A stretch of DNA of 47,447 nt from assembly GCA_944324835.1 (NCBI GenBank), contig CALUXV010000009.1, positions 1 to 47,447 on the forward strand, in the 5' to 3' direction. The position numbers and the translations under genes are program-made. The notes beneath the pieces were generated by a model. It was not told where the DNA came from. It saw nothing but the letters and a program-made list of their open reading frames with translations, and did no database searches. Shown piece after piece: positions 1-47,447 of this stretch. Positions within the stretch are counted from its first letter, which is position 1. Every line of letters begins with the position of its first letter. The stretch is from Candidatus Gastranaerophilales bacterium. GTDB taxonomy: Bacteria; Cyanobacteriota; Vampirovibrionia; Gastranaerophilales; Gastranaerophilaceae.

Positions 1-1
1 A

Positions 2-75
2 TAGCAAGGGAGAGATTCGAACTCTCGACCTCACGGGTATGAGCCGTGCGCTCTCACCAGCTGAGCTACCTTGCC
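2..75 (-). tRNA. tRNA-Met (anticodon CAT)
   Basis: Read on the minus strand this 74-nt stretch folds into a full cloverleaf. The acceptor stem GGCAAGG pairs with CCTTGCT (G-T at the first pair). The D arm contains AGCTCAGCTGGTGAGAGC. The anticodon stem CACGG/CCGTG encloses loop CTCATAC with anticodon CAT, and the T arm contains GTTCGAATC. The discriminator is A and CCA does not appear to be encoded. The first pair is G-U rather than an unpaired C-A, and the anticodon stem lacks three consecutive G-C pairs, so an elongator methionine tRNA is more likely than the initiator. A tRNA-Ile(CAT) modified by TilS cannot be excluded by eye. Confidence 0.95.
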
Positions 76-408
76 ATGTTTTATACTATTAACTTTTCAC
101 TTGGCTGGTGTCCTATAGAACTACCAACTGGGAAAATTATCGCATAAGCATATTCAAAATTCAAGTTATTTTTGTGATAAAAGAAACTATATTTATTATA
201 TCAAAATATAATCTAACTTTATATTAATGCTGTCAGCAATACAAACTAGTATACAGAATATCAACTACATACATTTACCCCTCTTGCTCCTGTCAAATCG
301 AAGATTTGAAACGTCGCAAACGTAGTGCTTAACCTCAGTTTCCTGACTCAATGCTAATTTGAAATATGAAGCTAGTAAGCTAAATTCCAATCAAATATAT
401 ATTTACTC
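76..408. other. 333-bp intergenic stretch after the atp operon
   Basis: No credible coding region is seen between the gamma subunit gene and the tRNA. The most structured part is a perfect 7-bp inverted repeat TCAAATC-gaa-GATTTGA at 293-309. It could be the 3' hairpin of the atp transcript, but no T-tract follows it on the minus strand, so it is not a convincing intrinsic terminator. The rest is AT-rich and I see nothing else in it. Confidence 0.4.
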
Positions 409-1323
409 CTACCCCTGTGCTTCGGCACCGGATACGATTTCTATAAGTTCTTGGGTAATTGCACCTTGACGGGCTTTATTATAGTTAACAGTTAATGTAT
501 CAATCATTTCTTCTGCGTTATTAGATGCGGCTGACATTGCAGTCATTCTTGATGCAAGTTCACTTGCGTTTGCTTCCAATAATGCTTGATAGATTGAATT
601 TGTTACATACATAGGTACAAGTTTTTTCAAAATGCTGTCAGTTGAAGGGATAAATTCCATAAGAGGATCAGGTTCTCCTTTAGTTTGTTCAACTTCTTCA
701 AGTTTAACAGGGAGAACAGTCCAGTCTTGTACCGCATAAGACATCATGTTATTGAATCTTGTTGTGATAATTTCAATTTTATCAATTTTTTCACTAATGA
801 AATCATCCGCAACATCTTCTGCTATCATACGAGCACCTGATGGTGTAGGGTCATTTGCCACTGCAAGATATGTTTTTGCCACTTCAATGTCATCGTTTTT
901 GTGTTTGAAAGCAGAAACACCTTTTTGTCCGACGATGTACATTACAACCTTTTTACCTTCGTCTTCGTATTCTTTTATTTTCTTCAAAATAGTTCTTACA
1001 ACGTTTGCATTGTATGCACCTGCAAGTCCTTTATTTGAAGAAATTAAAACAAGTCCGACTGTTTTAATTTCACGTCTTGTTAGTAAACCAAAGTAGTTAT
1101 TAAGGCTGTTTTCAACTTTTTCTCCTGATTGAGAAATTTCGTTGACTGTTGAAAGCATTTTTCTAAACAGAGATAAAAGTTCATTAGAGAAAGGTCTTGC
1201 AGCTTTAACAGAGGATTCTGCTTTTTTTACTTTTGCTGCAGCAACCATTTTCATTGCTCTTGTAATTTTTTTTGTATTTTCAACACTCTGGATTCTGCTT
1301 TTGATATCTTTTAAATTTGCCAT
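409..1323 (-). CDS. atpG: ATP synthase F1 subunit gamma
   Basis: The gamma subunit is the central rotor shaft of F1, coupling c-ring rotation to the catalytic alpha3-beta3 head. The 304-residue product begins MANLKDIKSRIQSVENTKKI, the conserved N-terminal helix that enters the head. It ends with the conserved helix containing TVNYNKARQGAITQELIEIV, which completes the coiled coil. The ATG is preceded on the minus strand by AAAGGA. It is the last gene of the atp operon, 56 bp after atpA. The beta and epsilon genes do not follow it, which matches the split atp1/atp2 arrangement of cyanobacteria rather than a single eight- or nine-gene operon. Confidence 0.97.
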   Translation of the reverse strand: MANLKDIKSRIQSVENTKKITRAMKMVAAAKVKKAESSVKAARPFSNELLSLFRKMLSTVNEISQSGEKVENSLNNYFGLLTRREIKTVGLVLISSNKGLAGAYNANVVRTILKKIKEYEDEGKKVVMYIVGQKGVSAFKHKNDDIEVAKTYLAVANDPTPSGARMIAEDVADDFISEKIDKIEIITTRFNNMMSYAVQDWTVLPVKLEEVEQTKGEPDPLMEFIPSTDSILKKLVPMYVTNSIYQALLEANASELASRMTAMSAASNNAEEMIDTLTVNYNKARQGAITQELIEIVSGAEAQG

Positions 1324-1379
1324 AACTTTTCCTTTGATTTATTAATCACAGGCGGGATAACCCCGCCTGATAAACGATT

Positions 1380-2903
<1,524 letters not shown>

Positions 2904-3461
2904 TTATTTAATTATATTTCTACCTATCATTTGTAATTTTGATTTTAAACTTGTATCAACAATACTGTCTCCAACTATGAATACAAGTCCTGCAATAATA
3001 TCTTTATCAACAGACCAATCAACTTTTAATTCTTTTTGAAGTTTACCGGATAATCTGTCTTTGATTGTTTGTTTCATATTGTCATCAAGGTCAACTGCAG
3101 ATACAATTTCAATGTGTACGATATTGTATTCTCTGTCAATAGAGTTTTGAAATTCTGCTAAAATGCTCGGAATAATATTGAAACGATCTTTTTCAATCAG
3201 ATATAATAAGAAGTTTAAAGTTATTTTATTAATTTTTCCTTCAAAAACTTTTGTTGTAATATTTTGTTTTTCAGCTTTTGAAACTTCAGGATTTTTCATA
3301 AGATTAATAAATTCTTCTGAAGAATCAATTACTTCTTTTATATTTTCAAGGTCTTTTAATACTTCTTTTCTTTCAACCATATGTGATTCGCAAAGTTCGC
3401 TCAATGCTTGAGCGTATCTTTTTGCAACCGTTTGAAATTCTATTTGTTCTGCATTTTTCAT
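2904..3461 (-). CDS. atpH: ATP synthase F1 subunit delta
   Basis: Delta (OSCP-type) connects the top of the F1 head to the peripheral stalk formed by the two b-type subunits. The 185-residue product has the expected all-helical N-terminal domain (VAKRYAQALSELCESH). Its C-terminal region contains DIIAGLVFIVGDSIVDTSLKSKLQ, the conserved end of OSCP/delta proteins. Its start codon overlaps the end of the preceding b gene at 3461, so translation is probably coupled. Identification rests on these motifs and on its place between b and alpha. Confidence 0.95.
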   Translation of the reverse strand: MKNAEQIEFQTVAKRYAQALSELCESHMVERKEVLKDLENIKEVIDSSEEFINLMKNPEVSKAEKQNITTKVFEGKINKITLNFLLYLIEKDRFNIIPSILAEFQNSIDREYNIVHIEIVSAVDLDDNMKQTIKDRLSGKLQKELKVDWSVDKDIIAGLVFIVGDSIVDTSLKSKLQMIGRNIIK

Positions 3462-3973
3462 TATATTACTCCGATTCCATCAATTGCATCAATGCTTTCA
3501 TATATATATCTCTGATGCAGATTAGGATCTCTTTCTAATTCTGATTTAATATGTGCCTCAGCAAGTTTCATTGCTTCTTCAGCTGTTTCTTTTAAAATAT
3601 CATTTTTAACAGTTTTTATATTTGCATCAATAGCTTTTTTACTGTTTTCTTTTATTACATCTTTTTGAGCATTTGCTTCTTCTATAAGCTTTTCGCCGAC
3701 AAATTTTGCTTTTTCTTCTGCTGATTGGAAGATTTTCAACATTTCTTCGTCAACTTTTACAGCATCTTCTTGAGCTTTGTAGAGTTTAGTAATACTTTCA
3801 TCTTTGGCTTTTTCAGAATCTGAAATATTTTGTTCTATTTTTTTTCTGCCGGCTTCAATTTTGCTCCCTAAATCAAATTTTTTAACCATCCAAGCAAGTA
3901 ATAAAATCATTACTATAAAGTTAAACAAGTTTGATTCGCAAATTTTAGCCCATATTTCAATTAGTTGTTCCAT
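3461..3973 (-). CDS. atpF: ATP synthase F0 subunit b
   Basis: Peripheral stalk subunit: one N-terminal membrane helix (about residues 15-33, NLFNFIVMILLLAWMV) followed by a long charged helix rich in Lys and Glu that dimerises and reaches delta. The length of 170 residues is normal. It is the second of two consecutive b-type genes. By order (c, b', b, delta) it corresponds to cyanobacterial AtpF, and together with the upstream b' it would form a heterodimeric stalk. The gene starts 8 bp after the b' stop codon. Confidence 0.93.
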   Translation of the reverse strand: MEQLIEIWAKICESNLFNFIVMILLLAWMVKKFDLGSKIEAGRKKIEQNISDSEKAKDESITKLYKAQEDAVKVDEEMLKIFQSAEEKAKFVGEKLIEEANAQKDVIKENSKKAIDANIKTVKNDILKETAEEAMKLAEAHIKSELERDPNLHQRYIYESIDAIDGIGVI

Positions 3974-3981
3974 TTATGCCT

Positions 3982-4413
3982 CTATATATTAGTTTCATAA
4001 CCTAAGATTTTTGAAGAAATTATGCTTGCAAGCGTTTTAACTTCAGATTTTAGACCATGCCTTGCTTCAATCACTTCACCTTCTGTTTTTGCCTGAGCAA
4101 TAGCAATTTCTTTTCTTGAAAGATTTTTTTCAGAATCAAGCATTGCATCTTTTTTAGCTTTATATTCTTTTAAAATCTTTTGATAAGTTTCTCTTGAAGA
4201 CTTTTGTGCTTTTTCTATACTTGCAGCCTGCCATTTTTGGAGCGTATCAAGTTTTTCCAAAGCAACTTTTGATTTCATATTATTATTATCTATTAAATCT
4301 CTTCTTTCTTTAACAATTCTTTCAAGCGGTTTATAAAGAATAGCGTTCATAATAATCATGAATATTACGAAACTAACCATTGCTATGAAAAAAGTTGCAT
4401 TAAACTCTAACAT
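3982..4413 (-). CDS. atpF': ATP synthase F0 subunit b' (second b-type subunit)
   Basis: This is a second, divergent b-type stalk protein of 143 residues. The N-terminus MLEFNATFFIAMVSFVIFMIIMNAILYKPL, quoted here in two parts as MLEFNATFFIAMVSF and IMNAILYKPL, holds one membrane helix followed by the YKPL...ER motif typical of b' proteins. A charged helical tail follows. Duplicated b genes are characteristic of cyanobacterial, chloroplast and some alphaproteobacterial ATP synthases, and the order c-b'-b matches the cyanobacterial atp1 operon. It lies about 97 bp downstream of the c-subunit gene, and that gap holds a long hairpin (4436-4501). Confidence 0.93.
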   Translation of the reverse strand: MLEFNATFFIAMVSFVIFMIIMNAILYKPLERIVKERRDLIDNNNMKSKVALEKLDTLQKWQAASIEKAQKSSRETYQKILKEYKAKKDAMLDSEKNLSRKEIAIAQAKTEGEVIEARHGLKSEVKTLASIISSKILGYETNI

Positions 4414-4435
4414 GTTCTTTCCCTTTTGACTGTTA

Positions 4436-4501
4436 GTGATTTGTGACTAGTGAAGAGTGACGAGAAAAACTCAATTCACTTTTCACTAATTCACATTTCA
4501 C
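4436..4501. repeat. Heptamer-repeat hairpin between c and b' genes
   Basis: The left arm (4436-4460) is a run of 7-bp units beginning GTGA (GTGATTT, GTGACTA, GTGAAGA, GTGACGA). The right arm (4475-4501) carries the complementary units (TTCACTT, TTCACTA, TTCACAT, TTCAC). The two arms can pair over roughly 25 bp with a few mismatches, and a GAG/CTC pair closes a short A-rich loop. In the atp mRNA this would be a strong stem-loop directly after the c-subunit coding region. Related GTGA/TCAC heptamers occur in three other intergenic places in the window. Confidence 0.75.
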
Positions 4502-4510
4502 AAAAAATAT

Positions 4511-4762
4511 CTATTTAGCGAATACTAACAATAAAGCGATGAATAACGCATAGATTGAAGTTGCTTCTGCTAAGCCGGCACCGATAATGAAGTTTTTGAA
4601 CGCTTCACCTTTAATTTCAGGTTGTCTTGCAACAGCATCCAAAACACCTTTGGTTGCAATACCAATACCGATACCACCACCGAATACGCCTAATGCAGCA
4701 AGACCTGCACCTAATTGTGCTGCGTTAAAATCAAATGATGTTGCTAATTGTTCTACTGCCAT
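4511..4762 (-). CDS. atpE: ATP synthase F0 subunit c
   Basis: The c subunit forms the rotor ring that carries ions through the membrane. The 83-residue protein has two membrane helices joined by the polar loop ARQPEIKG. The ion-binding carboxylate is the Glu of GLAEATSIYALF in helix 2. In helix 1 the position occupied by Gln in sodium-binding rings is Ile (GGIGIGI), and the residue after the Glu is Ala, so proton rather than sodium specificity is inferred. The start ATG follows a good ribosome binding site (AGGAGAAA on the minus strand). Confidence 0.97.
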   Translation of the reverse strand: MAVEQLATSFDFNAAQLGAGLAALGVFGGGIGIGIATKGVLDAVARQPEIKGEAFKNFIIGAGLAEATSIYALFIALLLVFAK

Positions 4763-4839
4763 AAATTTTTCTCCTTTTATATTGTCGGGAATAACCCTCT
4801 CTTAACTTTTCAATATTTTTAGTACTTATTTTACTCTCG

Positions 4840-5544
4840 CTACTCTTCTTCGTTTACTGCCATTGTGATGTATGTTGTAGATAACAAAGCAAATACTAAT
4901 GCTTGGATTAATGCAACAAACAACTCAAATAGCATAAACGGTAAAGGAAGGAAGTAAGCTAACATTCCTAAGAATGTCATAACCATAATTTCTCCGGCTA
5001 ATATGTTAGCAAAAAGTCGGAGAGCAAGTGAAAACGGACGAACAAATAATTCAAGCCCGTCAATCAATGTAGTCATAATTCCGCCGACAGACCATCCGTG
5101 GAAAAAGAACTTCATTGCACCATGTTTTTTAATACCGTAATAGATATAATATATAGAAACAACAATTGCCATAGCGGCAGTCATGTTAATATCGTTATTA
5201 GGAGAAGCCAGTTCACCGGATTTTAAATGAATTATTCTTAAAGGAATTTGTCCGACAAGGTTTGCTGTTAAAATAAACATAAACAGGGTAAGAATAAGTG
5301 GATTATGTTTTTTAGACTCTTCTTCACCCATTCCGCTGCTTGTTATTTGCGAGAAGTAGTTAATAATACTTTCTCCTACATACTGTAGTTTTGTTGGTAT
5401 TACAGATGCATTTCTAATTATCATAATTGCAAAAATAATAAGAATTCCCATAGATAACCACATGGTTAACAGGGTATCCATATTACAAGAAATGCTGTGT
5501 CCGGCTAAAACCTTTGTTACTATCCAGTGGGTACTTTCGCTCAT
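4840..5544 (-). CDS. atpB: ATP synthase F0 subunit a
   Basis: Subunit a provides the two half-channels that load and unload ions from the c ring. The 234-residue protein has about five to six hydrophobic segments. It carries the conserved RPFSLALRLFANILAGE motif, whose Arg faces the c-ring carboxylate, and a C-terminal LIQALVFALLSTTYITMA helix. It is the first gene of the operon seen here; no atpI homologue lies immediately upstream. The TACAAT-like hexamer on the minus strand near 5565-5575 is a possible promoter, but its -35 spacing is poor. Confidence 0.97.
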   Translation of the reverse strand: MSESTHWIVTKVLAGHSISCNMDTLLTMWLSMGILIIFAIMIIRNASVIPTKLQYVGESIINYFSQITSSGMGEEESKKHNPLILTLFMFILTANLVGQIPLRIIHLKSGELASPNNDINMTAAMAIVVSIYYIYYGIKKHGAMKFFFHGWSVGGIMTTLIDGLELFVRPFSLALRLFANILAGEIMVMTFLGMLAYFLPLPFMLFELFVALIQALVFALLSTTYITMAVNEEE

Positions 5545-5688
5545 AAAAACACTCTTTTCATCTTCTTATTATTGTAACATTTCGCTTTGAGTGTAGCACA
5601 AGAAAATTCATTTTGCAATAATCAAAATCAGGGAATAAATATTGAATTGAAATTCTTCAGGCTTTGCCCTCAGAAAGACAAAAGTCTG

Positions 5689-5720
5689 GTCACTAATCAC
5701 TACTTACTCTTCACTATCTA
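5689..5720. repeat. TCAC-type heptamer repeat, intergenic
   Basis: The units GTCACTA, ATCACTA, CTTACTC and TTCACTA follow one another without spacers in the 236-bp gap between atpB and the DUF721 gene. They belong to the same degenerate 7-bp family as the hairpin at 4436-4501. No second arm is present, so this copy would not fold by itself. The remainder of the gap is AT-rich and shows no gene. Confidence 0.55.
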
Positions 5721-5780
5721 TAATATTTTTTATGTAAAAAATAACTTTTAACAGATTATAGTAATTTTATATTGTTATTA

Positions 5781-6119
5781 TTAATCTTCTTTATTTTCCC
5801 ATTTTTTGGGGTCAAACTTAATATCTTTAAGAGTAATCCTTAAAGATTTCATATATGGTTTCATTTTTTCTATTATCATTTGTTTTCTAAGAGCCAATTC
5901 TTGTCCGACAATTGCATTTGCGCAGGATATAATCATGACGCCGCCGTATGTCATCCCGTAGGGTTTTGATTTTGCTCCGAATTTTTGTCCAACAACTTTA
6001 TTCCAAAACTTATACAAATTACAACGAGTAATGCCTTTTTTGATATCTTTATTTTCCAACAAATCGGCAATTACGTTGTCAATCCCTTCAAAATCAGTAT
6101 ATAGAACCTTCTTCGTCAA
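5781..6119 (-). CDS. DUF721-family protein, TTG start
   Basis: A 112-residue protein of the DUF721 (DciA-like) family, recognised by LYKFWNKVVGQKFGAKSKPYGMTYGGVMIISCANAIVGQELALRKQMIIEKM, given here as three short motifs: FWNKVVG, SKPYGM and AIVGQELALRK. Members are small basic proteins; DciA loads the replicative helicase in many bacteria, but DUF721 is broader than DciA and the exact role here is not certain. No ATG is available at the N-terminus. The TTG at 6119 is preceded by AGAGG about nine bases upstream and is the likely start. It is divergent from nrnA across only 49 bp, so the two promoters must overlap. Confidence 0.75.
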   Translation of the reverse strand: MTKKVLYTDFEGIDNVIADLLENKDIKKGITRCNLYKFWNKVVGQKFGAKSKPYGMTYGGVMIISCANAIVGQELALRKQMIIEKMKPYMKSLRITLKDIKFDPKKWENKED

Positions 6120-6156
6120 AAAATTATACCTCTGTAACTTTTATAATTATTTGTGC

Positions 6157-6171
6157 TAGTATTATATAATG
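6157..6171 (+). promoter_or_regulatory. Putative leaderless promoter of nrnA-like gene
   Basis: An extended -10 element, TGC-TAGTAT (hexamer 6157-6162), ends six bases before the ATG at 6169. No Shine-Dalgarno sequence lies between it and the gene. Transcription from this element would begin at or next to the A of the start codon. A second TATAAT at 6142-6147 would give a leader of about 15 bases, also without a ribosome binding site, so the leaderless reading is not the only one. Confidence 0.4.
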
Positions 6172-7131
6172 AAATTTAATCAACTTGAAGAACTTATAAA
6201 AAAATCAAAAAAAATATTAATAATGTCACACATAAACCCGGATGGAGATGCTCTGGGTTCTACCAGTTCACTATTTACAACTATTTATGATAATTTTAAA
6301 AAGAAATCAGATATTTTAATTATTGGTCATTTGCCCAACTGTTATAAATTTTTACCAAGTATAAGTAAAGCAGAATTCAAGTTTAATGATTCAATGGTTT
6401 ATGATTTAGTCATAACGTTAGATGTTGCATCGTTAGACAGGCTTTCTAATGCAAAAATTCTTTTTGATAAGGCGTTAAAAACAATAAATATTGACCATCA
6501 CAAAACAAATAATGGTTTTGGAGATATAAATGTAGTATCACCTGATGCGAGTTCTACAGGTGAGGTTTTACTTGGAATTTATAACGAACAAAATTGGGAG
6601 ATTTCGCTTGATTCTGCTGTTGGGTTATATACGGCAATTCTTACGGATACCGGTGGATTCAGATACGAAAATACTTCTGAAAATGTTTTTAAATCTGCTG
6701 CACAGCTTGTAAAAATAGGAATAAATCCTAATGAATTATACAAGAATTGTTATGAGAGAAAATCTAAAGATTTTGTTATGTTTCAAAATTATTGTATAAA
6801 TAAAGCGGTTTTTGTTAATAATAATCAAGTAGCATATTCAACTGTATATAAAAAAGATATTGAAAAATTTCATGGAGAAGAAGATTATACGGAAGGTCTT
6901 GTTGAAATTTTGCGAGCTATTGATACAACGGATATTGCTTTTCTTGCCAAAGAAATTGATTCTAAAACTACAAAAATATCTATGCGTAGTAAAAAATCTG
7001 ATGTTGCAGCAATATGTGCAGAGTTTGGCGGCGGCGGTCATACATTTGCTGCAGGTTGTACAATTAAATCGAATGTTGAGGTGTCAATAAAGAAAATTCT
7101 AAAAACTATAGAGGAGAAATCTAATGGGTAA
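6169..7131 (+). CDS. nrnA: DHH phosphoesterase, NrnA-like (oligoribonuclease / pAp phosphatase)
   Basis: A 320-residue DHH-DHHA1 protein. The metal-binding motifs are visible: HINPDGDALGS at residues 21-31, the Asp of TLDVAS near residue 85, and the name-giving NIDHHKTN near residue 110. The C-terminal DHHA1 domain has the GGGGHTFAAG glycine loop. In the NrnA family such enzymes degrade short RNA oligonucleotides and dephosphorylate pAp. It follows a divergent promoter region shared with the DUF721 gene, and its last 8 bases overlap the start of the downstream yihY gene, so the two are probably co-translated. Confidence 0.9.
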   Translation: MKFNQLEELIKKSKKILIMSHINPDGDALGSTSSLFTTIYDNFKKKSDILIIGHLPNCYKFLPSISKAEFKFNDSMVYDLVITLDVASLDRLSNAKILFDKALKTINIDHHKTNNGFGDINVVSPDASSTGEVLLGIYNEQNWEISLDSAVGLYTAILTDTGGFRYENTSENVFKSAAQLVKIGINPNELYKNCYERKSKDFVMFQNYCINKAVFVNNNQVAYSTVYKKDIEKFHGEEDYTEGLVEILRAIDTTDIAFLAKEIDSKTTKISMRSKKSDVAAICAEFGGGGHTFAAGCTIKSNVEVSIKKILKTIEEKSNG

Positions 7132-8008
7132 AGCAGTGGATTTTCTTGTAAGAACAATTAAATCTATTATAGACAATGATTTTTCCGGTATGGCTGCAGA
7201 AATGAGTTATATGCTTGTTATTGGAATTTTCCCAATGTTGTTATTTTTAATGTCTTTATTTAATCTTATCGGGAAAAATTATTTTATGAATCCGTTATTT
7301 ATTTTTATGGAACGGGTTATGCCCGATGATACAATAAGACTTATAATAAGTGTTCTCAATCAAGTTTTAGGATTTCAGAAAGGTACAACTGTTGCAATTG
7401 CCGGTCTTTTGATAACACTATTTATGTCAATGAATGCATTATCTGTAATTATTAAAGGGCTTAATAGGGCTTATAAAGTTGAGGAAACAAGAGCATTTAT
7501 ATACACAAGGTTTTTATCATTGTTAATGGTTATTGTTAACACTCTTGTTTTATTTTTAAGTATAAACATAATAATTTTTGGGAAAGTAATTATTAGATTT
7601 TTAACGGCATTTATTAATTTGGCTCCGGATATTGCAAATATGTTACTTGTAATAAGATGGCCGATTGCTTTTATGGCATTATTTTTGATGGCCTTTTTAC
7701 AATACTATATTTTCCCTGACGTAAGCTGGTCTGACAGATTGAAAAGACAAAGTGCACTTCCAGGAACAATTTTCTTTTGTGTTACCTGGTTGATTGCATC
7801 GGGTGGTTTCTCAATATATGTTAACAAGCTTCATACATATAACTTTGTGTATGGAACAATTGCGGCATTTGCAATGTTAATGGTATGGTTTTATTTTACT
7901 TCAATGCTTATTTTAATTGGCGGAGAAATTAATTCCCAAGTACATGATAAATTAGAGCAGGAAGAATTAATTGCAATTATGACTGCAGAAGAAAATAATA
8001 AAGAATAA
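7124..8008 (+). CDS. yihY: YihY/BrkB-family inner membrane protein
   Basis: A 294-residue polytopic membrane protein with about six hydrophobic helices. It carries YihY-family motifs: the N-terminal FSGMAAEMSYMLVIGIFPMLL (motif start FSGMAAEMSY), the central GLNRAYKVEETR, and the C-terminal YVNKLHTYNFVYGTIAAFAM (motif NFVYGTIAA) followed by ILIGGEINSQ. The family was once called ribonuclease BN by mistake and has no established biochemical function. It overlaps nrnA by 8 bp (ATG inside the end of nrnA). The transcript probably ends at the hairpin at 8035-8077. Confidence 0.88.
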   Translation: MGKAVDFLVRTIKSIIDNDFSGMAAEMSYMLVIGIFPMLLFLMSLFNLIGKNYFMNPLFIFMERVMPDDTIRLIISVLNQVLGFQKGTTVAIAGLLITLFMSMNALSVIIKGLNRAYKVEETRAFIYTRFLSLLMVIVNTLVLFLSINIIIFGKVIIRFLTAFINLAPDIANMLLVIRWPIAFMALFLMAFLQYYIFPDVSWSDRLKRQSALPGTIFFCVTWLIASGGFSIYVNKLHTYNFVYGTIAAFAMLMVWFYFTSMLILIGGEINSQVHDKLEQEELIAIMTAEENNKE

Positions 8009-8034
8009 TTATTATTAGATTTTATAAATTTATG

Positions 8035-8077
8035 ATTCTAAAAATCGAGGAGTTTTTGACACCTCGATTTTTAGAAT
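8035..8077. terminator. Bidirectional terminator, 16-bp perfect stem
   Basis: Sixteen bases at 8035-8050 (ATTCTAAAAATCGAGG) are exactly complementary to 8062-8077, separated by an 11-base loop. The A-rich and T-rich parts of the stem supply a U-tract on either strand. It lies between the convergent yihY (plus) and the cysteine-rich gene (minus), ending six bases from the latter's stop codon, so it can serve both. Confidence 0.88.
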
Positions 8078-8082
8078 TAATT

Positions 8083-8454
8083 TTATTGTTCTGTAACTTC
8101 TTGCAGTTTATCGCAAGCATTGCAATCCGGCATTGGTTTACAGTTATTATCGCAAGGAGTAACTGTTTTTGGACAAGGGTTGCAAGGATTGCATTGTGCT
8201 TTTTGTTCGCAAGGATCACATTTTGGTTTGCAGGTATTGCATTTATCCTTTTTGCAAGGATTACATTTATCTTTGCATTTGCATTTTGGTTTGCAAGGGT
8301 CAGAACAATCTTTTTTACAAACCTTTTCACATTTGGAACAGCTTTTGTTTCCCCAATTTGCCGGGTTTAAACTACTCCAGCTAAATGCATAAGATGATGT
8401 TGTACTAATTGCAATCGCAGCTAATAATGTTGTAGCTAATAATGTTTTTTTCAT
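8083..8454 (-). CDS. Secreted cysteine-rich protein (20 Cys), function unknown
   Basis: The 123-residue product starts with a clear Sec signal peptide (MKKTLLATTLLAAIAISTTS then SYAFS). A short segment SSLNPANWGN follows, then a region with 20 cysteines in about 85 residues, mostly as CxxC and CxxxC pairs separated by Lys, Asp, Asn and Pro. The spacing suggests many disulfides or a metal-binding or cross-linked envelope protein; I do not recognise a named family. The start has a strong ribosome binding site (AAGGAG). Upstream, at 8517-8540, are two overlapping palindromes. The alternative long frames here on both strands are by-products of the repetitive codons. Confidence 0.85.
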   Translation of the reverse strand: MKKTLLATTLLAAIAISTTSSYAFSWSSLNPANWGNKSCSKCEKVCKKDCSDPCKPKCKCKDKCNPCKKDKCNTCKPKCDPCEQKAQCNPCNPCPKTVTPCDNNCKPMPDCNACDKLQEVTEQ

Positions 8455-8516
8455 AATATCTCCTTATCTTTTTCGACTATATCTGTCGCACATTTTCATG
8501 TTACAAATTTTAAAAA

Positions 8517-8540
8517 GAATAGCTATTCTCCAACTGGAGA
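8517..8540. promoter_or_regulatory. Two overlapping palindromes in divergent promoter region
   Basis: GAATAGCTATTC (8517-8528) is a perfect 12-bp palindrome, and TCTCCA-ac-TGGAGA (8527-8540) is a perfect 6+6 inverted repeat overlapping it by two bases. They lie about 60 bp upstream of the cysteine-rich gene and about 30 bp upstream of the glyS -10 box. This fits operator sites for a dimeric regulator, but no regulator is identified. Confidence 0.4.
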
Positions 8541-8570
8541 TATTATAGAGAATAATTTTTTCATTTGTTG

Positions 8571-8597
8571 TATAATAATTTCAAAAATGAGGTTTAG
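8571..8597 (+). promoter_or_regulatory. glyS -10 box and ribosome binding site
   Basis: TATAAT at 8571-8576, preceded by TTG, is a consensus -10 element. The leader then contains GAGG about 8 bases before the ATG at 8601. This is a conventional leader, in contrast to the leaderless pattern at alr and rsmH. A clear -35 hexamer is not seen. Confidence 0.55.
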
Positions 8598-8600
8598 AAA

Positions 8601-10595
8601 ATGAGTAAATATTTATTAGAAATAGGTGTAGAAGAACTACCATACAAATTTATACCATCTGCAATTAAGCAATTAAAAGAAAGTTTTGGGAATTTTTTAA
8701 AAACTAATCATATAGAATTTGGGGATATAAATGTTTTAGCAACTCCAAGAAGATTAACAGTTATAATAAATGGTTTAGCGGATGCACAACCGGATTCTGA
8801 AAAAATATTCAAGGGTCCGATTAAAAAGATTGCTTATGATGAAAATGGTAATCTTACAAAAGCAGGAGAAGGTTTTGCAAAGAAAAACGGAATTAATCCT
8901 GATGATTTGTATGTAGAAAATGATTATGTATTCGCAAAAGTATTTACAAAAGGTAAGGATACTAAATCAATCCTTACTGATAATATTTCAAACCTTATTT
9001 TAAAACTTCAAGGCTCACATTTTATGCGATGGGCTTCTCATGATGAAAAATTTTCACGTCCTATAAGATGGATTGTATCTGTTTATAACAATGAAGAATT
9101 ACCTGTTCAAATATTGGATATAAAATCTTCAAGGTTCTCAAGAGGGCATCGTTCTTATACGGAGCCTGTAGAAATCAAAAACATAGATGATTACAAAGAT
9201 GAATTAAGAAAAGCTTATGTAATTGTCGACCAGAATGAACGTCAAGCAAAAATAGTTGAACTTGCAAAAGCAGAATCAGAAAAAATAGGTGCTACAACCA
9301 GAATTTCTGATGATTTGCTGGAAGAAGTTACATATATCTGTGAATGGCCGGTTGCGGTTGTATGCAGCTTTGATGAGGAATTTTTGACTATTCCTGATGA
9401 AGTAACCATTACGGTTATGGAATCTCACCAAAGATATTTTGCATTATTTAAAGATGGGAAACTTACTAATAAGTTTATAACGATTACAAACTATATCGGG
9501 GATGATTTCTCAAATATCCAGGCCGGAAATCTCAGAGTTATCAAGGCAAGGTTAGATGATGCAGTATTCTTTGTGAAAAATGATACGAAAAAACCTCTTG
9601 AAAGCTATGTAGAAAATCTTAAAGGGATGACTTTCCAAAAAGGAATGGGTTCTGTATATGATAAAACTCAAAGAATTATCAAACTGTCAAAAATTATTGC
9701 CGGCTCATTAAGTATTGAAAATCAGGATAATATTATAAGAACGGCATATTTATGTAAAGCAGATTTAGCAACCAACCTTGTGTTTGAATTTACTGAATTG
9801 CAAGGCTATATCGGTTCTGATTATGCAAAATTAAACGGTGAGCCTCAAGGTGTTGTAGAAGGGATAAAAGAACATTATTTCCCTCTAAATGCTGATAGTG
9901 AACTTGCAAAATCAATTGAAGGTCAGGTTGTGGGTATTGCTGATAAGATAGATACAATTTGTGCAGTGTTTGCATCAGGTAAAAAACCTACCGGTTCATC
10001 CGACCCTCTGGGCGTAAGACGTGCGGCGCTCGGAATTATAAAAACAATTGTAGAAAACAAATTGAATATCAATATATCAGATTTGATTAAATCAGCAATA
10101 GAGCTTTTGCCGGTTCAGGCTGATTGCCAGAATGATATTGAAGAGTTTTTCGTTCAAAGATTAATTATTCTGCTTGGTGATGAATACAAAAAAGATGTAC
10201 TTGAAAGTTGTTTAAATAATAGTCCGCTTTCTAATCTTTCTGATTACATGGTTAGAGTCAATGTGATTTCACGTCTTGATAATCCAATGATTATAGAAAA
10301 TGCCAACAGAGTAATAAGAATTCTTAAAGATACTTCTTTTGACAAAGTTGATGAATCTTTATTTATTGATGATGCTGAAAAGAAATTGTACGAAGGTATA
10401 AAAGAAACTAATTTCTCCGGTAATTATGATGATTATCTTAAACAATTGATTGGTTTAAATACATCGATAGACAATTTCTTTGAAAAAGTTCTTGTTATGG
10501 ATAAAGACGAAAAAATTAAGAATAACAGAATCGGGCTTTTAACAGAATTAAAAAATAATTATGAAAAAATAGCTGATTTTTCAAAATTACATTAG
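8601..10595 (+). CDS. glyS: Glycyl-tRNA synthetase beta subunit
   Basis: The beta chain of the heterotetrameric (alpha2-beta2) bacterial glycyl-tRNA synthetase, 664 residues. It begins MSKYLLEIGVEELPYKFIPS, the family's N-terminal signature. It contains KGPIKKIAYDENG, the motif FMRWASHDEKFSRPIRWIVS near residue 135, and an HD-like central region with GSSDPLGVRRAALGI near residue 470. The C-terminal tRNA anticodon-binding region is present. The alpha subunit gene glyQ is not in the window; separated glyQ and glyS are normal in cyanobacteria. Its own promoter and a GAGG ribosome binding site precede it. Confidence 0.96.
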   Translation: MSKYLLEIGVEELPYKFIPSAIKQLKESFGNFLKTNHIEFGDINVLATPRRLTVIINGLADAQPDSEKIFKGPIKKIAYDENGNLTKAGEGFAKKNGINPDDLYVENDYVFAKVFTKGKDTKSILTDNISNLILKLQGSHFMRWASHDEKFSRPIRWIVSVYNNEELPVQILDIKSSRFSRGHRSYTEPVEIKNIDDYKDELRKAYVIVDQNERQAKIVELAKAESEKIGATTRISDDLLEEVTYICEWPVAVVCSFDEEFLTIPDEVTITVMESHQRYFALFKDGKLTNKFITITNYIGDDFSNIQAGNLRVIKARLDDAVFFVKNDTKKPLESYVENLKGMTFQKGMGSVYDKTQRIIKLSKIIAGSLSIENQDNIIRTAYLCKADLATNLVFEFTELQGYIGSDYAKLNGEPQGVVEGIKEHYFPLNADSELAKSIEGQVVGIADKIDTICAVFASGKKPTGSSDPLGVRRAALGIIKTIVENKLNINISDLIKSAIELLPVQADCQNDIEEFFVQRLIILLGDEYKKDVLESCLNNSPLSNLSDYMVRVNVISRLDNPMIIENANRVIRILKDTSFDKVDESLFIDDAEKKLYEGIKETNFSGNYDDYLKQLIGLNTSIDNFFEKVLVMDKDEKIKNNRIGLLTELKNNYEKIADFSKLH

Positions 10596-10929
10596 TATTT
10601 AAATTAGATAAATATAATTACTATAAATAGATTAGAAATGTTGCAAAGTAAATATTTACGATGTATAATATATTGTTGGTAATAAATATATTTACTAGTC
10701 CGTTTAAGAGTAATATTATTACTAATTTGTACATTATTAAGAAATATGAAAATAATTTCACAAGCCTAAAACTTAGTTAAATAAAGGGTTATAGTTTTTA
10801 AGTGTTATAAATACATTTATTTACTAGCAAAATTATTTTTTTTCATGCTTTTTATAAATTGCGGTAGGATATGCTTATATAAACAGAGACACATCACTGA
10901 GCAGGCAAACGCAACGAGAGGTAACTCAG
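10596..10929. other. 334-bp AT-rich intergenic region
   Basis: No gene is visible. It contains a perfect 12-bp palindrome GTAAATATTTAC near 10648-10659 and an AGTAAT-att-ATTACT inverted repeat near 10710-10725. The last 45 bases are less AT-rich and lead to a GAGAGG ribosome binding site for the next gene. TATATAA near 10877-10884 is a possible -10 element. No terminator with a T-tract was recognised after glyS. Confidence 0.4.
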
Positions 10930-11358
10930 ATGGTAGATAACAGGGCCGCTGGCTTCTACGGTATATCGGGTGCTTTAAATTTTAAAAGTGGTGATATCTC
11001 GGGAACGGCAGCAAAAACAAATGAAGAAAAAGCGGGAACTGATGCCGAATATATGCGATTAGAAAAAGAAAACGGCAATCAAAAAGATTCTGCTAAGTAT
11101 AGCGATAAGAGTGCACAATTAAATGCGGCTCTTAGTTCTCTTGCTATGCTTAATATTTCATCTATTATAAGTTCAAAACTTCCAAAGCTTAAACAATCAA
11201 CTATGCGATTTAAAGAATTGATAGATGAAACAGAAGAACGATTGGTTACTTTAAACGAAGAGCACGAAAAGAATAAAGAAAAAAAGAATCCGTTTAAAAA
11301 AGAAAATCCTTTTTCAATGCAAGATGAAGAAGATGAAGAAGAGGAAGAATATTATTAA
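10930..11358 (+). CDS. Hypothetical acidic-tailed protein
   Basis: A 142-residue protein of unrecognised family. The N-terminal third is Gly/Ser/Ala-rich (AGFYGISGALNFKSGDISGT). A middle helix (LNAALSSLAMLNISSIISSKLPKL) is amphipathic or weakly hydrophobic. The rest is predicted coiled coil ending in a run of Asp and Glu then YY. There is no signal peptide. GAGAGG lies about nine bases before the ATG. It stands alone between glyS and alr. The sequence has no catalytic motif I can name, and I assign no function. Confidence 0.7.
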   Translation: MVDNRAAGFYGISGALNFKSGDISGTAAKTNEEKAGTDAEYMRLEKENGNQKDSAKYSDKSAQLNAALSSLAMLNISSIISSKLPKLKQSTMRFKELIDETEERLVTLNEEHEKNKEKKNPFKKENPFSMQDEEDEEEEEYY

Positions 11359-11389
11359 TATATCAAAATAAGATATATGTGGTTTGTAA

Positions 11390-11426
11390 TTGCTATCAAT
11401 CTCTCTTGGGGTATAATAGATGTATG
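11390..11426 (+). promoter_or_regulatory. alr promoter, apparently leaderless
   Basis: TTGCTA (11390-11395), 16 bp spacer and TATAAT (11412-11417) form a good housekeeping promoter. The hexamer ends six bases before ATG at 11424, so the expected transcription start coincides with the start codon. There is no ribosome binding site. This supports ATG 11424 as the true start and argues against an upstream GTG at 11379, which would lie inside the promoter. Confidence 0.6.
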
Positions 11427-12560
11427 AAAAATACAAGACAAACACAGATTAATATTCATAGAGATGCTTGGGTAGAAATAAATTTAGATGCGCTTGCGAA
11501 TAATGTGGCAGAATTTCGCAAAAATATATCAAATGATATTAAAATACTTGGGATAGTAAAGGCTGATGCTTATGGTCATGGGGCTGCAATGGTTGCTCCG
11601 ATTATGCTGGCATCCGGTATTGATATGTTGGGTGTGGCTTCTATTGATGAAGGACTTGACCTGAGGGCTGAAAAAATTGATTGCGATATCCTTGTTGTAG
11701 GAGCTGTACCGGTATGGTCCTTTGATGTGGCTGCAAAAAATAATATCTCAATTGCAATATTTACAGAAGAACATATTGATGCCTGCAAAAAGGTTTATGA
11801 AAGATTTCATATAAAACCAAAAGTTCACATATCGCTTGATACCGGCATGAATAGAATAGGACTACAACCTGATAAGGCGGTTGAATTTATACAAAAAGTT
11901 CAAAAAACTGATTTTATTGATTTACAAGGGATTTTTACCCATCTTGCTAATGCAGAAAAAGATGATAAAACACAAGAACAATTTAAACGATGGAATCAGG
12001 TAATATCCAAAGTTGATACAAACGGCTTAATGATTCATATTCTAAATACTGCTGGAAGTATGATTTATAATCCTAAAGATTTAAATTCAAATATGGTTAG
12101 GATAGGTATTTCTTTATACGGAATGTATCCTGATTTGCCTGAACAGCTTAAATTTTATCCTAAGCTAAAACCGGTGATGGAGTTAAAAGGAAGAATTACC
12201 AATATTCATCAAATGCCGGTAAACGATGGTGTAAGTTATGGACATACCTATATTGCCGATAAATTAACAAAAGTGGCTACTGTTCCTATTGGTTATGCAG
12301 ATGGCGTGCCAAGAGCTTTATCTAACAAAATTCAGGCAATTCTTAATGGGGAAAAAATTAGACAAATCGGGAATATCACAATGGATCAGATGATGTTTGA
12401 TATTACAGGGGTTGATGCGAAACTTGGGGATATTATTACTTTACTGCATCATAGTGATTCAGATTTGTCACTTGATAATTGGGCAAAAATTATTGGAACA
12501 ATTAATTATGAACTTCCTTGCAGGCTGAAAGTAAGACTTCCAAGAGTCTATACGAGGTAG
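11424..12560 (+). CDS. alr: Alanine racemase
   Basis: A PLP-dependent fold-type III racemase that makes D-alanine for peptidoglycan, 378 residues from the chosen start. The N-terminal motif WVEINLDALANNV precedes the PLP lysine K46 in GIVKADAYGHGA. The mid-domain has HISLDTGMNRIG and GIFTHLANAE. The C-terminal beta domain contains the catalytic tyrosine region GVSYGHTY, VATVPIGYADGV and MDQMMFDITG. The longer frame from GTG 11379 adds 15 residues that do not resemble the family and overlap the promoter. It stops four bases before the left repeat of the 12565-13068 element. Confidence 0.95.
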   Translation: MKNTRQTQINIHRDAWVEINLDALANNVAEFRKNISNDIKILGIVKADAYGHGAAMVAPIMLASGIDMLGVASIDEGLDLRAEKIDCDILVVGAVPVWSFDVAAKNNISIAIFTEEHIDACKKVYERFHIKPKVHISLDTGMNRIGLQPDKAVEFIQKVQKTDFIDLQGIFTHLANAEKDDKTQEQFKRWNQVISKVDTNGLMIHILNTAGSMIYNPKDLNSNMVRIGISLYGMYPDLPEQLKFYPKLKPVMELKGRITNIHQMPVNDGVSYGHTYIADKLTKVATVPIGYADGVPRALSNKIQAILNGEKIRQIGNITMDQMMFDITGVDAKLGDIITLLHHSDSDLSLDNWAKIIGTINYELPCRLKVRLPRVYTR

Positions 12561-12760
12561 GTTCATAACACAATTAGTATTATGTTATGTAAAAATTTAA
12601 TATGATTCATAATTAATTTTTATATAATGAGATTTTATTAAATTATATTGGGGACTATGCATTTCCAACAACTGCAATCACACATCAAATAATTTCTCTT
12701 TTTAGCCTTCAATATGTAATATCAAATAAAAGCGGGGTTTATGCACCCCTGCACCCCGCA

Positions 12761-12792
12761 CCTGCATTTCTTTGACCGCAAAGAAACGCAGG
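12761..12792. repeat. 14-bp hairpin with ACCG loop
   Basis: CCTGCATTTCTTTG (12761-12774), loop ACCG, and CAAAGAAACGCAGG (12779-12792) pair with a single mismatch. Directly before it is a second stem, GCGGGGT with ACCCCGC (12732-12759). Both are part of the 504-bp element and are more GC-rich than the surroundings. Confidence 0.7.
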
Positions 12793-13008
12793 ACAAAGAA
12801 ACTCTCGACTTGAATTCCGTTCGCTAATCAGTACTAATTTCAACCCCAGAAATGTGAACTCGCTACGCTCAGACAGCACATTTCTTGTCATTGTTTCAAT
12901 AAGTACTGATTGCTCACTCCATAAAAGTCGAAAGGGTAATGTTGTTTCACTAACATTGATGGCTTACTCCGTGAAGAGTACGAAGAGCAAGGACTATATA
13001 ATTTTAAC

Positions 13009-13041
13009 GTCACTTCACTCCTCACAATTCACGAATCACTT
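13009..13041. repeat. CAC-type heptamer repeat inside the element
   Basis: Successive units CACTCCT, CACAATT, CACGAAT and CACTTAA repeat with a period of seven bases. They are related to the TCAC/GTGA heptamers at 4436-4501, 5689-5720 and 45383-45432. This copy lies inside the right end of the 504-bp palindromic element. Confidence 0.5.
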
Positions 13042-13083
13042 AATATAACATAATACTAATTGTGTTATATTTTTCCCCTTTAT

Positions 13084-13102
13084 GTGGCATAATTAATGTA
13101 TG
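13084..13102 (+). promoter_or_regulatory. Putative leaderless promoter of bioG-like gene
   Basis: TGTGGCATAAT places a -10-like hexamer CATAAT at 13088-13093, six bases before the ATG at 13100. No ribosome binding site intervenes. The arrangement (hexamer, six bases ending in ATGT or GT, ATG) is nearly the same as at alr. The right terminal repeat of the neighbouring element ends 19 bases upstream of the hexamer, so the element may supply upstream promoter sequence. Confidence 0.45.
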
Positions 13103-13744
13103 GAATTGAAATTTATTGAAGATAAATCTGATAAATTAATCGTTTTTCTTACCGGCTGGGGATGTGATGACAGGCAGTTTATTCCGCTTACAACAAGCGG
13201 ATATAATATCCTTATTGCCTATGATTACTCTACTCTTGATTTTGATTTTGATTTCTCTAAATATAATGAAATTTATCTTATAACTTTTTCTGCAGGAGTT
13301 TATGTTGCAGGGCTTTTAAAAGATAAACTTCCGAATTTTAAGAAAAAAATTGCAATTAACGGTAATCCATACGCTCACGATACTTACTGGGGATTGTCAG
13401 ATGAAGTTACAGAACAGTTTAAATCAGTATCAAAAGATAATGTTTTTGAATTTAGAAGAAAATATCTTGTCTATTCCGATAAAGAACTTGAACTTTTAAA
13501 CAAATACCAGCCGCATCGTTCATTAGAAAGCTGTGTTAATGAATTATATGCACTTCAATCATATTTTTCTCCGAATTATACGCCGATGAGTTATGACCTT
13601 GCTGTATTGTCTGACAATGATAAAATTTTTAGGTTAGACAGACAAAAAGAATATTTCAAAAACATTAAAACTAAGATGATTCCTAATGCAGGGCATTTTC
13701 TGTTTTATAAATTTAATTCGTTTGAAGATTTACTTTTTGAATAA
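13100..13744 (+). CDS. bioG: BioG/DUF452-like alpha/beta hydrolase (possible pimeloyl-ACP methyl ester esterase)
   Basis: A 214-residue alpha/beta hydrolase. It shows the BioG/DUF452 pattern: FLTGWGCDDRQF near residues 16-27 (oxyanion region), the nucleophile serine S64 in LITFSAGVYVAG, and the C-terminal histidine in NAGHFLFYKF. Characterised BioG proteins release pimeloyl-ACP from its methyl ester, ending the BioC-dependent pathway to biotin. No other bio gene is adjacent, so the biotin role is inferred only from family likeness. The last 15 bp overlap the convergent gene on the other strand. Confidence 0.75.
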   Translation: MELKFIEDKSDKLIVFLTGWGCDDRQFIPLTTSGYNILIAYDYSTLDFDFDFSKYNEIYLITFSAGVYVAGLLKDKLPNFKKKIAINGNPYAHDTYWGLSDEVTEQFKSVSKDNVFEFRRKYLVYSDKELELLNKYQPHRSLESCVNELYALQSYFSPNYTPMSYDLAVLSDNDKIFRLDRQKEYFKNIKTKMIPNAGHFLFYKFNSFEDLLFE

Positions 13745-13993
13745 TTTTTTAATTCCTACTGCAGCTAAGACTGTTGCAGTAATTGCCCCTATTGCTTTTA
13801 TTCCAATAGGTGTTTTATGTTTATCTTTTTTTTGATATTTTTTGTTTTCTAATTCTATAGCATATTGCGCTTCCCTGCGTATTTGTTTTAGCCGCATATA
13901 ATTTTGTGTTGAATTATCTTGAACTTGCAGTGCTCCGGGAATTGATACTCCGGTTACACAAGGAGGCGGGAGTTGCATATTTAATCCGGTCAT
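13730..13993 (-). CDS. Small protein with C-terminal hydrophobic anchor, unknown
   Basis: An 87-residue protein without a signal peptide. The N-terminus MTGLNMQLPPPCVTGVSIPG is proline-rich. The middle is a charged helix (RLKQIRREAQYAIELENKKY). The C-terminus has one hydrophobic helix IGIKAIGAITATVLAAVGIK followed by KLFKK, consistent with a tail anchor. No family is recognised. It starts 9 bp after the stop of the GNAT-like gene, so the two probably form an operon. Its stop codon is embedded in the end of the convergent bioG-like gene, with 15 bp coding on both strands. Confidence 0.65.
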   Translation of the reverse strand: MTGLNMQLPPPCVTGVSIPGALQVQDNSTQNYMRLKQIRREAQYAIELENKKYQKKDKHKTPIGIKAIGAITATVLAAVGIKKLFKK

Positions 13994-14002
13994 ATATTTC
14001 CT

Positions 14003-14641
14003 TTACAATAGCATTCTGTACATCATTAACTTTTGGATATTTTCTTTTGGCAAATACATCAAACCGGTTTCCTTAGGTGCTAAAATGCTTTTGTTACTTC
14101 GTATCCAATTATTGAGTGTTGCATTTTTTGTTGTATCTGCGAATCTGAAACCAAGTTTATAGAAAAAACCTGCGGCGGATGTTTGTCCGTCAATTATCTT
14201 AACTTCTACGATTATTCTACCTTCTGTGTCTTTATCTGCTAAAGATTTTTCTAATAATGATTTTATAGCTTTTGTTCCTTCTCCTTTATTACGTATTGGA
14301 GAGGATATCGAATCTATTTGATAACAACTTTTAACATAATAATCGTGTGATTCATCAGGGAGTTTGAATGAAACCAGTTTATACTTGGATGTTAATTTTA
14401 TTAGGTTGTCAATATTTGTTTTTGGAACTTGTATATCTGAAATATAATATTCCGGGATGTCTCCTCTTATTCTGTATTTTTCATGTTTTCGTATTTTATG
14501 GTACTTAATTAAACTTTTTGGGATTTCTGCCACCTTTTCTTCTTTTTCTTGATGGACAGGCCCCTTAACAGGAACAGCACCGCTTACTTGCGATTGCATC
14601 CCTGAACCTATTGTTAAGATTTCTCCGGATGAAAGTACCAT
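14003..14641 (-). CDS. Putative GNAT-like acetyltransferase, lineage-specific
   Basis: A 212-residue protein. The first 60 residues are disordered-looking and Lys/Glu-rich. The C-terminal part resembles the GNAT fold: a possible acetyl-CoA loop in NKGEGTKAIKSLLEKSL near residues 118-134, a beta strand GRIIVEVKII, then AAGFFYKLGFRFAD, the motif typical of GNAT strand 5/helix 4. A closing GLMYLP strand follows. The substrate is unknown. AGAGG precedes the ATG by about six bases. It is divergent from prfA and probably co-transcribed with the small anchored protein downstream. Confidence 0.6.
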   Translation of the reverse strand: MVLSSGEILTIGSGMQSQVSGAVPVKGPVHQEKEEKVAEIPKSLIKYHKIRKHEKYRIRGDIPEYYISDIQVPKTNIDNLIKLTSKYKLVSFKLPDESHDYYVKSCYQIDSISSPIRNKGEGTKAIKSLLEKSLADKDTEGRIIVEVKIIDGQTSAAGFFYKLGFRFADTTKNATLNNWIRSNKSILAPKETGLMYLPKENIQKLMMYRMLL

Positions 14642-14723
14642 TTCAACCTCTATTTCCCAGTAACTTACATATATATAAAGTATTTTTTGTTAACTTTTTT
14701 GACTAATTGTGAAGTTTTGTAAC

Positions 14724-14751
14724 TTTACGCTTCCTCTGTTTCTGCTATAAT
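14724..14751 (+). promoter_or_regulatory. prfA promoter
   Basis: TTTACG (14724-14729), a 16-bp spacer and TATAAT (14746-14751) with an extended TGC before the -10. Transcription would start around 14758, giving a short leader with AGAGG about ten bases before the ATG at 14772. This is a normal leadered promoter for the prfA-ylxR-infB operon. Confidence 0.65.
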
Positions 14752-14771
14752 CTAGTCAGAGGTAAAAATTT

Positions 14772-15857
14772 ATGAAAGATATGTTAGATAAAATTCTCCA
14801 AATAGAGAAAAATTATAAAGAACTTGGTGAAAAGTTATCTGATCCTGCAATTATCCAGGACTACAACAAGTTTAGAGACCTTTCAAAGCAAAGAAAAGCT
14901 ATGGAAGAAACGGTAGAACTCTACTATAAATGGAAGGATGCAACTGAAGCTATAGCAGATGCCAAAGAAATGATACATTCAGAATCTGATCCTGAAATGA
15001 AAGAGTTTTTAAAAACTGAAATGGAAGAAAATGAGGCTAAAATTGCTAAATATGAAGAAGATATGAGAATACTTCTTCTCCCTCGAGATCCTATGGATGA
15101 CAAGGATATTATGTTAGAAATCAGAGGCGGTGCAGGCGGCGATGAGGCAAATATTTTTGCCGGCGATTTAATGAGAATGTATATAAGATATGCTGATAAA
15201 AAAGGATGGCAAACTCAAATTCTTTCTAAAACAGATTGTGAAGCCGGCGGTGTGTCCGAAGTAATTATTTCAATGAAAGGTGACAGTATTTATTCACGTT
15301 TGAAGTATGAATCCGGAGTTCACCGTGTGCAAAGAGTTCCGCAAACAGAATCACAAGGGAGAGTTCATACATCAACTGCGACAGTTGCTGTAATGCCTCA
15401 AATAGATGATGTAGAAGTAGAACTTAATATGAATGATGTCGAAATTACAACAGCACGTTCAGGCGGTGCCGGCGGGCAAAATGTAAACAAAGTTGAAACA
15501 GCGGCAAGAGTTTTTCATAAACCTACAGGTATTATGATTTTCTGTACGGAAGAACGTTCGCAGCTTCAGAATAAAGAGCGGGCTTTAGAAATTTTAAAAG
15601 CAAAACTTTATGATATGGAACTGCAAAAACAAAATAAAGAAATTACCGATTTAAGGCGTTCTCAAGTTGGTACCGGTGATAGAAGTGAACGTATTAGAAC
15701 GTACAATTTCCCTCAAGGAAGACTTACAGATCATAGAATTAACCATAACTTAAATGTTTGGACTGTAATTGACGGGGAATTAGATGAGTTGATTGATTTG
15801 TTAACTGAATACGATCAGAAACTAAAACTTGAAAAACTTGCAGAAACGACAAATTAA
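14772..15857 (+). CDS. prfA: Peptide chain release factor 1
   Basis: RF1 recognises UAA and UAG and triggers hydrolysis of peptidyl-tRNA. The 361-residue protein has the GGQ loop in [16 protein letters not shown] near residue 230. The stop-codon recognition region is [19 protein letters not shown], in which the usual PAT tripeptide of RF1 reads PQT (the general motif is PxT). RF1 rather than RF2 is indicated by PxT instead of SPF and by the [20 protein letters not shown] region. It heads an operon with ylxR (8 bp later) and infB, a place often held by nusA in other bacteria. Confidence 0.95.
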
Positions 15858-15865
15858 AGGAATTG

Positions 15866-16105
15866 ATGAAATATAGAAAGTGTGTGGGTTGTGGCGAGAT
15901 TAAAGACGCAGCCCAGATGATTAAATTAACAAAAAATTATCTTACTGGAAAGGTTGAAATTAATCCAAATTCAAAAATATTTGGTAGATCAGCATATCTT
16001 TGTTATAATAATCAATGTATAGAGCGTGCTCTAAAAAAAAATAAATTAAACAGGGCTTTAAAAACCTCAGAAGATCTGAAAGGAATTTTAAATGGACAAT
16101 ATTAG
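15866..16105 (+). CDS. ylxR: YlxR-family RNA-binding protein (RnpM-like)
   Basis: A small basic protein of 79-80 residues. It carries the YlxR signature: RKCVGCGEIKDAAQMIKL at the N-terminus, GRSAYLCYNNQCIERALKKN in the middle and a basic end. Members are found beside infB; in some Firmicutes the homologue RnpM modulates RNase P. I chose ATG 15866, with AAAGGA five bases upstream, over the TTG at 15863. Its end overlaps the infB start by 14 bp, so translation is coupled. Confidence 0.9.
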   Translation: MKYRKCVGCGEIKDAAQMIKLTKNYLTGKVEINPNSKIFGRSAYLCYNNQCIERALKKNKLNRALKTSEDLKGILNGQY

Positions 16106-18557
16106 AGTTAGTGAACTTGCCAAAGAATTAGGCTTAACAAGTAAAGAGGTAATTGAGAAATTTGCTCAAATCTCTATAAGTGTTAAGTCTCACTCTAATA
16201 CAGTTACTCCTTTGCAAGTATCAAAATTAAAGGATTTTATTGCCGGTGGTTCAAAACTTCCAAGTAAAAAACCTAAAGCATTTGTTGTTAAAAAAGCTAA
16301 AGTAAAAAAAGAAGAAGAAAATGTAGAAACTGCAGTTGAAACTTCTGTAAAACCTGAAAAAACAGTTGAGGCTAAACAAGTTAAATCGAAACCTGCAGTA
16401 GAAGTTGTGAAATCACAGCCAAAGAATAGATTAGAAATAGTAAAAAAAGCTCCTATTAAAAGGGTAGAATTCGATAAAAACGGTAAACCGACACATACAA
16501 GTGCGGATAAAAAAACAGAATCTTCTGAAAAGAAACCATTTAATAAAGAAAAAAATGAACGTGTAAATAAAAAACCTATAGAACGTCATATTATTCCTCA
16601 AGATATATATGAAAACAAAGGATTTAGTAAGAAAAAAGCGGATCAAAAGAAAAAGCAAAAAGATTTTAATGATAAAAAAGAAGAACAAGAACGTATATCT
16701 TTAGAAAAAGCTGCAGCACAACACCATAAAAAGAAAGTTCAAAAAGAAGAACATGTTGAACAGGTTACTTCTATTGTTGTTAACAAAGCTATGACTATCA
16801 GTGAGCTTGCGACAAAAATACAGAAAACGCCTGCAGAAATTGTTAAATTCCTTATGTTTCAGGGAATTATGGCAACAGTCAACCAGCTTATTGATGTTGA
16901 TGTTATAAAAAAAGTTTGTGCAGAATATAATCTTGAAGTTCTTGATGAAGATTTGGATGCTTATATTGAAGAAGAACTTCAAAAAGAAGAACAAAAGAAA
17001 AGTATTACAGAAGTTGACAAAAAATTACTTAAACGTCGTGCTCCTGTAGTTAGTATTATGGGACACGTTGACCATGGTAAAACAACGTTATTAGACAGTA
17101 TTAGAGCATCTAAACACAAAATTGTATCTACAGAAGTTGGCGGTATAACGCAATCGATAGGTGCATATACTGTTTATCTTGATAATAACAAAGAAAAGAA
17201 AATTGTTTTTGTTGATACTCCGGGTCACGAAGCATTTACAGAAATGCGTGCAAGAGGTGCTAAAGCTACAGATATTGCAATTCTTGTTGTTGCTGCTGAT
17301 GACGGTATAATGCCGCAAACAATAGAAGCAATTAACCACGCAAAAGCTGCTGATGTGCCAATTATAGTTGCGGTTAACAAAATTGATAAACCTGGTGCAG
17401 ATCCTGACAGAGTATTGCAGCAATTGACCGAGCACGGACTTATTCCGGAAGAATGGGGCGGTGATACTATTACCGTTAAAGTTTCTGCCCTGCAGGGTAC
17501 CGGTATTGATGAGTTATTAGAATATATTTGGCTTTTAGCTGATATAAAAGATTTGAAAGCTAATCCAAAAGCCGAAGCATCAGGTGTTGTAATAGAAGCA
17601 AATCTTGATAAAGGTAAAGGTCCTGTTGCAACATTATTGGTTCAAAATGGTACACTACGTGCAGGAAATTGTGTTGTTGTAGGTACTGCCTGTGGCAGAA
17701 TAAGAGCTTTATTATCTGATAGCGGTGAAAGAATTCAAAAAGCGGAACCGTCTACTCCGGTTGAAATTCTTGGTTTATCCGAAGTTCCACAAGCTGGTGA
17801 ATATTTTGAAGTCGTTCAAAACGAAAAAGAAATGAAGCGAATTGTTGCAGAGCGTCAAGAAAAAGAACGTGACAAACGTCTTGATGCAATGCTGCCGGCT
17901 CATATTAGAAAAGAAGCTGTTGCCGGTGATGATAACATTCCGCAATTAAATCTTATTATCAAAGCTAATACTCACGGTGCAGCAGAAGCGGTTTCTCAAG
18001 CTATTGCACAATTAGAATCTAAAGAAATTACTACAAAAATTATTCACGTTGGTGTCGGCGAAATTTCAGAAGCTGATGTTATGTTAGCTGCTGCGTCAGG
18101 TGCAATTATTTTAGGATTTACCGTCAAAGAAGACAGTAACGCTCTTGCTGCTGCAGAAAGAGAAAATGTTGTAATTAAGAAATATGATATTATTTACCAA
18201 ATCCTTGAAGATATTGAAAAAACAATGATTTCATTATTGTCACCTGAAGTGAAAATTGTTTCTGTCGCAAAAGCTGAAGTAAGACAAGTATTCACAATTG
18301 GTAAAACAATTAAAATTGCCGGATGCTATGTTACTGAAGGCAAAATTAATCGAAACAATACCGCTATTATCAGACGTGACGGCAAAGAATTATTCAAAGG
18401 TGCTATCGACCAGCTTAAACGATTTAAAGATGATGTTAAAGAAGTTGCACAAGGGTTTGAATGCGGTATATCATTTGTGAAATTTAATGATATTGAAGTT
18501 GGCGATATTATTGAATTTACAAAGACAGAAGAAGTTGAACGTTCCGAATTAGAATAA
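16092..18557 (+). CDS. infB: Translation initiation factor IF-2
   Basis: IF-2 brings initiator tRNA to the 30S subunit and promotes subunit joining with GTP hydrolysis. The 821-residue protein has an N-terminal IF2_N domain (IRVSELAKELGLTSKEVIEK) and a long Lys/Glu-rich linker. A second IF2_N-like domain (AMTISELATKIQKTPAEIVK) starts near residue 234. The G domain starts near residue 318 with GHVDHGKTT, then VDTPGHEAF and NKID. The C-terminal IF2 domains II-IV follow. Several long frames opposite the linker are by-products of the A-rich codons. It is the last gene of prfA-ylxR-infB and is convergent with the response regulator gene across 30 bp, with no clear terminator. Confidence 0.97.
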   Translation: MDNIRVSELAKELGLTSKEVIEKFAQISISVKSHSNTVTPLQVSKLKDFIAGGSKLPSKKPKAFVVKKAKVKKEEENVETAVETSVKPEKTVEAKQVKSKPAVEVVKSQPKNRLEIVKKAPIKRVEFDKNGKPTHTSADKKTESSEKKPFNKEKNERVNKKPIERHIIPQDIYENKGFSKKKADQKKKQKDFNDKKEEQERISLEKAAAQHHKKKVQKEEHVEQVTSIVVNKAMTISELATKIQKTPAEIVKFLMFQGIMATVNQLIDVDVIKKVCAEYNLEVLDEDLDAYIEEELQKEEQKKSITEVDKKLLKRRAPVVSIMGHVDHGKTTLLDSIRASKHKIVSTEVGGITQSIGAYTVYLDNNKEKKIVFVDTPGHEAFTEMRARGAKATDIAILVVAADDGIMPQTIEAINHAKAADVPIIVAVNKIDKPGADPDRVLQQLTEHGLIPEEWGGDTITVKVSALQGTGIDELLEYIWLLADIKDLKANPKAEASGVVIEANLDKGKGPVATLLVQNGTLRAGNCVVVGTACGRIRALLSDSGERIQKAEPSTPVEILGLSEVPQAGEYFEVVQNEKEMKRIVAERQEKERDKRLDAMLPAHIRKEAVAGDDNIPQLNLIIKANTHGAAEAVSQAIAQLESKEITTKIIHVGVGEISEADVMLAAASGAIILGFTVKEDSNALAAAERENVVIKKYDIIYQILEDIEKTMISLLSPEVKIVSVAKAEVRQVFTIGKTIKIAGCYVTEGKINRNNTAIIRRDGKELFKGAIDQLKRFKDDVKEVAQGFECGISFVKFNDIEVGDIIEFTKTEEVERSELE

Positions 18558-18587
18558 TCTTTTGATAATATTAAATTATTTGATTTG

Positions 18588-19250
18588 TTATACTAATCCT
18601 TCTTTTAAAGCTTTTACTGCAGCTTGTGTTCTGTCGTCAACTACAAGTTTTTGAATGATATTGCAGACGTGAGCTTTTGCTGTATGCTCACTTATTGTTA
18701 GTGTTTTGGCTATTTCACTATTTGTTTGCCCATCTACTACCAGTTTAAGGACTTCATATTCTCTTTGAGTTAAATTGGCATGAGTTTCTCTGAATCCGGC
18801 ACGTGAAAGCTGGCGTGGCGGTATTACTCCACAATTTTTATCTTTTATATATGGAACAACATGTGAATCAATCCACATTGCACCATGTTTAATTGTTTTA
18901 AGTATTGTCATTAAATATTCAGTATTAATATCTTTCATAATGTACCCAAATGCTCCTGCAGATAGGGAATTAAAAATTTCTTCTTCTGAAATATGTGCTG
19001 TTAGCATAATTACTTTAACATTGGGGATATTCATTTCATTAATTTTTTTAGTTGCTTCAATACCTGTAATATCCGGTAATCCAATATCCATAAGAACGAT
19101 ATCAGGTTTTAGTAATTTTGTTTTTTCAATCGCTTCTTGTCCGTTTTGGGCTTCTCCTATAATTTCTAATTCGGGATAATCATCAAATAACGATTTTATA
19201 CCTATTCTCATAAGTTTTTGATCTTCGACCAGTAAAATTCGTATACTCAT
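18588..19250 (-). CDS. NarL/LuxR-type response regulator, orphan
   Basis: A 220-residue two-domain regulator. The receiver domain (1-120) has acidic residues E9 and D10, the phospho-acceptor D55 in LMDIGLP, a switch Thr in MLTA near 83 and Lys in IMKD near 105. The LuxR-type helix-turn-helix (about 155-215) contains LTQREYEVLKLVVDGQTNSEIAKTL and SEHTAKAHVCNIIQKL, quoted as short motifs LTQREYEVL and HTAKAHV. No histidine kinase is adjacent, so the signal and partner are unknown. GGAGG lies about eight bases before the ATG. It probably forms a single-gene transcript. Confidence 0.9.
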   Translation of the reverse strand: MSIRILLVEDQKLMRIGIKSLFDDYPELEIIGEAQNGQEAIEKTKLLKPDIVLMDIGLPDITGIEATKKINEMNIPNVKVIMLTAHISEEEIFNSLSAGAFGYIMKDINTEYLMTILKTIKHGAMWIDSHVVPYIKDKNCGVIPPRQLSRAGFRETHANLTQREYEVLKLVVDGQTNSEIAKTLTISEHTAKAHVCNIIQKLVVDDRTQAAVKALKEGLV

Positions 19251-19392
19251 AATCAGTCCTCCAAACTAATTCTATTTTGAGTTAATAAAATTAGTATCGG
19301 ATAATTATTTTGTTTATAAGCTAATATTATAAACTTAGTATTTTGAATTCTTATTTGGTAATAAGTTATGAATGGAATAGTATATTAATGTT

Positions 19393-21237
19393 TTATTCAA
19401 CAGTAACCGATTTCGCAAGGTTTCTAGGCTGGTCAACATCTTTTCCTAAGAATTCTGCGATATAATATGCTAATAATTGTAATGGGATTATTGCAATTAT
19501 CGGAGATAAATATTCGTCAACATCCGGAATTCTTATAATATTTTCAAACAAATCATTGAGTTTTTCATCTTCAGAATTTGTTAATGCTATCATTCTTGCA
19601 TTTCTTGCTTTTGCTTCTTCGCTGTTTGAAAGAATTTTTTCGTAAACCATACCTTTCATCATAATAGACAGTACCGGCATGGATTCATCAAGCATTGCAA
19701 TCGGGCCATGTTTTAATTCTCCCGCAGGATAGCCTGTAGCATTTATATAGCTTATTTCTTTTAATTTTAAAGCCCCTTCCAGTGCTGTTGCATAATTTAA
19801 TCCTCTTGCAACAAATACAAAGTTTTTAAAGTTGGCATATTTTTTTGCAATTTCTTGAATATCTTTTTTATGATCAAGTATTTCTTCAGCTTTTTCCGGT
19901 AATGTTATTAACTCATGTTTTAATGAAGCTAATTTACTTGTATCAATAGACCCTTTAATTTCCGCAATATGCAAGGCCAAAAGATAAAAAGAAACGAGTT
20001 GTGCCATATAAGATTTTGTTGCTGCAACAGAAACTTCGATACCTGCATTTACAGGAATCAAGCTATCTGCTTCTCTTGCCATTGTTGAATCAGGCCTGTT
20101 TGTAATAATTAAAATATGAGAGCCTAATTTTTTGGATTGTTTTACAGCTGTAATTGTATCTGCAGTTTCACCTGATTGAGAAACACCAATAACAAGAGTT
20201 TTATCATTTGTGGTTGTTTTCCTATAGATAAATTCGCTTGACGGTTCTACATCAACTGATATTCCACAAAAGTCTTCAAGAATATATTTCCCAACCATTC
20301 CCGCATGTAACGATGTTCCGCAGGCTACAATTTGAATTCTATCAAGATTTTTTATTGTATTTAAATCAAGTTTTACTTCATCAAGTTTAATTGGTTTATT
20401 ATCTGATGAAACCTTGCCTGATAAAAGATTTCTTATTATACTTGGCTGTTCATGAATTTCTTTTAACATAAAATGTTTAAATCCCATTTTACTTAAAGAA
20501 ACGGATTCCCAAGGTAATGTTTCAATATGCGGTTGAAGTTCTACACTAAAGTTATTGATGAGTTTCATAGAATTAGGTGTTAAGGTAACAACTTGATTTT
20601 CATCAAGATATACAGCTTTTTTAGTGTAATCAATTATTGCCGGAACATCAGATGCAACATAGTATTCACCTTCTCCAACCCCTATAAGTAAAGGAGCATT
20701 TCTTTTTGTTGCAACAATTGTATCTGGAACATCCTGATGCATAACACATATTGCATAAGCACCTTCAACCTGCCTTGTTGCAAGTCTTACTGCATCTGTT
20801 AAATTATGAACTTTTCCATACTCTCTGGCAATTAAATGTGCTAATGTTTCTGTATCTGTTTCAGATTTGAAAACACATCCGTCTTTTATTAGTTCTTCTT
20901 TCAATTCTTTGAAATTTTCGATAATTCCGTTATGAACAATAACAAGTTTTCCGCAAGTACAAGAATGTGGGTGTGCGTTTACTGTTGTTGGAGCACCATG
21001 AGTTGCCCATCTGATATGCCCTATACCCATAGTCGCTTTTTGAAGATGTTCTATTTTGGGTGCAATAAGATTTTTAAGATTTTGAAGTTTACCTTCTTCT
21101 TTATACATTTCAATTTTATTATCAACATCAACAGCGATACCGGCAGAATCATATCCACGGTATTCAAGTTTTGTTAAACCATTTAATAAAATATCAACAA
21201 CTGATTTTCTTCCTACATATCCAACAATTCCGCACAT
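19393..21237 (-). CDS. glmS: Glutamine--fructose-6-phosphate aminotransferase (isomerizing)
   Basis: This enzyme makes glucosamine-6-phosphate, the first committed step to UDP-GlcNAc for peptidoglycan and LPS. It is 614 residues long. The N-terminal glutaminase has nucleophile C2 in MCGIVGYVGRK, with HIRWATHG and GIIENF. Two SIS domains follow, with CGTSLHAGMVGKY, SQSGETADT, and the C-terminal NLAKSVTVE ending shared by the family. GGAGAG precedes the ATG. No glmS ribozyme core was recognised in the 250-bp upstream region on this strand, and its promoter must lie back to back with that of nrdD. Confidence 0.97.
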   Translation of the reverse strand: MCGIVGYVGRKSVVDILLNGLTKLEYRGYDSAGIAVDVDNKIEMYKEEGKLQNLKNLIAPKIEHLQKATMGIGHIRWATHGAPTTVNAHPHSCTCGKLVIVHNGIIENFKELKEELIKDGCVFKSETDTETLAHLIAREYGKVHNLTDAVRLATRQVEGAYAICVMHQDVPDTIVATKRNAPLLIGVGEGEYYVASDVPAIIDYTKKAVYLDENQVVTLTPNSMKLINNFSVELQPHIETLPWESVSLSKMGFKHFMLKEIHEQPSIIRNLLSGKVSSDNKPIKLDEVKLDLNTIKNLDRIQIVACGTSLHAGMVGKYILEDFCGISVDVEPSSEFIYRKTTTNDKTLVIGVSQSGETADTITAVKQSKKLGSHILIITNRPDSTMAREADSLIPVNAGIEVSVAATKSYMAQLVSFYLLALHIAEIKGSIDTSKLASLKHELITLPEKAEEILDHKKDIQEIAKKYANFKNFVFVARGLNYATALEGALKLKEISYINATGYPAGELKHGPIAMLDESMPVLSIMMKGMVYEKILSNSEEAKARNARMIALTNSEDEKLNDLFENIIRIPDVDEYLSPIIAIIPLQLLAYYIAEFLGKDVDQPRNLAKSVTVE

Positions 21238-21351
21238 TATGTAAATCTCTCCAATTAATAACTAAATTTCTCACAACATACTATCACAAAGTGATAAATG
21301 GGTAAAGAGGTGATAAAATAAATAAATTTTATAATACAAATGGTTAGTCTA

Positions 21352-21380
21352 TTTACAATAATAATAAAAAGTTGTATAAT
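21352..21380 (+). promoter_or_regulatory. nrdDG promoter
   Basis: TTTACA (21352-21357), a 17-bp spacer and a consensus TATAAT (21375-21380) form a near-ideal sigma-70 promoter. Transcription would begin near 21387, just before the cobalamin riboswitch, leaving a leader of about 100 bases ahead of nrdD. Confidence 0.75.
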
Positions 21381-21389
21381 AATTTCACT

Positions 21390-21485
21390 TATTCAAGGAA
21401 AGTATGGGTGAAAGTCCCTCACTGGTCCGCAGCCGTTACAGTCGGAATACTTGCTTAAGTTGTACTGACGCGACAAAGGAGATTT
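21390..21485 (+). promoter_or_regulatory. Cobalamin (B12) riboswitch upstream of nrdD
   Basis: The leader contains the conserved cobalamin aptamer core: GGGTGAAAGTCCC at about 21405-21418, then CACTGGTCCGCAGCCGTTAC and CAGTCGG at about 21420-21445. An outer stem AAGTAT (near 21400) pairs with ATACTT (near 21447). Downstream, TTGT and ACAA can flank a small hairpin next to the ribosome binding site AAAGGAG, which suggests control of translation initiation. A B12 switch before a B12-independent reductase normally turns the gene down when cobalamin is available, implying that a B12-dependent class II enzyme exists elsewhere in the genome. That enzyme is not in this window. Confidence 0.85.
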
Positions 21486-21489
21486 TTGT

Positions 21490-23316
21490 ATGAAAAATGT
21501 TATGAGAAGAGAAGGCAATGTTATTGGGCTGCAAAATTATGTATCAAACCCGAAGCAGCACATGGATGAAAGTATTTTACTTGTTGAAAAATACTTGAAC
21601 AAACTTGATTGGAAAGTTAATGAAAATTCAAATATGGATTATTCGATTCAGGGTTTAAACAACTATATTGCATCAGAAATCAGTAAAAAATACTGGCTGA
21701 ATAAAATTTATACGCCTGAAATCAGAAACGCACATATAAAAGGTGATATCCACATTCACGACCTTAATATTATATCGGTTTATTGCGTTGGCTGGGACTT
21801 AAAGGATTTGTTGATGGAAGGATTTACCGGAGTTAAGGGCAAAGTTGAATCTGCACCAGCAAAGCACTTTCGCTCTGCGCTCGGTCAAATCGTAAATTTT
21901 ATGTATACAATGCAGGGAGAAGCTGCAGGGGCACAAGCGTTTTCTAATTTTGATACTCTGTTAGCTCCGTTTATTTATTATGACAAACTTGATTATTTAC
22001 AGATTAAACAAGCATTACAGGAATTTATTTTTAATATGAATGTTCCGACCCGTGTCGGATTCCAAACTCCGTTTACAAACATAACAATGGATTTGACAGT
22101 TCCTTCTTATTATTCGGATTCTGCAGTTATAATAGGCGGTGAACCGCAGGAAAAAACTTATAAAGAATTCCAAAATGAAATGAATTTGTTAAATAAAGCG
22201 TTCTTTGAAGTAATGATGGAGGGTGATAATTCAGGAAGAGTGTTCACATTCCCTATTCCTACATACAATATTACAAAAGATTTCGACTGGGATAATCCTG
22301 ATATAAAAGGTCTTTGGGAAATGACAGCAAAATACGGTATTCCTTATTTCTCTAATTTCATCAATTCGGATATGAATCCTGAGGATGCACGTTCTATGTG
22401 CTGCAGATTAAGAATAGATAATAGAGAACTTGAATACAGAGGTGGTGGTTTGTTTGGTTCAAATCCTCTTACAGGCTCCGTTGGTGTTGTAACGATTAAC
22501 CTTCCGAAAATAGCTGCAGCAGCGAAAAATAAGGCTGAATTTTTTGAAATACTTGCATCTAAAATGGATATTGCAAAAGAAAGCCTTGAAATTAAACGTA
22601 AGGTTTTAGAAGATTATACGGACAAAAACCTTTATCCTTATACAAAATTTTACTTAAGAGATATTAAAGCAAGATTTGGTGTATATTGGAAAAACCATTT
22701 TTCAACAATAGGTTTAATCGGAATGAACGAAGCCTGCCTCAATTTCTTGAATGAAGATATCGGGACTCAAAGAGGTAAAAACTTTGCACTGGAAGTTATG
22801 GATTTTATGCGAGAAAGGATTATAGGGTACCAAAAAGAAACCGGCAACAACTATAATCTTGAAGCAACTCCGGGCGAAGGTACATCATATCGTCTTGCAC
22901 AGCTTGATAATACGAAAAAGTATGATTATTTTACTAATTCAACTCAATTGCCGGTAAATTATACTGATGATGTATTCGAAATGCTTGACCATCAGGATGA
23001 TTTGCAGACAAAATATACCGGCGGAACGGTTGTACATATTTTTGCAGGCGAGAGAATAACCTCATCTGATGCGGTAAAAAACCTTGTGAAAAAAGTATGT
23101 GAAAACTACCGTCTGCCGTATTTTACGTTTTCTCCGACATTCAGTACATGTCCAAATCACGGGTATATTGCAGGCGAACATTTCAAATGTCCGACCTGCG
23201 GTTCTGATTGCGAAGTTTATTCCCGTATTGTCGGGTATATTAGACCCGTAAATCAATGGAACAGGGGAAAACGTCAGGAATTTAAAGACAGAAAGACTTA
23301 TAAACTATGTGTGTAA
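21490..23316 (+). CDS. nrdD: Anaerobic (class III) ribonucleoside-triphosphate reductase
   Basis: A glycyl-radical enzyme that reduces ribonucleotides to deoxyribonucleotides without oxygen, 608 residues. Motifs seen are GDIHIHDLNIISVYCVGWDL (active-site region, quoted as HIHDLN and YCVGWDL), MNVPTRVGFQTPFTN, and SMCCRLRIDNREL. The C-terminal zinc site has cysteines in TCPNHGY and CPTCGSDC, and the radical-bearing glycine lies in RIVGYIRPVNQWN. The usual N-terminal ATP-cone is absent or reduced. It overlaps nrdG by 10 bp, and a cobalamin riboswitch lies in its leader. Confidence 0.96.
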   Translation: MKNVMRREGNVIGLQNYVSNPKQHMDESILLVEKYLNKLDWKVNENSNMDYSIQGLNNYIASEISKKYWLNKIYTPEIRNAHIKGDIHIHDLNIISVYCVGWDLKDLLMEGFTGVKGKVESAPAKHFRSALGQIVNFMYTMQGEAAGAQAFSNFDTLLAPFIYYDKLDYLQIKQALQEFIFNMNVPTRVGFQTPFTNITMDLTVPSYYSDSAVIIGGEPQEKTYKEFQNEMNLLNKAFFEVMMEGDNSGRVFTFPIPTYNITKDFDWDNPDIKGLWEMTAKYGIPYFSNFINSDMNPEDARSMCCRLRIDNRELEYRGGGLFGSNPLTGSVGVVTINLPKIAAAAKNKAEFFEILASKMDIAKESLEIKRKVLEDYTDKNLYPYTKFYLRDIKARFGVYWKNHFSTIGLIGMNEACLNFLNEDIGTQRGKNFALEVMDFMRERIIGYQKETGNNYNLEATPGEGTSYRLAQLDNTKKYDYFTNSTQLPVNYTDDVFEMLDHQDDLQTKYTGGTVVHIFAGERITSSDAVKNLVKKVCENYRLPYFTFSPTFSTCPNHGYIAGEHFKCPTCGSDCEVYSRIVGYIRPVNQWNRGKRQEFKDRKTYKLCV

Positions 23317-23987
23317 AAATAGGCGGAGTCCAGAAGTTTTCACTTCTGGACTATCCCGATAAAATCAGTGCAATTATATTTACCGCAGGATGCAATTTCC
23401 ACTGCGGTTACTGCCATAATCCGGAACTATTTTCATCTCATTCTGAATTGGATGAGGATAAAGTATTGGGATTTTTACAATCCCGTCAAGGAAAGCTGGA
23501 TGGGGTTGTAATAACTGGCGGTGAACCTACTTTGCATAAAAGTTTACCGGAATTTATCAAAAGAATAAAAACTTTAGGATTCCTTGTAAAACTTGATACA
23601 AATGGTACTAATCCCGATATGCTGCAATCTTTAATTGATTCTAAAATGGTTGATTACGTGGCAATGGATATAAAAGGACCTCTATATAAATACAAAATGA
23701 TAACCGGTGCAGAGCCTGTAGGTGTTGAAAACAGTATAAAGCTATTGTTGGCTGGAAAAATCCCTTATGAATTTAGAACGACAGCACTATCTTCACAATT
23801 AGATACAAATGATTTTGAAAAAATCGGAAGGTTAATATCCGGAGCAGATAAGTATTTCATACAGAAATTTGTACCTTCTAAAATTCTTAACCCAAAATTA
23901 CTAGCTGATAAGGGGTATACAAATTCTGAAATCAATAGTATAATAGGGATATTAAATAAGTATATAAAAAGTGTAGGTATACGTTAA
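23307..23987 (+). CDS. nrdG: Anaerobic ribonucleotide reductase activating protein
   Basis: A radical SAM enzyme that installs the glycyl radical on NrdD, 226 residues. The 4Fe-4S motif is CNFHCGYC within FTAGCNFHCGYCHNPELF near residues 29-36, followed by the SAM-binding GGEPTLH near residue 73. The preceding FSLLDYPDKISAIIF is typical of the NrdG/activase family. The ATG lies within the last codons of nrdD, so the pair is translationally coupled and should share the riboswitch control. Confidence 0.94.
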   Translation: MCVKIGGVQKFSLLDYPDKISAIIFTAGCNFHCGYCHNPELFSSHSELDEDKVLGFLQSRQGKLDGVVITGGEPTLHKSLPEFIKRIKTLGFLVKLDTNGTNPDMLQSLIDSKMVDYVAMDIKGPLYKYKMITGAEPVGVENSIKLLLAGKIPYEFRTTALSSQLDTNDFEKIGRLISGADKYFIQKFVPSKILNPKLLADKGYTNSEINSIIGILNKYIKSVGIR

Positions 23988-24049
23988 TATATACTTTTGT
24001 AACAAAAAAGTAAAAAACTATTGCAGAAATAGCAATTTTTATATATTAT

Positions 24050-24082
24050 TATACTTATAAAGTATATACAGGGTATACAATT
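24050..24082. promoter_or_regulatory. Operator-like GTATA repeats before the RHH gene
   Basis: A perfect inverted repeat TATACTT-ata-AAGTATA (24050-24066) overlaps GTATATAC (24062-24069), which is followed by GTATAC (24073-24078). Repeated palindromic GTATA units just upstream of a ribbon-helix-helix gene fit an autoregulatory operator, since such proteins bind tandem short palindromes as dimers of dimers. Assignment is inferred from position only. Confidence 0.45.
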
Positions 24083-24117
24083 AAATAATCGTCGACTAGA
24101 TATAAGGAGAAAAATTT

Positions 24118-24306
24118 ATGGCAAGAGTATTAATTTCAATGCCTGAAAAATTTCTGGATGAAATTGACAATGTAGCAGACAATGAAAATCGTTCTCGTTC
24201 AGAACTAATCAGAGAAGCATTAAGAACTTACATCCACAGAAACAGAGTAAGATCATCTAGTTATGCAAACAAAAATGCCCAATTATTGGAAGCATTGTTA
24301 GATTAG
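24118..24306 (+). CDS. Ribbon-helix-helix (CopG/Arc-type) DNA-binding protein
   Basis: A 62-residue protein. The RHH fold is clear: beta strand ARVLISMPEKFLDEID (residues 2-17), then the two helices DEIDNVADNE and SRSELIREALRTYIHRNR. Such proteins repress their own promoter or act as antitoxins. No toxin gene is next to it, so a stand-alone regulator is favoured. AAGGAG lies nine bases before the ATG, and GTATA repeats upstream are likely operators. An intrinsic terminator follows at 24334-24357. Confidence 0.85.
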   Translation: MARVLISMPEKFLDEIDNVADNENRSRSELIREALRTYIHRNRVRSSSYANKNAQLLEALLD

Positions 24307-24333
24307 TGGCAATGTAAAAAAGGATTCATTAAA

Positions 24334-24357
24334 GGCGAAACATTTGTTTCGCCTTTT
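24334..24357 (+). terminator. Intrinsic terminator of the RHH gene
   Basis: GGCGAAAC (24334-24341), loop ATTT, and GTTTCGCC (24346-24353) form a perfect 8-bp stem followed directly by TTTT. The 3' arm overlaps the likely -35 element of rsmH (TTGTTT, 24344-24349), so termination and re-initiation share bases. Confidence 0.88.
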
Positions 24358-24381
24358 GTGTTGTGTTAATATTGCTGTATG
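24344..24381 (+). promoter_or_regulatory. rsmH promoter, apparently leaderless
   Basis: TTGTTT (24344-24349), 17 bp and TAATAT (24367-24372) fit a sigma-70 promoter. The -10 hexamer ends six bases before ATG 24379 and there is no ribosome binding site, so the mRNA probably starts at the start codon. The -35 lies inside the stem of the preceding terminator. Confidence 0.55.
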
Positions 24382-25308
24382 GTTGAATTCAGACATTATA
24401 CAGTAATGAAAAATGAAGCGGTGGACGCATTGGAATGCGAACCCGGTAAAATCTATGTAGACTGTACACTTGGCGGCGGCGGACATAGTGAACTTATATT
24501 AGAAAGAATATCGCCGACAGGGAAACTTTATGCTTTTGATATAGATGATGATGCTATTAATTACGCATCAGAACGACTAAAAAAATATGATAATTTAACG
24601 ATAATAAAAGATTCATATACCAATATAAAATCTCAAATGGCAGCTCACGGTGTTGATAAAATTACAGGCGGTGTTATTCTTGATTTAGGTGCATCATATC
24701 ATCAGTTAACAAAGGCAGAGAGAGGATTTTCGTTTATGCATGATGCCCCTCTTGATATGAGATTTGATATGGGAAGTGATTTTTCAGCGTATGATGTTGT
24801 AAACGGATATAGCGAAGATAAGCTTGTTGAGATATTTTCCGAGTATGGTGAAGAGAGATTTTCTAAACGGATTGCAAAGGCAATTGTAACAATTCGGCAA
24901 AAACAGCCAATCAAGACTACGCTTGAATTAGCGAATTTGATAGTTGAATCAACTCCTCGGATAAAAACTTCTATACACCCTGCAACTAGGGTATTTCAGG
25001 CGATAAGGATAGAGGTTAATGATGAACTTAAAAATGTAACTAAAATCTTAACAGATGTCTTGGATTTATTAGGGTATGGTGCTATAATATCTGTAATCAG
25101 TTTTCATTCCTTGGAGGATAGAATAGTCAAAAGACTGTTCAAATATGAGGCACAGAACTGTAGATGTAATAATCTGATATGTACTTGTGCACCACCAAGA
25201 ATAAGGCTTGTAAACAAAAAGCCTATTATGGCGTCGGAAGAGGAGATTAAAGAAAATCCACCGTCAAGGAGTGCAAAGCTCAGAGTCGTTAGGTGTATTA
25301 AAAAGTAG
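24379..25308 (+). CDS. rsmH: 16S rRNA (cytosine(1402)-N4)-methyltransferase
   Basis: RsmH (MraW) methylates C1402 in the ribosomal P site, 309 residues. Family motifs are HYTVMKNEAVDAL at the N-terminus, the SAM loop VDCTLGGGGHSELIL, GVILDLGASYHQL, GFSFMHDAPLDMRFDM and the C-terminal ISFHSLEDRIVKRLFK with PPSRSAKLRVV. Two adjacent Cys pairs (CRCNNLICTC) are also typical. It is followed by an FtsL-like gene, as in the division and cell wall cluster, but no other dcw genes are present here. Confidence 0.96.
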   Translation: MVEFRHYTVMKNEAVDALECEPGKIYVDCTLGGGGHSELILERISPTGKLYAFDIDDDAINYASERLKKYDNLTIIKDSYTNIKSQMAAHGVDKITGGVILDLGASYHQLTKAERGFSFMHDAPLDMRFDMGSDFSAYDVVNGYSEDKLVEIFSEYGEERFSKRIAKAIVTIRQKQPIKTTLELANLIVESTPRIKTSIHPATRVFQAIRIEVNDELKNVTKILTDVLDLLGYGAIISVISFHSLEDRIVKRLFKYEAQNCRCNNLICTCAPPRIRLVNKKPIMASEEEIKENPPSRSAKLRVVRCIKK

Positions 25309-25318
25309 GGTATTAACT

Positions 25319-25849
25319 TTGACTAGAAACTATACGAACAAATCAATTGCTGAAGAATATAATGCAGTTCAATATTATAATGTTTTAACTAATCCGATTC
25401 AGCAATCAACCAATGAACGTATTCAACATAACAGCGATTTGGGTTATATTAATACTAAGGGGAATAATTCTTCAGAAGTTATTGACGGATATTTTCCAAA
25501 AGAAAATTTAGTTAGGGCAATGGCAATAAAAAAAGTAAATAAAACATTATGCGGACTTTTATTATGTCTTATTTTCGTTTCGATTATAAGTTATTATTTT
25601 GTTGTCTCAAGTGAAATTAAACTTAATGAATATAGCCGCCAGACTATAATGTTGAATGATGAGAATGCAGAGTTGCAAAACCAGTTAGACCGTTTGAAAT
25701 CATTCAGTAATGTTGATATGACCATGCAAAAGAATAATTTACTCCAAAAACCGGATCATGTAATAGAGGCTCCGGAAGTTACAACAAACCAAACAAAACC
25801 GGTTAAATTTGAAACTGAACGGCCATTTTCCTGGTCAATCGGGTATTAA
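25319..25849 (+). CDS. FtsL/DivIC-like single-pass membrane protein
   Basis: A bitopic protein of about 176 residues from TTG 25319. It has a hydrophilic N-terminal region of roughly 75 residues, one membrane helix (TLCGLLLCLIFVSIISYYFV), and then a short coiled coil (SRQTIMLNDENAELQNQLDRL). The tail is low-complexity and Pro/Thr/Lys-rich. This topology and its place directly after rsmH are those of FtsL, the divisome protein, but sequence similarity is weak. An upstream GTG at 25271 would overlap rsmH by 38 bp; the TTG preceded by AGTAGGG is preferred. The transcript probably ends at 25875-25910. Confidence 0.6.
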   Translation: MTRNYTNKSIAEEYNAVQYYNVLTNPIQQSTNERIQHNSDLGYINTKGNNSSEVIDGYFPKENLVRAMAIKKVNKTLCGLLLCLIFVSIISYYFVVSSEIKLNEYSRQTIMLNDENAELQNQLDRLKSFSNVDMTMQKNNLLQKPDHVIEAPEVTTNQTKPVKFETERPFSWSIGY

Positions 25850-25874
25850 TACAAATTTAATTAAATTTGATAAA

Positions 25875-25910
25875 ATAAGCGGGCATAGTTTGTAAACCAT
25901 GCCCGCTTAT
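25875..25910. terminator. Bidirectional terminator between ftsL-like and ADH genes
   Basis: ATAAGCGGGCAT (25875-25886) is exactly complementary to 25899-25910, and an inner GTTT/AAAC extends the stem after one mismatch. The two genes converge here. The stem is GC-rich at its base and flanked by A/T-rich sequence, so it can stop transcription from either side. Confidence 0.85.
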
Positions 25911-25931
25911 CATATTAATCTATATTATTTA

Positions 25932-27131
25932 TTATAGAGATTCACGATAAATTGTAGCAACAGATTCTTTATCTGCTTTTGTTGGTGCAATACCTAACAA
26001 TCCATCTAAAGAAGGTGTTGTAAATGCAAGATTTGTTAATTTGTCAACATCTGTATCTGTAAACCCTTCATCTTTAAGTTTGTTTGGTACATCAACAGAT
26101 TTTAACCATTCATAAACTCCTGCAGCAGCTTTTTCTGAATCTGCAGCATCAGGTTTCAAGCCTGGAACAATTGGTTCTAGGATATATGCTAATGTATCAG
26201 CTTTTGCAGCATAGATATTTCTGATAACTGCCGGAAGTAAGATAGCAAGCCCTAAACCATGTGAAAAATCAGGTTTTACAGCACTTAGAGGGTGCTCAAG
26301 TGCGTGAGTATAATGTAATAGCCCATTATCAAATGCAACACCTGCCATCATTGCTGCATAACATAAGAAGTATCTTGCTTCTAAATCTTCTGCATTTGCA
26401 ATAGCTTTTGGTAGGTATTTCCCAACAAGTTCAATAACTTCTCTTGCTAAAGATATTGAATAAGGTGATGCTACAAGTGATGTTGCTGCTTCAACAACAT
26501 GGTTTACTGCATCAATAGAAACATATCTTGTTTGTTTAGGTGATAATTTTGCCATAAGTTTAGGGTCATCAATAGCGTATGTTGGATAAATACAATCATA
26601 CGCTATTGCCGGTTTATAATTTTTTTCTAAAATAGTTGCTACCGCAAATCTGTTTGTTTCAGAACCGGTTCCGTGAGTAAGGTTTATGGCAATAATAGGA
26701 GCAGCTTCTGCTGGTGTAAATTTAAATTCATAAATATCTGCTGCTGTTTTATCAGGGTACTTTAAAAGAATAGCAACTGATTTTCCTGCATCAGTAGGTG
26801 AACCACCGCCTATTGTAATAACAGCTTTAGCTCCAAATTCTTTTGCGATACCTGCAGCTTCATCAATGGCTTGAGTTGTCGGATTAGGAGTAACTTTGTC
26901 ATAGTTAACGTATCCGATACCATTATTTTTAAGAGCTTTTTCAACGTAATCCCAAGCTCCGGTTGATTTGTATGCATTGCGCCCGGACATAACAATTAAT
27001 TTGTCTATCCCTTTAGATTTAAGGTCTTTTGAGATATCTTCGATTTTCTCAATAGCGCCGCATCCAAAATATACAAGAGTTCTTGTTCTAATTTCGCGAA
27101 CCTGGTTAATATCTATGTCTTTTTCCCACAT
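25932..27131 (-). CDS. Iron-containing alcohol dehydrogenase
   Basis: A group III (iron-type) NAD(P)-dependent alcohol dehydrogenase of 399 residues. The nucleotide-binding GGGSPTDAGKS lies near residue 97. Metal ligands are visible as Asp and His in DAVNHVVEA, a His in HYTHALEHPLS and a His in FSHGLG. Substrate is not predictable; butanol- or ethanol-type fermentation enzymes belong here. I chose ATG 27131, which follows AAAGGAGAG on the minus strand, over an in-frame start 90 bp upstream whose added residues do not resemble the family. The gene stands alone, after the flagellar operon terminator. Confidence 0.9.
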   Translation of the reverse strand: MWEKDIDINQVREIRTRTLVYFGCGAIEKIEDISKDLKSKGIDKLIVMSGRNAYKSTGAWDYVEKALKNNGIGYVNYDKVTPNPTTQAIDEAAGIAKEFGAKAVITIGGGSPTDAGKSVAILLKYPDKTAADIYEFKFTPAEAAPIIAINLTHGTGSETNRFAVATILEKNYKPAIAYDCIYPTYAIDDPKLMAKLSPKQTRYVSIDAVNHVVEAATSLVASPYSISLAREVIELVGKYLPKAIANAEDLEARYFLCYAAMMAGVAFDNGLLHYTHALEHPLSAVKPDFSHGLGLAILLPAVIRNIYAAKADTLAYILEPIVPGLKPDAADSEKAAAGVYEWLKSVDVPNKLKDEGFTDTDVDKLTNLAFTTPSLDGLLGIAPTKADKESVATIYRESL

Positions 27132-27419
27132 AAAACTCTCCTTTCTTTTTATTTCAATAAAATTATAACATAAATGAGTATAATAAAACGCTGGTAGATT
27201 TAAACCAAATCGTACTTTCAATATTTATATACGGTTCGCCGAACAAGTTCGGGCTCACCTGTCTTAGATTATTGGTAGTTCAGGGGTAAAGGGATAAATA
27301 AAGAAATATTATGTATAATGAACAGAATGGTTTGGTGTTGATGTCTTGTAGCAACAAATTAAACTAGTAGAATTAAACCAAACCGGAAATAAAACGTAAC
27401 CTGTCTACGCACGTAGTGC
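27132..27419. other. Intergenic region upstream of ADH with possible structured RNA
   Basis: No clear gene is present. On the minus strand TATAAT and TATACT near 27160-27185 are candidate ADH -10 elements. On the plus strand TATAAT (27314-27319) precedes GGTTTGGT (27329-27336), which pairs with ACCAAACC (27377-27384), with an inner TGTTG/CAACA. GCAC-gta-GTGC (27409-27419) follows. This could be a small RNA or a decayed repeat; it has no T-tract on the plus strand. Confidence 0.3.
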
Positions 27420-27444
27420 AAAAAAAAGGACAAAGATTGTCCTT
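27420..27444 (-). terminator. Terminator of the flagellar operon
   Basis: On the minus strand, AAGGACA-atctt-TGTCCTT (27444 to 27426) forms a perfect 7-bp stem followed by a run of eight T (27427-27420). It lies about 37 bp after the flgL stop codon and is a typical intrinsic terminator for the flgF-to-flgL transcript. Confidence 0.9.
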
Positions 27445-27480
27445 AATAAATGGTAAGTATTATTTATTATTTTATTTTTA

Positions 27481-28584
27481 TTACATATAATTCAATAATG
27501 ACATTGACATAATAGAAGAAGATGCCTGCATGCTTGCTTGATATGCCATTTGGCTTGAGTACCAATCACTAATTGCTTCTGTTAAATCTAAATCTTGTAT
27601 CCCTGAAATATAATCTTTAAGATTCAATTTATTGTCTGCCAGTGATTCATCTGACATTTCAAGTTTATTAATATCGGCACCAAAACTTTCATTCACTTGA
27701 ACCATTTTATCCATAGCGGTAGCGAATCCATCTAATAATCCGTTAATAGTGTCATAGCAAGTACTAATTTCATTTGCTAAAGCATCTTTGTCGGCTTGTG
27801 GAGTCCCTTCAGGTAAATTTTCCTGTTCTTCATATTTTTCTATTGTATCGCTTATTGCATTTCTAAGATTTATTAATTCTCCCATAATGCCGTTTGATTC
27901 ATTTACTTGGTATGTCGGATTTCCTTCTGCATCGAGTACCGGTGTTGTTCCGTCTGCTTGGAATACAGGTTCGACATCACAGTTTCCAAAGGCTTCTGCC
28001 CCTGTAACGTTCATTGTTTCAAATACGCCATCTGCAATTTCAAGCTGTCGCTGCCATTCTCCATCAATTGGTGTTCCGGTATATTTTATCCCGATAATTT
28101 CTTCTGTCGGGTTCCCATCTGCATCAATTCCGTATTGAATTTCGTAAGGCGGAGTTTTGGTGTTTGTTCCTCCAAAAATATAATTTCCATTATAACTGGT
28201 ATTGGCTAAATCAACTACTGATTCTATAATTTGATCTAATTCAGTTAATGTTGCTTGAAGGGTACTTTTTGTAGATGTTCCATTCGCAGCGGTTGTTGCT
28301 AAATCTTTTGCACGTTGTGCTCTTTCATGGATTAAATCAATTGTTTCTGATGTTTGGGTAATTTCATTTGTTAATGAACCAATATTAGCACTCCATATAT
28401 CAATTCGGTTTATTAATCTGTTGGAATTAAATATATTGATTGCTTGAATAGGATCATCAAATATTGAATTAATTTTTTTCCCTGTAGATAATTGTTCGGT
28501 TAATTTTGAATAATCCGCATAATTTTGTTGGATATATCCGACTAATGAATTATTTACTGTTGTTGAAGTTACTCTATCTATCAT
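27481..28584 (-). CDS. flgL: Flagellar hook-associated protein 3 (FlgL)
   Basis: FlgL joins the hook to the filament. The 367-residue protein has the flagellin-like N-terminal helical domain (YIQQNYADYSKLTEQLSTGKKINSIFDDPIQAINI, motif STGKKINSIFDDP). The variable middle contains a Pro/Glu-rich insertion. The C-terminal helical region ends YQASMQASSSIMSMSLLNYM. Terminal helices of this kind mediate axial polymerisation. It is the last gene of the operon, 11 bp after flgK, and precedes the terminator at 27420-27444. Confidence 0.92.
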   Translation of the reverse strand: MIDRVTSTTVNNSLVGYIQQNYADYSKLTEQLSTGKKINSIFDDPIQAINIFNSNRLINRIDIWSANIGSLTNEITQTSETIDLIHERAQRAKDLATTAANGTSTKSTLQATLTELDQIIESVVDLANTSYNGNYIFGGTNTKTPPYEIQYGIDADGNPTEEIIGIKYTGTPIDGEWQRQLEIADGVFETMNVTGAEAFGNCDVEPVFQADGTTPVLDAEGNPTYQVNESNGIMGELINLRNAISDTIEKYEEQENLPEGTPQADKDALANEISTCYDTINGLLDGFATAMDKMVQVNESFGADINKLEMSDESLADNKLNLKDYISGIQDLDLTEAISDWYSSQMAYQASMQASSSIMSMSLLNYM

Positions 28585-28595
28585 TTAATTATCCT

Positions 28596-30215
28596 TTATA
28601 ATCCTAAATTTACAAGAGTATCCAGAAGAGTATTACAAGTCGTAAATACTCTTGCTGATGCTGAATATGCAGTTTGGAACTTTACTAAATCAGTTAATTC
28701 TTCATTCAAATCGACGCTTGTTTGTTCTGCAGTTTTGTTGTCGAGTGATTGAACTACAGCATCTTGTGCATCAGCAGCATTTGTGCTGGATGTCAAAGCG
28801 GCATTAACTTTGCTTATAATTCCGCTGTAGTAATCTGATAGCGGAATATTACCAATCCCATCGAATGCAGGTGATGTAGCATTTGTTTTCGTATCAATCA
28901 TTGCTATAATATTATTTGCATTTCCAACTGCATTTAAATCAATATTTGCCAGAGGATCAGGTGCTGTAGGGTCATAATCCTCAAAATATGCCGCCGCAAT
29001 TTTGTTATAACCATCACCTTCTGTTAAAAGGCTGTTTATACAAATATTACCTGCTGTAACTTCTGCAGAACCATCGTTTGTTGTAAATATTACGTATTGT
29101 TCTAAATCAGTATTTGATAATTGAACTTTTCCGTCGACACTTTCAAGATAAAATGCTCCTTCACGAGTTTGTAGTTCATTAAATACGTCTGCAATTGTTT
29201 GAGCCAGTGTATCTAAATTTTCAATCACCGAATAAACATTTACTCCATCTCCCGGAGTTGCAGCATCAATAATTCCTCCAATTTTACCGGCATCAAATCT
29301 GTTATTTACATTTTCTATAACACTGCCATTTTCTTTTATAAGTCTAACGACAGCATTACATTCATTTTTATTTTCAATTCCGTTTTGCTGACAGTATTCA
29401 TCATATTTAGCAGCAGTTTGTAAATCAAATGTTGCAAGAACTTTATTGCCGCTGACAATTTTTGTTCCCCCAAGGGTAAGTGTTACAGAACCATCATCAT
29501 GAATGGTGGTTTTAAAGTCCGCAAGTTTTGCAATTTCATTTAACAATACATCTCTGCGGTCTAATAAATTATTATTTTCTAAAGTCCCTGTGTTAGAATT
29601 ACTAAGTTGTTTGTTTAAATTTGCTAATTGCTGTAAATAATCATTAAGACTATTTATTGAAGTATTAAGTTCTGATTGTTGTAATAATTCAGGGGATGAA
29701 CCATCTCCTACACCAAGATTCTTCATATTTTCCAATTTTTTGGAAATATGATTCATTGAATTTGTCAGAGTACCTGCTGCTTCAAGAAAATTTATTCTTG
29801 CACTCATATCTGATGGGTACTGATTAAGATTGTCGAGGGCTTCATAAAATCCTTCTAGCGCAGAATCCAGCCCATTGCCTCCAAGTTCATCAAACATTTC
29901 TGCTAAATCAGATATTGCTTGTTTTTGTTGATCTAAATATGCCTGATCTGTTAATTGGTCACGGTAATATGAGCCAATAAAATTAGTTGTATAACGTGTA
30001 ACACTAATTGCTTCAACTCCGGCACTTGTTTTAACCTGATTATAAACATTATTACCAATAGGTAAATCCAGAGTTAAAGTACCAAGGTTCAGTTTTTGTT
30101 TATGGTACCCTTCAGTATTCATATTGGAAATGTTATTTGAAACAATATTAATCCCAGCTTGATGAACTTTTAATGCTGAAGATGACATATTTAATGCTGA
30201 AAATAGGTTCGCCAT
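28596..30215 (-). CDS. flgK: Flagellar hook-associated protein 1 (FlgK)
   Basis: FlgK is the first hook-filament junction protein, 539 residues. The N-terminus has the rod/hook family motif SSSALKVHQAGINIVSNNISNMNTEGYHKQ. The C-terminus (VDLNEELTDLVKFQTAYSASARVFTTCNTLLDTLVNL) matches the axial-protein helix. Central domains are less conserved. It lies 13 bp downstream of the FlgN-like gene that should encode its export chaperone. Confidence 0.94.
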   Translation of the reverse strand: MANLFSALNMSSSALKVHQAGINIVSNNISNMNTEGYHKQKLNLGTLTLDLPIGNNVYNQVKTSAGVEAISVTRYTTNFIGSYYRDQLTDQAYLDQQKQAISDLAEMFDELGGNGLDSALEGFYEALDNLNQYPSDMSARINFLEAAGTLTNSMNHISKKLENMKNLGVGDGSSPELLQQSELNTSINSLNDYLQQLANLNKQLSNSNTGTLENNNLLDRRDVLLNEIAKLADFKTTIHDDGSVTLTLGGTKIVSGNKVLATFDLQTAAKYDEYCQQNGIENKNECNAVVRLIKENGSVIENVNNRFDAGKIGGIIDAATPGDGVNVYSVIENLDTLAQTIADVFNELQTREGAFYLESVDGKVQLSNTDLEQYVIFTTNDGSAEVTAGNICINSLLTEGDGYNKIAAAYFEDYDPTAPDPLANIDLNAVGNANNIIAMIDTKTNATSPAFDGIGNIPLSDYYSGIISKVNAALTSSTNAADAQDAVVQSLDNKTAEQTSVDLNEELTDLVKFQTAYSASARVFTTCNTLLDTLVNLGL

Positions 30216-30228
30216 TTAAAATCCCCGA

Positions 30229-30726
30229 TTATACATCTTTTATTATTGTACTCATTTCCATATTGGAAGTTTCTTCTTTGCCGTTTTGAGAATAACTTGT
30301 ACCTTTAGGCGCACAAGCATCAATAATTATTCCAAGTGACTTATCTGCAAGGGTCATACCATGTTTAATTAGTTTAATATTAGTAAGGTTAAGTACAGAT
30401 ATTGCACTTGAAATACTGTTTAATTTTGCTTGTTGTTCTTTTAATTTACTTGAATATTTATGACAATATTTTTCTGATAATTCAATTAACTTTGTCATAC
30501 TAGGTGCATCTTCACCAAGCATTTTTATTGCATCAAGTCTTAAAAGATCAATTTTTTTAATATTTTCATAGTTCTCAATGATTTTAGTATCAACTTTGGA
30601 AAGAGACATAATATCGTTCTTTACAAGAATTGCTCTTTTTTCTGTATACAAATCTCTCATTTCTGTATAGAGTTTGATTTCTTTATCCAAGATTTCTACT
30701 AAATTCTTAAAAATTTCTTCGTACAT
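30229..30726 (-). CDS. flgN: FlgN-like flagellar export chaperone
   Basis: A 165-residue helical protein with no signal peptide. The first 130 residues are heptad-rich (NLVEILDKEIKLYTEMRDLYTEKRAILVKND). The position between FlgM-like and FlgK genes and the helical pattern fit FlgN, the chaperone for FlgK and FlgL before secretion. Identity is by context and fold pattern; sequence conservation in this family is low. The tail after residue 140 is polar and probably disordered. Confidence 0.75.
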   Translation of the reverse strand: MYEEIFKNLVEILDKEIKLYTEMRDLYTEKRAILVKNDIMSLSKVDTKIIENYENIKKIDLLRLDAIKMLGEDAPSMTKLIELSEKYCHKYSSKLKEQQAKLNSISSAISVLNLTNIKLIKHGMTLADKSLGIIIDACAPKGTSYSQNGKEETSNMEMSTIIKDV

Positions 30727-30739
30727 AATTTCCGCCCCT

Positions 30740-31015
30740 TTATGCTATATAATCTGCAATTACACTCCTGCCATAGGTTAAACCGTATTTTATATCATCA
30801 TCTGTAAGATTTGTTTCCCCGACTTTTTTTGCACAATCTCTTATTTCTGTCATATTAATATCTTTTAATAAGCTGTCATTATCTGATAGATTAATCCCGT
30901 TTGATGTATTTAAATCAGTATGCACCGGTTTATTGTTTACGGAGGATTCCGATTTAAATGCATTTAATGCACTTATCATTTGTAATGAACTGTTACCGCT
31001 TATTGATGATACCAT
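30740..31015 (-). CDS. Small protein in the FlgM position (possible anti-sigma-28)
   Basis: A 91-residue hydrophilic protein between flgJ and flgN, where FlgM (anti-sigma factor for FliA) is found in many operons. The length and disordered Ser/Asn-rich N-terminal half fit FlgM. The C-terminal half (NMTEIRDCAKKVGETNLTDD and IKYGLTYGRSVIADYIA) is predicted helical but lacks a clear match to the usual FlgM motif. It could be a divergent FlgM or a lineage-specific flagellar regulator. Confidence 0.5.
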   Translation of the reverse strand: MVSSISGNSSLQMISALNAFKSESSVNNKPVHTDLNTSNGINLSDNDSLLKDINMTEIRDCAKKVGETNLTDDDIKYGLTYGRSVIADYIA

Positions 31016-31045
31016 TTTATTTTTTTCCTTTATTTTTGTCCAAGT

Positions 31046-31402
31046 CTATTTAACGTATTTTTCCATTTGTGCATAAATTTGTTTTGCAAAACCAAATGAT
31101 GTATTCGGATTGCTTGCCAAATCATGTCCCATTTGCTGATACATATATGGTTTGAATGAATCTAAGTAACCTCCGGATTTTTCTTCAAACAGGCTGCCTG
31201 TTTTATCAACAGTTTCTTCCATTGATGAAAGTATTTTAGTAATAAATATTGATTCAAATTCTTGTGCCGCTTTCATCAACTGTTCTTTGTTATCTCCGGA
31301 ATTTTTAATTCGATTATAAATCTCTTGTTCACCACTTACAGCACTTGTATTAAGTGCATTTGATGTCATTCCGTTTATCATATTAGAAGATGTTATATCC
31401 AT
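31046..31402 (-). CDS. flgJ: FlgJ-type rod-binding protein, no muramidase domain
   Basis: A 118-residue protein that corresponds only to the N-terminal rod-binding domain of FlgJ: AAQEFESIFITKILSSMEETV and YLDSFKPYMYQQMGHDLA, with a final FGFAKQIYAQMEKYV. The peptidoglycan hydrolase domain found in enterobacterial FlgJ is missing. A lytic transglycosylase is encoded separately at the head of the same operon (35623-36201) and probably supplies that activity. It starts 9 bp after flgI. Confidence 0.88.
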   Translation of the reverse strand: MDITSSNMINGMTSNALNTSAVSGEQEIYNRIKNSGDNKEQLMKAAQEFESIFITKILSSMEETVDKTGSLFEEKSGGYLDSFKPYMYQQMGHDLASNPNTSFGFAKQIYAQMEKYVK

Positions 31403-31411
31403 GTTTTATCC

Positions 31412-32521
31412 TTATATAACTACTAAATCTGCTTGCAGGCTTCCTGCTTTTTTCAATGCTTGTAAAATTGATATCAAGTCAATCGGAGCAACACCGATTG
31501 CATTCAATGCTTTAACTAAATCATTTAAATTGCTGTTTGCCGGCATGTTAACCAAGCTTGCATTTGATTTTTGAACGTCAACTGTTGGATTGGCAAAGCC
31601 AACTGTTGCCCCTGCAGCAAACGGATTTGGCTGCGAAACTTCGTTATTCGGAGTAACCGTTACCGTAATATTCCCGTGTGCAACCGCAGCCGGAAGAAGT
31701 TTTACATCACTGCCTATAACAACTGTACCGGTACGTTCGTTAACAACAACTCTAGCCGGTTCAACTGTCGGATTTACTTCAATATTTTCAATGATTGATA
31801 AGAATCTTACTCTGTCATTTTGATATTTAGAAGGAACATTTATTACAACAGAACTGCCGTCAATGGCTTTTGCCGGACAAACTGTATTAGATATTGTTTG
31901 AGCAATTCTTGATGCCATTGTGTAATCTGATTTGTCCATTGACACTGTAATGGTTCCTTCATCTCCGATTTGTGTATCAATATCACGTTCCATAATTGCA
32001 CCGCCAGGAACTCTACCGGTTGAAGTTATTGCCGTTCTTTTTGAAGCAGAACCTGCAATTTTATTTATACCGCCGACTGATACGGGGCCTTGTGCTACTG
32101 CAACAGCTTCTCCGTTTGGAGCTTTAAGAATTGTTTGTACCAATACACCGCCTTCTAAACTTTTTGCATCGGCTATAGTTGAAACAGTACAATCAATTTT
32201 GTCCCCGTTTTTAGCAAACGGCGGAACAGTTGCTGTAACAATAACAGCCGCTGAAGAACCTTTTTGGATGTAGTTTTCCTGATCAATTACCGTTCCTAAG
32301 TTTCTGATTAGCATTCTGTTTGTAATTTGAGTTGAACGAGAGTTGTCACCTGTTCCCGGCAGGCCAACTACAACACCGTAACCTACTATTTGGTTTTCAC
32401 GAACACCTTTTACGTGTACCAGATTCCCGATTCTGACAGGTGCTGCAGCTGATGCGGTTAATATTGGTGTTCCTATCCAGCTTAGTAATATTAATGTTAT
32501 TGTTAGTATTTTTTTTATCAT
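31412..32521 (-). CDS. flgI: Flagellar P-ring protein (FlgI)
   Basis: FlgI forms the periplasmic ring around the rod. From ATG 32521 the product has 369 residues, beginning with a signal peptide (MIKKILTITLILLSWIGTPI then LTASAAAP). The mature family motif VRIGNLVHVKGVRENQIVGYGVVVGLPGTGD follows, given here as KGVRENQIVGYG and GLPGTGD. Conserved ASKRTAITSTGRVPGGAIMERD and VVNERTGTVVIG follow. A longer frame from 32587 adds 22 hydrophilic residues and also has a ribosome binding site. The signal peptide makes the shorter start more likely, but this is not settled. Confidence 0.92.
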   Translation of the reverse strand: MIKKILTITLILLSWIGTPILTASAAAPVRIGNLVHVKGVRENQIVGYGVVVGLPGTGDNSRSTQITNRMLIRNLGTVIDQENYIQKGSSAAVIVTATVPPFAKNGDKIDCTVSTIADAKSLEGGVLVQTILKAPNGEAVAVAQGPVSVGGINKIAGSASKRTAITSTGRVPGGAIMERDIDTQIGDEGTITVSMDKSDYTMASRIAQTISNTVCPAKAIDGSSVVINVPSKYQNDRVRFLSIIENIEVNPTVEPARVVVNERTGTVVIGSDVKLLPAAVAHGNITVTVTPNNEVSQPNPFAAGATVGFANPTVDVQKSNASLVNMPANSNLNDLVKALNAIGVAPIDLISILQALKKAGSLQADLVVI

Positions 32522-32597
32522 TTTGTTATTTATCCTTTGATTATTTTTATTCTTTTCAATATCTGTTTGAATTGAAACTTTACCCATACATTTACCT

Positions 32598-33224
32598 CTA
32601 GAACAGGTATTTGATAAGTCTGTTGAATATACCTTCGTTTTGACCTCTGGAGATAGTTCCTCTGCCTGATAGTGCGAATTGAAGATTCGCTACATTGTAT
32701 GAATAAACTTGTCCGTTTTGGTCAATCCATCTAGGGTCAACAAGCCCTGTTACAATTAAATCTAAGCGTTCGTTTCCGTTAATAAGTGTTTTTTTCCCTT
32801 GAACGGATAAATTACCATTAGGCATTTGTTGTACTACTTGAACAGCAATTGTATCCCCGTAAGAAAAAGTTCTTCCTCCTTGTGCTGCCGACGTAACTTC
32901 ATTACTTCCGCCATATCCGTCAGCATTTTTTAAGAAATTTAAACTTAACCAATCTCTAAGGAATGATGTAAAAGTATCAGTTGTTGTACTTGTTTTTGAT
33001 GTTGAGTAGTTCAAATTGTCGTTAATTGTAATATCTTCGCTCATAATGATTGATATTAAATCTCCGATTTGACGGGCTTGAACACCGCTGAATAAAGATT
33101 TTGGCGCACCTCCGTAATTTGCGTTCGCTCCCAGTACAAATAATGATTCTGCATTTGCAGTTGTGTATATATTTATAAGTACTGTTACTATCATTGCTAT
33201 TAATACTAATACTTTTTTAATCAT
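32598..33224 (-). CDS. flgH: Flagellar L-ring protein (FlgH), apparently not a lipoprotein
   Basis: FlgH builds the outer-membrane bushing for the rod. The 208-residue product has a signal peptide ending TTANA followed by ESLFVLGANANYG. The family body includes RQIGDLISIIMSEDITINDN, GNLSVQGKKTLINGNE and GLVDPRWIDQNGQVYS. Most FlgH proteins are lipoproteins with an LxxC box; here no cysteine is seen at the cleavage site, so the protein would not be lipidated. Presence of FlgH and FlgI together implies an outer membrane. Confidence 0.93.
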   Translation of the reverse strand: MIKKVLVLIAMIVTVLINIYTTANAESLFVLGANANYGGAPKSLFSGVQARQIGDLISIIMSEDITINDNLNYSTSKTSTTTDTFTSFLRDWLSLNFLKNADGYGGSNEVTSAAQGGRTFSYGDTIAVQVVQQMPNGNLSVQGKKTLINGNERLDLIVTGLVDPRWIDQNGQVYSYNVANLQFALSGRGTISRGQNEGIFNRLIKYLF

Positions 33225-33243
33225 TTTCTTCTTACCTAAGTTT

Positions 33244-33954
33244 TTAAATGTTTACTAATACCCTGTTTTCTCCTATAACTTTTGCGTTATAGACTTTGTT
33301 ATACATTTTGTTTTCGACTGTAACATATTCGCCGATTGTGCCGTCGGTTCTTGCAATCCCATCTATTGATATTTGAAATCCGTTATCAGAATTTAGAATT
33401 ATTCTGACTTCTGAATTTTGTGTTACATCAGGTCGAACTTTTACAAATCTTTTATCAATTATTTCACCTTCTTTGAATTCTTTTTTTGCAACCATTTCTT
33501 TATTCATAAAAGCTTTTGTAACAACAAAATCGCTTTTATTTGTAATATTCATTTTTTTGAAACGAGTCTTGTTAAGGCTAATCGGCTGTTCTCTTGAAAT
33601 ATTTTCTGCAGCAACCATTACTTCATCATAAGCATTTATTTCTATCGGAATGTTAAGTGTCCGCTGTAGTTTGTTGTTAACAAGAATATTTATGCGTTTT
33701 ACATCTCTTGAAACTAGTTTAATATCATCAGAATTGTTAATAAGAGTATAGGTTATTTCTCCATCCGGCAGATTAAGAGTTTGAAACGGCAGCATTGAAA
33801 TTTTTATATCTAAATCTGCAGAAGTTTTTGTTTTGTAGTCGTTAAGAATAAGGTTTTGTAAATCTTTTTTTAGAGTTTCTGCACTAATTGATTTTGCAGA
33901 AACGCTTCCTGCAAAAAGAATTAATGTTAAAATTGTGCTTAAAACCTTTTTCAT
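33244..33954 (-). CDS. flgA: Flagellar P-ring assembly chaperone (FlgA)
   Basis: FlgA is a periplasmic chaperone for FlgI. The 236-residue protein has a signal peptide (MKKVLSTILTLILFAGSVSA). An N-terminal domain follows, then an SAF-type domain with REQPISLNKTRFKKMNI and VAKKEFKEGEIIDKRFVKVRP. The C-terminal segment is GEYVTVENKMYNKVYNAKVI, the typical end in which the family pattern runs V.N..S.k...g.V. It lies 13 bp after flgG. Confidence 0.9.
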   Translation of the reverse strand: MKKVLSTILTLILFAGSVSAKSISAETLKKDLQNLILNDYKTKTSADLDIKISMLPFQTLNLPDGEITYTLINNSDDIKLVSRDVKRINILVNNKLQRTLNIPIEINAYDEVMVAAENISREQPISLNKTRFKKMNITNKSDFVVTKAFMNKEMVAKKEFKEGEIIDKRFVKVRPDVTQNSEVRIILNSDNGFQISIDGIARTDGTIGEYVTVENKMYNKVYNAKVIGENRVLVNI

Positions 33955-33967
33955 TTAACTACCTTTA

Positions 33968-34756
33968 TTATCTGATTAAGTTATTTGTTTCTTGAAGAAT
34001 ATTGTTTGATGTATTAACTATTTTAGAATTAGATTCAAATGCACGTTCTGCTTTAATCAATCCGATAAGTTCATCGACTATTTGAACGTTAGAACCTTCA
34101 AGCATTCCCTGTTGTAGTTTCCCTAAACCGTTTTGTCCCGGTGTATCTTGAATCGGAACACCTGATGCTTGAGTTTCAACATAAAGGTTGTGCCCGATAG
34201 ATAAAAGCCCTGAAGGGTTTTGGAATTTAACCAGCTGAATTGTACCAACAACTGATTGTTGCGTTTGTCCCGGTAATGTTACTGATACGTTCCCATCTTG
34301 TGTAATAGTAATTTCTGTAGCATCACGCGGGATTGAAATTGCCGGTTGTACAATTAAACCATCATTGGTTGTTAATTGCCCCAATGAATCTAATTGGAAA
34401 CAACCATCACGGGTGTATGAAAGTGTACCATCTTGCTGCATAATCTGAAAGAAACCGTCACCTTCAATTTCAACGTCAAGGTTTCTTCCTGTTGACATTG
34501 TTACACCTTGAGTAAATACTCTTGTTGTTGCAACGGTTTTTACACCTAATCCGATTTCTAAACCTACCGGTTGGAATGTACCCTGGTTCATCATTGCACC
34601 AGGTGTTTTAATCGCTTGAGACAGTAAATCTTGAAATTCTGCTCTCGAATGTTTAAATCCTGTTGTATTAACGTTTGCTACGTTGTTTGCAATAACATCA
34701 AGGTTATTTTGTTGAGCTATCATACCTGTTGCGGCTGTTGTTAATGATTTTAGCAT
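33968..34756 (-). CDS. flgG: Flagellar distal rod protein (FlgG)
   Basis: FlgG forms the distal rod, 262 residues, the usual length. The N-terminus MLKSLTTAATGMIAQQNNLD leads into VIANNVANVNTTGFKHSRAEFQDL, the rod-protein motif. The middle has ANGDGFFQ-like GDGFFQIMQQDG. The C-terminus LEGSNVQIVDELIGLIKAERAFESNSK and NTSNNILQETNNLI closes the axial domain. It follows flgF closely, and both are paralogous rod proteins. Confidence 0.95.
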   Translation of the reverse strand: MLKSLTTAATGMIAQQNNLDVIANNVANVNTTGFKHSRAEFQDLLSQAIKTPGAMMNQGTFQPVGLEIGLGVKTVATTRVFTQGVTMSTGRNLDVEIEGDGFFQIMQQDGTLSYTRDGCFQLDSLGQLTTNDGLIVQPAISIPRDATEITITQDGNVSVTLPGQTQQSVVGTIQLVKFQNPSGLLSIGHNLYVETQASGVPIQDTPGQNGLGKLQQGMLEGSNVQIVDELIGLIKAERAFESNSKIVNTSNNILQETNNLIR

Positions 34757-34795
34757 GTTTTATATTTCCTCACCCTGTTTTTAGTCTAGTTATAC

Positions 34796-35623
34796 CTAAC
34801 CCCTGATACGACCAACTGATATCGCCGAATCCAATAAATCGCTGTTTGTTGTAATAACTCTGCTTAAAGATTCATAGTTCCTGTTTGTACTAATTGTGTT
34901 TAACATTTCTCTGATTACACTGGTATTTGATGATTCAAGCATCCCCTGCTGTATTGTAAATTTCGCAGGAGGTGTTCTTAGTTCTTGATTATCAGCACTT
35001 CTCGGTGCAAATCTGGAAAATCCTATTGAACGTAAATCTTCTTTATCACTAAAGTTATATATACCAAATGTTCCTAATGGGATTCTGTTTCTGCCGTCAA
35101 ATGCTTCGATATTACCCTGTTCTGTTACCAAATATTGGTAAGTAGTCGGCTGCTCTTCCATTTCATCGTTATAAAGATTGATGGGTCTATTTGTATTATC
35201 AAGAACATAATCTCCTTCTTTTGTTACCAAAAAATTCTGGCTGTTTCTACAGAATGAACCATTTCTTGTATAACCAACATTGCCATCTCTATCCATTACT
35301 TTGAAGAAACCGTCGCCTTGAATGGCAAAATCGAACGGAACACCTGTTTTCATCAATCCGCCTTGACTAAAATCGTAGGTAATTCTCATTGTTTCGCTGC
35401 CCATACTTAGTTCTCCTAAGTATCTGTTTCCGCCGGCACTTTGTCCCTTGATTAACTCTCCGCTTTTTTGATAGACAGATGCATCCATTGTGTTTTTGAA
35501 TGTAAGTCCGCTTTTTTTATACCCTGCAGTATTTACATTTGCAAGGTTATTTGCTGTATTGTCCAAATTGTCCATCAGTGCTAACATTCCGTTAGATGCT
35601 GATTCAAACCCTCTTAGTATCAT
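34796..35623 (-). CDS. flgF: Flagellar proximal rod protein (FlgF)
   Basis: A rod protein of 275 residues with the FlgBCFGE motif LDNTANNLANVNTAGYKKSG near residue 19, GDGFFKVMDRDGNVGYTRNG in the middle, and QGMLESSNTSVIREMLNTIS at the C-terminus. It is shorter in its central part than hook protein FlgE and sits immediately before flgG, which favours FlgF. The ATG overlaps the stop codon of the transglycosylase gene at 35623. Confidence 0.9.
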   Translation of the reverse strand: MILRGFESASNGMLALMDNLDNTANNLANVNTAGYKKSGLTFKNTMDASVYQKSGELIKGQSAGGNRYLGELSMGSETMRITYDFSQGGLMKTGVPFDFAIQGDGFFKVMDRDGNVGYTRNGSFCRNSQNFLVTKEGDYVLDNTNRPINLYNDEMEEQPTTYQYLVTEQGNIEAFDGRNRIPLGTFGIYNFSDKEDLRSIGFSRFAPRSADNQELRTPPAKFTIQQGMLESSNTSVIREMLNTISTNRNYESLSRVITTNSDLLDSAISVGRIRG

Positions 35624-36201
35624 TAGCTTGCGTCCTTAAATCTTCCATAACTTGCCATTACATTTTTGACATAGTTTTGTGTTTCACGATAAGGCGGAAT
35701 GCCGTTGTATTTTTTGACTGCGTTTGGACCTGCGTTATATGCTGCAAGAGCAAGTTCTTTATTATTGTCGAATCTGTCCATAAGCCCTTTTAAGTATTTT
35801 GTTCCGCCATAAATGTTTTGTTCTGCATCAAATGCGTTTGTAACACCTAAACCTTGTGCCGTTGATGGCATTAACTGCATTAAACCCATTGCTCCGCATT
35901 TTGATTTAGCATTTGGATTGAATCCTGATTCTTGTTTAACAACAGCTTTTACAAAGTCAGGGTCAAGATTGTTTGCTGATGCATATTTATCTATTAATTT
36001 GTCAATATCCCCATGACTGACATTTGAGCCGCTTGATGGTATTTCAGATTTTGTACCGTATTCTTTTTCGTATGTAGAATCCAATATTTTTTGGAAATCA
36101 CTGTTTGTTTCAGGTTCATACCCGAAATTCATGATTTCCTGAAATTGGCTTTCTATTACACTTATACGCCTCAATGTCAGCTCTAATCCGGAAAGTTCCA
36201 C
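35623..36201 (-). CDS. Lytic transglycosylase of the flagellar operon (SLT domain)
   Basis: A 192-residue protein with a soluble lytic transglycosylase domain: catalytic Glu in [14 protein letters not shown] near residue 92, [10 protein letters not shown], and [10 protein letters not shown] with a final [12 protein letters not shown]. There is no Sec signal peptide. The first 60 residues are a helical segment ([20 protein letters not shown]), which might be a flagellar export signal or rod-targeting part. It is the first gene of the operon and probably opens the peptidoglycan for the rod, complementing the single-domain FlgJ. The start is GTG, preceded by AAGGA and GGAGG. Confidence 0.85.
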
Positions 36202-36212
36202 TTTTCCTTCTC

Positions 36213-36233
36213 TCCTCCGTACAATTTTTTGTA
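36213..36233 (-). promoter_or_regulatory. Leader hairpin before the flagellar operon
   Basis: An inverted repeat, GTACAA and TTGTAC with a short A/T loop, lies just upstream of the GGAGG ribosome binding site of the first flagellar gene. On the transcript it would form a small hairpin next to the ribosome binding site. No clear sigma-28 or sigma-54 promoter consensus was recognised in 36240-36320. Confidence 0.3.
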
Positions 36234-36317
36234 CTTTTTTATATATTACTTACCAAGTCTACACTATAAATTTAAACTATTTGGAGGAAAGGAACATCAA
36301 TCATAGGGTTGAAGTTT

Positions 36318-36346
36318 AAAAAATCTATATAGACCATTTGGTCTAT
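36318..36346 (-). terminator. Terminator of the nucleotidyltransferase gene
   Basis: An 18-bp perfect palindrome (ATAGACCA-tt-TGGTCTAT on the plus strand, 36329-36346) is followed on the minus strand by a run of T within 36318-36324. It lies about 35 bp after the stop codon of the gene at 36380 and before the flagellar operon promoter region. A role as an operator for the flagellar operon is an alternative. Confidence 0.55.
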
Positions 36347-36379
36347 TTATAAATAAACTTGATTTTAAGAGAGCATTTT

Positions 36380-37174
36380 TTATATAAAGTTAAATTTTAT
36401 ATTATAAACCATATTATCTAAAATCTTTAATGTATCAGGGTTTGGCTGCGTAAGAAGTTTATTTATATCTTCTTCAAAATTTGCGGGCAGTATTTCACAA
36501 TGTTCTTTTGCATACTCGACAAGTTTCTTTTCTCCGGGGTGCAAGAGTTCATTTTGTGCAAAAATTATATCAAAATAACTTGCAAGAAATGCAGATATAC
36601 GATGGTTTACGCTATTATAATCGTTTCTAGATAAAGCTTTTTCTATTTGTTCATAATATGATGCAAAAGGTTTGTCTTTTAAAAGCATCATATTTCTTTT
36701 GATAATATTTTGTTTTAATTCTTTTGGATAAGGCGTATTAAGCTTTTCCTTCAAATTTTTCAGCCAGTTATCTTTATCATAAAGGATTTCACAGTTTTTA
36801 ATAGTAAATAAGAAACACGTTGTATATCCGTTTGATGGATAATGTTTTTCCCAAACGTTTTCAATAACATTTTCAATCCATTTTTTATTAAAATACATTA
36901 CATCCAGTTGTTGGTTTATTTTATCTACAAAAAACTCATCTCCCGAACCAAAATATTCTCCGCCGACTTCGTATTTAGATGAATATTTTTTTACTAATTC
37001 AAGCCGTTCTGCTATTGATATATCTTTTTCAACAAAAATATAAGTATCAATATCCGATTTATCATCCGCAGTATTCGCTTTTTGAGAACCGCCTATTGCA
37101 ATACTTTGAACTTCCGGGAAATTTTGAAATTCATTAATAATTTTGTCAAACGTTTGTGACATAAAACCATTCAT
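36380..37174 (-). CDS. Nucleotidyltransferase-fold protein (DUF4037-like)
   Basis: About 264 residues. The N-terminal pol-beta-type nucleotidyltransferase motif is IAIGGSQKANTADDKSDIDTYIF: GGS, then SDID with the two metal-binding Asp, and a third Asp probably in QQLDVMYF. The C-terminal half is helical (KQNIIKRNMMLLKDKPFASY and NHRISAFLASYFDIIFAQN), as in aminoglycoside-type or DUF4037 enzymes. Substrate is unknown. The farthest upstream start is a TTG at 37213; the ATG at 37174 or 37162 seems more natural, and none has a strong ribosome binding site. Confidence 0.7.
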   Translation of the reverse strand: MNGFMSQTFDKIINEFQNFPEVQSIAIGGSQKANTADDKSDIDTYIFVEKDISIAERLELVKKYSSKYEVGGEYFGSGDEFFVDKINQQLDVMYFNKKWIENVIENVWEKHYPSNGYTTCFLFTIKNCEILYDKDNWLKNLKEKLNTPYPKELKQNIIKRNMMLLKDKPFASYYEQIEKALSRNDYNSVNHRISAFLASYFDIIFAQNELLHPGEKKLVEYAKEHCEILPANFEEDINKLLTQPNPDTLKILDNMVYNIKFNFI

Positions 37175-37234
37175 ATCAGAATTTATTTTACTATTAAATA
37201 TATTTATATACAAGATATGAATGAGTATTGATTA

Positions 37235-38239
37235 TTATTGTTCCGCTAATAATTTTATATTTTCTTTTTGAATCATATCCGCAAGTTCTTCTTCGGTTGG
37301 GAGAATTGTTTTATACTTGCTTGCAAAAATCTGCCGGCTTTCCTGTAATACTGAATATTTGACCATAGTTTCAGATTTATCCGTACAAAAAATTATGCCG
37401 ATAGTTGGATTATCGTCTGCACCACGCTTTAGTTCGTCAAACATTCTGACATACATATCCATTTGCCCGATATCTGCATGAGATAATTTTGTAGTTTTTA
37501 AATCAATGACCACAAAGCATTTTAGCAGATAATTATAAAACACCAAATCCGCATAAAAATGGTCTGTTTCGGTACTAATTCTAAATTGGCGTGCAACAAA
37601 AGAAAATCCTTTGCCAAGTTCAAGCAAAAACTTCTGTAAATTATTGATTAAAGCCGATTCTAAAACACTTTCTTTGCCTTCAATATTTTCAGGTAAATCC
37701 AGAAATTCCAAAACATACGGATCTTTGATGAATTCTTTTGTATTAATAACGGTAGGCAGACATTTTTCAGCATCATTTACTTCTGCTTGAGAGGATAAAA
37801 GTCTGTGATAATATCCGCTTTTGATATTACGTTCAAGCTGGCGTGAAGTCCAATTCTGTTCTGATGCCTCTTTTAAATAATAATCTCTTTCTTGTTTGTT
37901 ATCTATTCTGATAATAGTTCTGATATTTGTCCAGGATAAATTCGCTACGCACTGCGTATCGAATTCCGGGTATGTAAGATAGAATTGTCTCATGTTTTTC
38001 AAATTCGCTTCTGAAAAGCCTTTGCCGAAAGTATTTGTCAGGTATCTTGACAAATTTTCAATAAGTTTTGTTCCGTACTCAGCACGGGAGGCTCCGCCCT
38101 GCTCTTCTTCAACAATACGCTGTCCGATTTTTCAGTATGTTTCAACCATAATTGAATTCACGGTATGATAAGCTTTCGCCCGTGCTAAGTTCAATAACTC
38201 TGCTATATCACTATATATTTTAGAAACTTCTTGTGACAT
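37235..38239 (-). pseudogene. DUF1016 / PDDEXK nuclease (YhcG-like), interrupted by an in-frame TGA
   Basis: Read from ATG 38239, the gene encodes MSQEVSKIYSDIAELLNLAR and continues to VNSIMVETY. Codon 36 (38134-38132) is TGA where the family has Trp (ETYWKIGQRIVEEEQ). Reading then continues in the same frame through EYGTKLIENLSRYL and the complete C-terminal PDDEXK domain (FYADLVFYNYLLKCFVVIDLKT, motif pieces YADLVFYN and VVIDLKT) to 37235. A single TGG-to-TGA change explains the break. Re-initiation could still make a 272-residue nuclease domain. DUF1016 proteins are nucleases often found with restriction systems or mobile DNA; the function here is unknown. Confidence 0.85.
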
Positions 38240-38283
38240 AAAATTCCTTATATAAAATATTTACCATTAGTATTATTGTACGT

Positions 38284-41037
38284 TTAAAAACATTTATATA
38301 CAATATTTTGCTCATTTAATTCCACAAACTTTTTATAAACATAAGGGATATTAACGGCTATTTCGCCAAATTCTTCATCAGGTATCAGGTTATAATCATT
38401 TATAAAGTTCTTATCCAGACTAATTTTATATTCTCCTGGTGCTACACCTGAAAAATAATAATTTCCCTCATCATCAACCGTTGAATACGCAACTTCAACA
38501 CCATCTTTGTCATACAATGACACAATAAAATCCGTTATATTCATTTTCCTGTCAAAATCGTCTTTAATCGAAAGTTTACCGGTTATATTTCCTACAGAAC
38601 TTTTTAGAGGAAATTCTACTCTCGTTGTTTTTTGGGGCTCAACAAGAATACATTCACTTACATTCTTTTGTGCCGAAAGATTTGCATGCAGATTATCCGT
38701 ATCAAGAGATACGTTATACATCCCTTTATCTACGCTTTGCAAATCACAAAATCCGCTCCGTTTTGTTCTAATAGAATCAGATTTCCATCCGACTTTTACC
38801 GGAACATTTGAAACCTTAATATCTCCCCTGTCAAACTTGCCGTTATTATTTTTATCAATATATGCAGCAACTTCTACAAAACCTTGATTCGGCGAATTTG
38901 TACCGATTGATTGCAGACCGTTATCGGTAAATGCCAGAGTATCATTTACCGTAAAATTGATTGAGTGGCGTGCGTTTGATGGAATATACATATTATTAAA
39001 CAAATATCCCATTGCATTGTTATACTGATAATTTAAACTCACTACCATGCCGGTCCTTGTTCTGTACCCGACCGCAGCACTATACGTACATCCGCCGTCT
39101 AATCCCTGATACTTATATCCGACTCCGACTCCAAATAAAAGTCTTTTAAATTCCGGAAACTGATAGTTAACCTTAATCATATTATAGTTATTGTTTGTCC
39201 CGTTTGAATCGTATTTAACACTGTCGTGCCCGAGTTTCACAATCCCCTTATTTTTAGGCAGTCTGTAGTTTAGATTTGCGTAAGTCATACTGTAAGAACT
39301 TTTAAACCCGTACATTGATGTAAATTCCGGAGAATACTCTGTGTTATATGCATTTCCCATGTTTCCTGCTTCGACTGAAAGATTTTGGCTCAAATTTTTT
39401 GACAGGTTCAGATTATAGTAATAATTAAGGTTGTTTCCTATACTGTTTTCTCCGTACCGCATATTCCCGTTAAGCCGCAGCCTCGTACCTTTGAATAATC
39501 TTGCCCCAATGTTAAAATACCCTTCGTCAAAAGATGTCAGCCCGCCCATATATCTGTCATCAAGGTTTGAATAATACCTTGTATATCTAAAATTCGCATT
39601 CAGGTTATCTTTTACATACGCTGCACCAATCTCTGCACCTAATCTGTCGCAGATAAAACCGGAATCCGAACCTGCAACGTAATAATTTGGCGATTGTTGA
39701 TAAAGACGTAATTTGAACGTAGAATTTTTATAATCAAACACATTCTCTAATGAAAGAGAATACCCCGGGTTATATTTGTTATCAGGGTTGTAGTAATCAT
39801 TCATAACAGAGAGCCCTGCAAGAGCGTTTAAACTGTAAAATTTATTTTTATAAAAATTCAATGTATTAATCATTGTTGTACCTTCCATCGTATTAGGATT
39901 CCGGTATACTCCTGATGATAAAATTGAATAATTCTCGTATAATCCAGGAATAAAAAGTGCATCATTGTTTCTTTGGATAATCGTATCGTGAATAATTTTT
40001 GTATCGAGTTTTAAGTTATCCCGAATCCCGTATTGACGGTCAAATCCTGCAACGAATTTTTTAGAGGTCATCTGGTAAATATACCCGTTAGAACTAAATA
40101 ACCTGTTATTAAATCCTGATATCCCTGCGAAAATTCTTTTTCTTGATTCACCCTTTTTTAAAAATTCAGAATATTCTCTGCTTCCTTCCTGTTTGAGATA
40201 TTCATTATAATCAGACAACTGTGCACCGATAAGCATTGTACCGATTGTATTGTATCTGTCTTTTAATCCAGATACCTGGCCTAACTCATAAAACAAATCC
40301 CGAAATTTATTCTTGTAAGTAAAACTCAATCCCCCAAAAGAAAAAAATTCATCCGCATAATTATTGGTATTAAAATTCAGAGCATAATCTCCGCTATATA
40401 ATTTCCCTTTCAGACTCATTCTCGTATTGTTATTAAACATCACATTATTTTGTGTTGCATTCAGATAAACCTGTTTTGTTGAATCGTTCATCATAGAGTT
40501 ATTAACTTCCAGAGTATCAAATGAAATCTTCCCTTTTCCCTTCGGAGTGATGGTTTCTTTCTGCGGGATTTCTTCTTCTGATTGACTATCTGATGACGGA
40601 GTAAGATACTTGTTGTTTAAAGTTACACACAGAGAAACAGCATCAACTTCAATATCTGATTCAAATATTCTTGATGCTGTTTTTTCGCTTATAAAAAACT
40701 CATCCGACTCTATTATCCCATCTCGCTTAAAAGTTACGGTAGAATCAAGTTTATTGTTATTTAAATATACTCCGTCACGTTTAATAACAACACTTTCCCT
40801 GTTATGGGTTTTGAATTTTATTTCTTTTGCGGAATGATTTTCTTCAAAAGGGATTTTGAGTATCCTTGCGGTTTGTTTAACCGGAATATACGCATGGTTA
40901 GCGGAATCCATATAGAGTTCAATATCTTTTGTATCGGAATTATTAACCTCAAGCGATGTTATTGTTGTTTCATCAGATTGGGCATAACAAATACAGGGAA
41001 ACAGTATCAGGAAAAGAAAAATAATTATTTTTTTCAT
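38284..41037 (-). CDS. Outer-membrane usher-like protein of a fimbrial system
   Basis: A 917-residue secreted protein (signal peptide MKKIIIFLFLILFPCICYAQ). Residues about 25-145 resemble a copper-amine-oxidase-N type repeat (AYIPVKQTARILKIPFEENH, VVIKRDGVYLNNNKL). About 175-720 is Tyr/Asn-rich with alternating strands, as expected for a large beta-barrel. From about 722 there is an EF-hand-like AAYIDKNNNGKFDRGDIKVS domain and then a CNA-B / carboxypeptidase-regulatory-like domain (DDEGNYYFSGVAPGEYKISL). Size, barrel pattern and position after chaperone and pilin genes point to an alternative (alpha or CS1-like) usher. It overlaps the preceding pilin gene by one base (TGATG). Confidence 0.65.
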   Translation of the reverse strand: MKKIIIFLFLILFPCICYAQSDETTITSLEVNNSDTKDIELYMDSANHAYIPVKQTARILKIPFEENHSAKEIKFKTHNRESVVIKRDGVYLNNNKLDSTVTFKRDGIIESDEFFISEKTASRIFESDIEVDAVSLCVTLNNKYLTPSSDSQSEEEIPQKETITPKGKGKISFDTLEVNNSMMNDSTKQVYLNATQNNVMFNNNTRMSLKGKLYSGDYALNFNTNNYADEFFSFGGLSFTYKNKFRDLFYELGQVSGLKDRYNTIGTMLIGAQLSDYNEYLKQEGSREYSEFLKKGESRKRIFAGISGFNNRLFSSNGYIYQMTSKKFVAGFDRQYGIRDNLKLDTKIIHDTIIQRNNDALFIPGLYENYSILSSGVYRNPNTMEGTTMINTLNFYKNKFYSLNALAGLSVMNDYYNPDNKYNPGYSLSLENVFDYKNSTFKLRLYQQSPNYYVAGSDSGFICDRLGAEIGAAYVKDNLNANFRYTRYYSNLDDRYMGGLTSFDEGYFNIGARLFKGTRLRLNGNMRYGENSIGNNLNYYYNLNLSKNLSQNLSVEAGNMGNAYNTEYSPEFTSMYGFKSSYSMTYANLNYRLPKNKGIVKLGHDSVKYDSNGTNNNYNMIKVNYQFPEFKRLLFGVGVGYKYQGLDGGCTYSAAVGYRTRTGMVVSLNYQYNNAMGYLFNNMYIPSNARHSINFTVNDTLAFTDNGLQSIGTNSPNQGFVEVAAYIDKNNNGKFDRGDIKVSNVPVKVGWKSDSIRTKRSGFCDLQSVDKGMYNVSLDTDNLHANLSAQKNVSECILVEPQKTTRVEFPLKSSVGNITGKLSIKDDFDRKMNITDFIVSLYDKDGVEVAYSTVDDEGNYYFSGVAPGEYKISLDKNFINDYNLIPDEEFGEIAVNIPYVYKKFVELNEQNIVYKCF

Positions 41038-41645
41038 CAGGGTTTCCTGTATATATTTAACATCACTACTGCTTCATAAATTCCTGCCGAGTCATCCTCT
41101 ATTGAATAAGTTCCTGCAAGCGGAGTATTTCCTACCAGCTGTGAAACATTAAAATTCTGTTTCCCGCCGCTTAAAAACTTGCAGCACATATTTCCGTTAT
41201 ACATTTGATAATCGGTTTGAAATTCAGGATTTTTTATAACAGGGTAGGCTATTAAATTTTTATTTGACTGCGGATACAAAGAAGATATATCGCCATAAGA
41301 TGCTAAATCCGGCAATATTTCTTTATTTCCAAATATCAGGTATAAATCTCCATCTTTTAGAAAATACCCGCTTCTCTCACCTGAATTTGTATTAACGCTA
41401 CTTGATATCACAAAATCATAAGTACTGTCATCACCGTTTGTTTTAACATTAAATAATGCCTCTAACCCCTTGTGGCATCCGGTCTGTGGATTAATAGAGG
41501 TATTATTCATTGAAGAGGGAACTGTATTCACAACTGCTGCAGACGGGATTATGACCGTAAGATTGCTGTTCATAACCGCCGCACCGGAACATGCCGGTGC
41601 GGTGACAAATATAAGACATAAAAAGGTAAAAAAATTACGTTTCAT
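41037..41645 (-). CDS. Pilin-like secreted subunit 2
   Basis: A 202-residue secreted protein with signal peptide MKRNFFTFLCLIFVTAPACS followed by GAAV. It is a paralogue of the preceding gene: both share INPxTG, a GYFLKDGDLYLIFGNKE-type strand (GFFQKGDTVYVILGHTT in the other), an xxNxIAYPV motif, and a C-terminal AGIYEAVVML strand (AGNYEAYIIL in the other). Such shared terminal strands are expected in subunits that assemble by donor-strand exchange. Cysteines (C57 region, and MCCKF) may form disulfides. The gene starts 9 bp after pilin-like 1 and ends inside the usher start. Confidence 0.65.
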   Translation of the reverse strand: MKRNFFTFLCLIFVTAPACSGAAVMNSNLTVIIPSAAVVNTVPSSMNNTSINPQTGCHKGLEALFNVKTNGDDSTYDFVISSSVNTNSGERSGYFLKDGDLYLIFGNKEILPDLASYGDISSLYPQSNKNLIAYPVIKNPEFQTDYQMYNGNMCCKFLSGGKQNFNVSQLVGNTPLAGTYSIEDDSAGIYEAVVMLNIYRKP

Positions 41646-41654
41646 AAAAATACC

Positions 41655-42266
41655 TTATGTTGTAGTATCTGTCAGGATAATATATGCTTCGTAATTCCCT
41701 GCTTTATCCCTGTATGAATAAGTTGACTGATCAACATTCGGCGATATAGTAGTTGTTGCAACTGTTTCGCCTTGTTCAACGCTGAACTCGTAACGTGCTT
41801 TGTCTTGAACAAATACAGGTTCTTTAGTGTATTTGCCTGAAAGCTGTACCCCTGTTACAGGATATGCAATTGCATTCTGGTTGTTTTCTGGAGTTGCATT
41901 TCCGCTTTTAATATCAGCAATAGCAGCTTCATTAGGTTTAACGGTTGTATGCCCTAAGATTACATAAACCGTATCTCCTTTTTGGAAAAATCCGTCAACC
42001 GCACCTTTTGTATCAGCAATTGTTTCTGCACGCAAATACAAATCAAGATTATCGTTTGAACGAATTTTGAATACTGAATTGAATGCGTTTGAGAGTTGAC
42101 CTGTTGCAGGGTCAATGTTTTCTTTCAAAACACCTTCCTGAGCCTGAATATCTACATAAGCCGGCAATGTTGCCTGAAGTGTTTGTTTTGCAAAATTCTC
42201 TGCATGTGCACAACTCCCGATTGCTGCGAATACAAGCATCGCAGTCAAGATTTTGTTTTTTTTCAT
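41655..42266 (-). CDS. Pilin-like secreted subunit 1 (likely major)
   Basis: A 203-residue protein with signal peptide (MKKNKILTAMLVFAAIGSCA then HAENFAKQ). The mature N-terminus reads FAKQTLQATLPAYVDIQAQEG. The mature part has no cysteine and is beta-strand-rich. The C-terminal segment AGNYEAYIILTDTTT matches the paralogues. It lies directly after the chaperone gene with a strong ribosome binding site (AAGGAGAAAC on the minus strand), consistent with being the most highly expressed, major subunit. Family assignment is by context and internal paralogy, not by a named pilin motif. Confidence 0.65.
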   Translation of the reverse strand: MKKNKILTAMLVFAAIGSCAHAENFAKQTLQATLPAYVDIQAQEGVLKENIDPATGQLSNAFNSVFKIRSNDNLDLYLRAETIADTKGAVDGFFQKGDTVYVILGHTTVKPNEAAIADIKSGNATPENNQNAIAYPVTGVQLSGKYTKEPVFVQDKARYEFSVEQGETVATTTISPNVDQSTYSYRDKAGNYEAYIILTDTTT

Positions 42267-42279
42267 AGTTTCTCCTTTT

Positions 42280-43107
42280 CTAAATTGTGTGATTTACTTG
42301 AAACGGGGTTTCCTTTATTAAATTTTTCGTTTCATTTTTTTCGTTTTTGTAGGTCAAAATAACTTTTAATATGTACTCTCCATCTGCAAGATTATCAGGA
42401 AGTTTTCCGATTTCTTTAAATATTCCGTTTGCACGAATAGTATTACTGTTCATAGGAAATTCTTTTACCAATTTCCCTCCTTGTATTATCTGCCCCTTGC
42501 CATGGTATCTGACTTTGCTGTTTCCTCCTGCACTTAGATTGAGATTATATACAAGGTTTCTGTTCCGGTTTTCAACTTTCAAATCATCAAATCTCCCGAC
42601 TTTTACAACGTGTCCTTTGTCAACGTAAATCGGGATTCCCAATCGTGTTTTTACAATAAGTCTTGTATTTACGTTTTTATAATTATTCGGAAGCTGTATT
42701 TCTTTTGTAGCAACATCTTCCACAAACATTACCATTCTGGATTCGCCGTCCGGCAGACTTTTTAGATCAGTAAACGTTACACGTACAACCTGAGGAACAC
42801 CGTTTTTCAGCGTAAATTCATTGGGTACAAAACGTGCATGAGAAATTAGATTATCAGGCTTTTCCGATTTTGGTGCGGAATCCATTTTGCCGTTATCGGT
42901 TATCGTGAAATATTCAGGATAAAGTTTAAACCTTACTGTTTCGTCTTTGCCTGCCTGAACACTGAATGAGGTTGTAAGATAGTTCCCCTTACTTTTATTC
43001 GTATTGAGTTCTATCAATGTAGGCATTACTTTTACCGCCGCAAACGATGAATTAATATGAAATATTAATGCAAATAAAATTGCGGATAGTTTTATTATTT
43101 TTCTCAT
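42280..43107 (-). CDS. Periplasmic fimbrial chaperone-like protein
   Basis: A 275-residue protein with signal peptide (MRKIIKLSAILFALIFHINS then SFAAVKV). The body fits a two-domain immunoglobulin-like chaperone: VMPTLIELNTNKSKGNY at the start, FVPNEFTLKNGVPQVVRVTF, and SRMVMFVEDVATKEI, the pattern of the PapD-type first domain. A second domain has NLNLSAGGNSKVRYHGKGQI. Its role would be to hold pilin subunits until delivery to the usher. It lies between an adhesin-like gene (1 bp away) and pilin-like 1 (13 bp away). Confidence 0.65.
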   Translation of the reverse strand: MRKIIKLSAILFALIFHINSSFAAVKVMPTLIELNTNKSKGNYLTTSFSVQAGKDETVRFKLYPEYFTITDNGKMDSAPKSEKPDNLISHARFVPNEFTLKNGVPQVVRVTFTDLKSLPDGESRMVMFVEDVATKEIQLPNNYKNVNTRLIVKTRLGIPIYVDKGHVVKVGRFDDLKVENRNRNLVYNLNLSAGGNSKVRYHGKGQIIQGGKLVKEFPMNSNTIRANGIFKEIGKLPDNLADGEYILKVILTYKNEKNETKNLIKETPFQVNHTI

Positions 43108-43108
43108 T

Positions 43109-44002
43109 TTATTCCCTTTCTAATATATAGGTAAACGGATTTTGCCGAATACCTTCTTTTATATATTTGTCTGTACTTGTATTTTTTAGTGAATATTCTA
43201 TTAATACGTTGGTCGGAACTCGGTTCCCGACATCTATCCCCTCAAGTGTTTCTTCTCCTGATGCAAGAAGATATCTCTGGTTCGAAATTATTCTGATACG
43301 TTCTTGGTTGTATGAAGATACTTTCCCCGAAGCATTTTTTAATTGGCAGTAATACTCACAGTTTTCATCCTCAAGATTCGCCGTATCAAGCCAGAGTTTC
43401 CATTTTGTATTTGATGTCAAATCAAGTCTTATATCGTTTTGGTTTCTGATTACATTTTGAAAATTAAAGATATCATCATCAGTGAGAATAATAACAGGGT
43501 CTCCGCTTAACACCGTTATTGTATGTTTTTCATCAATCATAAATGTAAAAAATAATTCGCATTCATAATCAAGCGTAAATCCTGTTTTGTCTAAAAATTT
43601 CAACAGTACTGTATAATTCCCTGCCGGCAATTCTCCAATATTTTCGAGTTTAAGAGTAATATTTTTTTGTGATGTCCCTGTTATATCAAAGTTGTCGATA
43701 AAAAATCTCTGCCAGTTATTTGTTCCTATCTGGAATTCCTGACCGTCTGCCAGCAGATACAAGTTTTGGATTGGAATTTTGATGTTCGGGTTGTCGTTGT
43801 TTGTTATAAATTCATCTGCGGCCATAACAAACAAACTTGAAAATCCTACTTGAACATAAGTAAGATTTACATTTGCACTGACAGAATTATCCGTCACAAT
43901 AGGAAATCCTGTAACTTCGGCTCTGAAAAACGGATTGGCAGAAGTTTTTACGGGAATCATTATAGAAATCAATATAATAATTAAACTTATAATACGTTTC
44001 AT
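43109..44002 (-). CDS. Secreted fimbrial accessory or tip-like protein
   Basis: About 297 residues from ATG 44002 (an upstream TTG at 44020 adds six). A signal peptide (MKRIISLIIILISIMIPVKT then SANPFFRAEV) is followed by a beta-rich body with SVSANVNLTYVQVGFSSLF and LKLENIGELPAGNYTVLLKF. Cysteines occur in YECELFF and ENCEYYCQL. No family was recognised. As first gene of the chaperone-pilin-usher operon and larger than the pilins, a tip subunit or adhesin is plausible, but that is inference. The start codon is separated from the divergent gene by about 150 bp. Confidence 0.6.
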   Translation of the reverse strand: MKRIISLIIILISIMIPVKTSANPFFRAEVTGFPIVTDNSVSANVNLTYVQVGFSSLFVMAADEFITNNDNPNIKIPIQNLYLLADGQEFQIGTNNWQRFFIDNFDITGTSQKNITLKLENIGELPAGNYTVLLKFLDKTGFTLDYECELFFTFMIDEKHTITVLSGDPVIILTDDDIFNFQNVIRNQNDIRLDLTSNTKWKLWLDTANLEDENCEYYCQLKNASGKVSSYNQERIRIISNQRYLLASGEETLEGIDVGNRVPTNVLIEYSLKNTSTDKYIKEGIRQNPFTYILERE

Positions 44003-44017
44003 TTTTTTATAAATCCT

Positions 44018-44038
44018 CAAACCTTTTATAAAAGTTTG
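44018..44038. promoter_or_regulatory. Palindrome in the divergent fimbrial promoter region
   Basis: CTTTTATAAAAG is a 12-bp perfect palindrome flanked by CAAAC and TTTG, giving an almost continuous inverted repeat over 21 bp. It sits just upstream of the ATG at 44002 and in the interval between the two divergent fimbrial transcripts, where a regulator could control both. Confidence 0.4.
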
Positions 44039-44149
44039 TAATAACTAAAAAAACCGTCTGATGTAGAAAATATGGGATGATATTTTTTTATCCAAAAGGG
44101 GAATTTGTATATTTTTATGAAAAAGTTAGAGTACTTATGAGGAAATTTA

Positions 44150-44623
44150 ATGAAGAAATACTTAATTTTGTTATTGTGTTTAATAAATTCAGGAATAACA
44201 TTTGCCACAGAATCAAGACAAAATATACAGGCAGTTCTGCCGGAGGTTTTGCATATAGATAAAATTATCGTTGAAGGCAAAGAATTTGATAAAGACGAAA
44301 AATTGACTGTTATGGATATAAAAGCAGTAGAAAATTTAAGTGAAAGCTGCTGCCGCTTAAATTTGAGTCCTTTTTCCTTACGTATAAATACAAACCTTGC
44401 AGACCCGATTCAGGTAAGTGCAAAATTCGAAAATTGCTGCAGTTCTTGCGGAAGATACCCGATGGATAATGAGGATTTATCTGTTACTCCGTCATCTTAT
44501 ACAATCTACAATCCATATGACAAAATAGAAACGGATTTTTTTACTCCGCAGGTACTGGCACATGATTATACTGTTTGTACAACTTATAACGCAAAACTTG
44601 TTATTACTCTGGGGCGGGTATAA
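44150..44623 (+). CDS. Small pilin-like secreted protein with Cys pairs
   Basis: A 157-residue secreted protein (signal peptide MKKYLILLLCLINSGITFAT). It resembles the two pilin-like proteins at the N-terminus (RQNIQAVLPEVLHIDKII compared with LQATLPAYVDIQ) and at the C-terminus (TTYNAKLVITLGRV compared with YEAYIIL). Mature cysteines occur as SCCRLN, ENCCSSCGR and YTVCTT. It is therefore probably a minor fimbrial subunit transcribed divergently from the main operon. GAGGAAATTTA precedes the ATG. It is followed after 2 bp by a membrane-anchored partner. Confidence 0.6.
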   Translation: MKKYLILLLCLINSGITFATESRQNIQAVLPEVLHIDKIIVEGKEFDKDEKLTVMDIKAVENLSESCCRLNLSPFSLRINTNLADPIQVSAKFENCCSSCGRYPMDNEDLSVTPSSYTIYNPYDKIETDFFTPQVLAHDYTVCTTYNAKLVITLGRV

Positions 44624-44625
44624 AT

Positions 44626-45384
44626 ATGATTAAAAAAATTACGACAATTTTTCTGATTTTTTTATTAAATATTACCCCGGTAATGGCTCGAGTTGGAACT
44701 CCGACTTTCGATTTTGAAATCCCGGATTTGTTTAATAACCCTGATGTACCATCCGGCGAAAGAAAAAAAGATGACGGAGGCTTGTCAGGAGGAGCCGTAA
44801 CCGCAATAACTTTAGGTTCGATAGGCGGAGCCGCACTATTAGGTTTAGGTGGATGGCTTTATAGAAGAAAAGTCAGCCAGTGTTTGACTGCCGGCTGTAT
44901 TCAAGGGGCAAAAAACCCTTTGATACCTTTCTGTATGGAAAGAAATGCTGATGCTGAAGTTTACGTGAGAATAAATAATAATTATCCGTATCTGAAAAAA
45001 GCGTTGAGTCTTAATGAAATACATTATTGCCCTGATTCTCAATATCTGCTTATATATGATACCGTAATCGGCAAACGAAAATTTGATTCCGTAAGATTTT
45101 GCCTGCCGCAAGGAGTGCAGGAGTTAAGAATTACTCAGGTTAGCGACCCGTTTGAAGGTAATGATTTAACCGCTGAAATATTTTTGTATAAAAACGATTC
45201 AAATACAGAAGAACCTGTAATTGCGAATCTTTCTGATTGCGGACAAAATTCTTCTAAATCAGGGGTTCTTATTAAAACATTAAATACGAATTTTAAAGAG
45301 TATAAAACGGCATCTTATGTTGTTTCAAACTATACAGAGAAAAAGATTTACGCCGTTGTGATTGAGTTTGTGTATAGGAAATAA
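44626..45384 (+). CDS. Membrane-anchored secreted protein of the fimbrial locus
   Basis: A 252-residue protein with an N-terminal signal (MIKKITTIFLIFLLNITPVM then ARVG). A Gly-rich linker follows (GGLSGGAV), then a second hydrophobic helix AITLGSIGGAALLGLGGWLY with YRRK after it. A domain of about 170 residues with seven cysteines comes next (SQCLTAGC, FCMER, HYCPDS, FCLPQG, SDCGQN). The last residues AVVIEFVYRK resemble the pilin C-terminal strands. It could be an anchor or assembly component; no family is recognised. It is 2 bp from the preceding gene and surely co-transcribed. Confidence 0.55.
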   Translation: MIKKITTIFLIFLLNITPVMARVGTPTFDFEIPDLFNNPDVPSGERKKDDGGLSGGAVTAITLGSIGGAALLGLGGWLYRRKVSQCLTAGCIQGAKNPLIPFCMERNADAEVYVRINNNYPYLKKALSLNEIHYCPDSQYLLIYDTVIGKRKFDSVRFCLPQGVQELRITQVSDPFEGNDLTAEIFLYKNDSNTEEPVIANLSDCGQNSSKSGVLIKTLNTNFKEYKTASYVVSNYTEKKIYAVVIEFVYRK

Positions 45385-45432
45385 GTGATGAAGTAATTAA
45401 GCGATAAAGGCAGTGGATAGTGATTAGTGAAA
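45383..45432. repeat. GTGA-type heptamer repeat after the fimbrial locus
   Basis: Degenerate units such as GTGGATA, GTGATTA and GTGAAAC repeat with period seven just after the stop codon at 45384. They are the same family as those at 4436-4501, 5689-5720 and 13009-13041. The remaining sequence up to 45549 is AT-rich and carries the methylase promoter. Confidence 0.5.
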
Positions 45433-45537
45433 CTGGGTAAATATTTTTTTGTCACTGTGAGTATAAATTATTTCATACAATAATTTAAATCTATTTAAAA
45501 ATTTGGCCCAAATAGGATAAAGGAAAAATTTTTATAT

Positions 45538-45552
45538 TATAATTAACTCATG
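45538..45552 (+). promoter_or_regulatory. Putative leaderless promoter of the methyltransferase gene
   Basis: TATAAT at 45538-45543 ends six bases before the ATG at 45550. There is no ribosome binding site between them. A well-placed -35 hexamer was not found, so the promoter would depend on its consensus -10 or on an activator. Confidence 0.45.
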
Positions 45553-46308
45553 CAAAAGGTCTATGAAAAGGATGATATAACCTTATTTTTAGGTGATTGT
45601 ATTGAAATTTTAAATAAAGCAACTCCTGAATCAGTTGATATGATTTTTGCGGATCCTCCATATATGCTATCTAACGGAGGAATTACTTGCCATACCGGAA
45701 AAGTTGTTTCTGTGAACAAAGGCAAATGGGATGAGAGTAAAGGTATTGAAGAAGATTTCAAATTTCATCAGGCTTGGATTAACGCTTGTAAGAGAGTTTT
45801 AAAAACTAACGGCACTATATGGATTTCAGGTACTTACCATTCAATTTATGCTTGCGGATTTGCTTTACAGACAGCAGGATTTAAAATTCTAAACGATATT
45901 TGCTGGTTTAAGCCAAATGCTTCGCCTAATATGAGTTGTAGATATTTTACAGCAAGCCATGAAACATTGTTATGGGCAAGAAAAGACCCAAAAGGTAAAC
46001 ATACTTTTAACTATGAAGCAATGAAAAATGGTGATTGGGGTGAAGATTTTATTAAAAAGCCAGAAAAACAAATGCGTTCAGTCTGGGCAATAGGAACTAC
46101 AAAAAGTTATGAAAAAGAATTTGGTAAACATCCAACACAAAAACCTTTAGAATTGTTAAGGCGTATAATCCTTGCATCAACGAATGTTGGAGATTTGATT
46201 CTTGATCCTTTTACAGGAAGCTCAACAACTGGTATAATGGCTTTAGAATTAGATAGGAAATTTATTGGTATAGACTTGGAAAAAGAATATTTAGACGAAG
46301 TTGCTTAA
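45550..46308 (+). CDS. DNA adenine N6-methyltransferase, DpnA-like (GATC type suspected)
   Basis: A beta-class DNA methyltransferase of 252 residues. The catalytic motif IV DPPY is at residues 35-38, followed by MLSNGGIT and VVSVNKGKWDES. The SAM motif DPFTGSSTTG is near 219-228, preceded by KHPTQKPLELL. The run DPPY-LSNGGI-VVSV-KG-WD and CRYFTASHETLLWARK closely recall, from memory, DpnA (M2.DpnII), which methylates adenine in GATC and can act on single strands. The C-terminus ends about 15 residues earlier than DpnA, in KEYLDEVA. The stop codon lies two bases before the DpnI-type gene. Specificity cannot be proven from sequence. Confidence 0.85.
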   Translation: MQKVYEKDDITLFLGDCIEILNKATPESVDMIFADPPYMLSNGGITCHTGKVVSVNKGKWDESKGIEEDFKFHQAWINACKRVLKTNGTIWISGTYHSIYACGFALQTAGFKILNDICWFKPNASPNMSCRYFTASHETLLWARKDPKGKHTFNYEAMKNGDWGEDFIKKPEKQMRSVWAIGTTKSYEKEFGKHPTQKPLELLRRIILASTNVGDLILDPFTGSSTTGIMALELDRKFIGIDLEKEYLDEVA

Positions 46309-46310
46309 GT

Positions 46311-47075
46311 ATGAATTTATTTTTTAATACAAATTTAGCAGAAGAATATCACTCAAATTCACAGAAAATAAGGGTAATGAGTGAAAATTGGGTGAATGAT
46401 AACGTTTATTGCGTAAGGTGTGGAAACAAATTATCTCATTTTGAGAACAATAAACCTGTTGGGGATTTCTATTGTGAAAAGTGTAATGAAGAATTTGAAT
46501 TAAAGAGTAACAAATCAAAACTCGGCAAAAAAATAGTTGATGGTGCTTATGAAACAATGATAGATAAAATTAGAAATGGTGACGTACCTAATTTTTTCTA
46601 CTTGAATTATGATTTAAAAACTTATTCTGTTAATAATTTATTAATCATCCCTAAACATTATTTTACGGAAAGTATTATTCTAAAAAGACCTCCACTACCT
46701 GAAACAGCGCGTAGAGCAGGATGGATTGGTTGTAATATTGATGTTTCATCAATACCATCATCAGGAAAACTATACTTAATTTCTAATCGACAAGTTGTTG
46801 ATAAACAAGTGGTTATTTCTAATTTTAATAAAATGTTATTTTTAAGAAGTCAAAAGAATGAACTAAAAGGATGGTTATTGGATATAATGAAATGTATTGA
46901 TTTGTTAAATAAGAAAAATTTCACATTGGATGAAATATATTCTTTTGAAAATTTCCTAAAATTAAAACATCCTAATAATAACAATATTAGAGCAAAAATA
47001 AGACAGCAGTTACAATTTTTAAGAGATTATGGTTATTTAATATTTACTAAACGAGGAGAATATACTTTAGCATGA
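46311..47075 (+). CDS. dpnI: DpnI-type methyl-dependent restriction endonuclease
   Basis: A 254-residue protein, the same length as pneumococcal DpnI, which cuts GATC only when the adenine is methylated. Zinc-binding cysteines are C34, C37, C55 and C58. The PD-(D/E)xK site is D52 in VGDFYC with E63 and K65 in EFELKS. Shared features include YHSNSQKIRVMSENWV, RPPLPETARRAGWIGCNID and the C-terminal winged helix KIRQQLQFLRDYGYLIF, which in DpnI also reads the methylated base. It follows the DpnA-like methylase by 2 bp and overlaps the next gene by 4 bp (ATGA). Confidence 0.95.
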   Translation: MNLFFNTNLAEEYHSNSQKIRVMSENWVNDNVYCVRCGNKLSHFENNKPVGDFYCEKCNEEFELKSNKSKLGKKIVDGAYETMIDKIRNGDVPNFFYLNYDLKTYSVNNLLIIPKHYFTESIILKRPPLPETARRAGWIGCNIDVSSIPSSGKLYLISNRQVVDKQVVISNFNKMLFLRSQKNELKGWLLDIMKCIDLLNKKNFTLDEIYSFENFLKLKHPNNNNIRAKIRQQLQFLRDYGYLIFTKRGEYTLA

Positions 47076-47281
47076 AAACATTTATGTTTTATACGCGTGA
47101 TGGCTTTACGCAAGATATAAATAACAAGGATATTGATAATATGCAAATTTTAGGGTTTGTTCAAGGGAAAGATACGACATCTGCATATAAAAATTTTAGA
47201 AAAATTTTCAATCAAAATAATGAATTCTGTTTTAATGAAATAATTGTTCAAGAAGTTATTGGAAAACCAACATATTTATAA
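47072..47281 (+). CDS. Small protein coupled to the DpnI-type gene
   Basis: A 69-residue protein whose ATG overlaps the endonuclease stop codon (ATGA), so it is translationally coupled. It has no signal peptide or membrane segment. The sequence is mixed alpha/beta with IDNMQILGFVQGKDTTSAYK and FNEIIVQEVIGKP. In pneumococcus dpnI is followed by dpnD, so position suggests a DpnD-like accessory, but I do not see a convincing match to the DpnD/PcfM pattern. Function unknown. Confidence 0.6.
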   Translation: MKTFMFYTRDGFTQDINNKDIDNMQILGFVQGKDTTSAYKNFRKIFNQNNEFCFNEIIVQEVIGKPTYL

Positions 47282-47283
47282 CT

Positions 47284-47447
47284 TTAAAATGTATTCCTTT
47301 GCTTATAACTGTAAGAGCTAATGAAATTTATACAATAGATAAGGATGGGGAATTTAATTTTTCATTCAAGAAAATGAATTATTCTATTGAAGAATACAAA
47401 ATGTTTATGAGAAAAACGAAACTTTTTGACTTGTTACAAAACCACAT
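47284..47447 (+). CDS. Possible partial reading frame at the window edge, no ATG near its start
   Basis: The frame that includes 47284 is open from about 47239 to the end of the window. It encodes a protein-like stretch with VRANEIYTIDKDGEFNFSFK and NYSIEEYKMFMRKTKLFDLL. No ATG occurs before about 47374; ATT or TTG near 47293-47299 are possible starts. It may be a new gene with an unusual start, or the continuation of a frameshifted 47072 gene. It runs out of the window. Confidence 0.3.

What the first reader, a model, noticed from the sequence alone, without database searches (positions are those of the whole stretch)
38284..45384. A complete chaperone-usher-like fimbrial locus in a cyanobacteria-related genome
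Seven consecutive genes all encode secreted proteins: tip-like protein, two-domain Ig-type chaperone, two paralogous pilins and a 917-residue barrel usher on one strand, and a third pilin-like plus an anchored protein on the other. Chaperone-usher fimbriae are best known from Proteobacteria, with scattered cases in a few other phyla. The arrangement (chaperone, major pilin, usher) resembles alternative CS1-type operons, but sequence likeness looks slight, so this may be a separate clade with an unknown adhesive role, possibly gut colonisation or attachment to a host cell.
Basis: partly seen in the sequence, partly recalled or inferred. Interest (0 to 1): 0.85.

Follow-up and report, generated by a model that had tools for sequence, protein, structure and literature searches.

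The report
Divergent fimbrial locus, usher lacks plug
A gut relative of cyanobacteria carries a complete, fast-diverging set of genes for building hair-like adhesive fibres, and its outer-membrane export pore has cleanly lost the internal plug domain that every well-studied pore of this kind uses as its gate.

Summary
The seven genes are real, intact and recur as one block. The window is a Gastranaerophilales (non-photosynthetic, gut Vampirovibrionia) MAG. The 917-aa protein is a chaperone-usher outer-membrane usher: best PDB matches are FimD/PapC. The 275-aa protein is a PapD-like two-domain chaperone. pilA and pilB are paralogues; pilC shares only their N-terminal donor-strand-like segment; no pilin matches a known family by sequence.

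The unexpected result: the window usher and its whole clade lack the ~63-residue plug domain found between barrel strands 6 and 7 in sister Gastranaerophilales and cyanobacterial ushers. That excision is the only sizeable difference between the two forms; it happened once in the clade's ancestor; no plug is found elsewhere in the genome; the genes remain under purifying selection. The locus is patchy (12% of family genomes, none of 7 congeners), sits in a variable island and occurs as decayed copies, as expected of an adhesin cassette. Verdict: new variant of a known kind; function (adhesive fibre assembly by donor-strand exchange) inferred, not shown.

The parts
38284..41037 (-). Outer-membrane usher (917 aa), plug-less form: signal peptide, N-terminal domain ~22-141, beta-barrel ~166-705, two C-terminal beta domains ~715-917; residues 276-297 form a short variable loop where the plug sits in relatives
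   Evidence: AF2 pLDDT 82; FimD E 1.1e-20
41037..41645 (-). Pilin-like secreted protein pilB (202 aa), paralogue of pilA
   Evidence: pilA vs pilB E 1.9e-32
41655..42266 (-). Pilin-like secreted protein pilA (203 aa), probable major pilin; N-terminal extension with alternating hydrophobic residues, C-terminal strand motif D-x-A-G-x-Y
   Evidence: (homologue domain pLDDT ~95)
42280..43107 (-). PapD-like two-Ig-domain periplasmic chaperone (275 aa)
43109..44020 (-). Tip-adhesin candidate (303 aa, likelier start 44002), secreted, lacks the N-terminal donor-strand-like motif of the pilins
   Evidence: position and absence of motif only, fold not tested
44150..44623 (+). Minor pilin candidate pilC (157 aa), Cys-rich, shares the N-terminal donor-strand-like segment of pilA
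   Evidence: pilA vs pilC E 1.7e-5 over 32 columns
44626..45384 (+). Conserved Cys-rich protein (252 aa) with signal-peptide-like N-terminus and an internal Gly-rich hydrophobic segment followed by RRK; role unknown
   Evidence: conserved in the block
44021..44149 (.). Intergenic region between the divergent tip-like and pilC genes, presumed divergent promoter region
   Evidence: no invertible repeat found; promoter-like hits at chance level
36349..47447 (.). Variable island: absent from a congener whose flagellar cluster is 85.6% identical up to 36348; holds nucleotidyltransferase, YhcG nuclease, the fimbrial block, N6 methylase and DpnI-type endonuclease; runs to the contig end

Best explanation
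This is a chaperone-usher fimbrial operon of a deeply divergent clade within the archaic-like branch that also occurs in photosynthetic cyanobacteria. Sec exports the subunits; the PapD-like chaperone lends its G1 strand to pilA, pilB, pilC and the tip protein; the usher N-terminal domain recruits the complexes, donor-strand exchange links them through the pilins' N-terminal extensions, and the fibre leaves through the usher barrel, tip-like protein first, to act in adhesion in the gut. The usher has lost the internal plug domain that in FimD/PapC closes the pore at rest and helps recruitment, so its pore must be closed in another way (by the periplasmic domains, by the fibre itself, or by expression control) or be tolerated open. 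Shown: homology of usher and chaperone, block conservation, plug loss, purifying selection. Inferred: fibre formation, donor-strand exchange, tip identity, adhesion, gating.
For: Usher model (pLDDT 82) matches FimD/PapC best by Foldseek, E 1.1e-20, with 355-560 residues aligned by VIA, Z 15-16. Profile-profile match with PF00577-positive cyanobacterial ushers, E 2.3e-23; usher profile E 6e-11 to 7e-4 on seven of them, reversed controls E>8. Chaperone region best matches CfaA-CfaB, CsuC, FimC, PapD complexes and a profile link to the chaperone beside a cyanobacterial usher, E 2.5e-6. Block order conserved. pilA-pilB homology and shared pilA-pilC N-terminus. Plug: HMM of the 63-residue insert of sister ushers hits the plug region of a cyanobacterial usher (241-303, E 1.2e-7) and none of the short-clade ushers; excision is the only sizeable difference; single loss on a tree built without those columns, clade support 100; no plug in the whole genome while plug-bearing control genomes ring. 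dN 0.17-0.45 with near-saturated dS.
Against: No Pfam usher or PapD_N match over cut-off in the window proteins. Pilins match no known pilin family. The chaperone-pilin read-through model gave pTM 0.51, so donor-strand complementation is not shown. By VIA Z-score alone, AlgE/OprD-type porins outrank ushers on part of the barrel. No expression or imaging data.
Confidence: 0.85

Rival explanations
1. A chaperone-usher system that assembles thin non-fimbrial or capsule-like adhesive polymers (as F1 capsule or Afa types do) rather than rod-like fimbriae.
For: Two similar pilins, no detectable rod-specific features; pilin family unrelated by sequence to known rods. Morphology cannot be read from sequence.
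Against: Presence of a tip-like gene without donor segment and of minor pilin candidates suggests an ordered fibre.
Confidence: 0.25
2. It is an alternative (alpha, CS1/CFA/ECP-type) fimbrial operon acquired from Proteobacteria.
For: Order chaperone, pilin, usher; CfaA is the top Foldseek match of the chaperone, tied with CsuC.
Against: Usher profile does not see EcpC (E 13) but sees cyanobacterial ushers (E 6e-11); chaperone profile sees no ECP chaperone; plug-bearing relatives run through the whole class.
Confidence: 0.04
3. The usher is a dead or dying protein after plug loss and the locus is decaying.
For: Decayed copies and remnants of the locus exist in relatives (G228, G039, G120, G175); plug deletion in PapC opens a very large pore (PMC10418385).
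Against: All short-form copies in alignment A1 are open over 911-921 codons, 62-75% identical, with dN far below near-saturated dS in all seven genes.
Confidence: 0.06
4. Not chaperone-usher: an unrelated porin or polysaccharide exporter next to Ig-fold surface proteins (AlgE-like barrel, WxL-like binding protein).
For: AlgE/OprD porins have the highest VIA Z on ~300 residues; WxLIP of Enterococcus is the top VIA match of the chaperone.
Against: Foldseek ranks ushers first over the full length including C-terminal domains; sequence profiles tie both usher and chaperone to PF00577 operons of cyanobacteria; sister ushers carry the plug inside the barrel at the usher position.
Confidence: 0.02

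Closest known systems
Archaic-like (sigma) chaperone-usher operons of photosynthetic cyanobacteria (cccS/cccP plus slr0019-type usher, PMC4390875)
   Same: Homologous usher (E 2.3e-23 profile-profile) and chaperone (E 2.5e-6); same gene kinds clustered; same phylum
   Different: Pilins not recognisably SCPU; usher below the PF00577 cut-off; no plug; extra conserved tip-like, pilC and anchored proteins; seven-gene divergent layout
Plug-bearing ushers of other Gastranaerophilales and Vampirovibrionia (this work, L051-L062, L064-L069)
   Same: Same operon layout in the f1 family, about 29-40% usher identity there
   Different: They carry the 63-residue plug between strands 6 and 7
FimD/FimC (type 1) and PapC/PapD (P pili)
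   Same: Usher barrel with N- and C-terminal periplasmic domains; two-Ig chaperone
   Different: About 12% identity; plug absent here; classical carboxylate-anchor residues not found at the aligned positions
CFA/I (CfaA-CfaB-CfaC-CfaE) and ECP, alternative pathway
   Same: Chaperone fold (CfaA top Foldseek match), gene order; Arg148 of EcpB aligns with conserved Arg200 here
   Different: No sequence link of the usher to EcpC; CfaC is described with a plug in PMC7531860

Membership tests
Chaperone-usher pathway (superfamily) | Usher: large OM beta-barrel flanked by periplasmic N-terminal and two C-terminal domains | tested here: met
   AF2 model and Foldseek to FimD/PapC over ~830-1017 columns; homology to PF00577 ushers
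Chaperone-usher pathway (superfamily) | PapD-like chaperone of two Ig domains | tested here: met
Chaperone-usher pathway (superfamily) | Subunits with incomplete Ig fold completed by a neighbour's N-terminal extension | tested here: inconclusive
   N-terminal extension and C-terminal last strand seen by sequence and DSSP of the read-through model; complementation and pilin fold not tested separately
Chaperone-usher pathway (superfamily) | At least one subunit, chaperone and usher in one cluster | tested here: met
Usher as described for FimD/PapC (five-domain usher) | Internal plug domain inside the barrel | tested here: not met
   present in sister clades, so a secondary loss
Archaic (sigma) fimbriae | Usher and chaperone nearest to archaic ones | tested here: met
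   with cyanobacterial ushers as the archaic reference; CsuD/CsuC themselves were not scored by sequence
Archaic (sigma) fimbriae | Subunits of the spore coat U (SCPU, PF05229) family | tested here: not met
   hence filed beside, not inside, this clade
Archaic/alternative chaperones | Carboxylate anchor Arg89 (strand F1), Arg174, Tyr196 of CsuC | tested here: inconclusive
   Arg200 aligns with EcpB Arg148; F1 Arg124 lies two residues off the archaic Arg; no Tyr at the aligned site (residues from PMC4654587)
Alternative (alpha, CS1/ECP) fimbriae | Usher clusters with alternative ushers | tested here: not met
   EcpC only at noise level, E 13; no CfaC-type usher was scored

The most novel reading that the evidence does not exclude
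A working chaperone-usher pilus machine whose usher has no plug domain at all, so that pore closure and the plug's part in subunit recruitment are done by something else; a natural counter-example to the five-domain usher model.
Probability: 0.65. Interest if true: 0.75.

Novelty: new variant of a known kind. Interest (0 to 1): 0.6.

Why it matters
All ushers described in the papers read here are closed by an internal plug; removing it from PapC gives an extremely large pore (~3 nS per monomer, PMC10418385), and the plug also helps recruit subunits (PMC3960871). A clade that deleted it once and kept the operon under selection is a natural experiment on what the plug is for and how so wide a pore is kept safe. 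The system is also invisible to current usher/chaperone profiles, so fimbriae in this widespread gut lineage, credited in the papers found only with flagella and pili of the type IV kind (PMC5877343), have probably been overlooked.

Tried and rejected
Pfam and NCBIfam scans of all seven proteins: only SdrD_B/CarboxypepD-like hits in the usher C-terminal domains and a sub-threshold StbB hit for the chaperone. PDB sequence search with usher, chaperone and pilin profiles: no usher or chaperone hits. Whether the plug moved to another gene of the block or genome: no. Whether short ushers gained a compensating insert: no. Whether pilC or the anchored protein replace the plug: both also occur in plug-bearing loci. 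Phase-variation repeats in the divergent promoter region: none found. Contamination: the contig holds a flagellar cluster 85.6% identical to a congener, GC is uniform. The first-reader idea of CS1 kinship: not supported. In the VIA list AlgE/OprD porins top the barrel by Z; taken as generic barrel likeness because the alignments cover ~300 residues. In the f5 rows L073/L079 the 'plug' label is a length-threshold artefact: the plug HMM does not hit them. Literature searches for plug-less ushers found none, but most subscription papers are not held.
Full report
What was checked. The seven ORFs are present at the stated coordinates and strands, each with a signal-peptide-like start. The window is a whole 47,447-base contig of a 1.98-Mb, 97%-complete genome. 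Its nearest relatives in a named collection are Candidatus Gastranaerophilales MAGs and Candidatus Adamsella avium from chicken, so the genome is a non-photosynthetic gut member of the cyanobacterial phylum.

Conservation. The usher is found in 54 of 289 genomes of the class, and its gene neighbourhood was reconstructed in about 50 loci. Order and strands (tip, chaperone, pilA, pilB, usher; divergent pilC, anchored protein) are kept in about 30, with unrelated flanking genes. Between the window and its relatives amino-acid identity is 47-75% by gene, synonymous sites are near saturation and dN is 0.17-0.45: all seven genes are under purifying selection. Chaperone and usher are the most conserved, the tip-like, pilin and anchored proteins the least.

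What the usher is. Pfam sees only SdrD_B and carboxypeptidase-regulatory-like domains in the C-terminal part. An AlphaFold2 model from a 38-row alignment (pLDDT 82) has about 26 strand segments between residues 171 and 704, N-terminal and C-terminal beta domains, and Foldseek places FimD and PapC first (E 1.1e-20). VIA gives higher Z to AlgE/OprD porins, but over ~300 residues; ushers align over 355-560. Sequence agrees: cyanobacterial proteins that score over the PF00577 cut-off (18 of 386 phylum genomes, all outside the window's class) match the window family profile-to-profile over 699 columns (E 2.3e-23), and an HMM of the window family scores seven of them at E 6e-11 to 7e-4 while FimD (0.07), EcpC (13) and reversed sequences (above 8) do not reach significance.

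What the chaperone is. The alignment of 34 relatives shows the PapD-like layout. A read-through translation of the chaperone and pilA genes of the close relative L034 (stop read as Gly, a modelling device only, no claim that the cell makes it) gave a confident two-domain chaperone and a confident separate beta domain for the pilin, with a disordered N-terminal extension, but pTM 0.51, so their contact is not established. Foldseek matches of the chaperone are CfaA-CfaB, CsuC-CsuA/B, FimC and PapD complexes, and WxL-interacting proteins of Enterococcus. A core HMM links it to the chaperone beside a cyanobacterial usher (E 2.5e-6). Of the three non-classical carboxylate-anchor residues (PMC4654587), only the second-domain arginine clearly aligns (EcpB Arg148 with Arg200 here).

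Pilins. pilA and pilB are paralogues (E 1.9e-32); pilC shares only a 32-column N-terminal segment with pilA (E 1.7e-5), the part expected to serve as donor strand; no link to cyanobacterial or other known pilins was found. The tip-like protein lacks that segment, as expected for the distal subunit; its fold was not tested.

The missing plug. Ushers of other Gastranaerophilaceae-like genomes (family f1) are 959-1015 residues long; those of the window clade 911-921. The difference is one block of 63 residues after window residue 286, between the sixth and seventh predicted barrel strands. In PapC the plug is residues 264-324 of a 146-637 translocation domain (PMC4356140). An HMM of the extra block hits the plug stretch of a PF00577-positive cyanobacterial usher (residues 241-303, E 1.2e-7) and every long-form usher, but no short-clade usher; within those loci only chance-level hits to other proteins appear. 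A genome-wide search with its consensus finds it in two plug-bearing control genomes and not in the window genome or two short-clade relatives. The residual loop is hydrophilic and varies in length and sequence. On a tree built without those columns the short clade is one group (support 100) nested among plug-bearing lineages, so the loss happened once there; lineages f4, f9 and f5 also lack a recognisable full plug and may be separate cases.

Distribution. Within the family 34 of 288 genomes have the chaperone and none of the seven other genomes of the genus does. The window's flagellar cluster is 85.6% identical to that of a congener up to position 36348, where synteny ends; the locus lies in the following segment between a YhcG-type nuclease and a methylase-DpnI pair. 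Plug-less and plug-bearing types cut across genera, and G200 and G207 hold both, the plug-less one as a partial copy. Broken copies and remnants occur. This is the pattern of a transferable, often lost surface-adhesin cassette.

Mechanism. By homology the machine should work like other chaperone-usher systems: chaperone-bound subunits recruited by the usher N-terminal domain, donor-strand exchange, passage through the barrel. The plug, which closes the pore at rest and in the Pap system helps recruitment (PMC3960871), cannot take part. Deleting the PapC plug gives ~3 nS openings per monomer (PMC10418385). Therefore either the periplasmic domains or the fibre block the pore, or the cell tolerates or avoids an open pore by expression control. 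Which of these holds is not known.

Placement. It works like, and descends from, the chaperone-usher pathway; it is nearest to the archaic-like operons of photosynthetic cyanobacteria; it is not filed inside the sigma clade because its subunits are not recognisably SCPU, and not in the alternative clade because its usher does not match EcpC. No paper found describes chaperone-usher fimbriae in this group; published genomes mention flagella and type IV pili (PMC5877343, PMC4451040).

Noticed in passing
window 27255-27430: An intergenic repeat of up to about 175 bp with 10 matches in the window genome and 14 in a congener (70-89% identical), no Rfam match: a dispersed repeat family of the genus.
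   Followed up: partly
L070, L071, L074-L078 (class family f9) and L072, L073, L079 (f5): A second, distant usher-like lineage of mostly 856-921 aa with a larger chaperone and several ~200-aa secreted pilin-like genes nearby (in f9 next to NADH dehydrogenase genes); the plug HMM finds no plug in these ushers either.
   Followed up: partly
window 42280-43107 and relatives: The chaperone's best structural match by VIA is the WxL-interacting protein of Enterococcus faecium (Z 15.8, rmsd 7.4), and five distant relatives hit the Pfam WxLIP domain: PapD-like chaperones and the Gram-positive WxL-binding proteins may share ancestry.
   Followed up: no
window 45550-47075: N6/N4 DNA methylase followed by a DpnI-type endonuclease gene; DpnI-type enzymes cut methylated DNA, so the pairing is odd.
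   Followed up: no
window 37235-38053: DUF1016/YhcG PDDEXK nuclease next to the fimbrial block, in the variable island.
   Followed up: no
L054 (G228), G039, G120, G175, G207:C81: Broken or remnant copies of the fimbrial locus, showing recurrent decay.
   Followed up: partly
window 44626-45384: The anchored protein has a second hydrophobic Gly-rich segment followed by RRK, then a Cys-rich domain; by the positive-inside rule that domain would be cytoplasmic, at odds with its cysteines.
   Followed up: no
usher N-terminal domain of 38284-41037: Most relatives match the copper amine oxidase N-terminal-like domain (PF07833, 25 of 38 rows) rather than the Pfam usher N-terminal domain.
   Followed up: no

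Follow-up and report, generated by a model that had tools for sequence, protein, structure and literature searches.

The window analysed here, a stretch of 47,447 nucleotides, corresponds to contig C9 of G000, a Candidatus Gastranaerophilales genome of 1.98 Mb (97 contigs, 97.4% complete) that falls in one genus with G176. At the 3' end of this contig, a 252-aa adenine methylase of the PF01555 family is followed by a 254-aa DpnI and then by a 69-aa ORF. The features of this region, in window coordinates, are the following:

45528..45549, + strand: left cassette edge; DNA identity to the intact cassettes compared begins some 20 bp upstream of the dpnA start
45550..46308, + strand: dpnA' (DpnA-type adenine methylase, 3'-truncated); 252 aa, of which residues 1-249 match a 267-aa orthologue
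46110..46296, + strand: 3' part of dpnA'; 187 bp identical to dpnA of the loci L124, L129 and L156
46296..46297, unstranded: left junction; dpnA homology ends after codon 249
46297..46310, + strand: short leader before dpnI, which gives dpnA' its new stop codon
46311..47075, + strand: dpnI (predicted methyl-directed GATC endonuclease), with complete catalytic and winged-helix domains
47072..47281, + strand: 69-aa ORF overlapping the dpnI stop, without Pfam match
47280..47281, unstranded: right junction; dpnB homology restarts at about codon 65
47281..47447, + strand: dpnB' (DpnII nuclease gene lacking ~65 codons at its 5' end), running off the contig end and continuing on contig C47 of G000 to base 531

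Matches to the intact cassettes begin at 44949+579 to 582. A first-pass annotation of this DNA had placed a methylase and a DpnI-type nuclease side by side with a spacing of 2 bp, and both ORFs (45550-46308 and 46311-47075) are indeed found as described, together with the GATC sites that it pointed out inside the locus at 45652 and 46204. Elsewhere in the window, positions 37235-38053 (-) encode a YhcG-type nuclease (PF06250) with a TTG start, whose N-terminal DUF1016 domain begins only at profile position 52; this protein is possibly truncated. Three proteins encoded upstream of dpnA' (42280-45384) have signal-peptide-like starts by eye and no Pfam match.

The methylase (45550-46308, +) matches PF01555 with an E-value of 3.6e-62, with DPPY at residue 35 and FTGSS at residue 221. 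Its protein is 86-93% identical at the amino acid level to the 17 full-length DpnA proteins of complete DpnII operons, and on the basis of this identity and of the operon position in relatives it is classified as a DpnA orthologue, a methylase of a GATC operon, in agreement with its initial description as DpnA-like. Its C-terminus is incomplete: homology stops at residue 249 and three new residues follow, where orthologues in the order reach 267 aa. The 18 missing residues belong to a tail that is conserved in 33 distinct intact orthologues (35 were taken, with L130, L141 and L157 excluded as incomplete or frameshifted) and that is absent from the window, L007, L012 and L008 copies alike. The first-pass annotation had overlooked this loss, as well as the 5'-truncated DpnII nuclease gene that starts at 47281. 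A predicted structure of the window methylase (mean pLDDT 61) shows a 7-residue final helix, which is simply noted.

The nuclease gene (46311-47075, +) encodes 254 aa and a complete DpnI-type enzyme, as first annotated. Both Pfam domains are covered over their full length, PF06044 (E 5.2e-79) from 1 to 182 of 183 positions and PF17726 (E 3.1e-30) from 2 to 68 of 70, and the protein is identical to R.DpnI (4esj) at 124 of 251 positions (49%, E 5e-79, over 252 residues). It retains D52/E63/K65 and Gln18. The catalytic D53/E64/K66 are conserved, E64 being presumably a catalytic residue of DpnI, the cysteines of which are likewise taken to be zinc ligands. The methyl-pocket residues Leu129/Arg135/Trp138/Gly140 are all conserved as well; the roles of D53, K66 and of the pocket residues are described in PMC4117772. 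Downstream, the 69-aa ORF, which closes the stretch (45550-47281) described by the first-pass annotation, is a member of a small family found directly after dpnI in 22 of 80 loci. The pneumococcal dpnC-dpnD cassette carries DpnD beside dpnI, whereas this ORF has no DpnD match: neither Pfam nor hhalign shows a relationship between them, with only 17-23 N-terminal columns aligning to DpnD-like groups in hhalign.

The last gene, dpnB', matches PF04556 positions 62-121 up to the contig end, and the rest of it (positions 112-276) lies on contig C47, which begins with an overlap of exactly 35 bp with the end of the window. The DpnII nuclease of G000 is incomplete, covering only profile positions 62-276 across the two contigs. 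The 69-aa gene is followed in L007 and L012 by a 215-codon ORF, a DpnII nuclease without its N-terminus, and in L008 by an equivalent of 182 codons; the PF04556 match begins at position 68 in L012 and at 108 in the shorter L008 ORF. The presence of dpnA' and dpnB' on either side of dpnI bears out the earlier remark that pieces of two normally exclusive systems share one operon.

No dpnM-like gene could be recognised in G000, in which neither a D12 match (E<=0.01) nor a PF05869 match (E<=0.001) was obtained and other PF01555 methylases are present. Elsewhere in the seven dpnI genomes of the order, no close relative of DpnM was detected, and one is present in five of the five DpnII genomes tested; two of the seven, G085 and G153, contain distant D12 methylases that are 28-29% identical and below the TIGR00571 cut-off. 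These results do not support the self-destruction of the cell that the first-pass annotation had envisaged: no dpnM-like gene was found in the genome and the DpnII nuclease gene is truncated.

Among 383 genomes of Gastranaerophilales, 7 contain DpnI and 51 a DpnII match, six of these 51 being dpnI genomes too. A truncated DpnII gene lies behind dpnI in G000, G176, G085, G103 and G153, the last of these copies with a stop, and G024 shows a weak DpnII match away from dpnI and no dpnA at its dpnI locus. From the other 45 DpnII-match genomes, 19 loci (L124-L142) were taken as the intact set. All 19 present dpnA, dpnM and dpnB in that order, with a full-length dpnA in 17 (L141 is frameshifted and L130 is cut by a contig end) and sometimes a small nuclease-like gene before dpnB. 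The dpnA and dpnM genes overlap in the intact L124 (2959-3762 and 3753-4595), and dpnB of the intact operons is 86-96% identical to the L012 remnant.

When the window is compared with L124, identity extends through dpnA to 46296, breaks, and restarts at 47281 near dpnB codon 65. The window lacks dpnM and the small gene entirely, together with 54 bp of dpnA and about 190 bp of dpnB, a total of 1581 bp, in place of which there are 984 bp comprising dpnI and the 69-codon gene. A before and after situation is provided by L012, a hybrid locus of G085, and L124, the intact DpnII locus of G192, which belongs to another genus. Identity between them is 99.46% in 2944 bp of upstream flank and 96.6% in 641 bp of dpnB, and between flank and dpnB 1581 bp are replaced by 984 bp. 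In a third genus, L163 (G046) has 1605 bp of the same upstream flank at 99.8% identity; it carries dpnA-dpnM, and neither dpnB nor dpnI was found in 7.5 kb. The flank encodes a DndB-type protein and an AAA ATPase (L124 1053-2345, -, and its counterpart in L012), and the stretch common to three genera may therefore be a mobile defence island. The upstream flank of the window matched only itself among the 8 genomes of its genus and none of the comparison loci; the before and after pair is that of L012 and L124.

The same pair of junctions is found in the window, L007 and L012, and within about 5 bp in L008. The search for the two-gene pair in other genomes that had been proposed at the outset places dpnA-dpnI in at least 4 genomes, so that the possibility of a unique occurrence, raised by the first-pass annotation as an argument against its own reading, does not apply. 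This recurrence also bears on a possible assembly or binning chimera of DpnI and DpnII strains. Every genome compared is a MAG or a bin, the loci of the window and of L012 are close to contig ends, and the window contig stops about 170 bp past the right junction; the junctions nevertheless recur in L007, which lies on a 443-kb contig away from its ends, in L012 and in L008, whose dpnI genes are 85-99% identical to that of the window and hence separate sequences. A chimera is extremely improbable. In plasmid and phage collections, just two Neisseria gonorrhoeae records and one partial phage record matched.

A second pair of junctions occurs in L092/L168 (G153), where dpnA is broken at about codon 226 and dpnB restarts at about codon 35. 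Since this locus has less dpnA and more dpnB, neither pair of junctions derives from the other by deletion alone. The leader that precedes dpnI in L092/L168 is similar to that of the window, and such a leader is found before dpnI in L007-L012 and L092. In L011/L090 (G147), about 50 dpnA codons are kept and dpnB is absent.

In no case (0/6) is dpnM kept at a dpnI locus with dpnA, against 38 of the 38 dpnA loci without dpnI. The latter, picked from the listed matches and not at random, consist of the 19 DpnII loci and 19 others (L154-L173 except L168; L160 is cut by a contig end). In these 19 further loci, the gene after dpnM encodes a 174-aa PD-(D/E)XK-like protein in 10 cases, and in 5 an opposite-strand gene encodes a MutH/MvaI-like protein, each assignment being based on the scan of a single representative; L163 has neither, and L166 and L167 contain an incomplete dpnB, at a contig end in L167. 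The dpnA-dpnM pairs of L154-L159, L161-L165 and L169-L173 are probably GATC systems with exchanged nucleases.

The systematic absence of dpnM weighs on the suggestion that the locus is a suicide or abortive-infection switch, in which the methylase would trigger self-cleavage. A conflict between the two activities would arise if double-stranded GATC were the substrate of both; no DpnM-type double-strand methylase remains, however, dpnM being missing in six of six such loci, dpnA decays in several relatives, and the architecture is that of a truncation scar. Such a switch is highly improbable. The first-pass annotation had also proposed a methylase of altered specificity, sharing no site with DpnI. 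This would remove the conflict, and a target is unreadable from sequence; the window copy is nevertheless unsubstituted at the 154 columns that are invariant in the 33 intact orthologues, 17 of which come from complete DpnII operons, which makes a changed target very unlikely. By comparison, the intact alleles average 0.8 private substitutions at these columns (0-5), and L007 has two (W91R, K150R), L008 one and L012 one. The dpnA' gene of the window is undecayed apart from its tail, and the shortened protein may therefore still be active. Its pairwise dN/dS is 0.09-0.11. This ratio was dropped as a test of DpnA function and proves none, because dpnB', presumably inactive, gives equally low values (0.06-0.09 among L007, L008 and L012).

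DpnA' and DpnI could also form a selected functional pair, in which DpnA' would still methylate single-stranded GATC, for instance on incoming DNA, and DpnI would cut DNA methylated on both strands; the two would be compatible because methylation of one strand at a time generates only hemimethylated sites. The dpnA' gene is open and conserved in the window, L007 and L012, and long open dpnA-like genes follow dpnI in L014, L023, L024, L027, L028, L040, L045 and L065. On the other hand, dpnA is interrupted by a stop at codon 245 in L008 and by a stop and a frameshift in L092, is reduced to about 50 codons in L011 and to later fragments only in L009, and survives as fragments in many loci of the Bacteroidetes type; the conserved tail is absent from each of the four window-type copies, and dpnB' is equally conserved although presumably inactive. 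A selected pair is doubtful. The gene could instead be kept open solely for translational coupling, with ribosomes re-starting at dpnI 2 bp further on, which would fit the spacing in the window, the similar one in L007 and L012, and the overlap of dpnA and dpnM in the intact operon L124. This explanation is rather unlikely too, given that the reading frame of dpnA' is broken well upstream of dpnI in L092 and 27 bp ahead of it in L008.

The genes of the locus differ in their divergence. Between the window and L012, dS is 0.11 for dpnI and 0.62 for dpnA; between the window and L007, it is 0.22 and 0.66, respectively. Identity between the window and L012 is 74-84% in the part of dpnA up to about 46100, rises to 95-100% from there through dpnI and the 69-aa gene, and is 92-98% in dpnB'. 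The last 187 bp of dpnA' are identical to the intact DpnII operons L124 and L129 and to the dpnA-dpnM locus L156, while positions 45550-46100 are at most 90% identical to any other dpnA allele compared, so that a recombination breakpoint probably lies near 46100. In the loci with a shared flank, identity is 99-100% from about 2.5 kb upstream to the dpnA start, and it falls at different points within dpnA for different pairs, as expected of crossovers there. A comparable contrast between dpnI and dpnM is seen in Bacteroidetes-type loci (dS of 0.25 vs 1.06 for L037-L050, 0.34 vs 1.16 for L022-L033 and 0.44 vs 1.03 for L019-L023), even if other pairs show no clear difference, such as L023-L040 (1.00 vs 1.36). 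By these distances, dpnI alleles are often younger than the surrounding genes and have therefore probably spread by recombination in the remnants.

The association extends beyond the order. Scanned with the window DpnI, species genomes yielded 90 relatives, and the best 80 of them were retained. Remnants of DpnII operons (E up to 1e-3) were detected within 3.5 kb of dpnI in 42 of these best 80 loci, with dpnM upstream on the same strand in 25, dpnA in 32 and dpnB in 6, the L074 match being weak (31%); the other 38 showed no remnant. No remnant hit was obtained in 275.5 kb of distal DNA of the same loci, as compared with 537 kb of near DNA scanned. The codon at which dpnM breaks off varies widely among the pieces, and it always lies within 106 bp of dpnI. 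The 37 dpnI genomes searched yielded no complete DpnII; those of L009, L010 and L070 contain fragments, and that of L040 a match that falls short of the cut-off. With DpnM as a query on 43 dpnI genomes, 13 close and long matches (43-46%) were obtained, all directly upstream of dpnI and ending at residue 241-271 of 280; the remainder comprises short pieces, at up to 53% identity, and distant D12 methylases, at about 23-37%, two of which have an N-terminal piece with 41-42% identity to DpnM. The long Bacteroidetes-type D12 genes before dpnI were considered as a second paradox and discarded, as the DpnM C-terminal strand, GKITEVLVRNY, is absent from 14 of the 14 aligned copies over 250 aa.

Several further observations were made on these loci. 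An opposite-strand gene of 160-180 aa lies behind dpnI and its small partner gene in L055 (6972-7517, -) and 18 others, i.e. in 19 of 80 dpnI loci, by title mostly Bacteroidetes. The one member scanned matches PF05869 'Dam', a phage-type adenine methylase, and by this match the gene is a second recurrent methylase neighbour of dpnI. A conserved leader of the CCACTNCAATCCCTAACGC type is located 34-37 bp before the dpnI start in 17 loci (e.g. L014 2158-2176, L024, L028, L037). Among these loci it is confined to that site, where it forms part of the aberrant tail of a broken dpnM, and it possibly marks one end of a mobile unit carrying dpnI; an integron attC is not supported, three examples folding no better than shuffles. 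In Streptococcus anginosus J4206 (L070 5790-7400), an N-terminal dpnM remnant is followed by dpnI, a gene of the dpnD-like cluster and a DpnII C-terminal remnant with a stop. The dpnM match stops there at codon 45 and, by eye, the following residues may resemble the DpnM end; an internal deletion of dpnM is possible. Finally, L009 and L010, from MAGs titled Desulfovibrionaceae and Spirochaetales, contain a dpnI 77-81% identical to that of the window with dpnA or dpnB fragments, which suggests a transfer between phyla or mis-binning.

As judged from these comparisons, the locus is very probably a DpnII-type GATC restriction-modification operon that was converted to the DpnI type, and its present structure the scar of a cassette swap. 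The ancestral order would have been dpnA, dpnM, sometimes a small gene, and dpnB. A unit of about 1 kb composed of the leader, dpnI and the 69-aa gene would have displaced 54 bp at the 3' end of dpnA, the whole of dpnM and ~190 bp at the 5' end of dpnB; with this one change, the double-strand methylase would have been lost, the DpnII nuclease inactivated and DpnI gained. As a consequence of a single replacement, genomic GATC would be unmethylated and DpnI would attack only incoming methylated DNA. From known enzyme properties, a gain of DpnI with a working DpnM, or a loss of DpnM with a working DpnB, should each be lethal; a single replacement would avoid both states because dpnM is lost and dpnB broken as dpnI arrives.

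DpnA, of the single-strand type and here shortened, would be tolerated beside DpnI. It could stay because the pneumococcal DpnA is a single-strand methylase (PMC3573125) and because DpnI cuts less efficiently if only one strand is methylated (PMC4117772). The same authors also explain that the integration of methylated single-stranded donor DNA never yields doubly methylated chromosome sites in DpnI cells, an argument that may by analogy be extended to a resident DpnA. A second GATC methylase of Prevotella intermedia, assumed here to be DpnA-like, is reported to give no protection when expressed in E. coli (PMC5608340). A methylase restricted to single-stranded incoming DNA was the closest of the options listed by the first-pass annotation, even if the main explanation, a recombination scar, was not among them.

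The dpnA and dpnB remnants would then act as homology arms, and the dpnI version would spread into other DpnII operons. The balance leans slightly towards a more general view, in which GATC operons would be a swappable chassis: remnant arms would convert a DpnII cell to a DpnI cell in one step, with dpnM and dpnB deleted together. This natural route through a switch called lethal would have been taken repeatedly, in Gastranaerophilales and in Bacteroidetes and possibly also in streptococci.

Two precedents can be recognised. The pneumococcal DpnI/DpnII cassettes involve the same two opposite systems at one place, and the DpnA, DpnM, DpnB and DpnI types are all recognised in Gastranaerophilales; the pneumococcal systems alternate at a common location (PMC3573125), whereas the window dpnI lies inside a DpnII operon, next to a dpnA' that is orthologous to DpnA of such operons but lacks the last 18 residues and the operon partners. 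In Neisseria, a DpnI homologue (drg / NmeBII, the dam replacing gene) interrupts the GATC methylase gene dam; in the window, similarly, dpnI takes the place of dpnM between dpnA' and dpnB'. Some strains have a truncated dam, and dam+/drg- and dam-/drg+ are described as mutually exclusive (PMC516771, PMC4269198). The Neisseria drg differs in that it concerns a solitary dam at leuS, whereas in the window a three-gene DpnII operon lost dpnM and the 5' end of dpnB, leaving dpnA and dpnB remnants on either side of dpnI. No report of dpnI inside DpnII operons was found in the open-access literature among the matches listed.

According to Johnston et al., switching between the Dpn systems should be lethal, as DpnI would destroy the chromosome of a DpnII recipient and vice versa (PMC3573125); one such switch has been described inside a pneumococcal lineage (PMC4263131). 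Rusinov et al. described an avoidance of GATC in most genomes with DpnI-like enzymes, which they called surprising (PMC4687349). For the window and 18 further genomes of the order, each represented by 20-107 kb of sequence, the observed/expected ratio of GATC is 0.15-0.46 in 6 DpnI genomes, 0.12-0.51 in 6 DpnII genomes and 0.15-0.41 in 7 with neither. Avoidance is strong in all classes and was set aside as a non-diagnostic marker of a past DpnII. The location of about half of the dpnI loci on former DpnII operons bears on the avoidance puzzle as a lead only, because avoidance is found whichever system is present.

The natural before and after pair on nearly identical flanks offers a simple reason why a lethal-seeming switch can work, and the dpnA'-dpnI-dpnB' arrangement provides testable constructs for the exchange of opposite defence systems. 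The swap suggests how bacteria may change between two opposite DNA-defence systems without killing themselves.
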